Source of the DNA: Bacteroidota bacterium
GTDB taxonomy: Bacteria > Bacteroidota > Bacteroidia > UBA8524
Direction: 5' to 3'
Assembly: GCA_016124735.1 (NCBI GenBank)
Contig: WGMZ01000046.1
Span: forward strand, 1 to 39,497
DNA: 39,497 nt
Shown: in pieces, positions 1-39,497 of the stretch
Layout: the number at the start of each line of letters is the position of its first letter
Position numbering within the stretch: the stretch's first letter is position 1
Notes under the pieces: generated by a model
What the model was told of the DNA's origin: nothing
Databases searched by the model: none
Seen by the model: only the letters and a program-made list of their open reading frames with translations
Translations under genes and position numbers: made by a program

Positions 1-1
1 C

Positions 2-1360
2 AATGTGGTGATGGAAAAATACCTCAGCGACACTACTGCCAAATGGAGGCAATTCAGCCTTCCACTGGTCGGCGACCTGACCGGCTTTGGAAATATTGAC
101 CTCTTGTATTCCAGCCATTCTACGGCCAATGAAAGAAACGTATATTACTGGGATGCAACAGATGCCGGAAGCGGAAACGCCACCGGTTGGACGGCTCCTG
201 CCTCCTCATCTAACCAAAGCAAAGCTTATTCCATCTATTCGAACAATAACGACAATGGCCTGCACGACATTCTTCCGGTTATTTCCTATACCGGAACCTA
301 TGATAAATCCGATCGCAGTTATGACATCAAAGCCACTGTAGACCCGGCTTCTTCCGGAACTTCCGCTACCGGATGGAACCTGATAGGAAACCCTTACCCC
401 AGCAATTACGACCTTTCAACTTTGTTCTCGAATTGGCCGGGGAATGTAAGTTATAAAGCCGTGCATGTTTGGGATGCAGTGAACGGTCAGTACGTGGCTA
501 TCCTCGGAAGTGGTGCCAGCATTCAAAGCTATAATACCAGCGGAGGTAGCAACTCATCTACTGTTTTGGCTCCTTTCCAGGCATTCTGGGTAAAAGCAAA
601 CAACGACGTCACGTTTTCTCTCTCCAATTCCTACCGCACCACCTCCTCTACCGGACTGGGAACCTTCTTGAAAAAAGAACTGGACCTGGCTCGCCTGGAT
701 TTATTCACTGCCGACAGCAGCTGGGACCAAACCGTGGTTTATTTCAGTGACGCAGCCAGTTCCGGATTCGATCCGGGCTATGACGCGTACAAATTGATTT
801 CAATGGACCCGGATGCGCCAAGCTTATATGCAGTGAATGCAGATGGAATCTTCTCGGTAACCGGGCTGAACAACTCCGACTATATCTACGAAGTACCCCT
901 TGGAATCCGCAGCAAGAAAACGGGTCAGATGAGCATTAAGCTGAACGATAGCGAGCTGGATTCAAAATGGTATGTGTACCTGGAAGACAAAAAACTGAAT
1001 CTGTTCTACAACCTGAAAGCCAACCCCTATCAATTTACACTGACTGAAAACAGTGACTCGCGCTTCGTTCTGCATTTGCAAACTTATGCCCTGAGCAATG
1101 GGCAGGTAGTAAATGAGGTAGATGAGATGCATATCAGCAGTGATGGAAACAAGGCTTATGTGTATGTGCCTTCCAAATTTAAAAATCAGCCATACAGAAT
1201 TCATGTGATCGACCTGATGGGTAGAGAAGTTTACTCCTCGAATCAGTTGCAGCTGAATTCCGGTATGAATACCTTGAATCTATCCCTACCTCCTGCCTAC
1301 TATATCATCCGAATTGAAGCCTCCGAAGGCGTCTTTAAAGGAAAAGTCAGCTTGAAATAA
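2..1360 (+). CDS. T9SS type A cargo protein, C-terminal part (5' end outside window)
   Basis: The reading frame is open to the left edge, so this is the C-terminal ~453 residues of a longer protein; the GTG/ATG codons near the edge are probably internal. The middle holds a stretch with GWNLIGNPYPSNYD, a motif common in surface proteins of Bacteroidota that precedes a beta-sandwich region. The last ~80 residues (from about KAYVYVPSKF to the end, with IDLMGREVY and YYIIRIEASEG) read as a T9SS type A sorting domain: a short beta-sandwich ending in a basic VSLK tail. The domain type implies export by the Sec system, transfer across the outer membrane by T9SS, and cleavage or anchoring at the surface. 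The next gene starts one base after the stop codon, so the two are very likely one transcript. Catalytic function cannot be assigned from this fragment. Confidence 0.85.
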   Translation, partial: NVVMEKYLSDTTAKWRQFSLPLVGDLTGFGNIDLLYSSHSTANERNVYYWDATDAGSGNATGWTAPASSSNQSKAYSIYSNNNDNGLHDILPVISYTGTYDKSDRSYDIKATVDPASSGTSATGWNLIGNPYPSNYDLSTLFSNWPGNVSYKAVHVWDAVNGQYVAILGSGASIQSYNTSGGSNSSTVLAPFQAFWVKANNDVTFSLSNSYRTTSSTGLGTFLKKELDLARLDLFTADSSWDQTVVYFSDAASSGFDPGYDAYKLISMDPDAPSLYAVNADGIFSVTGLNNSDYIYEVPLGIRSKKTGQMSIKLNDSELDSKWYVYLEDKKLNLFYNLKANPYQFTLTENSDSRFVLHLQTYALSNGQVVNEVDEMHISSDGNKAYVYVPSKFKNQPYRIHVIDLMGREVYSSNQLQLNSGMNTLNLSLPPAYYIIRIEASEGVFKGKVSLK

Positions 1361-1361
1361 C

Positions 1362-4300
1362 ATGAAATCCTTGCGCATTCTGTGGTTCTTTTTGGCCCTT
1401 TTGCTCTTTGAATCCAGCACTCAGGCAACAGACAAAACCTGGATTGGAGGCACTTCCGGCTGGAATACATCATCCAACTGGTCGCCAGGTGGAGTGCCTA
1501 ACCTCAACAATGACAGCATTATTATCGGTTCCGGAAATCCGTCTTTCAACGGAAATATGACCTTGGGAAGCAATGCCAGTATTACCATTAACACCGGCGG
1601 AACGCTTGATGTCTCTGGGAAGATTACCATCAACGGAACAGGCCAGCTTATTCTCAATGGGGGCACACTAAACCATACCGGATCCCAGTTTAGCTTTCCC
1701 TATAGTTCCATAGCAAATGTGGTGATTTACGATGGTGTCTTTAATACCGATGCCAATGGTTTCAAAGTGAATAGCCGCATGGAAATGTATGGAGGCGAGT
1801 TGAATTGTAACAGCGGACTTGCTGTTCAAAGCGGAAAAACCTTCCAGGCTTATGCAGGGGTGGTTCATGTAACAGGTCATTTGGATATTCAATCCAGTAA
1901 CTCCACATTTCATGCGGGTAAAGACAGTTTGGTTGTGAATGGTAACATGACCCTCGGAAGCTCCTGCAATTTTTATGGCGACTCTGCCATAGTTATCATC
2001 AATGGCGTTGGCAACGGGAATGTAACGAATAATATCAACGGAACATTCTACACGAACTACGCTTCCGTTCAATTCAATACTTCTGCTACTACTGCCATTG
2101 GCAGCGGAGGCGTATTTCATGGAAACAGCGGAAATGTGGAGTTCAACGACGTGGCAACCATTGGAAACAGTGGTGCTTTGTATGTAGATTCAGGCACCAT
2201 CGTCTTTAAACAAGACCTGACCGTTTCTCAATCGGGAGACATCAATGCCGGCTCCGGTTCACTGACCTTCTCCGGAAATGCCAGTTTCCAGAATTCCGGA
2301 ACCCTCACCGCGGGTTCTGCGTCCATTACCTTTCAGGGATCGGCCAGTTTTACCCAAAATGGGGTGTTAAATGCCGATTCAAGCACCTTGACTTTTGAAG
2401 GAACAGCATCCTTTTCCAACTCCGGAACACTCAACGCCGGCTCATCTTCGGTGAACTTTGGCGGAGACGTGAGCATATCCAACAATGGAGGAACAATTAA
2501 CTGCGACAGTGCGAATATTACCATCACCGGAGACCTGAATAATTCCGGGAACTTCAATTCCGGTACATCAACCGTTACTCTGAATGGCGACAGCACGCAA
2601 ACAATTACCTCAGATATTAGCTTCTATAACCTGAATATTCAAACCCAGGGTACGCTGACGGCCAACGGAAATGTAACCGTAACGGGGAATGGCACCATCG
2701 GCACCAACAGCGGGATCAGTCTCCCAAATAACACGGATCAGTTTGAAGTAAACGGAGACCTGACCGACAGTTCGGGAACCCTGGCCGTAAGCACCAATAA
2801 ACCTTTTGTTACCAATATTATAGTAGTCGACAGTGTAACCCTTTATGTGATTTTTGATGAGCAGGTGACCCAGGCTTCTGCGGAAAACTCATCCAATACG
2901 AGTTGGACAGGCCATACCATCAGCAGCCTGACTTTGACCGACACCAATAAATTAAAGCTGGTATTTAGTCCGGCTATTGTGCACAATGTGACCTACACAC
3001 TGGTATTTCAATCCATACAAAATGTGAAAAACCCGGTAGGCACCATGAATGCCGGCCATACGAAAAACTTTAGCTGGGCAAGCCCAAGCGCACCAAACAT
3101 CAATGCCAGCAACCTCAATTTCTCTTCGGTAACGACGAATTCCATGCAATTAAACTGGAGCAATGGAAGCGGTCAATACCGTATTGTTGTTGCGCGCCAA
3201 AATGATACAGTGAATTACATTCCAGTGAATGGAACAAGCTACACAGCCAATTCCAGCTTTGGAAATGGTACGGCACTGAACAGCTCTAACTATGTGGTGT
3301 ATTCTGGCAGCGACAGTATTGTGGCGTTGACCGGATTGAATGCCGGACAAACCTATTATTTCGCGGTCTATGAATTCAACGGTAGCGGGAGCCTGAGTGC
3401 CTTTTTAACCAGCAATCCATTAAAAGGGAGCCAAACATCGGCAGTGGCCGCTCCTACAATGCAGGCTTCGGGAATTCAGGTGAATGGATCCAGCGACACC
3501 AGTATTTCTATCTCCTGGACCCGGGGAGACGGAGACTCCTGTTTGGTGGTTATGCGAAAAAATGCCCCGGTGATTTCCAGTCCCTCGAATTTTACCTACT
3601 ATTCCGCTAACGCCAATTTTGGAGATGGAGAAACAATCGGACCATCTACCTTTGTAGTTTACCGCGGCACAGGCACCAGTGTATCTATAACGAATCTGGA
3701 ATCGAACCGGAATTATTCAGTGGCCATTTTTGAATTCAACGGTGGTGGACTGGCATCCAGTTACCTAAGCAGCAATCCCCCTTCCTTTTCAACCAACACC
3801 TATCTTCGGCTGGATTTGACTCTGTTTCTGGAAGGTCCGTTTGACGGACAACACATGAGTCCGTTATTGAATAGCTATTTGCCCGACACCCAGGTCTATA
3901 ACCAGGCTCCCTGGAATTATACAGGAACAGAAGCTGTCAATGCCATTCCAAATGACAGCGTTGTCGATTGGGTATTGGTCGAACTGCGGCAGGCTATTTC
4001 CCCGGTAAACGCTCACGACACCAGTGTGGTTGGCAGAAGGGCCGGTTTTCTCCTTAGCAATGGCAAAGTGGTCGATCTCGATGGTGTTTCTCCCTTGTTG
4101 ATTAAAACAAGTCAGTCAGGACGCATGTATGTGGTGGTGTATCATCGCACCCATATTCCCATTCAATCTTCCGATTCCCTCGTTCGCCAGGGGAATACTT
4201 TTTCCTACTCCTTTAATGGAAATGCGCGCGCCTATGGCAATGCGCCTATGTTTGAATCCAACAACGGCGATTACGGCATGTTTTGCGGAAAAGCAAGTCC

Positions 4301-4466
4301 CAACAGCAGCGGTGGAATAGGAAACTCAGACGCAACCGCGGCCTGGAACAACCGGAACAAAATTGGCTATTTCGATTCCGACGTGAACCTCGATGGGATT
4401 GTGAATGCAGAAGACCGCTCCATCATTTGGAACAACCGCGGGGTGGTATCAGAGGTGGTGCATTAA
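1362..4466 (+). CDS. Large secreted beta-helix / FN3 protein with dockerin-like C-terminus
   Basis: A 1034-residue protein starting one base after the preceding stop. Residues 1-22 form a signal peptide (basic start, FFLALLLF core, TQA cleavage site). Residues ~25-480 are rich in G, N, S and T, with repeated strands of ~22-24 residues (SFSNSGTLNAGSSSVNF, ASFQNSGTLTAGSASITF), suggesting a right-handed parallel beta-helix. A Big_5/SbsA-like Ig domain follows (around VYVIFDEQV-type strands, SLTLTDTNKLKLVFSPAI), then two FN3-like domains ending in YYFAVYEFNGSG and YSVAIFEFNGGG. The C-terminal ~200 residues include VDWVLVELR and end with SDVNLDGIVNAEDRSIIWNN, a calcium-binding dockerin-like EF-hand loop. 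No T9SS sorting domain is evident, unlike the neighbours. It converges on the next gene with only 12 bases between stops. Probably a surface or extracellular adhesive protein; ligand unknown. Confidence 0.85.
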   Translation: MKSLRILWFFLALLLFESSTQATDKTWIGGTSGWNTSSNWSPGGVPNLNNDSIIIGSGNPSFNGNMTLGSNASITINTGGTLDVSGKITINGTGQLILNGGTLNHTGSQFSFPYSSIANVVIYDGVFNTDANGFKVNSRMEMYGGELNCNSGLAVQSGKTFQAYAGVVHVTGHLDIQSSNSTFHAGKDSLVVNGNMTLGSSCNFYGDSAIVIINGVGNGNVTNNINGTFYTNYASVQFNTSATTAIGSGGVFHGNSGNVEFNDVATIGNSGALYVDSGTIVFKQDLTVSQSGDINAGSGSLTFSGNASFQNSGTLTAGSASITFQGSASFTQNGVLNADSSTLTFEGTASFSNSGTLNAGSSSVNFGGDVSISNNGGTINCDSANITITGDLNNSGNFNSGTSTVTLNGDSTQTITSDISFYNLNIQTQGTLTANGNVTVTGNGTIGTNSGISLPNNTDQFEVNGDLTDSSGTLAVSTNKPFVTNIIVVDSVTLYVIFDEQVTQASAENSSNTSWTGHTISSLTLTDTNKLKLVFSPAIVHNVTYTLVFQSIQNVKNPVGTMNAGHTKNFSWASPSAPNINASNLNFSSVTTNSMQLNWSNGSGQYRIVVARQNDTVNYIPVNGTSYTANSSFGNGTALNSSNYVVYSGSDSIVALTGLNAGQTYYFAVYEFNGSGSLSAFLTSNPLKGSQTSAVAAPTMQASGIQVNGSSDTSISISWTRGDGDSCLVVMRKNAPVISSPSNFTYYSANANFGDGETIGPSTFVVYRGTGTSVSITNLESNRNYSVAIFEFNGGGLASSYLSSNPPSFSTNTYLRLDLTLFLEGPFDGQHMSPLLNSYLPDTQVYNQAPWNYTGTEAVNAIPNDSVVDWVLVELRQAISPVNAHDTSVVGRRAGFLLSNGKVVDLDGVSPLLIKTSQSGRMYVVVYHRTHIPIQSSDSLVRQGNTFSYSFNGNARAYGNAPMFESNNGDYGMFCGKASPNSSGGIGNSDATAAWNNRNKIGYFDSDVNLDGIVNAEDRSIIWNNRGVVSEVVH

Positions 4467-4478
4467 ATTGCTCCTTCG

Positions 4479-7400
4479 CTATCGCAGGAGATGAAGTACG
4501 TCATGGTTTTCTCCGCGTACCGCCTTTGTACCTTCACGGAAGGTGTAGACGACATGAACCAGGTACACATCCATCTGCACCGGAACACCCCCCTTGGTTC
4601 CATCCCATCCTGAATCCGACTCTGTGCCTTCATAAATAATTTGTCCCCAGCGATTATAGATGTAATAATTCATGCTTAAAACACCATCCATGACGGGCTT
4701 ATAGTAATCGTTTGTGCCATCGTTGTTTGGTGTAAATGCCGTGGGTATCATCACCCGGCAATCGATGTCCTGGAATTCCACATCCACTTCATCATGGGCC
4801 GATCCACATACGTTGGTTACTGTAACAGAATAATGACCCGTATTTTTCGCCGGATACAAAGGACCTGTGCTTCCGTCATGCCATAGGTAGGTGGAATTCC
4901 AAAAGGTTACATCGTAGGTCAAATATTCATTCATGCAGATGATGGTATCCGGGCCCAAATCCGCCACCGGGGTTGGGTACACCAGCGTATATTGGATGCT
5001 TGTGTCAACGCAGCCATTCACATCTACGATGTACGTAACCGTATCTTCCCATAATTGAAGCGGGAGATACTGGTTGTTCCAGATATTTTTTCCATAAAAT
5101 GCTCCTCCGGGAGTATTCACCGTGACATTTGCGGGTGTGGTGCTTTCGCAATAATACGGATCAAGCGGTCCAAAGTCCGGATCTGGCATGGGTTTAACAA
5201 AAATCTCATGGCCCAGAGAATCCCAACACCCTTCATTGGATGTAACTCTCAATCTGATGCGATGGATACCCGTATCATAGAAGCTATGATCCAATACTGA
5301 ATCCTGTCCATACAGTTTCTTTCCTTCAAACCACCTTTGAGAATATATGCCCAAAGAATCGAAACTGGCTGATGTAAACTCGTAGGCGTTGGTATTCAGG
5401 CATTGGGCAGAATCGTTGATGGTAAAGCGAACATCCGGTTTTGGAAACACCCTTACTGCGGAGATTACGGTATCCTGGCAATTGCTGTCATTGGTCACAA
5501 TCAGTTGAACCCCATATTGCCCTGAACTTGCGTACGAAGGACTAAAATATGGGTCAATAGATGATTGACCATTGTCACTGCTCCACTTGTAAGCAACAAT
5601 CGGGTGACCCCCATAAGAAACACTGCTGCTGGCTATGGTAAAATTCTGTGCATTCACACATTGGGTGGAATCATTGATGACCATGCCTGCCACCGGTTTT
5701 GGAAAGACTATTATACCCAGGCTTGTATCGTGAAAGCATCCCTCTGTGCTCAGCACAATATGTTTCAAAAGATAGTCGCCTGATAGAGTATAAAAATGCG
5801 AAACATTTGAATTTAAACTGTCTGAACCTCCGTCACCATAAAACCAGTAGTCCTTGCCACCGGCACCATTTGCAGAGAATTGGTACGACTGCTTATTCAC
5901 ACATTGGCTCGCATCATTGATTGCGAAACTCGCATCCGGTAAGGCAAACACTTCCATGTTATGGATAACTGAATCCACACAGCCGGAAGCCATTGCGTAC
6001 AATTTTACCGGATAGGTTCCCGGGGAAGAATAACTTCGTTCCGGTTTGGCAGATATATCTCCATTCAAAGGGCTAAAGTCCCAGTTCAAGCTTATGGATC
6101 CATAAGCCACCGTACTTGCATCTTCAAAATCAAAGCGGTTCGTATTGAGGCACTGGGTGCTGTCGTTCACCGTAAACGCCGCAAAGGGTTGAGGCAAAAT
6201 AACAATCGAATGGTAGGTGGTATCCACACAGCTATAAACGCTGTAAGTCATCAGCATAATGTCAAGGGAATCATGAGCTCCGAAGCTTTTCACAGGGCTG
6301 TTTTGAGTGGAAGTATCTCCCGGCCCAAATACCCATTTATAATTCATTGGACTATCGCCTGTGCTCGTCGGAGTAAATGTAAATTGATTGCCCGACAAAC
6401 ACTGTACGTCATCATTTGTTTTGAAGTCACTCACCGGAGAATCATACACCCGGATCAATTTTTCAGCAGTGTCACTGCACCCATGATCGCTCACCACTGC
6501 AAGCCGAATTGTTTTATGTCCGGCATAGGGAAAATAGGTCGTGGTGTCTTTTTTACCATCCCGGTAAGAATTGCCCATGAACCAGGAATTCCTGATAATG
6601 CTTCCATACTTCAACTGCGCAAGTGAACTAAATTCAAAATCCTGAGCATTGACGCATTGACTGTCTGCACTTACAGAAAAATCCGAAGCGGGCAAAGGAA
6701 AAACTATCAGGGTATCGGAGGCTGTATCAATACATCCATTTACAGATATTGCCATCAGACGCAGAACCCATGAAGAATCTGCCTGGTAGGCCTTAACCAC
6801 ATGTTGCTTGTTTGAACTGGTTCCATCTCCAAAATCCCAGTTATATGTTAAGGTTCCCGTATTTACAGAAGATGTATTGTACGCCCGGAAGCTATCCGCA
6901 AAGAGACACATATCCGGACGATTCACGGAGAACGATGCATTCGGCACTTCATACACCCGCATCGTACGGGTGCTGCTATCCTTGCAGCCATTCTGTGAAG
7001 CGTTTACCAGTTTAACCGTGTATAAGCCGGTAGCCGAATAATGTACCAGAGGATTTTCAACCGTATCACTACTGCCATTACCGAAGTTCCAAAGCCGGGA
7101 GGCATAACCGTCCGGGTATACCGTACTATCCTGAAACTGAAAAGATTGTATATTGTCGCATTGGGCGCTGTCGTTCACCGTCAGATTTGTATGCGGATTG
7201 TCCGGTACATACATGGTGTGTGTAAATGTATCCTGACAAGCATTGCTGCTGATTGAAATCAGGGAAACAGAGAAGTTACCCGGATTGGTATAGGAATAAG
7301 CAAGTTGTCTGGAGGTGGCTGTGTTTCCATCCCCCAGATTCCAGGAATAACGCAGCGTATCACTTCCGCTGATGGCCGACACGTTGGTGAAATTAAATTG

Positions 7401-10400
7401 ATTTCCCTGAAAGCATTGCACGCTATCATCTACACTGAAGGATGCAGTTGGGGAAGCATACACATGAACAATCTGACTGGCCGTATCCACACATGCACCG
7501 GAAGAGATTGCCACCAGCTTCAAGGCATAATTTCCATACTGAGCATACGAATGACTTGGTGATTGCTGTACAGAAGTACTGCCATCCCCAAAAATCCAGC
7601 TATAGGTCAGCGGTCCTGAGGAAATGGATGAGGTATTGTTCGCAATAAACACATGGCCATCAAAACACTGTGCCGTATCATTCAAAGTGAAGGACGCCGT
7701 CGGTTCCGGATAAACGACGACATTGGTCGAAATACTATCTACACAGCCATTGGGTCCCGTTGTCTTCAATTGTATCAAATAGGTGCCATCACTGATAAAG
7801 TGATGAAACGGACTGTTCGCATTCGAACTGGCCCCATCGCCAAAAGACCACTCATAGGTTATACTTCCGGAGCCTAGCTGTGAATTGTCACTAAATTCAT
7901 AATAATTGGAATCGAGACATTGGTTGGTGTCATTGATTGAGAATGCGGCTATTGGTTCCGCGTACACATACACTTTGTGAGACGCGCTGTCTTCACAGCC
8001 ATCTCCCGAACTCGCAATTAAACGAACATTGTAGTTACCGAAGCCCTGATAGCTTTTTATCGGATTGCTTTGATTGCTGCTGTCTCCGTCGTCGAAATAC
8101 CAGGAATAGCTCATCGAACCCACGGAAATGCTCGAAGTATTTGTAAAATCAAATTCATGCCCATTTAAACATTGCGTGCTGTCGTTGATGGTAAACGACA
8201 CCTGAGGTTGGGCAAAAATGGATATCTGATGTTGCACCGTATCTGCACAGGCATTGGGTGCAGAGACTATCAACTGCAAGCTATACGATCCCGGACTGGC
8301 ATACCTATGAGAACCCACAGAACCGGTGTCTGAGTTTCCATCCCCATAGTTCCAGGAGAACATTGGTGTACCGGAAGCCAATGTGGAGTTATTGGTAATT
8401 TGAATGGCATTTCCATCCTGGCAATGCATGCTGTCATCTACACTAAAATCCGCATTTGGATCCGCGAAAACCCAGACAGGAAGAGTCGCCGTATCCATGC
8501 AGGAATTCGGGCCGGTCGCAATCAATTGAATGGTATAGGCTCCAAAAGAGGAATAACTTTTCACCGGTACATTGCTTGAAGAGGATGTTCCGTCTCCGAA
8601 ATCCCAGTGGTAGCTTAAACTTCCGCTGCCAATGTTACTGGTATTATTCAATACGAATAAATTACCTCCCTGGCAGAGGGAGTCATTGGTAACAAAGAAA
8701 CCAGCCATCGGAACTTCATAAACGTGCGCTTTGAAGTTCAAGGACGTGTCCATACAGCCGTTATTATTGGTTACAATCACATGATAAAATGAACTATCCT
8801 GAACAAAAATAGAAGAACCTGTTTCCCCTATATTGGCTCCATCTTTTTGCCATTGGTAGGACACGGTGCCAAGGGCAATAGATGCCAGCATTACACTATC
8901 GCCATCACAGAGGTTAGCCGATGTGATATTCAGATTGACTTGCGTTGTACTGTTCACCTGAACATTTACTTCCCTGGAGGTATCCCGGCACACCCCCAAA
9001 AATGCAATAACCTTATAGATTCCCGATAAATTCACCGTTGCAGAAATGCTGCTATTCCCTATCGGACTTCCATTCCTGTACCAACTGTAGCTGGTCCCGG
9101 AAGTGTTGGGTACACTCAAAGTCACATTATCATAATCACAAAACGTAGTGTCGCCGCTTAGACTTAAACTAACCGTAGGGGGCGCTATAGTCGAAATTGT
9201 AATGGGGTAGGTCGTGTCTGCACATCCGAATGCATTCTCAACAACCAGACGGTATGCACCCGATGCGGTTACCTCAAGACTGTCTGCACCAGCTCCGGAA
9301 ATGACCGCTCGATCCTTTTGCCAGCTATAGGAATTTATTCCACTGCCTGAGGAATGAAGCACTATGGTATCTCCCAAACAAATGGAAGAATCGCTGGCTG
9401 AAATAGTGGCGCCTGGATGGGAGACGATTGTAATGGATGTTGCACTGCTTGTGTCGGTACACAATCCTCCCTGATGCATAATCAATTGATATGAACCTCC
9501 GCTGCTTACTGTATAGGTTGAGTCGGTAGCTCCCGAAATAGCGGCTCCATTTTTCATCCACTGGTAATCATAGGAACCAAGACTCGCTGCTATATCTACC
9601 TGGTCGCCGGAACAAATACTATCATTGCCGCTCAGTACAAAGGCCGACACCGGCCTGCTAATCAATTGAATGCTCACACTTTGAGATGTATCCGAACATA
9701 AAGTATCGCTGAAAACCACGGCATAACTGCCCGTTGAACTTACGTAGAGGATGGAATCCGTTTTACCTGAAATTGCCGAGCCATTTTTTAGCCATTGCAA
9801 GGTATAACCGGAACTATTGTTTGCTTTTAACCGGATTGAATCGCCGGAACACAAAGTAGTTCCCGAAGAGGTATCGACAGAAGCACCAGGTATCAATCCG
9901 ACAAATACCCGTGTGGAATCCAACACTTCACAGCCTGCAGCTCCAGTCATAGTCAACGAATAGGTCTGCCAGCCGCTTAATCCACCGGATGAGTGTGCCG
10001 GATTCTGTTGCGTGCTGCTAAACGAAGATGGACCCGACCAAAGGTATGAGTTTGCGCCTGAAGCGCTGAGACGGATGCTGTCTCCTTCACAATAGGGACC
10101 GGTATTGCTTATACTGTGAGAGAAGTATACGTAGTAAAACTGGTCCATATCAATGGACGTACAAATAGAAGATGAAGGGGAAGTATACAGGTAGTTAAAT
10201 AAATCAATGGCAGGTGTCCAGGTATTTGCTGTTCCGGGAGTCATGTACAATGCATTCGAAGGACTGTATGCTTCAATTAAAACAGTAACGATGAAGTTAT
10301 CACTGATAGAATACAGGCTGGTATTATTAATGTGCTGGGTCGATAATTTGTTACCCAGCGTATCTGTAACCTGTACAGTTAGTCTCACAGGTATGCTGGT

Positions 10401-10781
10401 ATTCAAAGTCGAAGTTCCGCCGCTTGATTGATAGTAGTAAGAAGTATAGCCGGTAAATACCCATGTGCCACTATCCTGGTTACTGAGAGAGCCACTATAA
10501 TACAGGTCGTTCATTCCGCTGCATGCCGATCCGGGTGCCGCCGTATTGTTGCCATTGATCACGCCCGACATGGTGTCTGGAAATCCCCAGTATGCGCAGG
10601 TATCCGAACGAAACCAATCGGAATTTCTAAAAGTAAATGCTTTGCCTCCGCTTTGTCCCCACGCCCGGCTATCGGCCGGACTCGAACTACTCGAATTGCC
10701 CGATAGATTTGTCCAGGAACTTTGCGAATAAGCCGCGGCCGTGAATAAGCCAAACAGAAGAATCAATCCTATTTTTTTCAT
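4479..10781 (-). CDS. Giant Ig-like/PKD repeat adhesin with T9SS type B (gliding motility-associated) C-terminal domain
   Basis: A 2100-residue protein. Residues 1-19 are a signal peptide (LILLFGLFTAAAYS). About 20-225 is a unique N-terminal region rich in S, Y and W. About 225-690 holds six Ig-like domains of ~78 residues, each with LCxGDSIxL and YxWxKNGxxI strands. About 690-1866 holds 14 PKD domains of ~84 residues, each opening with FxxNDSxQC and containing a WxFGDG-like strand and a closing GCxDT strand. A linker and an Ig-like domain follow, and the last ~90 residues (TAFTPNNDGTNDYY, YNRWGQIIYEG, WDGTKGG, VYLVHVVYTF) are the CHU_C/T9SS type B sorting domain. The ATG overlaps the upstream stop as ATGA, indicating translational coupling to the 860-aa protein. 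By family it is an extracellular adhesin comparable in plan to SprB-like proteins. Each PKD unit carries two Cys at fixed places, so a disulfide per domain is likely. Confidence 0.93.
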   Translation of the reverse strand: MKKIGLILLFGLFTAAAYSQSSWTNLSGNSSSSSPADSRAWGQSGGKAFTFRNSDWFRSDTCAYWGFPDTMSGVINGNNTAAPGSACSGMNDLYYSGSLSNQDSGTWVFTGYTSYYYQSSGGTSTLNTSIPVRLTVQVTDTLGNKLSTQHINNTSLYSISDNFIVTVLIEAYSPSNALYMTPGTANTWTPAIDLFNYLYTSPSSSICTSIDMDQFYYVYFSHSISNTGPYCEGDSIRLSASGANSYLWSGPSSFSSTQQNPAHSSGGLSGWQTYSLTMTGAAGCEVLDSTRVFVGLIPGASVDTSSGTTLCSGDSIRLKANNSSGYTLQWLKNGSAISGKTDSILYVSSTGSYAVVFSDTLCSDTSQSVSIQLISRPVSAFVLSGNDSICSGDQVDIAASLGSYDYQWMKNGAAISGATDSTYTVSSGGSYQLIMHQGGLCTDTSSATSITIVSHPGATISASDSSICLGDTIVLHSSGSGINSYSWQKDRAVISGAGADSLEVTASGAYRLVVENAFGCADTTYPITISTIAPPTVSLSLSGDTTFCDYDNVTLSVPNTSGTSYSWYRNGSPIGNSSISATVNLSGIYKVIAFLGVCRDTSREVNVQVNSTTQVNLNITSANLCDGDSVMLASIALGTVSYQWQKDGANIGETGSSIFVQDSSFYHVIVTNNNGCMDTSLNFKAHVYEVPMAGFFVTNDSLCQGGNLFVLNNTSNIGSGSLSYHWDFGDGTSSSSNVPVKSYSSFGAYTIQLIATGPNSCMDTATLPVWVFADPNADFSVDDSMHCQDGNAIQITNNSTLASGTPMFSWNYGDGNSDTGSVGSHRYASPGSYSLQLIVSAPNACADTVQHQISIFAQPQVSFTINDSTQCLNGHEFDFTNTSSISVGSMSYSWYFDDGDSSNQSNPIKSYQGFGNYNVRLIASSGDGCEDSASHKVYVYAEPIAAFSINDTNQCLDSNYYEFSDNSQLGSGSITYEWSFGDGASSNANSPFHHFISDGTYLIQLKTTGPNGCVDSISTNVVVYPEPTASFTLNDTAQCFDGHVFIANNTSSISSGPLTYSWIFGDGSTSVQQSPSHSYAQYGNYALKLVAISSGACVDTASQIVHVYASPTASFSVDDSVQCFQGNQFNFTNVSAISGSDTLRYSWNLGDGNTATSRQLAYSYTNPGNFSVSLISISSNACQDTFTHTMYVPDNPHTNLTVNDSAQCDNIQSFQFQDSTVYPDGYASRLWNFGNGSSDTVENPLVHYSATGLYTVKLVNASQNGCKDSSTRTMRVYEVPNASFSVNRPDMCLFADSFRAYNTSSVNTGTLTYNWDFGDGTSSNKQHVVKAYQADSSWVLRLMAISVNGCIDTASDTLIVFPLPASDFSVSADSQCVNAQDFEFSSLAQLKYGSIIRNSWFMGNSYRDGKKDTTTYFPYAGHKTIRLAVVSDHGCSDTAEKLIRVYDSPVSDFKTNDDVQCLSGNQFTFTPTSTGDSPMNYKWVFGPGDTSTQNSPVKSFGAHDSLDIMLMTYSVYSCVDTTYHSIVILPQPFAAFTVNDSTQCLNTNRFDFEDASTVAYGSISLNWDFSPLNGDISAKPERSYSSPGTYPVKLYAMASGCVDSVIHNMEVFALPDASFAINDASQCVNKQSYQFSANGAGGKDYWFYGDGGSDSLNSNVSHFYTLSGDYLLKHIVLSTEGCFHDTSLGIIVFPKPVAGMVINDSTQCVNAQNFTIASSSVSYGGHPIVAYKWSSDNGQSSIDPYFSPSYASSGQYGVQLIVTNDSNCQDTVISAVRVFPKPDVRFTINDSAQCLNTNAYEFTSASFDSLGIYSQRWFEGKKLYGQDSVLDHSFYDTGIHRIRLRVTSNEGCWDSLGHEIFVKPMPDPDFGPLDPYYCESTTPANVTVNTPGGAFYGKNIWNNQYLPLQLWEDTVTYIVDVNGCVDTSIQYTLVYPTPVADLGPDTIICMNEYLTYDVTFWNSTYLWHDGSTGPLYPAKNTGHYSVTVTNVCGSAHDEVDVEFQDIDCRVMIPTAFTPNNDGTNDYYKPVMDGVLSMNYYIYNRWGQIIYEGTESDSGWDGTKGGVPVQMDVYLVHVVYTFREGTKAVRGENHDVLHLLR

Positions 10782-13360
10782 GGCTCAATGTTCAGTTTAT
10801 ATGTCTCCCAGGTTCCGGAATGCTTTAGCCTCAGGATATACATACCCGATGACAAGGGATGATTCGCCTGCACTTCCGTGCGCTCACCCAGCTTGCCTAT
10901 CAGAATGTCAATCTTTTCGCCGGTAATAGAATATAGGCTGCAAGATTCAAGTGTTTCCCTGTCAATATTCAAAAAGAATTTACCTTTAGAAGGATTGGGG
11001 TACGGGTTTATATTGATTGGATTAGTTGCAAAAACATAACTCGGGAAATGTGCTTCCCTTTTCACTTCAAAACTCAGGAAATCAATTCCTGCCTCAGACG
11101 TGCCTGAATTGAAAAAATTTGACTGATTTCGAATCGAGATAAAAATACTGGCGCTATCCACCTGTTGGTTTGGGAGGTAGTTGATATCTACTTCAAATTC
11201 ACCCCAGTTCGCCACACTTTCTGTGGTTTCCCAGTTGCCCCAGCCCACTTGCTGTCCATCTTTAAACATGGCAATTTGAACGCTCAAGGTGTCTCCGTCC
11301 AACTGCTTATCGAAAGTATAATAACCAAGCAGGCGCTTGTATGGAAACGAAACAGGGAAGGAGGGTTTGTAAGGATACTGGTTATCATTTACAGTGGCTA
11401 TTCCGATTCTTCCAAATTGTGGATGATCCCGGAGTAACAAAGAATAACGTCCCGAAATTTTTGATTCACTTCGACGAACCTGAAACAGCTGCCCATCCGT
11501 ATTAAATGAGTACCACGAATCCGGGTGGAAAAGCGTATCCGCCATTGTTTTCGAAAGGCCCTGATTGGGTACTTGCTCTGCGCTTCCCTCAAACCACATG
11601 GTATCCAGAACAAATACGCTGCTGGAGTCGAAGCTGCCCGAATAATAATTGGAAGAGACAAAGATGAGTTTGAGCGTGTCTACCTGATTCGCATTCAGGT
11701 AATTCAGATTGACAGAAAAATCTGCATTCTGACTCAATTGACCGGCAAAACCCTGATGTCCTTCAGCCACTGAAGCGCCGTTGGCATCCTTTAATTCATA
11801 GATGACCAATACCGAGTCTCCCGGACTTGTCGTAAAACGCCCCCGGAAGCCAATCTTGTCGGGTCTTCCGCTATATGAAATCCCGCCAAAAAGCCCATTA
11901 TCTCCCGGAATGGCATAGTACAATGCCCCGGGCTCTTGTTTGTCTTTTGCTTGTAGCTGAACTTCAGTATTTCCATCATGAAGATGGAGGACTTCCACTC
12001 TGCCGGCATATCCCCAGTCTGAAATAAGTTCCAGATTCTTTGTTTGCCAATACTCAAAATCAAAATTGGGCACTTCATTGGGACCAACAAAAAAATCCAA
12101 AGGTTCGCTAAAAAAAACTCCTGCGTCGCCGCTCAATTTCACTTTGGCCGTATAATATCCTTCGCGCAAGACTAAGTCGGCTGTCAATACAATCTGGCTG
12201 TTATCCTTATGTATGCCCCATGTAAACGTCGAATCACCGTAATCGGAATGGAGATCCAAACTCACCTGAGTAGGAACTCCAAATACAGAAATGATGGCAC
12301 GGATCTGAATCTGGTCATTGCTGAGAAGCGTGGGGGTTTCCAGCTGTGCCTCCGGCCTTTGCAGGGATGTATCTATAAAACAGAGTGTTTTCCCGGTTCG
12401 CCCCCCAAACACACCATAATATCGGTTTACGAAGTGAATGGATGTAATCGCCCGATCATCGTTTATTGATGGGGAGAGATGAAGTGGCTTCCACACTTTA
12501 GCCCCACTATCTAATTGAAATATATTTCCGTAATCTCCTGCAACATAACCCCTTCCATCCTGAAATACGAATAATGCATTCAGCCGGCAACCCGCCGAAA
12601 GACTGATGGTTTTCAGACTATCTGCAGATGGATGAATTCGGCCCACAAATCGCAGCGAATCATTGCCTCCACGACCTCCTGCCAATAGCATTTCATCATC
12701 TGGCCATTTTTTAATTGCATTTATTTCAATGCCACTCAAATCCTGATCGGATGGAAGTACAGTCCATTGACTCCCGTTTTGTGAACTCTTAATCGTAAGT
12801 CCTCTGCTCCCTACTGCAAAATAATCACCCATTCCAGACAGGGCCATGCTTTTGATTATCCCCCGATTCCCACTGTAGATCATTTTCCAGGTCACTCCAC
12901 CGTCGGAACTTTGAATGATTAATCCGCTATCGCTGTTTAAGATGCCACCTCCGATGATCAGATTGTTCCCGTCGGCCATTAGGCAATTCAGCGCATAAGA
13001 TTTAAAGGATGAAATGGATTTATCTTGCCAATTCAGTCCCGCATCATCCGAAAAAAAGAGCGAACCATATCGACCGCAAGCCCATAAATGCTGCTCGTCA
13101 ATCACAAGAATTGCATTCAGGAAATTTCCCGGAAGGTCAGAGATAAGGTTCCAATGGTATGCTGAATCGCCAGATTGAAATATGCCGGTGATGGAGTCAT
13201 TGCTTTCCCAGCCTCCGACAGCAAGAACGTTCTTTGGGTTGAGCATGCATATGCCTGAGGCATGGCGGAATTTTGGCAGCTCAGATTTTCTCCATACCTG
13301 TGCCTGCAAACCACACCATGTGCCGAGAATAAAACTTAGTATTAGGATTAGTTTTCTCAT
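10778..13360 (-). CDS. Secreted propeller-like protein with T9SS type A sorting domain
   Basis: An 860-residue protein. Residues 1-20 are a signal peptide (LILILSFILGTWCGLQA). Residues ~25-360 contain repeated strands such as LFFSDDAGLNWQD and IIQSSDGGVTWKMI, the Asp-box/YCF48-like signature of a beta-propeller. About 365-475 is an Ig-like region. About 475-780 appears to hold two beta-sandwich (carbohydrate-binding-like) domains, each opening with an NFDFEYW-type strand or its relative and rich in FDSSSVFVLDTMWFEG-like strands. The last ~75 residues start with INPYPNPSKGKFFLNI and end in YILRLKHSGTWETYKLNI, a clear T9SS type A sorting domain. The gene heads a two-gene operon with the 2100-aa adhesin; the four-base ATGA overlap couples them. 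A hairpin lies in the leader. Role inferred only as a surface or secreted binding protein; no catalytic residues were recognised. Confidence 0.88.
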   Translation of the reverse strand: MRKLILILSFILGTWCGLQAQVWRKSELPKFRHASGICMLNPKNVLAVGGWESNDSITGIFQSGDSAYHWNLISDLPGNFLNAILVIDEQHLWACGRYGSLFFSDDAGLNWQDKSISSFKSYALNCLMADGNNLIIGGGILNSDSGLIIQSSDGGVTWKMIYSGNRGIIKSMALSGMGDYFAVGSRGLTIKSSQNGSQWTVLPSDQDLSGIEINAIKKWPDDEMLLAGGRGGNDSLRFVGRIHPSADSLKTISLSAGCRLNALFVFQDGRGYVAGDYGNIFQLDSGAKVWKPLHLSPSINDDRAITSIHFVNRYYGVFGGRTGKTLCFIDTSLQRPEAQLETPTLLSNDQIQIRAIISVFGVPTQVSLDLHSDYGDSTFTWGIHKDNSQIVLTADLVLREGYYTAKVKLSGDAGVFFSEPLDFFVGPNEVPNFDFEYWQTKNLELISDWGYAGRVEVLHLHDGNTEVQLQAKDKQEPGALYYAIPGDNGLFGGISYSGRPDKIGFRGRFTTSPGDSVLVIYELKDANGASVAEGHQGFAGQLSQNADFSVNLNYLNANQVDTLKLIFVSSNYYSGSFDSSSVFVLDTMWFEGSAEQVPNQGLSKTMADTLFHPDSWYSFNTDGQLFQVRRSESKISGRYSLLLRDHPQFGRIGIATVNDNQYPYKPSFPVSFPYKRLLGYYTFDKQLDGDTLSVQIAMFKDGQQVGWGNWETTESVANWGEFEVDINYLPNQQVDSASIFISIRNQSNFFNSGTSEAGIDFLSFEVKREAHFPSYVFATNPININPYPNPSKGKFFLNIDRETLESCSLYSITGEKIDILIGKLGERTEVQANHPLSSGMYILRLKHSGTWETYKLNIEP

Positions 13361-13374
13361 TAGGGGGTGTTTAT

Positions 13375-13412
13375 AAACCGGTCATGTTTCCCCCTAGAAA
13401 CACCACCGGTTT
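13375..13412 (-). promoter_or_regulatory. Bipartite leader hairpin upstream of the adhesin operon
   Basis: An 8-bp perfect outer stem (AAACCGGT at 13375-13382 with ACCGGTTT at 13405-13412) encloses a second 5-bp stem (GTTTC at 13386-13390 with GAAAC at 13397-13401). It lies 14 bases upstream of the ATG of the 860-aa gene. On the transcript the loop side reads TAGGGGG and the bases just before the ATG read CCCCCTA, so loop and initiation region are exactly complementary over 7 nt. The structure is seen; a regulatory role is inference. Confidence 0.4.
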
Positions 13413-13486
13413 GTTTCATAGGTTTAGTAATCCAAATATGCGGTAAATTATTACAGGTTGAAATACCCGGATTTTAGTATATACAG

Positions 13487-13515
13487 AAAAAAAGCCCTAC
13501 AAATGCAGGGCTTTT
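13487..13515 (-). terminator. Intrinsic terminator after infB
   Basis: On the - strand a 9-bp stem (AAAAGCCCT / AGGGCTTTT) with an 8-nt loop is followed by a run of T residues. It sits 18 bases beyond the infB stop codon and ends the rimP-nusA-infB transcript before the adhesin operon's own leader. Because both flanks are A/T rich it could work in either direction. Confidence 0.8.
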
Positions 13516-13532
13516 CTTTTTAATCTTCTGTT

Positions 13533-16500
13533 TTACTTCAATTTTCGCTTCACTTCGAACTCTTCGAATCCTTCGATGATATCGCCAACCTGGATGTCGT
13601 TGTAGTTCTTTAATCCAAGTCCACACTCGTATCCGGCAGAAACCTCCTTCACATCATCTTTGAATCGTTTCAGTGAATCCAATTCTCCGGTGTGAATCAC
13701 AACGCCATCGCGCACCAGGCGCACCCGCGTATTCCGCGTAATTTTTCCATCGAGCACATAACAACCGGCAATGGTTCCGACTTTGGTGATTTTAAACACA
13801 TCGCGCACTTCGATATTGCACACTTCTTTTTCTTCAATATCCGGCTCGAGCAATCCTTCCATCGCGTCTTTAATCTCTTCGATTGCCTTGTAGATGACGC
13901 TGTAGTATTTGATTTCGATACCTTCATTTTCGGCCAGTTTTTTAGCCTGAGAAGAGGGACGTACCTGGAATCCGACAATGATTGCATCGGAAGCAGAGGC
14001 AAGCATCACATCTGTCTCAGAAATTTGTCCCACCGCTTTTTGAATCACGTTAATTTGAATTTCTTCTGTCGACAATTTCAACAGCGAATCGGCCAGGGCT
14101 TCTACCGAACCATCCACATCACCTTTCACGATGATATTAAGTTCTTTAAAGTTTCCAATTGCCAAACGGCGACCGATTTCATCGAGGGTGATATGTTTCT
14201 GAGTCCGCAAGCCTTGTTCTCTTTGCAGCTGCTGACGTTTGTTCGCAATATCTCTTGCTTCCTGATCGCTTGCTGTTGCCACAAAACGGTCACCGGCTTG
14301 TGGCGCACCGCTGAAACCAAGCAGGGTTACCGGGGTGGAAGGACCTGCTTCATCAATTTTGCGTCCTCGTTCATTGAACATGGCCCGCACTTTACCGGCA
14401 TGTGTTCCGGCGATAATTGGGTCGCCAATGCGCAGCGTACCTCCCTGAACCATCACGGTAGTAACAATGCCTCGGCCTTTATCCAACTGGGCTTCCACGA
14501 TAGAGCCACTGGCCCGCTTATCCGGATTGGCTTTCAAATCGAGCATTTCTGCTTCCAGCAATACTTTCTCCAGCAATTCGTCAATATTGATCCCTTTCTT
14601 GGCCGATATCTCCTGGCACTGGAATTTGCCTCCCCAATCTTCGACCAGGATATCCATCTGAGCAAGTTGTTCTTTTACCCGGTCAGGATTGGCGCCGTCT
14701 TTATCAATTTTATTGATCGCGAAGACCATTGGCACAGCCGCAGCTTGTGCGTGAGCGATCGCCTCTTTTGTTTGCGGCATCACATCGTCGTCTGCTGCAA
14801 TCACAATGATGGCAACGTCCGTCATCTTGGCACCACGTGCACGCATGGCAGTAAAGGCCTCGTGACCCGGGGTATCCAGGAAGGTGATTTTCTTACCGCT
14901 GTCGAGGGTTACTTCATAAGCACCCATGTGCTGGGTGATACCGCCCGCCTCACCGGCAATAACGTTTGTTTTCCGCACATAATCGAGCAAGGAAGTTTTA
15001 CCGTGGTCAACGTGACCCATCACGGTAACGATCGGAGCACGTGGCTGCAAATCTTCCGGATCGTCCACCTCTTCTTCGATGGCTTCCTGAACGTCTGCAC
15101 CTACAAACTCAACCTCATAACCAAATTCTTCGGCGATGATGGAAATCATTTCTGCATCCAGGCGCTGGTTGATGGACACCATCATACCCAGGCTGAAACA
15201 AGCAGTGATGACCTCGTTTACTCCAACATCCATCATTTTTGCCAATTCATTGGCGGAGATGAACTCGGTAACCTTCAGGATTTTTTGTTCCATTTCCTCG
15301 AGGCGCATTTGCTCCTCACGATTCTTGGCATGCTGATCCCGTTTTTCCCGGCGGGTCTTCTGACGATTACCTCCGGACTTACCGCTTGGTTGAATGCGGG
15401 CAAGGGTTTGTTTCAGTTTATCCTGAATTTGCTTTTCAGTAATTTCCTGCCGGTCGTTTCCGGTGCGGTTGTCGCGGTTTCCGCCACCTGGACGGTTGTT
15501 ATTTCCTCCACCCGGACGGTTGTTATTTCCACCAGGGCGATTATTATTTCCTCGGTTATCTCGGTTCTGCGTATTCGGTCCGCTACCCGGAATTGTTTTA
15601 CGTTTCCGTTTCTTCTTGCCTTCGTGGGAACCGTCTGATGATGCCACCGGTTTCTTTTTCTGTTCCGTTGGCAATTCTATTTTACCCAAAACTTTCAAAC
15701 CCTGAAGTTTTTCATAATTCGGTTTTACGACCGATTTATCCTCTCCTTCCGTCTTGCTGTCTTTTGGCTTTTCAATTTTAGCTTTCGGCTCAAGCTTCGG
15801 CTTCTCTTCGGGTTTGGCTTTTTCCTCTTTCTTCGCTGCAGGTTTTTCTACCTCCTTCCGGGCCACTGGTTTTTCTTCCACCTTTGGCTTTTCTTCCTTC
15901 TCCTCTTTTTTGGCAACAGGCTTCTCTGCCGGTTTCTCTACTTTCTCCGGTTTCGCCTCTTCCTTCTTCTCCGCAGGTTTTTCTTCTTTTGCTTTAACGG
16001 GCTCTTCTTCCTTCTTCTTGGTTCCTTTTTTATCAGAATCCCTGAGCTCGATTTTGCCAACTACTTTTACCCCCACTTTTCCTTCTCCCTCTTCCTTCTT
16101 GGCAGCGGGTTTTTCTTCAATGGCAGGCTTTTCAACCTTTTCTTCCTTCTTCTCTTTCTCTACTACAGGTTTTTCTTCCAGCTTCTTCACATTCTCCACG
16201 GATTTCTCTTCCGTTGGGGTAGTCACCGGATTCACTGTATTATTCTTAATCAGAATTAACTCATCATCGAATTCATTGGTTTCGTTAGATGCAGGCTTTT
16301 TGGGCACATCAGAGATCTCCGTGGTGGAATTATCCTCCCGGCCTTTGTTGATGTCTAGTTGTTTGGCCTCATCCCGTGCCGCCTTATCTGATCTAAAATC
16401 ACGAAGCAAAACTTCATATTGCTCCTGTGTGATTTTAGCCGTCGGTTTGGCATCCACTTCAAATCCCTTGTTTTTCAAGTGATCTGCTAAGGTGCCCACT

Positions 16501-16559
16501 GCGACTCCAAATTCTGTGGCAACTTTAACGATTCGGTATGTGTTCTGTTTATCTGTCAT
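13533..16559 (-). CDS. infB: Translation initiation factor IF-2
   Basis: IF-2 is the GTPase that brings fMet-tRNA to the 30S subunit and promotes subunit joining. The start chosen is the ATG at 16559 ([17 protein letters not shown]), preceded by AAAAGGAACATA, which gives a Shine-Dalgarno-like AAGGA; an upstream in-frame extension of 16 codons looks non-coding. The protein is 1008 residues. The N-terminus has a short IF2-N helical domain, then a ~350-residue K/E/P-rich low-complexity linker and a GGNNNRP repeat patch. A second IF2-N domain is followed by the G domain with GHVDHGKTS (~512-520), DTPGHEAF (~561) and NKID (~615), then the beta-barrel, IF2-C core and fMet-tRNA-binding barrel. It is third in the conserved rimP-nusA-infB operon, 68 bases after nusA. 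The long charged linker is typical of this phylum. Confidence 0.98.
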
Positions 16560-16627
16560 TATGTTCCTTTTGTTTCCATCTCTTTTCGGGGGATGGAGCC
16601 CCATCATTCAATCTACTTTTTCATCGC

Positions 16628-17872
16628 TTAGTCATTTTCAAATTCCGCATTGAGAATTCTTTTTATTTCTGCGATGGTTTCTTCTTCCAGCTCGGTACGG
16701 CGAACCAAATCTTCGTCGCTGGTCTTCAATACAGACTTCGCTGTATCCAGACCAATTCCTTTGAGTTCGTCCAGGATCCAGCTTTCGATCTCGTCTGAGA
16801 ATTCGTCCAGATCGATGTCCTCCTCCAATTCTTCTTCGCTATCGCGGAATACATCAATTTCATAACCGGTGAGTTTACCCGCCAGCTTAATATTATGCCC
16901 TCCTTTACCGATAGCCAGTGATACCTGGTCTGGTTTCAGGAAAACAGAAACACGCTCTTTCTCCTCATCCACTTCCATAGAAGTGATTTTTGCAGGGCTA
17001 AGCGACCGTTGAATATACAATTTCAGGTTGGTTGTATAGTTAATCACGTCGATGTTCTCGTTACGTAACTCTCTCACAATACCATGGATACGCGATCCTT
17101 TCATCCCCACACAGGCTCCAACCGGGTCAATGCGGTCGTCGAAACTTTCCACTGCCACTTTGGCCCGCTCACCTGGCTCACGAACAATCTTCTTAATGGT
17201 AATCAATCCGTCGAGAATCTCAGGAACTTCCAATTCGAAGAGACGTTCCAGGAATTCAGGAGCGGTGCGGGAAAGGATGATACGGGGCGTTCCATTCATC
17301 ATTTCTACACGAAGAACCACACATTTGATGGAATCGCCTTTTTTGTAGAAATCGCTGGGAATCATTTCTCCTTTTGGGAGGATGAGTTCGTTGCCCTCAT
17401 CGTCAAGGATCATCAACTCTTTTTTCCATATCTGGTAGACTTCGCCGGTCACAATTTCACCCACGCGGTCTTTGTACTTGCGGTAAACTTCGTCTTTCTC
17501 AAGTTCAAGGATTTTTGACATCAGCGTTTGACGTGCAGTCAGGATTTGGCGACGTCCAAAATCTTCCAGGAATACCTGTTCGATTGCCTCTTCTCCTACT
17601 TCGAAATCATCTTCAATCTTCTTGGCTTCGCTGATTCCTACTTGCAGGGCGGTATCTTCGACATCCACATCATCTACAATCTGACGGGTACGCCAAATCT
17701 CCAGGTCGCCATTTTCCGTGTTAATGATCACATCACAATTCTCGTCAGTGCCATACTTTTTCTTTAGCATGCTACGGAAAACGTCTTCCAGCACACGCAT
17801 CATCGTGGCCCGGTCGATGTTCTTAAACTCCTTGAACTCCGCGAAGGAATCTACTAAACCTAAGTTACTCAT
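16628..17872 (-). CDS. nusA: Transcription termination/antitermination factor NusA
   Basis: NusA binds RNA polymerase near the RNA exit channel and modulates pausing, intrinsic termination and antitermination. This 414-residue protein opens with SNLGLVDSFAEFKEFKNIDR, typical of the Bacteroidota form. It has the N-terminal polymerase-binding domain (~1-125), an S1 domain (~130-200, GEIVTGEVYQIWKKELMILDDEGNE region), two KH domains (~225-350, with VGACVGMKGSRI and SLAIGKGGHNIKLA), and a short acidic tail ending in one helix-hairpin-helix-like segment (GLDTAKSVLKTSDEDLVRRT). It lacks the two long acidic repeats of the E. coli protein, as expected for this phylum. The gene starts 4 bases after the rimP stop, so it is co-transcribed and probably translationally coupled. 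Confidence 0.98.
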   Translation of the reverse strand: MSNLGLVDSFAEFKEFKNIDRATMMRVLEDVFRSMLKKKYGTDENCDVIINTENGDLEIWRTRQIVDDVDVEDTALQVGISEAKKIEDDFEVGEEAIEQVFLEDFGRRQILTARQTLMSKILELEKDEVYRKYKDRVGEIVTGEVYQIWKKELMILDDEGNELILPKGEMIPSDFYKKGDSIKCVVLRVEMMNGTPRIILSRTAPEFLERLFELEVPEILDGLITIKKIVREPGERAKVAVESFDDRIDPVGACVGMKGSRIHGIVRELRNENIDVINYTTNLKLYIQRSLSPAKITSMEVDEEKERVSVFLKPDQVSLAIGKGGHNIKLAGKLTGYEIDVFRDSEEELEEDIDLDEFSDEIESWILDELKGIGLDTAKSVLKTSDEDLVRRTELEEETIAEIKRILNAEFEND

Positions 17873-17876
17873 TCTT

Positions 17877-18347
17877 CTATCGTTTAAAAGATACGACCAC
17901 CCTGGGGTCGTTTATTTGTTCAATTTTATACTCGTTCAGCAAAAGCTGTTTTTTCTTTCCTTTTTCTTTAAAGGCTTCCTCAATTTTTAGCATATCTTCT
18001 TCCATCCCTACAAATTTCCCCTCGTGCTTCTTGCCCCCGCTATCGGTAAAAGACAGGCTTCTCCCAATATGCTTGGTAAATTGACGCGCAAGTTTCAATG
18101 GACGGTCTACCCCGGGAGAAGATACCTCAATGGTGAAAGCTCCCACTTCATCCGGAATTTCCTCATCGATTCGTGCTGATATTCTTCGGCTCAAGCGGCT
18201 GCATTCTGCTATGGGAATGCCCGCATCTCCGTCGATCAGCACCTTGATTATCTTCCCGTTAGACTCACTCATTACCTCAACCACAAAATACTGCGGGTCT
18301 TCAATCGCGTCCTCTGCAAACTCTGTAATCTTGCTAATCAGCTCCAT
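17877..18347 (-). CDS. rimP: Ribosome maturation factor RimP
   Basis: RimP assists maturation of the 30S ribosomal subunit. The start chosen is the ATG at 18347 (MELISKITEFAED), giving 156 residues, the normal family length; the frame is open further upstream only through a TTG and through the leader hairpin, which argues against the longer form. Family features seen are the N-terminal alpha/beta domain with YFVVEVMSESNGKIIKVLIDGDAGI, the central CSRLSRRI segment, VGAFTIEVSSPGVDRPL, and the C-terminal SH3-like barrel with EGKFVGMEEDMLKI. It is the first gene of the rimP-nusA-infB operon. The short leader carries a strong terminator-like hairpin (described separately). Confidence 0.95.
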   Translation of the reverse strand: MELISKITEFAEDAIEDPQYFVVEVMSESNGKIIKVLIDGDAGIPIAECSRLSRRISARIDEEIPDEVGAFTIEVSSPGVDRPLKLARQFTKHIGRSLSFTDSGGKKHEGKFVGMEEDMLKIEEAFKEKGKKKQLLLNEYKIEQINDPRVVVSFKR

Positions 18348-18359
18348 TTTTTTCGCAAT

Positions 18360-18380
18360 AAAAAAGGGGACGCTGTCCCC
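18360..18380 (-). promoter_or_regulatory. Terminator-like hairpin in the rimP leader (possible attenuator)
   Basis: On the - strand GGGGAC-AGC-GTCCCC forms a perfect 6-bp G/C stem with a 3-nt loop, directly followed by six T residues. This is the form of an intrinsic terminator, yet it lies between the predicted promoter and the rimP ATG, 12 bases before the start codon. No gene on this strand ends just upstream, so it is not obviously a terminator for another transcript. Alternatives are a repeat-element remnant or an mRNA-stabilising hairpin. Confidence 0.6.
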
Positions 18381-18403
18381 TCTTTCTATCAATCATTTCG
18401 CTG

Positions 18404-18433
18404 CAAAAATAACACGAATACTTGAATATACAA
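18404..18433 (-). promoter_or_regulatory. Predicted promoter of the rimP-nusA-infB operon
   Basis: On the - strand TTG (18433-18431) is separated by 19 nt from TATTTTTG (18411-18404). This matches the Bacteroidota -33 TTG / -7 TAnnTTTG consensus with the expected spacing. Predicted transcription would begin near 18397, giving a ~50-nt leader that contains the hairpin at 18366-18380. Confidence 0.55.
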
Positions 18434-18552
18434 TAGCTTGGGTGGGTTTCAGAGAACAGGTTTCAGGATTCTGCATGCGATTATTCATCTAAAAATCTAC
18501 CTAAACCCGATACCTGATACCGTATTCCCCTTCATCGTTCACTTAAAAAACC

Positions 18553-18560
18553 TATTTTTG
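18553..18560 (+). promoter_or_regulatory. Candidate -7 element for the methyltransferase gene
   Basis: TATTTTTG matches TAnnTTTG and lies 15 bases before the chosen ATG at 18576. No convincing TTTG -33 box is visible at the proper distance, so support is partial. It would work divergently from the rimP promoter. Confidence 0.3.
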
Positions 18561-18575
18561 CACGCTTATTATACC

Positions 18576-19355
18576 ATGATATTTGACAGAGAAAGACCCT
18601 CGTTCGAACCTTCTAACAACGTGACAGTTAAACGTTGTTTCTATGCATATGAATTCGCCGAGGATTTTGTAAGAGGGAAAAAAGTAGCAGATATAGGCTG
18701 TGGAACCGGATATGGAACCGTGCATTTGGCGCAGGTGGCAGAAACGGCTACCGGCGTCGACTATTCAGCTGAAACACTTGAAAGCTCCCGTAAATTATAT
18801 GCGGATGTAAGCAACCTCAACTTCGTTCACGGAAAAGTACCACCGGTGCCCTTGGAAAGCGAAAGTATGGATGTGGTTACCGCATTTCAATTTATCGAAC
18901 ATATCCAAAATCCTGTTGACTTTATCCGGGATGTATACCGTGTTCTTAAACCAGGTGGCGTATTTTTATGCACCACAGTCAATGCAAAAAAATCGCTCGC
19001 CAGAAATCCATTCCACATTTTCGAATACGATTTTGCCTGGATGGAAAGTGATTTTCGGAAGGTATTTGAAGACGTTGAGATGATTGGCCTTCAGGGCAAC
19101 GAACGCGTCAACAAATACTACCACGACAACAACCGCTGGGTGCGTAGCATCTTAAAATGGGATGTTTTGGGGCTGCATAAGATGGTCCCTTCCTCCTGGG
19201 TTACCCTTCCCTATAACTTCCTGACCAGCAGAATGCGAAAGCAGCTGGCGGAAGAAAATCCGGTTGCTCTTGATATAGACACCAAAGATTTCTTCCTCAC
19301 CAAAGAAGACCTGGATCAAACCTGGGATATTTTTGTTGTTGCGCGGAAGAAGTAA
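18576..19355 (+). CDS. Class I SAM-dependent methyltransferase
   Basis: Start chosen at the ATG of MIFDRERPSFEP (259 residues); the frame is open 46 codons upstream but that part covers the predicted -7 element and reads as non-coding. Motif I is VADIGCGTGYG (residues ~37-47), followed by GVDYS (acidic motif II), VVTAFQFIEHIQNP (motif IV/V region) and VYRVLKPGGVFLCTT (motif VI), the Methyltransf_11 pattern. The C-terminal ~90 residues (YYHDNNRWVRSILKWDVLGLHKMVP) resemble methyltransferases from polysaccharide loci. The substrate is not evident. It is divergent from rimP and convergent, across a repeat array, with a glycosyltransferase, which fits but does not prove a role in surface glycan modification. 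Confidence 0.88.
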   Translation: MIFDRERPSFEPSNNVTVKRCFYAYEFAEDFVRGKKVADIGCGTGYGTVHLAQVAETATGVDYSAETLESSRKLYADVSNLNFVHGKVPPVPLESESMDVVTAFQFIEHIQNPVDFIRDVYRVLKPGGVFLCTTVNAKKSLARNPFHIFEYDFAWMESDFRKVFEDVEMIGLQGNERVNKYYHDNNRWVRSILKWDVLGLHKMVPSSWVTLPYNFLTSRMRKQLAEENPVALDIDTKDFFLTKEDLDQTWDIFVVARKK

Positions 19356-19366
19356 TCTTGAAAAGA

Positions 19367-19393
19367 GTACAAGTGTACCGAGTACATAAGTAC
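19367..19393. repeat. Phased GTAC motif cluster
   Basis: Four GTAC tetramers start at 19367, 19375, 19382 and 19390, i.e. every 7-8 bases, just after the methyltransferase stop. A simple repeat with local dyad symmetry; no function can be assigned. Confidence 0.4.
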
Positions 19394-19465
19394 AAAGACA
19401 GCTTGAGTTGAGTTTTTAGTTTAGTGGTTTATTGTTAAACTGCAATTCATGGTCGTGATGTGGGT

Positions 19466-19930
19466 TTGCCCAATTTTTATCCAATGAAATAGCCTCATAG
19501 CTTCTGGCTGAAGCCTGAAGCAAAAAGAATTCAATTAATGTGCTGAGCCCCGTGCTTTGAGCATTTGATCTGTCTTTTTTCCTAATAGCCGAAAAATTTA
19601 ACAAGACCCCGGAGGGGTCGCCCACCCTTTGCATTAAGAATGGCTATGCTATACAACCCTGAAGGGGTTGCCCAATTTTTATCCAATAACATTGCTTCAT
19701 AGCTTCTGGCTGAAGCCTGAAGCAAAAAGAATTCAATTAATGTGCTGAGCCCCGTGCTTTGAGCATTTGATCTGTCTTTTTTCCTAATAGCCGTAAAATT
19801 TAACAAGACCCCGGAGGGGTCGCCCACCCTTTGCATTAAGAATGGCTGTGCTAAACAACCCTGAAGGGGTTGCCCAATTTTTATCCAATAACATAGCCTC
19901 ACAGCTGCAGGCTGAAGCCTGCAGCAAGAA
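19466..19930. repeat. 202-bp tandem repeat array with three palindromes per unit
   Basis: Units start with TTGCCCAATTTTTATCCAAT at 19466, 19668 and 19870, exactly 202 bases apart; the third copy is cut off after ~60 bases. Each full unit has three dyads: a GCTTC...GAAGC stem (19500-19521, 19702-19723; changed to GCTGC...GCAGC at 19904-19925), GACCCC-GGA-GGGGTC (19605-19619, 19807-19821) and CAACCCT-GAA-GGGGTTG (19654-19670, 19856-19872). The two full copies are nearly identical. The array fills the space between two convergent genes. Short - strand frames through it are not credible genes. It looks like an interspersed non-coding palindromic element; no transposase is present. Confidence 0.85.
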
Positions 19931-19980
19931 ATTGCCTACATGCACAAGACACTCTAAACTCTCCACCCTCCACTCTAAAC

Positions 19981-21939
19981 CTATCTGCCCAGCTCGCTCA
20001 AATGGCTGAGAATAATCTGCAGATCTCCGTTCACAGAGAAATCGCGTGCATAACGGAAATTGATGATCTCCGGATTGACTGTTAGCTGGCTCAAATCGGT
20101 CGCCCCTGCAGGACCAATAACTCCGGTGCTGATAGACGGAAGATTCCCGGCAGCGCTTCCCGGCACATAGCCCACCCAGGTTTTGGACCCCGATAAAACC
20201 TGAAAACAGTTGCTAAAGAATTTAGAGCGATTTTTTACCAACAGTATCAAGATGGGGAATAGTAAAAGCATGCACACAGTGCTGAGTACATCAAAAATTC
20301 GCTTGTTCTGTTGGTTGCTTTGGCTGGCCAGCGCCAGTTTCAGATCGATACTATAGAATTCGCCATTTGTGTTTTTACTATTGGAACCAATGATATAATG
20401 TGTCTGTTCCGGGACAATCTTAAAATTCACCTCGCTTTCGCCCAGATCACCCATCCAATGGATGATATCAGATGATGCCAGATCGCGGGCACAAAAAATC
20501 ACCTCGGTAATCCGAAACACTTCGATAATCTCCTTCAGCTGGTCAAGACTCCCTACATAATCCTGTGCCTCGGGCTTATAGTTTCCTGGACCAACGAAGC
20601 CATGAAAAGTGTGCGGCACACCGCTTTGTGCAAGAAGCTTTCTGACCCGCCTGCTTTCCTCCGGCATACCGACGATCAGGGTATTATAGGCCTTCTTTTC
20701 TCCGTAATTCAGACTTTTGTTTTTGGCAGCATATGCAATCAGACGATAGAGCAATAAAAGCATTCCGCCACCCATCGCTCCGAGAATAATCAATGCCCGG
20801 CTGAAACGCAGGCTATCGGGTGCGAAGGCATAAAGCACCGCAATGGCTATGGTGCCGTAAATCATTCCGAACACCAATTTTCTCAAAGGTGCATGCCGCT
20901 TATAGGCTCCTGCAAAATAGACACCCAGAATCCAGCAAACACAGTAAATGAGCACATTGATATAGAGGTATTTGGGCGGATAGGTGCCTCCCTGAATAAA
21001 TTTATGATTGGCCTCCCAATAGACCTTTAACAAATAAGAGCTTCCGAAAAGAATCCCTGCATCGAGAGCCGGCTGCCAGGCAGCCTGGGCAAAACGAAAC
21101 ATCAATGCTATGCCGGCACGAAACCAGATGGCCAGGTTGATAAAAACCCCGAATAGATTCGCATAACGCTTGCTGTAATGTTTCCTGGCGAAGATGACCA
21201 TGGCCCGATAGAACACAAAGACATAATTAACTGAGGTTTTCCTGGTGCTTTCTCCTTTGTAGTGGATGATGGTCGTTTCCGGGAAATAATAGTTTTTATA
21301 GCCTGCCTGAGTGATGCGGTAAGAAAGATCGATGTCTTCTCCGTACATGAAAAAGGTCTCATCCAATAAGCCGGTTTTATCGAGGGTCACTTTTCTCAAA
21401 AGCATAAAAGCACCGGCCAACACATCCACCTCATGCACCTTGTCTTTATCCAGGAAACCAAGATGGTATCGACCAAAAATCTTCGATTTTGGAAAGAGCT
21501 TTGACAAACCAAACATTTTGAAAAACGCCACTTGAGGTGTCGGCAGTCCGCGTTTGGATTCGGGCAAATACTCTCCCTTTCCATCAATCATTTTAACACC
21601 CAAACCACCGGCATCCGGATGTGTATCCATAAAGTCGACCACCTTACGAAAAGTGTCCTCTTCCACCACTGTGTCCGGATTCAGCAGTAAAACATAACGT
21701 CCTTTACTCTGCAGAATGGCCTGATTATTTGCTACGGCGAAGCCCGGATTATCGCTATTGGCAATCAGATGAACTTCAGGGAATTTTTCCCTAACCATGG
21801 CCACCGATCCATCCACTGACCGGTTATCAACCACCCATACTTCGCCCTTTACCTTCGCCAGTGCCTTGCGCACAGAGAGAAGTGCCTGTTCGAGAAAATG
21901 CTCGACATTGTAGTTGACGATGACGATTGAAATATCCAT
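19981..21939 (-). CDS. GT2 glycosyltransferase fused to a WbaP-like membrane region with degenerate catalytic domain
   Basis: Start chosen at the ATG of MDISIVIVNYN (652 residues); the 68-codon open extension upstream lies in the divergent promoter region. Residues 1-~250 are a GT2 (GT-A) domain of the rhamnosyltransferase-like group: VVDNRSVDGS (37-46), SDNPGFAVANNQAI (62-75), LLLNPDT with the DxD-equivalent Asp (84-90), and GEDIDLSYR (200-208). About 255-405 holds five likely membrane helices. About 418-540 is a Rossmann-like CoA_binding_3 domain (NTLIVG). KRIFDVLST (546-554) begins a sixth membrane helix, as in WbaP/PglC-type phosphoglycosyl transferases. What follows is a shortened version (LSGSKTWVGY for LKGDMSLVGPRP, then VNGDLQIIL) with no Asp-Glu catalytic dyad. 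It probably transfers a sugar in O-antigen or exopolysaccharide synthesis; the C-terminal half may be structural. Confidence 0.85.
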   Translation of the reverse strand: MDISIVIVNYNVEHFLEQALLSVRKALAKVKGEVWVVDNRSVDGSVAMVREKFPEVHLIANSDNPGFAVANNQAILQSKGRYVLLLNPDTVVEEDTFRKVVDFMDTHPDAGGLGVKMIDGKGEYLPESKRGLPTPQVAFFKMFGLSKLFPKSKIFGRYHLGFLDKDKVHEVDVLAGAFMLLRKVTLDKTGLLDETFFMYGEDIDLSYRITQAGYKNYYFPETTIIHYKGESTRKTSVNYVFVFYRAMVIFARKHYSKRYANLFGVFINLAIWFRAGIALMFRFAQAAWQPALDAGILFGSSYLLKVYWEANHKFIQGGTYPPKYLYINVLIYCVCWILGVYFAGAYKRHAPLRKLVFGMIYGTIAIAVLYAFAPDSLRFSRALIILGAMGGGMLLLLYRLIAYAAKNKSLNYGEKKAYNTLIVGMPEESRRVRKLLAQSGVPHTFHGFVGPGNYKPEAQDYVGSLDQLKEIIEVFRITEVIFCARDLASSDIIHWMGDLGESEVNFKIVPEQTHYIIGSNSKNTNGEFYSIDLKLALASQSNQQNKRIFDVLSTVCMLLLFPILILLVKNRSKFFSNCFQVLSGSKTWVGYVPGSAAGNLPSISTGVIGPAGATDLSQLTVNPEIINFRYARDFSVNGDLQIILSHLSELGR

Positions 21940-22093
21940 TCCGGAAGGTGTTCCATTGACCGCAGACCACTGTAAGTCTGAGGTTGATGGGCCAATTGAC
22001 AAAGAAACGACGCTTGCAGGGAAAAGAAAAATGCTTTTGTAATTGACATCCGAAAATGGGGCAAAACCGCGTAATTCTTTGTAAATTAAGCAC

Positions 22094-22681
22094 ATGAAAA
22101 TACTGGAAATACTTTTAATCAGCGCATTAATCTGCCTGCTCATGGTAATGCCTTATGACATATCCGGTATCAACATAGTGCTGGTACTGACTGTGAGCGC
22201 ACTTAGCCTACTCTATTTTTACTCGGGAATCGCTGTTCCCGTTCAATTGATTCCCAAAGGATCTCTGCCCAGAGCCTCAGAAAACAACTCTTTTCTGGGT
22301 GCTGCCTCCGGATTGTTAGGCGGAATGGGTGCTTCCATCTTCTTGTTGGGCCTTCTGTTTAAAATCATGCATTGGCCATTTGCAAATATCCAAATTTACA
22401 TAGGCTTGCCGATGATTTGCCTGTCCCTGCTGGTTTCTTTATTGCAGGTCCGAAAGAATAACCTAAAAATCCACAATGCTATGATCAAGCGGATGTCTGT
22501 CTTTGCTTTGCTTGGAATCCTTTTGGTTTTATACCCGGGAAGCTGGGACAATTACCGCTACCGGAATCATCCTCAATACCTGCATGCCCTGAATGCCTGG
22601 AAAGCCGACCCTGGTAACCAGGAGTTGCGGCATACGATGGAAAAAGAGCTTGAAAGGATGAAAGCAGAAGATCCGAAATAA
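22094..22681 (+). CDS. GldL-like multi-pass membrane protein (paralogue 1)
   Basis: A 195-residue protein with about four or five predicted membrane helices: two at residues 4-50 (LLISALICLLMVM and VLVLTVSALSLLYFYSGI), one around 70-90 (GLLGGMGASIFLLGLLF), one around 100-118 (IYIGLPMICLSLLVSLL), one around 133-150 (MSVFALLGILLVLYPG). LFKIMHWPFANIQIYIGL matches the FKxMHWPGA motif found in GldL and many small Bacteroidota membrane proteins. The C-terminus is soluble, with an NYRYRNHPQYLHAL segment and a charged helix. It is clearly homologous to the protein at 24340-24942 in length, helix order and the DNYRYRNHP / DMYRYQNHP region. Divergent from the glycosyltransferase. Function not known. 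Confidence 0.8.
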   Translation: MKILEILLISALICLLMVMPYDISGINIVLVLTVSALSLLYFYSGIAVPVQLIPKGSLPRASENNSFLGAASGLLGGMGASIFLLGLLFKIMHWPFANIQIYIGLPMICLSLLVSLLQVRKNNLKIHNAMIKRMSVFALLGILLVLYPGSWDNYRYRNHPQYLHALNAWKADPGNQELRHTMEKELERMKAEDPK

Positions 22682-22792
22682 ACGGGCACTTCTTCTTTAT
22701 CTTACGGAATTCAAACCGAGTGACAGGTCACAAAGAATTAACCTTGGCTTAACTTCGAAATTGGAACAATAATTCGAATTTTGAATAGGTAT

Positions 22793-23188
22793 ATGCTGCG
22801 TCTGTTATTCATTCCCTTTCTTATTCTGTACTATCTGTTCGGAACCTTGGTACTTCAGGGGAATTTTGCGGCCTTTTCAGACTTACCGGAAATGTATGTG
22901 CATTGTCAGGAAACGGAAGATCCTGACATGGACTTCATGGATTTTCTTTTTGAACACCTTATCCAGTTAGATGATGATCATGGCAATCCAGACGGCGACG
23001 ATCTGATGCCACATCAACCTGTTCATTTTCATCATCATAATATTCTATGGGCCTTTGCCGAGGTCAATTCTTTTCAATCTTTTCATGTTCACTCAGATGA
23101 CCCTGCAACAGTTGCCAGCATAGAACATGAAGGTGAAATTAATGGGTATACTAGTGGGGTGTTCCATCCGCCAACAGCGCATGCCTGA
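22793..23188 (+). CDS. Small secreted His/Asp-rich protein, possible metal binder
   Basis: Start taken at the ATG at 22793 (131 residues); a TTG four codons earlier is possible. Residues 1-~28 form a hydrophobic export signal (LLFIPFLILYYLFGTLVL). The mature part is strongly acidic and histidine-rich: HCQETEDPDMDFMDFLFEHL, QLDDDHGNPDGDD, HQPVHFHHHN, SFHVHSDD. Small exported proteins of this composition accompany metal-efflux genes in Bacteroidota, so metal binding in the periplasm is a reasonable inference, but no efflux gene is present here. It is followed by the PepSY-like protein gene 52 bases downstream, ending at a shared terminator, so the two are probably one operon. Confidence 0.7.
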   Translation: MLRLLFIPFLILYYLFGTLVLQGNFAAFSDLPEMYVHCQETEDPDMDFMDFLFEHLIQLDDDHGNPDGDDLMPHQPVHFHHHNILWAFAEVNSFQSFHVHSDDPATVASIEHEGEINGYTSGVFHPPTAHA

Positions 23189-23240
23189 ATCGGAACTGAA
23201 CCCAGAACTACGATATCCCAAAACCTAATAATTTCTAGAA

Positions 23241-23747
23241 ATGAAAAAACTCATGTTAGCGGCCATGGCCGTTGTAAGCAGCTCTTTGCTGTTTGGGCAG
23301 GAAATTCCAGCCAATAAAATTCCGGCAGAAGTAAAAGCCGCCTTTCAATCTAAATTCCCAAATGCTGAAAAAGTAAAATGGGAAATGGAAGAAGGATACT
23401 ACGATGCCGAATTCAAACAAAAAGGCACCGAGATGTCGGCTGAATTCAGCGCAAAAGGCGAATGGATTGAAACCGAGATGGAAATTAAATCTTCTCAGCT
23501 TCCTAAAGCTGTGCAGGACCAAATAAAAGCAGCCTACCCCGGATACGAAATCGACCACGCCATGCAAGTAGAAAGTGCCAAGTTTGGTAATTGTTTCGAG
23601 GTGGAAATGGAGAAGGGAAGCACCGAAATCAATGTGCACTATTCAGCAGATGGAAAAACCCTGGAAACAGGGGCTCCACGAGAAAAGCATAAAATGAAAG
23701 AAGAACTCGAAGATAAGATGAAGGAACATCATCAGGAGAAACACTAA
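23241..23747 (+). CDS. Periplasmic PepSY-like (DUF2874) protein
   Basis: 168 residues. Residues 1-19 are a signal peptide (KKLMLAAMAVVSSSLLFG, then QEIP). Two copies of the PepSY-like unit follow: IPAEVKAAFQSKFPNAEKVKWEMEEGYYDAEF (with EMSAEFSAKGEWIETE) and LPKAVQDQIKAAYPGYEIDHAM (with STEINVHYSADGKTLE). This is the putative beta-lactamase-inhibitor-like PepSY fold found in many Bacteroidota. The C-terminus is a charged, His-containing helix (KEELEDKMKEHHQEKH), which echoes the His-rich neighbour upstream. Probably a periplasmic binding protein; ligand unknown. A strong terminator follows. Confidence 0.85.
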   Translation: MKKLMLAAMAVVSSSLLFGQEIPANKIPAEVKAAFQSKFPNAEKVKWEMEEGYYDAEFKQKGTEMSAEFSAKGEWIETEMEIKSSQLPKAVQDQIKAAYPGYEIDHAMQVESAKFGNCFEVEMEKGSTEINVHYSADGKTLETGAPREKHKMKEELEDKMKEHHQEKH

Positions 23748-23765
23748 GTTTTCATCTGCATATAG

Positions 23766-23796
23766 AAAGGACGCGTCAATGATTCGTCCTTTTTTT
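23766..23796 (+). terminator. Intrinsic terminator after the PepSY-like gene
   Basis: AAAGGACG (23766-23773) and CGTCCTTT (23785-23792) form an 8-bp stem with an 11-nt loop, followed by a T run to 23796. It terminates + strand transcription and overlaps the last codons of the convergent MORN-type gene, which supplies part of the stem. Confidence 0.82.
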
Positions 23797-24258
23797 CCTT
23801 AAGGTGATATTTCCATAATCAACCTTGACTTCCCCATTATCAGCGGTATAAAAAATCCAAATACCCGTTCGTTTTCCGAAATAAAGCCGACCCTTTGAGA
23901 TCAATCTGCCGGACTCATCGTAATATTTCCATTTCCCATTGGGCATTCCATGAGAGAATCTTCCGCGCGATTCACGTTTACCAGACTCGTAGTAAGTTAG
24001 ATACCAACCTTTGCATACACCTCGATGAAAAACGGCTCTGATCTTCAGGTTCCCTGATTCATATTTCGAAATGCAGATTCTTCCACCAAGCAATCTTCTT
24101 CTTCCACAGTAAAAAATATTGGAAACAATTCCATTATCGCAGGAGTCGAGAGCAGAATTAATCCCTTCTTGACAATGGACATTAATTCGTCCTTCACTCT
24201 GCTGACACAGGCTCAGCAACATAAGAAGCATTGCCATTCGGAATAGTTTATTAATCAT
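23776..24258 (-). CDS. Exported MORN/YwqK-type repeat protein
   Basis: Start taken at the ATG of MINKLFRMAMLLMLLSLCQQ (160 residues); eight further codons upstream have only a TTG start. Residues 1-~22 are a signal peptide. The body contains repeats of ~22 residues of the MORN/YwqK type: YESGNLKIRAVFHRGVCKGW, YYESGKRESRGRFSHGMPNGKW, YYDESGRLISKGRLYFGKRTGIW. Four Cys residues lie in the N-terminal part. Such proteins are often labelled antitoxins by homology, but there is no toxin here. The 3' end overlaps the terminator of the convergent operon. Function unknown; a second protein of this type lies at 26594-26911. Confidence 0.72.
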   Translation of the reverse strand: MINKLFRMAMLLMLLSLCQQSEGRINVHCQEGINSALDSCDNGIVSNIFYCGRRRLLGGRICISKYESGNLKIRAVFHRGVCKGWYLTYYESGKRESRGRFSHGMPNGKWKYYDESGRLISKGRLYFGKRTGIWIFYTADNGEVKVDYGNITLRKKRTNH

Positions 24259-24339
24259 GGAAAATTTAATTGATACTTTCAAATACCAGAGATAAATATC
24301 GTGACAGTCAAACTGCCCATTTCTTTTTATCTTAACAAG

Positions 24340-24942
24340 ATGAAACTACTTGAAATCGGATTACTTATCGTACTTCTTTGCGTGATTATTGCTCTTCCCT
24401 ATGATATACCTGGGATGACTATGCTTTTGGTGCTTTTAATTAGCCTCCTCAGCATTCTTTACTTTTATTCTGGATTATCGATTTCTAGAGGATTTCGCTT
24501 AAAGGGGGTTTTTCCAACCGCAACAAGCGGAACTTCAAAAACAGATGTTTTCATTGGTCTTTTAGGTGGCCTGGGGGCATCGGCTGCATTGATGGGGATT
24601 CTTTTTAAAGTGATGCATTGGCCAGGCGCAGGGATGGAGATGATGCTTGGATTGTTACTTTCCCTTATTTCCCTTATTGGTTCCCTCTTCAAGTTTCGCA
24701 GCGACACATCCGGTCTCTATAAAGCCTTGCTGAAAAGGCTCTCCGTTATCGTTATCATCGGAATCTATCTCATGTTGTTTCCGCTGCGCTGGGACATGTA
24801 CCGTTACCAGAATCATCCAAGCTACTTAAAAGCATTATTCGAATGGAGACAAGATCCACAAAATCCGAATCTAAAAGCAAAGTTTGATGCGGAATTGATG
24901 AAGTTGGAGAAGAGAGATTCTCTCGAATTCTCGCATCAATAA
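24340..24942 (+). CDS. GldL-like multi-pass membrane protein (paralogue 2)
   Basis: Start chosen at the ATG of MKLLEIGLLIVLL (200 residues), which aligns with MKILEILLISALI of the paralogue at 22094; an upstream 13-codon GTG extension is less likely. The same order of membrane helices is present, with YFYSGLSI, GLLGGLGASAALMGILFKVMHWPGAGMEMMLGL and RLSVIVIIGIYLMLFPLRWDMYRYQNHPSYLKAL all matching paralogue 1. The soluble tail carries the charged helix NLKAKFDAELMKLEKRD. The two genes are separated by three unrelated genes, so a tandem duplication was later split or the intervening genes were inserted. It converges on recR with 8 bases between stops. Confidence 0.8.
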   Translation: MKLLEIGLLIVLLCVIIALPYDIPGMTMLLVLLISLLSILYFYSGLSISRGFRLKGVFPTATSGTSKTDVFIGLLGGLGASAALMGILFKVMHWPGAGMEMMLGLLLSLISLIGSLFKFRSDTSGLYKALLKRLSVIVIIGIYLMLFPLRWDMYRYQNHPSYLKALFEWRQDPQNPNLKAKFDAELMKLEKRDSLEFSHQ

Positions 24943-24950
24943 TTTAGCAT

Positions 24951-25553
24951 TCATTCATAAGGAACCCGCGAAGCGATGCTTCTTCCCAGGGTAATCTCAT
25001 CTGCATATTCAAGCTCGCCGCCAATGGCAATTCCTCTGGAAAGGCTGCTCACTTTGATGCCCATCGCCTTAAGTTTCCTTGCCAGATAGAACCCGGTGGT
25101 ATCGCCTTCCATCGTGGCGCTGAGGGCAAGGATTACTTCCTCCACCTCATTCTTTTTGAGGCGTTCTTCGAGTCCGGAAATGTTCAAATCCTCCGGACCA
25201 ATGCCATCAATCGGACTGATCAAACCACCGAGGATATGATACAATCCCCGGTATTGAGATGTATTTTCAATCGCCATTACATCGCGCATATCTTCTACCA
25301 GGCACATCAGCTTTGAATCGCGGCGCTTGTCTTTGCAGATATTGCAAACTTCCTCATCCGATACATTGCCGCATTCCGAGCAAAATTTGAGTTGTTCTTT
25401 CAAAGCAATAATTGCCCCCGATAGTGAGCGGATATCCTGCTCATTCTGCTTGATTAAATGCAGCACAAGGCGCAATGCCGTTTTCTTCCCAATACCCGGA
25501 AAGCGCGCAAATTCATTAACAGCCTGTTCGATGATGCGGGAGGAGAAGTCCAT
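24951..25553 (-). CDS. recR: Recombination protein RecR
   Basis: RecR acts with RecO (and RecF) to load RecA on SSB-coated gapped DNA. At 200 residues it has the normal length. Seen are the N-terminal helix-hairpin-helix (FARFPGIGKKTALRLVLHL), the C4 zinc motif (C58, C61, C70, C73 in FCSECGN and CNIC), and the Toprim domain with LMCLVEDMRDVMAIE, YHILGGLISPIDGIGPEDL, EVILALSATMEGDTT and SSLSRGIAIGGELEYADEITL, closing with GRSI. Downstream it converges with paralogue 2; upstream lies the inverted-repeat cassette, whose left arm begins 62 bases from the recR ATG. Confidence 0.98.
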   Translation of the reverse strand: MDFSSRIIEQAVNEFARFPGIGKKTALRLVLHLIKQNEQDIRSLSGAIIALKEQLKFCSECGNVSDEEVCNICKDKRRDSKLMCLVEDMRDVMAIENTSQYRGLYHILGGLISPIDGIGPEDLNISGLEERLKKNEVEEVILALSATMEGDTTGFYLARKLKAMGIKVSSLSRGIAIGGELEYADEITLGRSIASRVPYE

Positions 25554-25615
25554 GCCGCTAAATTAATCAATGCGATTGAGAGAAGAGGAAAAGGATCTGG
25601 AGATCTTCAGATATC

Positions 25616-25649
25616 GTGATTTCGCGACATTGAGATATTGAGACATGTG
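25616..25649. repeat. Left arm of the inverted repeat enclosing the four-helix-bundle gene
   Basis: The 34-base arm ends with TGAGATATTGAGACATGTG. It pairs with the arm at 26096-26130: about 29 of 35 aligned positions are the same once the right arm is reverse-complemented, and the inner 20 bases differ by one inserted A. A separate near-palindrome (25595-25612) lies just outside. Confidence 0.8.
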
Positions 25650-25733
25650 ATTTAGAAATCAAATTTTTACAGCTAAAGGACTTTGCCTTTCCGATTTATA
25701 CGTTTCAGTTGAGAATTTTGGGAAATAACATTC

Positions 25734-26093
25734 ATGAAACGTAATTACTATAAAAAATTGACAATATATCTGGAAAGCCTGGAGCTCGCCAAGGATATTA
25801 CTTCGGGAATATACAATAGAAGATCCTTTCGCTTAGTCGAGCAAATCATCTCATCAGCAGTTTCGATTCCAAGTAATATAGCTGAAGGGTCACAGATGAA
25901 TACTGTATCTCACTTTAAAAAGTATTTATTCATCGCAAGCAGCTCAGCTGCAGAACTTGAGACTCAACTCACCATTATTCAGACAATTTCAGAAACGAAT
26001 AATACAGCAATAAATACATGGATTTATCGGACGAACAAAATTCAGTCAATGATTAGAGGGCTAATAAAGTACCTGGATGACAACAATAAGTAG
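25734..26093 (+). CDS. Four-helix-bundle protein (S23/23S rRNA intervening-sequence protein family)
   Basis: A 119-residue protein with the family signature ISSAVSIPSNIAEGS and the surrounding helices (LTIYLESLELAKDI; HFKKYLFIASSSAAELETQL; RTNKIQSMIRGLIKYL). The family forms a four-helix bundle; members are encoded inside 23S rRNA intervening sequences in Leptospira and others, act as Avd accessory proteins of diversity-generating retroelements, or stand alone, as here. No reverse transcriptase, template repeat or rRNA is in the window. The stop codon lies 2 bases before the right inverted-repeat arm, so the gene fills the space between the arms. The coding sequence is more AT-rich than recR and apaG on either side, in keeping with mobility. 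Biochemical role unknown. Confidence 0.88.
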   Translation: MKRNYYKKLTIYLESLELAKDITSGIYNRRSFRLVEQIISSAVSIPSNIAEGSQMNTVSHFKKYLFIASSSAAELETQLTIIQTISETNNTAINTWIYRTNKIQSMIRGLIKYLDDNNK

Positions 26094-26095
26094 CC

Positions 26096-26130
26096 CACAT
26101 TGTCTCAATATCTCACTGTCACAACGTCAC
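26096..26130. repeat. Right arm of the inverted repeat enclosing the four-helix-bundle gene
   Basis: Reverse complement of this 35-base arm ends in TGAGATATTGAGACAATGTG and matches the left arm at 25616-25649. It begins 2 bases after the stop codon. No target-site duplication is visible outside the arms. Confidence 0.8.
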
Positions 26131-26161
26131 AAAATCTCAATGAACTGTGGATTATTTTCAC

Positions 26162-26191
26162 TTGCAGTAAACCAAACCTATCCTAATTTCG
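26162..26191 (+). promoter_or_regulatory. Candidate promoter of apaG
   Basis: TTG (26162-26164), 19-nt spacer and TAATTTCG (26184-26191) match the TTG / TAnnTTTG consensus with one mismatch in the -7 box. A purine-rich AGGAAAGG ends 4 bases before the apaG ATG. Confidence 0.4.
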
Positions 26192-26210
26192 TCTATATAG
26201 GAAAGGAATT

Positions 26211-26597
26211 ATGCCAACGGCCATTACAAACGATATTCGGGTGCAGGTAGACACACAATACCAACACGAACAAAGCGAGCCGATGAACAATTTGCATCTT
26301 TTTGCATACCACATCAGCATTCAAAACAACAGCGATCATATTATTCAGCTGATGCGCCGGCATTGGTATATTTTCGACTCCAATGGCGAAACGAGAGAAG
26401 TGGAAGGTGAAGGAGTGGTTGGTCTTCAGCCAATTTTACGACCCGGCGATACGCACACCTATATTTCTGCCTGTAACCTGCACAGCGATATGGGCAAGAT
26501 GATGGGAACCTATCTTTTCGAGCGTCTCGACGATGGCAGCACCTTCGAAGTAACCATTCCGGAATTCAACCTGATGACTCCGCTCCGGTATAACTAA
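26211..26597 (+). CDS. apaG: ApaG-domain protein
   Basis: 128 residues, the usual length of stand-alone ApaG, a fibronectin-III-like beta-sandwich. Family features seen: AITNDIRVQVDTQY at the start, FAYHISIQNNSDHIIQLMRRHWYIFDSNG, GEGVVGLQPILRPGDTHTYISACNL, and MGTYLFE with a C-terminal IPEFNLMTP. In enterobacteria apaG is linked to diadenosine tetraphosphate hydrolase and Co/Mg phenotypes; the exact biochemical role is unsettled, and in eukaryotes the fold occurs in F-box proteins. It has its own candidate promoter, and its stop codon overlaps that of the convergent MORN-type gene by 4 bases. Confidence 0.95.
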   Translation: MPTAITNDIRVQVDTQYQHEQSEPMNNLHLFAYHISIQNNSDHIIQLMRRHWYIFDSNGETREVEGEGVVGLQPILRPGDTHTYISACNLHSDMGKMMGTYLFERLDDGSTFEVTIPEFNLMTPLRYN

Positions 26598-26911
26598 CAG
26601 CCACAGCTTTTGGCCTTTCGCACCCGGCCTTTCCTATCGATGTATTCAATGATTTTTCCGTTGGCATAGCGCTGCATCCAAAGCAGTTTTCCATTTTTAT
26701 AATGCGCTTTCAGGATGAGCAATCCCGCCATATCATACTCTTTAAAAGTCCCGTGACGAAGCCCGGATTTGAAGCGACCCTGTAAAATGAGTTGATGGCT
26801 GTCGTTGTACAATTTGTAGCGGCCGTTTTTGGTAGAATCGTATTGTGCCCGCAAATCTCCCGCAAGCAATACTGCACCCAACAAAAAAAGAAGGGCACAT
26901 TGACGGATCAT
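26594..26911 (-). CDS. Small exported MORN/YwqK-type protein
   Basis: 105 residues. Residues 1-22 are a signal peptide (CALLFLLGAVLLAGDLRA). The rest contains MORN-like repeats: NGRYKLYNDSHQLILQGRFKSGLRHGTFKEYDM, AGLLILKAHYKNGKLLWMQRY and ANGKIIEYIDRKGRV, ending in KSCGC. The ATG overlaps the stop of the biotin carrier gene as ATGA, so translation is coupled to it; the 3' end overlaps apaG's stop. The same repeat type occurs in the protein at 23776-24258. A toxin partner is absent, so the antitoxin label often attached to this family is not supported here. Function unknown. Confidence 0.75.
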   Translation of the reverse strand: MIRQCALLFLLGAVLLAGDLRAQYDSTKNGRYKLYNDSHQLILQGRFKSGLRHGTFKEYDMAGLLILKAHYKNGKLLWMQRYANGKIIEYIDRKGRVRKAKSCGC

Positions 26912-27408
26912 TCGAATTCGATCAATACGGCGTTCTTTTCGACCTTATCGCCTGCTTTTACTTTGATGGATTTAACTACTCCTTCACCAGGTGCCTTGAT
27001 AACATTTTCCATCTTCATGGCTTCCAAAACAAGGAGCGAATCTCCTTTATTGACAGAATCACCCGGATGGGCAATGGTTTTCAATACGAGGCCCGGCATG
27101 GGAGCCTTTACCTCATTGACTTTTTTACTGGTTAAGGCAGACAGTCCCAAACGATTTAATAAGAGATCCATCTCATCGCTCAGGGCCACCTGATAGGTGT
27201 TGCCATTGACGTGCAATGAATATGATTTGGCTTCTGTATCCTTGCTTAGGATACGCACCCGATACGATTTACCAGCAAGAATCAGATGCAATGCCCCTTC
27301 TTCCATTTTTAGAGCATCCAGTTCAAATTCATTCTCGTTGATTTTAACCTTCTTGTCGCTGAGTTGCAGGTCAAACTGATTCTTATCGTTTACTTTTGCG
27401 CGTATCAT
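26908..27408 (-). CDS. Biotin carboxyl carrier protein-type (biotinyl domain) subunit
   Basis: Start chosen at the ATG of MIRAKVNDKNQFDLQL (166 residues). The C-terminal ~70 residues are a biotinyl domain: VKAPMPGLVLKTIAHPGDSVNKGDSLLVLEAMKM with the biotin-accepting Lys132 in AMKM, then GEGVVKSIKVKAGDKVEKNAVLIEF. The N-terminal ~95 residues resemble the linker/beta region found in biotin subunits of acyl-CoA (propionyl- or pyruvate-type) carboxylases of Bacteroidota rather than the E. coli AccB. The carboxylase and carboxyltransferase partners are not in the window, so substrate remains open. It is followed by a MORN-type gene with ATGA overlap and its start lies only 10 bases from the divergent M1 peptidase start. 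Confidence 0.88.
   Translation of the reverse strand: MIRAKVNDKNQFDLQLSDKKVKINENEFELDALKMEEGALHLILAGKSYRVRILSKDTEAKSYSLHVNGNTYQVALSDEMDLLLNRLGLSALTSKKVNEVKAPMPGLVLKTIAHPGDSVNKGDSLLVLEAMKMENVIKAPGEGVVKSIKVKAGDKVEKNAVLIEFE
27391..27398 (+). promoter_or_regulatory. Candidate -7 element for the M1 peptidase gene
   Basis: TACTTTTG matches TAnnTTTG and lies 20 bases before the ATG at 27419, inside the 5' coding end of the divergent biotin carrier gene. No good -33 box was found at 19-21 nt. Confidence 0.3.
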
Positions 27409-27418
27409 TATTACTCTT

Positions 27419-30040
27419 ATGCTGCGAAGATACATATTCGGACTTAGCCTTGCTCTATTTTGGTTTTCTGCCTGTAAAACAAGCAAAACTGCTGAATCTC
27501 CTCAGGAATGGGATTCCACTGATGATGACATCGTTATCATCAACGGAGTAGAAATTCGCGCTGACCCGATGGAGACAGAGGAAGTGAACTACGAAGAGTT
27601 TGCCGAAGCACCGGAATATATTGGTTCCGTGACCCGCATCATGGATCTTCAACATACCACCTTGCACATCTCCTTCAACTGGACGGATCAAACAGCCGAT
27701 GGGGAGGCACTCTTAAAACTCACTCCTTACGCGCGCCCGGTCGATTCATTTTATATCGATGCCTTGGCGATGAACATTCATTCAGTAGAGCTTAGGAATG
27801 ACTATAAATATCTGCCTTGCTCTTATACGTATAACGACCACCGTATCTGGATTCATCTGAACAGAACCTATCGCGCCGGGGAAGAGCTGGAACTGAAAAT
27901 CAGGTATACAGCGAAACCCAATATGGTTGATAACGAAGGAAGCAGAGCCATCACCGATGCAAAAGGCTTGTATTTCATCAACCCAATGGGAAGAGAAAAA
28001 AATAAAGCCCGCCAGATCTGGACTCAGGGAGAAACGCAAAGCACTTCCGCCTGGCTGCCTACCATCGATGCTCCGGATGAAAAAATGACCCAGGATATTT
28101 TCATCACTGTTGCCGATACTTTGCAAACGATTTCCAATGGGGAATTTATCAGCAGCTCCCCAGAAGAAAGCAATCGCCGCACCGATCACTGGAAAATGGA
28201 CAAGCCCCATTCTCCATATTTAGTCGCCCTGGTGGTTGGTCAATTTTACACGGAAAAAGCAGTGTGGAACGAGGTGCCCCTTACCTACTATGTGGATTCA
28301 AAATACAGCAACAGCACCCACACGATCTTTGCGAATACTCCGAAGATGATGGATTTCTTCAGCCAGAGGCTGGATTACCCTTATCCCTGGCCCAAATACG
28401 ATCAAGCTGTCGTGTATGATTTTGTTTCCGGAGCAATGGAAAATACCACCATCACCATACACGGCTCTATGCTTCAATTAGATACCCGTGAACTGCTGGA
28501 CCGGGATTATGAAGATGTGATTGCGCACGAACTTTTCCACCATTGGTTTGGCGATCTGGTAACTTGCGAAGCCTGGGGACAATTGCCCCTAAATGAGTCT
28601 TTCGCTACCTATAGCGAATACCTTTGGAGAGAACATGCCAATGGAAAAGAATTGGCAGATGAACACCTGTACAATTGGCTACAGATTTATTTCAACGAGT
28701 CAACCGGAAAACAAGTCCCATTGATTCGTTCCACTTACGCAAGCCAGGAATCCATGTTCGACGCCCACAGTTACCAAAAAGGTGGACTGATATTGCATAT
28801 GCTCCGCTCCTATCTGGGCGACACCCTCTTTTTCAAAGGATTGAATATTTACCTGACCAGCAATCAATTTAAAACAGCCGAAATTGATAACCTGAGAATG
28901 GCCTTTGAAGAAGCAAGCGGAGAAGATCTGCACTGGTTCTTCAACCAATGGTTCATGAAAAAAGGCCATCCAATTTTGGAGGTCTCTCACAACTACGAAG
29001 AAGAAGTTCAATCCTATACCTTGCAGGTAAACCAGATTCAGGATTTGAAGGAGCTGGGAGCCTACAGACTTCCTGTTTGGGTAGAATTTCAATTTGGTGA
29101 TTCCGTTTATAGCGAGCTTCTGGATATCAAAAGCTCCTCGGAGTCCTTTTTCTGGGAGATGACAGAAAAACCAAGCTGGGTAAGCTTCGATGCACAGAAC
29201 ATGCTTCTGGCTAAAATCAGGGAAGTCAAAACAGATGAAGAATGGCTGGCTCAATTGAAATACAGTCCGCGCTTTAAAGACCGTCAAAATGCATTGCTCT
29301 ATTTAGATGAGCAGGGACAGGATATGGAAATTATCTATGAAGCCTGCAGCCGTGGATTGGCGGATAGAAACTACCGCATCAGAATTGAAGCCATGAATTT
29401 AATGAGGCGGCTGGCGCCAGATAAGATTGCCGGCTTTACAGATTTATTGATTGATAATGCCGAAAACCATCCCAATTCCGCCACGCGTCTGGCAGCCTTT
29501 GAATTGTTTGCATATAATCCGGTTTCCGGCTTGGCGAAAGTTATCCAACATGGATTGAATGACTCCTCCTATCAGGTGAATGCCGGCGCATTGGAACTTT
29601 TATTTGTTACGGATACAATCAGGGGAATTGAACAAGCAAAAATGTGGGCCAATAGCGGACCGGATGCTCTGCGCTACGATGCGCTCTCCATCCTCTCCAT
29701 AGCCCAAGGAGATTTCTCAGATTACTTCATCAAAGCCTGGAATGAGGAAGACGGCAATAAGTTTTATTTGGTGGCTCTCATATCGCAATACATGAAAGCT
29801 CAGGATAATCCGGATTTCATCCTTCCCATTCTCAAAAAGCTGAATGCATTTGATCCGACAGATGATTCCGATTACCTAACCGTATTGTTCATCACGCAGG
29901 TGAACCAAAAATTGGATACCAAATGGAAAAACAAGTTGGATGAAATAAATGATCTGATCAAAAAAGATCCCAGCCCTCAATTGATCGAACAGCGAAACGC
30001 AATTTTCCGTCTGCGCAATAACATCATCCACTTATTTTAA
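27419..30040 (+). CDS. M1 family zinc aminopeptidase, lipoprotein
   Basis: 873 residues. The start is supported by a lipoprotein signal peptide with lipobox FSAC (LSLALFWFSACKTSK), so the enzyme is probably anchored in the outer or inner membrane facing the periplasm. The exopeptidase motif GAMEN is at 338-342 and the zinc site HELFHHWFGD starts at H370, with the third ligand E393 in LNESF giving the HEXXH-X18-E pattern. The N-terminal beta-saddle (~60-250) precedes the catalytic domain, and the C-terminal ~270 residues form a helical, HEAT-like region (RIRIEAMNLMRRLAPDKIA, TRLAAFELFAYNPVSGLAKVI). Likely role: trimming of peptides for nutrition. It overlaps the convergent phosphatase by 4 bases. 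Confidence 0.95.
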   Translation: MLRRYIFGLSLALFWFSACKTSKTAESPQEWDSTDDDIVIINGVEIRADPMETEEVNYEEFAEAPEYIGSVTRIMDLQHTTLHISFNWTDQTADGEALLKLTPYARPVDSFYIDALAMNIHSVELRNDYKYLPCSYTYNDHRIWIHLNRTYRAGEELELKIRYTAKPNMVDNEGSRAITDAKGLYFINPMGREKNKARQIWTQGETQSTSAWLPTIDAPDEKMTQDIFITVADTLQTISNGEFISSSPEESNRRTDHWKMDKPHSPYLVALVVGQFYTEKAVWNEVPLTYYVDSKYSNSTHTIFANTPKMMDFFSQRLDYPYPWPKYDQAVVYDFVSGAMENTTITIHGSMLQLDTRELLDRDYEDVIAHELFHHWFGDLVTCEAWGQLPLNESFATYSEYLWREHANGKELADEHLYNWLQIYFNESTGKQVPLIRSTYASQESMFDAHSYQKGGLILHMLRSYLGDTLFFKGLNIYLTSNQFKTAEIDNLRMAFEEASGEDLHWFFNQWFMKKGHPILEVSHNYEEEVQSYTLQVNQIQDLKELGAYRLPVWVEFQFGDSVYSELLDIKSSSESFFWEMTEKPSWVSFDAQNMLLAKIREVKTDEEWLAQLKYSPRFKDRQNALLYLDEQGQDMEIIYEACSRGLADRNYRIRIEAMNLMRRLAPDKIAGFTDLLIDNAENHPNSATRLAAFELFAYNPVSGLAKVIQHGLNDSSYQVNAGALELLFVTDTIRGIEQAKMWANSGPDALRYDALSILSIAQGDFSDYFIKAWNEEDGNKFYLVALISQYMKAQDNPDFILPILKKLNAFDPTDDSDYLTVLFITQVNQKLDTKWKNKLDEINDLIKKDPSPQLIEQRNAIFRLRNNIIHLF

Positions 30041-30516
30041 AGAAGCTTACCCGACTCCAGTTGCTTTAGGAGCTCGGTGGTTGATTGATCCAAAATATCA
30101 AAGACCCGCTGAAATCCTTCGTTTCCTCCGTAGTAGGGATCGGGAACGTCAGAACCAGGCGACATCAGGTCGAAGTCGCGCATCATGAAGACCCGGCCAA
30201 TTTCCTCCGGGAAAGTCGGTTCCAAACGTTTCACATTTGTGTAGTTATTCCGATCCATCGTTAAGATGATATCGAAATCAACAAAATCCTGTTTTCGAAA
30301 AGGTCGGGATCGGCTCACCAATTCAATTCCGTTCTGACGTGCATTCTCCCGGGTGCGCGGATCGGCGAGCGCTCCTTCATGATAAGAGGAGGTGCCGGCT
30401 GAATCAATGAGATATTTTGTTTCGAGACCGGCGGCCCTCACCTTGGCAATAAATAATCCTTCTGCCAGCGGGGAACGGCAAATATTACCAAGACAAACAA
30501 AAAGCACGCGCGTCAT
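30037..30516 (-). CDS. Low-molecular-weight protein tyrosine phosphatase
   Basis: 159 residues, the family length. The P-loop CLGNICRS (C8 nucleophile, R14) is at the start in VLFVCLGNICRSPLAEGLF, and the general-acid Asp lies in DVPDPYYGG (~125). Supporting segments are IDSAGTSSYHEG, DPRTRENARQNGI and DFDIILTMDRNNYTNV. In Bacteroidota such phosphatases are found both alone and with capsule tyrosine kinases; no kinase is near. Stops of this gene and the M1 peptidase overlap by 4 bases. Confidence 0.95.
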   Translation of the reverse strand: MTRVLFVCLGNICRSPLAEGLFIAKVRAAGLETKYLIDSAGTSSYHEGALADPRTRENARQNGIELVSRSRPFRKQDFVDFDIILTMDRNNYTNVKRLEPTFPEEIGRVFMMRDFDLMSPGSDVPDPYYGGNEGFQRVFDILDQSTTELLKQLESGKLL

Positions 30517-30731
30517 GCGGCAAATGTATTATTCTTCGGGAAGAGGATCAGAAAATTCTTCCCGGAAAAAGTAGCAACTCGATGAAATTGAATGCCGTCC
30601 GGTAGAAATTAAGTTTTCTTCCGGCTCCATCCTACCCTTTCATTCAGCGGAACCCACGTAAATTGGTTCTCAGATACCAGGCTTGAAGTCGCTTGGGGCA
30701 TATATCCCAAACAAAAGCAAAGCCGCTTGGT

Positions 30732-30770
30732 TTACTTCATCAACATCACTTTTCCGCGTTGTTGGAAAGG
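30732..30770 (-). pseudogene. Remnant of the last codons of a T9SS type B domain gene
   Basis: Read on the - strand this gives PFQQRGKVMLMK and a stop, the same as the end of the giant PKD protein (HFQQRGKVMLMK). Bases 30736-30768 are identical to 33666-33698 (33 bases). The preceding codon in frame is a stop, so nothing longer survives. It marks either a deleted paralogue or one side of a duplication bracketing the accessory segment at 30.8-33.7 kb. Confidence 0.7.
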
Positions 30771-30869
30771 TTAATGGCAGTTAATTTTCTTTTCAATTAA
30801 TTTATCATATGTATCCGTTATTTCCCACAAAACCTTTTTGTTGACGGATTTATAATCCATTTTTCATTC

Positions 30870-31240
30870 TTTCTATTTCCTTTTTTTTAGAAAAAAAGGA
30901 AGAAAAAAATCGCGCTTGCTTCCTCAATGACCCGCTAAGCCTTCCTCCGCTATCCCGTACGTACGGGATATCCGCTCCGTCAGACAGCGGGTGCCCTCCC
31001 GACCAATTCGGGACGGATGCCAGGCGCCTATTGCTTACGCTAGCATAAGATCACATCTCAGTCTGTTCGATATAGATAAACTTCGTGCGGGTGGGCTGGC
31101 CAAAATGCGGGCCGCGCGTTGGCGTGATGTTTTTTTTAGGGAGGCCAGATGCAATGGCCGACCGTTAAGAAAAAAACAGAGAGCAGGGAAGCTTATTTTG
31201 GCCTTGATTTTTTGGTTCGTTTTGTATCAAGACAAAATGA
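30870..31240. repeat. Palindrome-rich non-coding element
   Basis: No credible gene. Dyads seen in order: an 11-bp T/A-rich hairpin TTCCTTTTTTT / AAAAAAAGGAA (30877-30901, loop TAG); a perfect 20-bp palindrome TATCCCGTACGTACGGGATA (30951-30970); TCCCGA / TCGGGA (30997-31013); CTTACGCT / AGCATAAG (31034-31049, one mismatch); and TTTTGT / ACAAAA (~31220-31236). I recognise this mix, including the TTTTTTGGTTCGTTTTGTAT end, as similar to interspersed non-coding elements in Bacteroidota genomes, but that is memory, not a search. Only one copy is in the window. The bases from 30517 to 30870 hold the phosphatase upstream region and the 33-bp repeat, and otherwise show nothing. Confidence 0.5.
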
Positions 31241-32098
31241 ACATACAATAAGAAAGAATTTGGATTATTCTCCCAAATCAGAAGTGGTATTGAAGCGGAG
31301 AATCATGGAGATTATTTTATAAATAGTCCCCTAGTTGATACCCCTACGGCAATTGCGGAAAACACTTTCACAACAGTGTTCTCTGTGACAACTAGTGGAT
31401 CAGATAGTATTATTTCGGGGACTGTGCTCAAAACATTGTATGCAGATTTATATCAAAGTATTACAGATCTTGCTGATACAACTTTGATAGATTCAGGTTA
31501 TGATCATTACATTAGTGCAATCGATTTGATTTGGAGAGATCCCTCGGGACAGCATAATGACATTTCCCCATTGAATATTGAGATTCACGTTTATTCAGCT
31601 GTCACACAAACTATCAATGGTTCTTGTGTAGACGCAGGATGGTCAGTAAACGATCCAGGTTCTTCGTCATGTGGAACTCCCGCATATATGCAGTTTCCTC
31701 AACCTCTCGATAACCCGGATTGCAATGCATATCTCGGATGCGTATACACTTTCGGAGCCCCAACGGATATCTATTTGGTGCATCTGGACATTGAAACAAA
31801 AGATATTCTGGTTACTGACGACCCAACTTCCTGTTTGACTAAGGCTGGAATGGAATCGCTATTATCAACAACTGAAACTCTTTCAAGCAGTAGTAGACCC
31901 ATCGCCTTCTTAGGAAGTTCTAAATCGAAAACAATCTTACCAAACTATTCAACATATTTAGCTCTTTCTCCCCACAGTGAGCCCGGATTATATGAAAAAG
32001 TTACTTACGCAAACTGCTTTCACACGTGGGTGGAACGGCCATTAAATCCCATTTTTCACCCTACTCAGTATGTGAGGAATAAAGATATAATTTTGTAA
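31241..32098 (+). CDS. Hypothetical extracytoplasmic protein, probably 5'-truncated
   Basis: The frame is open from just after a TGA at 31238-31240, which lies at the end of the palindrome-rich element, but has no ATG; the first usable start is GTG at 31376 (240 residues), in the middle of what reads as protein (YFINSPLVDTPTAIAENTFTTVFSVTTSGS). There is no signal peptide, although six Cys residues and the S/T/D-rich composition suggest an exported protein. The likely explanation is loss of the 5' end at the element boundary. The stop is followed at once by the next gene in the same frame. DNA is clearly more AT-rich than the flanking genes. No family recognised. Confidence 0.55.
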   Translation, partial: TYNKKEFGLFSQIRSGIEAENHGDYFINSPLVDTPTAIAENTFTTVFSVTTSGSDSIISGTVLKTLYADLYQSITDLADTTLIDSGYDHYISAIDLIWRDPSGQHNDISPLNIEIHVYSAVTQTINGSCVDAGWSVNDPGSSSCGTPAYMQFPQPLDNPDCNAYLGCVYTFGAPTDIYLVHLDIETKDILVTDDPTSCLTKAGMESLLSTTETLSSSSRPIAFLGSSKSKTILPNYSTYLALSPHSEPGLYEKVTYANCFHTWVERPLNPIFHPTQYVRNKDIIL

Positions 32099-33607
32099 TT
32101 GGTGAAAATTGTATTCCCTTCCATAGTAAGAATAGTACTAATGGCCAAAATTTTATTGGCGGTTAATACTCTTTCTGCACAACAGTTTTTCAAAACTATT
32201 GATATGGAAGGTCGTTCTGAGTTTTGTGAAGCATTAGAGGAATATGAGGGCACTTTTTATGCTCTTGTGAATTCCTTCGACTACAACAATCCGGATCATC
32301 GTACGGATAACTGGTCCATACTTTTACATCTGGATTCTGTCGGGCATACTTTGGACTCCCTTTTCTTTTTTGAACCTGATTCTAACATTTACTGGAGAAC
32401 GATAAAACTACTCAGCGATAGCACCCTTCTTGCCGCTGGTGAACTGTATTGTGATAGCGATACGTCCAGGCTTATCCTACGACGTTATAATCTGTTGCTT
32501 GAAGAAATTGAAACAAAAGTTTACGGTTCAGATCATATATCCTATCAAATCTTCAGCATTTCAGAATGCAGAGCAGGCCTGACATTATTAGGTGGCTATA
32601 AAACCAGTTCCACTTTCATCCTTTTAAATTCTGACCTAGATTCAATTTATAGTCATATTATTCCCAATAGTCCTGTAGTATTCATTCCAGGCAACTATGG
32701 TCAGGTTGTCATTCAGGATAGCTTACTCGTATTTTTTTCCTACTCGGATCAAATCGATTCAACCACCCCGAATTACTCAATTTGGGTCTTTGATTTTACC
32801 ACCTATACGTTTAATAAGTTATTAAGTGTTTCTTTCACGGCATTGAATCTGTTTCCTATGGAATCAGCAAAATTGGGCATATTAGATCAAATCGACAATA
32901 TTGGCGACGATACTTTAATCAATGGCTCAACAAATTATTTCACCGATTTAAGGTTTCGCATATTTGATTTGAACAATAAATCGTTTGTTACTGACAGTGC
33001 TTCCTTGATGTTAAGGACTCGTGAGAATCTCACTATTCCCAATAATTCAGGAACATTTGGTGATGTTCATTATGTCGCCTTTCAACAGACTCCTTTTCTT
33101 TTCACTGGGCCCGATTTTTATTCTAATCTAGGCATTCTTGCTTACGACAACAACGGGCACCAGTTAAACAAGGTGCTTATTCCCTGGTCGCAACCGATGC
33201 AAGCCAATAGTATTACCGGAAATAATAAGCAACTCATAATAGGAGGGGCCTGCAACTTTACAGTTAACAATTGGAACAAAAACCAAACATCCGCATTTAT
33301 TATGGGTTTCAATCGAGACTTGAATGGTTTACCCAATGCACTGGGCCTTGAAGTGCCTGATATTTCAAATGGGATTGAAATCTATCCGAATCCAGGAACT
33401 GGTAAATTTTATATTCACAACCCGAATCACTTGAATATTGCTTACATCGAAATTTTCGATTCGCAAGGAACCAAAGTTGGGCATTCGGAAAATCTCCGTG
33501 AAATTACTCTGCCAAATATGAGCGGAATCTATACGATTTATTTTATGACCTCAAAAGGACAGGCTTTTTCTAAAAAAGTAGTGAATCTTTCAAGGTGTTC
33601 GTTTTAG
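32099..33607 (+). CDS. Secreted protein with T9SS type A sorting domain
   Basis: About 500 residues. Start is TTG at 32099 or GTG at 32102, directly after the preceding stop; this gives a signal peptide (VKIVFPSIVRIVLMAKILLAVNTLSAQ), whereas the first ATG (32141) would leave one that is too short. Residues ~30-410 are a beta-rich region with propeller-like strands (ALVNSFDYNN, WSILLHLDSVGHTLDSLFFF, LILRRYNLLLEEIETKVYG, IIGGACNFTVN). The last ~80 residues begin with GIEIYPNPGTGKFYI and include YIEIFDSQGTKVG and SGIYTIYFMTSKGQAFSKKVV, a T9SS type A sorting domain. AT-rich like the preceding gene. Probably a surface or secreted protein; ligand unknown. Confidence 0.83.
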   Translation: MVKIVFPSIVRIVLMAKILLAVNTLSAQQFFKTIDMEGRSEFCEALEEYEGTFYALVNSFDYNNPDHRTDNWSILLHLDSVGHTLDSLFFFEPDSNIYWRTIKLLSDSTLLAAGELYCDSDTSRLILRRYNLLLEEIETKVYGSDHISYQIFSISECRAGLTLLGGYKTSSTFILLNSDLDSIYSHIIPNSPVVFIPGNYGQVVIQDSLLVFFSYSDQIDSTTPNYSIWVFDFTTYTFNKLLSVSFTALNLFPMESAKLGILDQIDNIGDDTLINGSTNYFTDLRFRIFDLNNKSFVTDSASLMLRTRENLTIPNNSGTFGDVHYVAFQQTPFLFTGPDFYSNLGILAYDNNGHQLNKVLIPWSQPMQANSITGNNKQLIIGGACNFTVNNWNKNQTSAFIMGFNRDLNGLPNALGLEVPDISNGIEIYPNPGTGKFYIHNPNHLNIAYIEIFDSQGTKVGHSENLREITLPNMSGIYTIYFMTSKGQAFSKKVVNLSRCSF

Positions 33608-33661
33608 ATTTTAAACAGGCGAAAATGGGCCCCGCATATTGATCTGCACTGCTGCTTATAT

Positions 33662-36600
33662 CTATTTCATCAACATCACTTTTCCGCGTTGTTGGAAATG
33701 TTGCGCGCCATAGTAGTTTCCTTCTACCTGCCATACGTAGACCGTGCTTTCGCACATCACTCCCCGGAAGGTTCCATCCCAGGCTTCGTCAATGTCATGG
33801 GTTTCAAACAGGAGCTCTCCCCAACGATTATAGACTTTAAACGTATAATGGTCTCGTTCTACCCCTTCGAAAACAGGTCGGAAGTTGTCATTGACTCCGT
33901 CACCATTCGGCGTGAAGGCATTCGGAACAAGTAATACCCCACCTGCATTGATGCGGATATAATTTTCCTTGTAAGCCGTGTCGGTACAGCCGTACGTGTT
34001 CATGGCGATAAGCATCACCGTGTATTCTCCTTCTTCATTCAAGGTGATGATCGGTGAATCGTCGTTACTGGTGAAATCATCTCCATTTGGACCGTCAATC
34101 TGCCAGAGATATGCATTGGCCAAAATCGATGTATTCACAAACTGGATGGAGGTATTGGGTAGCCAGGCCACAGTTGGTGTGGTATAGAACTTCGCGTAGG
34201 GCTTTTGAATGACCAGAATGATATCCGTTTTGGTGCTATCATCTACTCCTCCCGGACCACTTGCTAAAAGGGTCACTGTATAAGAACCGGGAGTGGTATA
34301 CGTATGTGTCGGGTTTTCGTCGGTGGACTGCCCTCCATCTCCGAAATACCAATGGTAAGAATCGGCATATTGACTCTCATTGGTGAACGTAACCGTTAAG
34401 TCCATACAACCGGTATCGGGGTCCTCGTAGAAGGAAGCAATCGGGTAATAATATTCGATGGTCACACTGCGGGTCGCTGTGTCGCTGCAATGTCCGTTGT
34501 CGATAATCTGCGTGATCAGATAGGTTCCACTATCCGCATAAATATGCTGTGGATCGCTTAATGTTGAAGTATTGCTTCCGCTGGATGGTTCTCCAAAATT
34601 CCAATGATAGTTCAGAGGATCATTCGCTACAGAAAGGTCTGTGAAATCTACAGTGGAATTCGGCAAACGCTGAGAGCTCGGCGTGGCAATAAAATTGGCC
34701 TTGGGTATTTCCCAGATGATAACCGGATTAGGAAGGGAATACGTTGCCGAACATCCATAAGCATCATACACAATGATGCTTGGCTGGTACACGCCTACCT
34801 GTCCGTATGGATGACTGGGGTCTTTCAATGCCGAACCCGTTCCATCGCCAAAGTCCCAATCAAAATAAATCGCATTGGTCGATTGATTCGTGAAATGAGC
34901 CAGCATGAAACCACATGCTTCCTGCGCATCTACAACAAAAGCCGCAGTAAGTATCGGATGAACCGTAACGGTTCGATAAGCGGTATCATAACAGCCATAG
35001 GCTGAGGAGGCCACCAATCGAACAGTAAATACTGTGTCCTGACTCAAGCTCGTCGGGAAGACATGACTTGGGTTTGGATCGGTCGACGAGGTTCCATCGC
35101 CGAAATCCCAATTATAAATCGTAGAACCTTGCGACAAATTATTGATATCGTAAGCCGCCTGCGTACATGAGCTTGTTTTGCCGATCGTAAAATTCGCGGT
35201 AATATTTGGCTGCAAACTAACCGTAACCGATGTGGTATCTGCACAACCAAGCGCGTTGCTCACAATGAGCGTAACGGTGTAATCTTTTGCAAAATAATCA
35301 GGATTGATATACGTGTGCGAAGGCGACTGACCTGTATTCACAAAACCATCACCGAAATCCCAGTAATAGTTGCTCGCGTTGGTCGAGTTATTTACAAAAT
35401 CTACCGTAAGCGGATTGCATCCGGACGCATTTATTGTCGATGCTTTTGCAAGCATAATAGGCGTTACCGTTATGCTCTGACTCAATGAATCCACGCAACC
35501 CCGATTCGACGTCGCAATAAGTTTCGCCGTGAAACTTGTATCACTCGATACGGCAGTAGGATAAATATGAGTCGGCCCATCCTGATAAGAACCTGTTCCG
35601 TCGCCAAAGAACCATTGATAGCCAACCGCACCCGCTGTGTAATTTCTAAATATATACGAACTGGTATCGCAAATACCTGTTTTATTCACTGCAAAATTAG
35701 GCCGGGGAAGCGGATGCACGCGGACAGTCACCGTATCATGATCCAGGCACCCATGGATTGAAACAGCCTCCTGAATAATTTGAAAATCCCGATAGATACC
35801 CAACTGATTTACGAATAAATGCGATAAGGTATCTCCTGTACTGGTTGTATTGTCTCCAAAATTCCAGTTATGCGATGCGGCAATAATGGAAGTATTTCCA
35901 AACTGCACCAACAGCGGACTGCATCCTGAATCCGGAGAAAAGGTAATCTGTGCATCCGGTAAAGGGAAAATAGTCGTCGGCTTGGTCAAAGTATCTTTGC
36001 ACCCATACACAGAAGTGGCAATCAAAGTCACGGAATACCCTGTATCGGTAAAAGGTATTTCACTAAAAGTGTGTTGCGGATTGACGGTGCTTGTCGAAGC
36101 AGATCCATCTCCAAAGGTCCAGGAATACGAATAACCCAGGGTAGAATTATTGCTGTATTGTATGGTTCCTCCTCCACAGAGGGAGTCGAAGTTCTGACTG
36201 AAATTGGCCACCGGTGTGGGCCGTACAATTATGGTTGTGCTCACCGTATCGCTCCAGCATCCATACGGACTGGAAGACCAATACTGCACGGTATAACTGG
36301 TATCAATGTTCGGCTGACTGGCAAAAACATGCGAAGGGTTTGCTTGTGAGCTCGTATCTCCATCTCCAAAATCCCAGTAATGCGTTCCGGTATTGAGTGT
36401 ATTTCCTGTGAACTGCACACTCAATGGTCCGCAACCCGTTTGAGTATTCGGCGTGAACGCCACCAGCGGGTTGGGATGCACGCGCACGGTTGAATAATTT
36501 GTATCGGCGCAGCCGTGTTCGCTATAGGCAATCAGTCGAATTGTGTAAACGGAATCCTGCGTAGTTGAGGCATAGAATACCGGTGTCGGATTCACTGCAG

Positions 36601-39496
36601 TGCTGGTCTGTCCGTTTCCAAAATCCCAACGGAAGGTCATGTCATTGATGCTACCGGTATCGTAAGGAGTGGATTGATTGGTGAAGCTAACATTCAAAGG
36701 AGAACATCCGTCTGTGTCACTTTGCGTAAATAAAGAGAGCGGTTTCGGGTAGGTCCTGACTGTTTTATACGCTGTGTCCAAACAACCATGCTCACTGGCC
36801 CCAATCAATCTTACGGTATAAATACTGTCCTGTGTCAATGAACGGGAATAGGTGGTAGATGGATTCGTTGCCGTTGTATTGATTCCATTGCCCAATGCCC
36901 ATTCAAAGGTCATCACCGAAATATCGCCTGTATCATTCGGCGTAGATTGATTGCTGAACTGAACACTCAGGTCGCCGCATCCATTGTTTGGTTGTGCCAC
37001 AAAATCCGTGGTTGGAAGCGGGTATACCCGAATCGACTCGATGCTCGAATCGAGGCAACCGTGCACCGATTCAACCCTAAGCTTCACGTCATAAAGTGTA
37101 TCATTCAGCGTTGCATTGATGAAGTTACTCGAAGGAGAATGTGCCGTATCCGTTGTCCCGTTTCCAAAATCCCAGAAGGACGAAACACTCAACAAGGAGT
37201 TTTGTCCGAAGCTGACGCTCAAAGGCGTACATCCAGCGGAAGGATTGCTGGTGATTACAGCCGTTGGTAATGGGAATATATGCACCGTGTCGTAAGCTGT
37301 ATCGAGGCATCCAAAATAATTTGTTGCTATCAGACGAACCCTGTAACTGGTATCCACCGTTTGGCTCGCACTAAAATTATGTTGCGGGTTGGCATTGCTT
37401 GCCGTGCTTCCATCTCCAAAGCTCCAGGCATAAGAGGTGGCACCGGTCGATCCGTTTGCGAAAATCACCTGAGAAGTACCACAGAGCGAATCTCCATCTT
37501 TACTAAAAGCGGCTACGGGATTCGGACGTACGGTTACTGTCTTGGTGCTCGTATCGCTTAAACATCCATAGGGTGACTCCGACCACATGGATACGGTGTA
37601 AACAGTATCGATATCTAATACATTAGTGAAATCTTCGCCGGGATTGGATTGACTGCTGGTATCACCGTTGCCAAAATCCCAATGGAATGTCTGCACGTTA
37701 GTGCCGCTGCTGCTAAATTGAACGGACAAGGGCCCGCAACCTGAAGCCGGCGATCTGGTAAAGCTGGAAGCCGGATCCGGATAGACGCGAACGGTCGAAT
37801 ACATGGTGTCCCGGCACCCATGTTCACTGAAGGCAATCAATCGAATGGTATAAACAGTGTCTACTCCATTTGCCGGATAGAATGTAATGGTATCGTTCGG
37901 ATCGTAACCTACGTAACCATTACCGAAATTCCACTGGAAATGCATGTCAGCGATAGACCCGGTATCATATGGGATCGATGTATTGTAGAAGGAAACGGTC
38001 AGTGGCCCGCAACCAGCTGTGTCACTTTGTGTAAAGCTGGCGCGCGGTTTTGGGAATACACGCAGGTTCTTTTCAATGGTATCCCGACAGCCATGTTCAC
38101 TGAATGCAATCAATTGTACAGTATAAACACTGTCCTGAACCAGCGATTTCGAATACGTAGATGATGGATTGATTTGGGTAGATGAACTACCGTTCCCCAA
38201 ATCCCACTCAAAGCTCATGATGGAGATAGAACCCGTATCATTGGGCGTAGATTGATTCGAGAAGCTGGCGGTTAAATCTCCACAACCACTCGATGGAGAT
38301 ATTACAAAATCAGCACTTGGGAAAGGATATACCCGTACTTCATCCGTGGCAGTATCATTACACCCTCCAAGGTTTGTCACAATCAATCTTACCGTATAAA
38401 TAGAATCGATTACGCCCGAATTGGTGAAGGCAAACGATGGGCTTGAACCAGTATCCGCATAGCCATTGCTGTAATACCAATGATGGGATGCGGCAAAAAT
38501 AGATTGACTGGTAAAATTCACTGTATGCGGACTGCACCCGGTATCGTAATCCATGGTAAATGCTGCGGTTGGGATTGGCGAAACCACCACATAGGCATCT
38601 GCAGTATCCCGACATCCATTTCCGCTGGAAGCTACCATTAATACATGGTACGCTGTGTCAGCCGCTGGGTTGAGGGTAAACAAGGCCTGTGGGGAAACAG
38701 CAGATGAGGTGTCTCCATTTCCAAAATCCCAGTAATACGAAGTCGCTCCCAATGAGTTATTAATCATCTGGGAGGAGGTAGTCGCACAGACAGAATCCGG
38801 AGATGGATAGAAAGAGGCAGAAGGTCCGCCTAAAACTGCAACATTCGTTTTGGCTGTGTCGCTGACACAACCGTAGGGAGATTCTCCAACCAGCGTCACG
38901 ATATAGGTCGTATCGTCGAATGGGATAGCTCTAAAATCAAAAGTTGGATTTTGAGTTGTGCTGCTATCCGAAGAGGTGAAGCGCCAGTGATAGGTAGCCA
39001 CATTCACACCGCTGGCCGTAAAATTCACCGTTACCGGATCGCATCCGGTAGAATCATCTTTGGTCAATGAAACGGAAGGTTTTGGATGGATGCGTACCTG
39101 AGATTGCATGGTGTCTGCACAACCATGTTCGCTGTAAGCAATGAGCCGAATCGTATAAACCGTATCGTTGATGGCGGCAGCCGTATAAGTAACAGACGGG
39201 CTTTGTAAGGTGGAAGTTTGGCCGTTACCAAAATCCCAACTGAACGTCATGTCCGCAATCGTACTCGTGTCATACGGCACCGAGCTATTGGTAAAGCTTA
39301 CCGTTAAAGGTCCGCAACCGGCCGTATCACTTTGTGAAAAAGACGCGGTCGGTTTGGGATAAACCCGCACAGTATTCGTCGCAGTATCGGGACAACCGTG
39401 TTCGCTGTAAGCAATGAGCTGAATCGTATAAACGGAATCCTGAACCAGGCTCGCTCCGTAGTTGGTAGCAGGATCCTGGCTGGTGGATGTGATTCC
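33662..39496 (-). CDS. Giant PKD-repeat adhesin with T9SS type B C-terminal domain (N-terminus outside window)
   Basis: The frame stays open to the right edge, so at least 1944 C-terminal residues are present and the N-terminus is missing. From the edge: the end of one PKD domain, then 21 complete PKD domains with strands such as FxWDFGNG, YTIRLIAYSEHGC and RVYPKP. The first 14 are arranged in a five-domain unit (lengths 91, 85, 84, 84, 91 residues) repeated; the last seven are more divergent. The final ~90 residues (LLVPNAFTPNGDGVNDNFRP, YNRWGELLFET, WDGTFRG, VYVWQVEG, QRGKVMLMK) are a CHU_C/T9SS type B domain. Most PKD domains have a Cys near the start (GCGPL) and a second in SEHGC or SPYGC. 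Expected location is the cell surface, as an adhesin. Its 3' end shares a 33-base identity with 30736-30768. Confidence 0.95.
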   Translation of the reverse strand, partial: GITSTSQDPATNYGASLVQDSVYTIQLIAYSEHGCPDTATNTVRVYPKPTASFSQSDTAGCGPLTVSFTNSSVPYDTSTIADMTFSWDFGNGQTSTLQSPSVTYTAAAINDTVYTIRLIAYSEHGCADTMQSQVRIHPKPSVSLTKDDSTGCDPVTVNFTASGVNVATYHWRFTSSDSSTTQNPTFDFRAIPFDDTTYIVTLVGESPYGCVSDTAKTNVAVLGGPSASFYPSPDSVCATTSSQMINNSLGATSYYWDFGNGDTSSAVSPQALFTLNPAADTAYHVLMVASSGNGCRDTADAYVVVSPIPTAAFTMDYDTGCSPHTVNFTSQSIFAASHHWYYSNGYADTGSSPSFAFTNSGVIDSIYTVRLIVTNLGGCNDTATDEVRVYPFPSADFVISPSSGCGDLTASFSNQSTPNDTGSISIMSFEWDLGNGSSSTQINPSSTYSKSLVQDSVYTVQLIAFSEHGCRDTIEKNLRVFPKPRASFTQSDTAGCGPLTVSFYNTSIPYDTGSIADMHFQWNFGNGYVGYDPNDTITFYPANGVDTVYTIRLIAFSEHGCRDTMYSTVRVYPDPASSFTRSPASGCGPLSVQFSSSGTNVQTFHWDFGNGDTSSQSNPGEDFTNVLDIDTVYTVSMWSESPYGCLSDTSTKTVTVRPNPVAAFSKDGDSLCGTSQVIFANGSTGATSYAWSFGDGSTASNANPQHNFSASQTVDTSYRVRLIATNYFGCLDTAYDTVHIFPLPTAVITSNPSAGCTPLSVSFGQNSLLSVSSFWDFGNGTTDTAHSPSSNFINATLNDTLYDVKLRVESVHGCLDSSIESIRVYPLPTTDFVAQPNNGCGDLSVQFSNQSTPNDTGDISVMTFEWALGNGINTTATNPSTTYSRSLTQDSIYTVRLIGASEHGCLDTAYKTVRTYPKPLSLFTQSDTDGCSPLNVSFTNQSTPYDTGSINDMTFRWDFGNGQTSTAVNPTPVFYASTTQDSVYTIRLIAYSEHGCADTNYSTVRVHPNPLVAFTPNTQTGCGPLSVQFTGNTLNTGTHYWDFGDGDTSSQANPSHVFASQPNIDTSYTVQYWSSSPYGCWSDTVSTTIIVRPTPVANFSQNFDSLCGGGTIQYSNNSTLGYSYSWTFGDGSASTSTVNPQHTFSEIPFTDTGYSVTLIATSVYGCKDTLTKPTTIFPLPDAQITFSPDSGCSPLLVQFGNTSIIAASHNWNFGDNTTSTGDTLSHLFVNQLGIYRDFQIIQEAVSIHGCLDHDTVTVRVHPLPRPNFAVNKTGICDTSSYIFRNYTAGAVGYQWFFGDGTGSYQDGPTHIYPTAVSSDTSFTAKLIATSNRGCVDSLSQSITVTPIMLAKASTINASGCNPLTVDFVNNSTNASNYYWDFGDGFVNTGQSPSHTYINPDYFAKDYTVTLIVSNALGCADTTSVTVSLQPNITANFTIGKTSSCTQAAYDINNLSQGSTIYNWDFGDGTSSTDPNPSHVFPTSLSQDTVFTVRLVASSAYGCYDTAYRTVTVHPILTAAFVVDAQEACGFMLAHFTNQSTNAIYFDWDFGDGTGSALKDPSHPYGQVGVYQPSIIVYDAYGCSATYSLPNPVIIWEIPKANFIATPSSQRLPNSTVDFTDLSVANDPLNYHWNFGEPSSGSNTSTLSDPQHIYADSGTYLITQIIDNGHCSDTATRSVTIEYYYPIASFYEDPDTGCMDLTVTFTNESQYADSYHWYFGDGGQSTDENPTHTYTTPGSYTVTLLASGPGGVDDSTKTDIILVIQKPYAKFYTTPTVAWLPNTSIQFVNTSILANAYLWQIDGPNGDDFTSNDDSPIITLNEEGEYTVMLIAMNTYGCTDTAYKENYIRINAGGVLLVPNAFTPNGDGVNDNFRPVFEGVERDHYTFKVYNRWGELLFETHDIDEAWDGTFRGVMCESTVYVWQVEGNYYGAQHFQQRGKVMLMK
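33666..33698. repeat. 33-bp direct repeat copy (with 30736-30768)
   Basis: The last codons of the giant PKD gene (FQQRGKVMLMK) are repeated base for base at 30736-30768 in the same orientation. The two copies bracket a ~2.9-kb AT-rich segment. No integrase or inverted ends are visible. Confidence 0.85.
35705..39349 (-). repeat. Higher-order repeat: five-PKD-domain unit of 435 residues
   Basis: Domains fall into classes A (GCGPLTVSF, PYDTGSIADM), B (SPYGC plus SDT), C (LCGxx, DTAY), D (GCSPL, xxHW/xxFW, RVYPLP) and E (GCGDL, TPNDTGSISIM). Order from the right edge is E(partial)-ABCDE-ABCDE-ABCD. Unit 1 is 39349-38045 and unit 2 is 38044-36740, each exactly 1305 bases. Unit 3 (36739-35705) lacks E and its C domain is one residue longer. 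Confidence 0.88.
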
Positions 39497-39497
39497 A

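Follow-up and report, generated by a model that had tools for sequence, protein, structure and literature searches.

A bacterial PKD-domain array with a five-domain super-repeat of 435 residues and its probable growth by block duplication

The window, i.e., the whole stretch of 39,497 nucleotides analysed here, is the entire contig C35 of a 3.1-Mb genome (G000) assembled in 53 contigs. A PKD-array gene is located at its end on the reverse strand (33662..39496), with an ORF open to the contig end; 1944 codons are present and the 5' part is lost. The product matches PKD_4 above the cut-off (Pfam; PKD family PF18911, 430.7 bits) and terminates with a region (33665..33952, reverse strand) that includes a CHU_C type IX secretion signal domain (PF13585; residues 1856-1926; 49.2 bits against a cut-off of 27). 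With CHU_C above its cut-off, the protein is probably a type B cargo of the type IX secretion system (T9SS). The N-terminal half of the gene can be found on another contig of the same genome (C47, 48473-51769), where it displays a 65% match to the N-terminal half of the ortholog in G003, a genome from another genus of the same family. This part starts with MTRMNQWKKTILRALGVLVCLLAVTFADAQC, which is signal peptide-like by eye, carries domains that are PKD-like upon segmentation and breaks off within a PKD domain where the contig ends. Roughly the C-terminal half of the gene is therefore contained in the window and, because the gene is not complete and is divided between two contigs, the units counted here give the minimum number. 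No other contig of the genome carries the missing middle when searched with orthologous domains, and C47 and C35 show no suffix-prefix overlap, in contrast to G003, where there is a 56-bp overlap. By comparison with the orthologs, the full protein would have at least about 38 PKD (Ig-like) domains.

HMM segmentation of the array, all on the reverse strand, gives PKD domains of five classes, namely A (91 residues), B (85), C (84), D (84) and E (91), which sum to 435 residues and occur twice in exact register. Unit 1 (38054..39358; exactly 1305 bases) consists of A1 (39086-39358), B1 (38831-39085), C1 (38579-38830), D1 (38327-38578) and E1 (38054-38326). Unit 2 (36749..38053; again exactly 1305 bases) consists of A2 (37781-38053), B2 (37526-37780), C2 (37274-37525), D2 (37022-37273) and E2 (36749-37021), and is 51% identical to unit 1 in amino acids and 53% in nucleotides. 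Unit 3 lacks E (35714..36748) and comprises A3 (36476-36748), B3 (36221-36475), C3 (35966-36220) and D3 (35714-35965). The preliminary description had recognized this ABCD unit, but the C domain has 85 residues and not 84, one residue being inserted (A91, B85, C85, D84). It is followed by K1-K7 (33953..35713), seven PKD domains outside the block, among which K5-K7 are conserved in position in relatives. At the contig edge lies a partial domain (39359..39496), earlier taken for another E. This assignment has to be given up: the domain is 59% identical to E1 and E2 of the same protein, versus 76% and 74% to domain X2 of the orthologs in G001, a genome from the window's own genus, and in G003, respectively, and corresponds to the last half of X2, the X domain that closes another block, located upstream. 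Each complete A-E domain (35714-39358) contains exactly two cysteines, one at position 15 and the other at 73, 74 or 80, which perhaps form a disulphide.

The five-domain period dominates when the array is compared with itself. The best protein self-match lies at an offset of 435 residues (score 2033), followed by 870 (743) and 91 (626). In DNA, the 1305-base offset is the best one, with 55% identity over 1970 bases. The mean identity between PKD domains is 51.5% at lag 5, 46.1% at lag 10 and 38.5% at lag 1, all other lags giving 35-40%; none of 20000 permutations of the domain order reached the lag-5 identity, even when the best lag from 2 to 7 was taken. Within the window, same-class identity is 65-67% for A, 41-55% for B, 39-51% for C, 37-39% for D and 64% for E. 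Classes A and E, of 91 residues each, are themselves related (46-54% identity). That same-class domains resemble each other more than neighbours do, as first noticed, holds for the lag averages and in the domain tree described below, but not for class D taken pairwise: its copies (37-39%) are no closer to one another than to other domains, and their kinship is visible only in the exact register and in a tree including relatives. The array is a multi-domain super-repeat, in which domains at the same position are more alike than neighbours and follow each other with a constant period and order; the ABCDE super-repeat of 435 residues, with its two exact units and the dominance of offset 435, is real.

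Orthologs of the array gene were found in G001 and G003; none was found at the thresholds used in G002, an incomplete congener, and G004 has just a 34% match. The layout in G001 and G003 comprises a signal peptide, ten PKD domains, an F-G-H-X-Y block present twice, ABCDE units, ABCD, K1-K7 and CHU_C. The F-G-H-X-Y block has a period of 440 residues in G003, and A1 occupies the place of Y in its second copy. The assemblies break inside the array gene in G000 (in the upstream block) and in G003, and that of G001 has an NN gap. ABCDE-type units number three in G000, four in G001 (A1-E1, A2-E2, A3-E3 and A4-D4, i.e., one 435-residue unit more than in G000) and at least three in G003; every complete ABCDE unit in these three genomes of the window's family is exactly 435 residues long.

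In an IQ-TREE tree of 85 domains, B (99/92), E (100/92), C (91/46) and D (82/65) each form one group on one side of a branch, and class A mixes only with the homologous upstream Y and H domains. It is thus domains of the same class that group, and no pairing of adjacent domains, the outcome that would have contradicted the preliminary description, was found. Moreover, C1, C2, C3, D1, D2, D3 and B1 each cluster by position across genera. In a tree of whole units, first units group with first units (97/100), u2-type units together (99/97) and last units with last units (100/99), the third unit of the window clustering with the last one of G001 and G003. This grouping by position across genera in both trees argues that the three-unit array is older than the split of the window's genus and its sister genus.

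Regarding the present state of the units, those of the window are 53-55% identical as DNA, and their 4-fold sites are saturated (17-38% identity between window units; 11-52% between orthologs of different species). The longest exact repeat is 21 bp in the available window part of the gene, 51 bp in G001 and 56 bp in G003. It had been suggested that the gene could change length by recombination and so vary the reach of a presumed adhesin. With units this old and diverged, and with no exact repeat longer than 21 bp, a recombinational change of length within them today appears unlikely.

In the relatives, tracts of 250-320 residues have been homogenised recently. In G001, D2-E2-A3 and D3-E3-A4 match at 81/133 4-fold sites, versus 26/77 for A-B-C of the same units (Fisher p=2e-4), and in the upstream block G-H-X match at 82/97 versus 9/23 for F (p=3e-5). 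G003 displays a weaker trend in the same direction (49/77 vs 8/20, p=0.07). In the 85-domain tree, F1 and F2 diverge by position and G and H cluster within each genome, a case of concerted evolution of part of the block. Contigs of G003 end in A3 and share a 56-bp end, like an assembly graph at a repeat, a hint of additional copies or of mixed unit numbers. That the additional unit in G001 is a simple recent tandem copy was considered and dropped: B and C are diverged (51-61% nt) and D, E and A 86-91% identical. With B and C as diverged as between species and D, E and A alike, the copy would either be old and partly homogenised or have been built stepwise; it could be older than the species and then have been lost in G000. 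Unit number has changed in the lineage, as seen from the additional 435-residue unit of G001 and its homogenised tracts.

The K5-K7-CHU_C module is matched in 109/395 sampled genomes of the class (E<=1e-45), although some of these matches may be paralogs. The genomes fetched from this search all align to the C-terminal module (20/20), and in most of them the N-terminal half aligns well too; the middle of the array varies among relatives. One ABCD unit is found in G368 and two in G094, a difference of five domains; G264 and G329 have a five-domain block of 441 residues, twice; a run of eight domains, each of 90-93 residues, is present in G172 and G298, together with a five-domain repeat further N-terminal; and a two-domain lag is seen in G199, G209, G306, G275, G339, G102 and G276. 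No strong block repeat was found in G366, G383, G285, G286, G092, G389 and others. In such distant families, the best BLAST hit assigns B, C, F, K5, K6 and K7 domains to their classes, but leaves D and the classes of 91 residues ambiguous. The unit tree places G094_u1, G094_u2 and G368 together in a clade (99/96) and the units of G264 and G329 in a separate one (97/97), with moderate support only for the split between f1 and f11 units (58/74). These separate clades indicate that duplication of five-domain blocks took place independently in at least three lineages (f1, G094 and G264/G329), each time at the same position of the protein. Together with the lag test and the domain tree, relatives with one, two, three or four units, in steps of about 435 residues, bear out the earlier proposal that the gene grew by whole five-domain blocks. 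In the G298 ortholog (L039/L187), domains 6-10 and 11-15 of the N-terminal part repeat at an offset of 417 with 69% mean identity, away from the place of growth in the window's family.

An AlphaFold model of D1-E1-A2 is nearly all beta (mean pLDDT 90.6, pTM 0.68), and its seven best PDB folds are fragments of the PKD array of GhpA, with TM about 0.6. GhpA is also the best PDB sequence match of the array (8e-55). Cell-surface adhesins of the type IX system, e.g., SprB, share the large size and the type IX sorting predicted for the array protein, which may also act in adhesion. Its most likely role would be that of a surface stalk or fibre whose length is set by the number of blocks. We consider, with a probability of roughly 0.87, that the gene encodes a very long, type IX-sorted surface protein of a Bacteroidia species whose middle grew by duplication of five-domain blocks, with later changes in unit number and homogenisation of tracts in relatives. 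Tandem duplication of the A-B-C-D-E block (435 residues) would have enlarged the middle of the protein, two rounds giving three copies before the genus separated from its sister genus, and the copies would then have diverged with their register fixed. Unit number has changed within the lineage, the congener G001 having a fourth unit, and gene conversion or unequal crossing-over may have homogenised the 250-320-residue tracts between blocks in relatives. The secreted protein would project from the cell as a stalk or rod.

The same period could in principle have arisen from duplications of single domains, followed by gene conversion or selection. The relatedness of A and E and the third rank of offset 91 among the self-matches are in line with this, as are families like f62, in which eight consecutive 90-93-residue domains occupy the same place, and a single-domain duplication linking A and E may well have preceded the block duplications. 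As an account of the period itself, such a history is very improbable, since five classes recur in one order with identical lengths, lags 5 and 10 stand out while lag 1 does not, and the trees recover both classes and positions. It is also unlikely, though less so, that the protein is a stalk of the periscope type, whose unit number varies among strains at present through recombination between units. Periscope proteins (SasG, Rib, Sgo_0707) are likewise bacterial surface rods of tandem domains with differing repeat numbers. The difference of exactly one unit between two species of the genus would fit, and breaks of contigs in the upstream block of G000 and in A3 of G003, with its shared 56-bp end, are what repeats or mixed unit numbers would give. 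However, repeats of periscope proteins are described as highly to nearly identical, with a number varying among strains (PMC8201768), whereas identity between the window units is about 51% in protein and 53-55% in DNA, with exact repeats of at most 21 bp and saturated 4-fold sites, and their variation in number is shown between species only. Because its repeats are far from identical, the window protein is not a periscope protein as described.

A further possibility is that several chains assemble into a filament, as in the grappling hook GhpA of Aureispira, with the five-domain unit as the structural repeat of the filament. The Aureispira hooks are reported as a heptameric structure of a type IX-secreted protein (PMC11205867). 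GhpA (PDB 9flp and others) is a giant PKD array with a CHU_C-like C-terminal region, i.e., similar to the window protein in domain composition, and ranks best in the PDB by both sequence and fold. An assembly period of a fibre would also explain the independent in-register duplications of five-domain blocks at the same place in f1, G094 and G264/G329. Nevertheless, the match is at the domain level, and any T9SS PKD array may match. Among the listed stretches, K5-K7 are not aligned to the C-terminal part of GhpA, CHU_C alone being aligned, and other families have two-domain and single-domain units at the same place. Such a filament is improbable for the window protein, and it is equally doubtful that the five-domain unit sets the period, mechanical or of assembly, of a surface fibre made of several chains. 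If it were, fibre length would be altered in whole assembly periods.

Vertebrate muscle proteins are the best-known case of Ig-like arrays that grow by blocks. Growth of the window gene by five-domain blocks recalls the A-band of titin (Ig/FnIII) and nebulin, with blocks in fixed order and duplication of the whole super-repeat, as well as Ig-like domains in the case of titin. It differs from both in being bacterial and intronless, with one domain family (PKD) per block, a five-domain unit and few copies, and in encoding a protein that is predicted to be secreted. We know of no ruler partner for the array protein. In titin, super-repeats display position-specific likeness between units (PMC10665226), and in domain repeats in general, as well as in nebulin with its seven-domain blocks, growth proceeds by multi-domain blocks, often in the middle of the array (PMC1553488). 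The window gene is a bacterial example of this titin/nebulin-style super-repeat, a style of growth that was already known. What it offers is a single bacterial gene with conserved ends, for which relatives living today carry one, two, three or four blocks. Old, diverged blocks can be found beside recently homogenised ones, and in other lineages growth at this place was by one or two domains at a time. The determinants of unit size in domain arrays can thus be tested directly, as can the low similarity of neighbours (38.5%) as a reason for the copying of blocks and not of single domains.

Other repeats can be found in the window and in the genomes compared. A second large PKD/CHU_C protein of 2100 residues is encoded at 4482-10781 on the reverse strand, with a best offset of 84, i.e., a single-domain period; its gene overlaps by four bases that of a protein of 860 residues (10778-13360) that carries a YCF48-like domain and a Por secretion tail. 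In G003, similar genes, for products of 865 and 2266 residues, share a contig with the C-terminal half of the super-repeat gene (L034, L129). A 202-base unit is repeated 2.3 times with a 94% match at 19462-19927, adjoining a glycosyltransferase gene, and short repeats of 21-24 bases lie within the gene for translation initiation factor IF-2 (15478-15551). The window genome has 150 PKD_4 matches genome-wide, and its contig C6 (L010 4166-15304) encodes a PKD array of 3713 residues whose period of 84 is purely that of single domains. PKD arrays of other Bacteroidota (L062 9968-14275; L037, L038, L042, L065; L050, L055) display block periods of four domains (333/346 residues) or two domains (162-166 residues).
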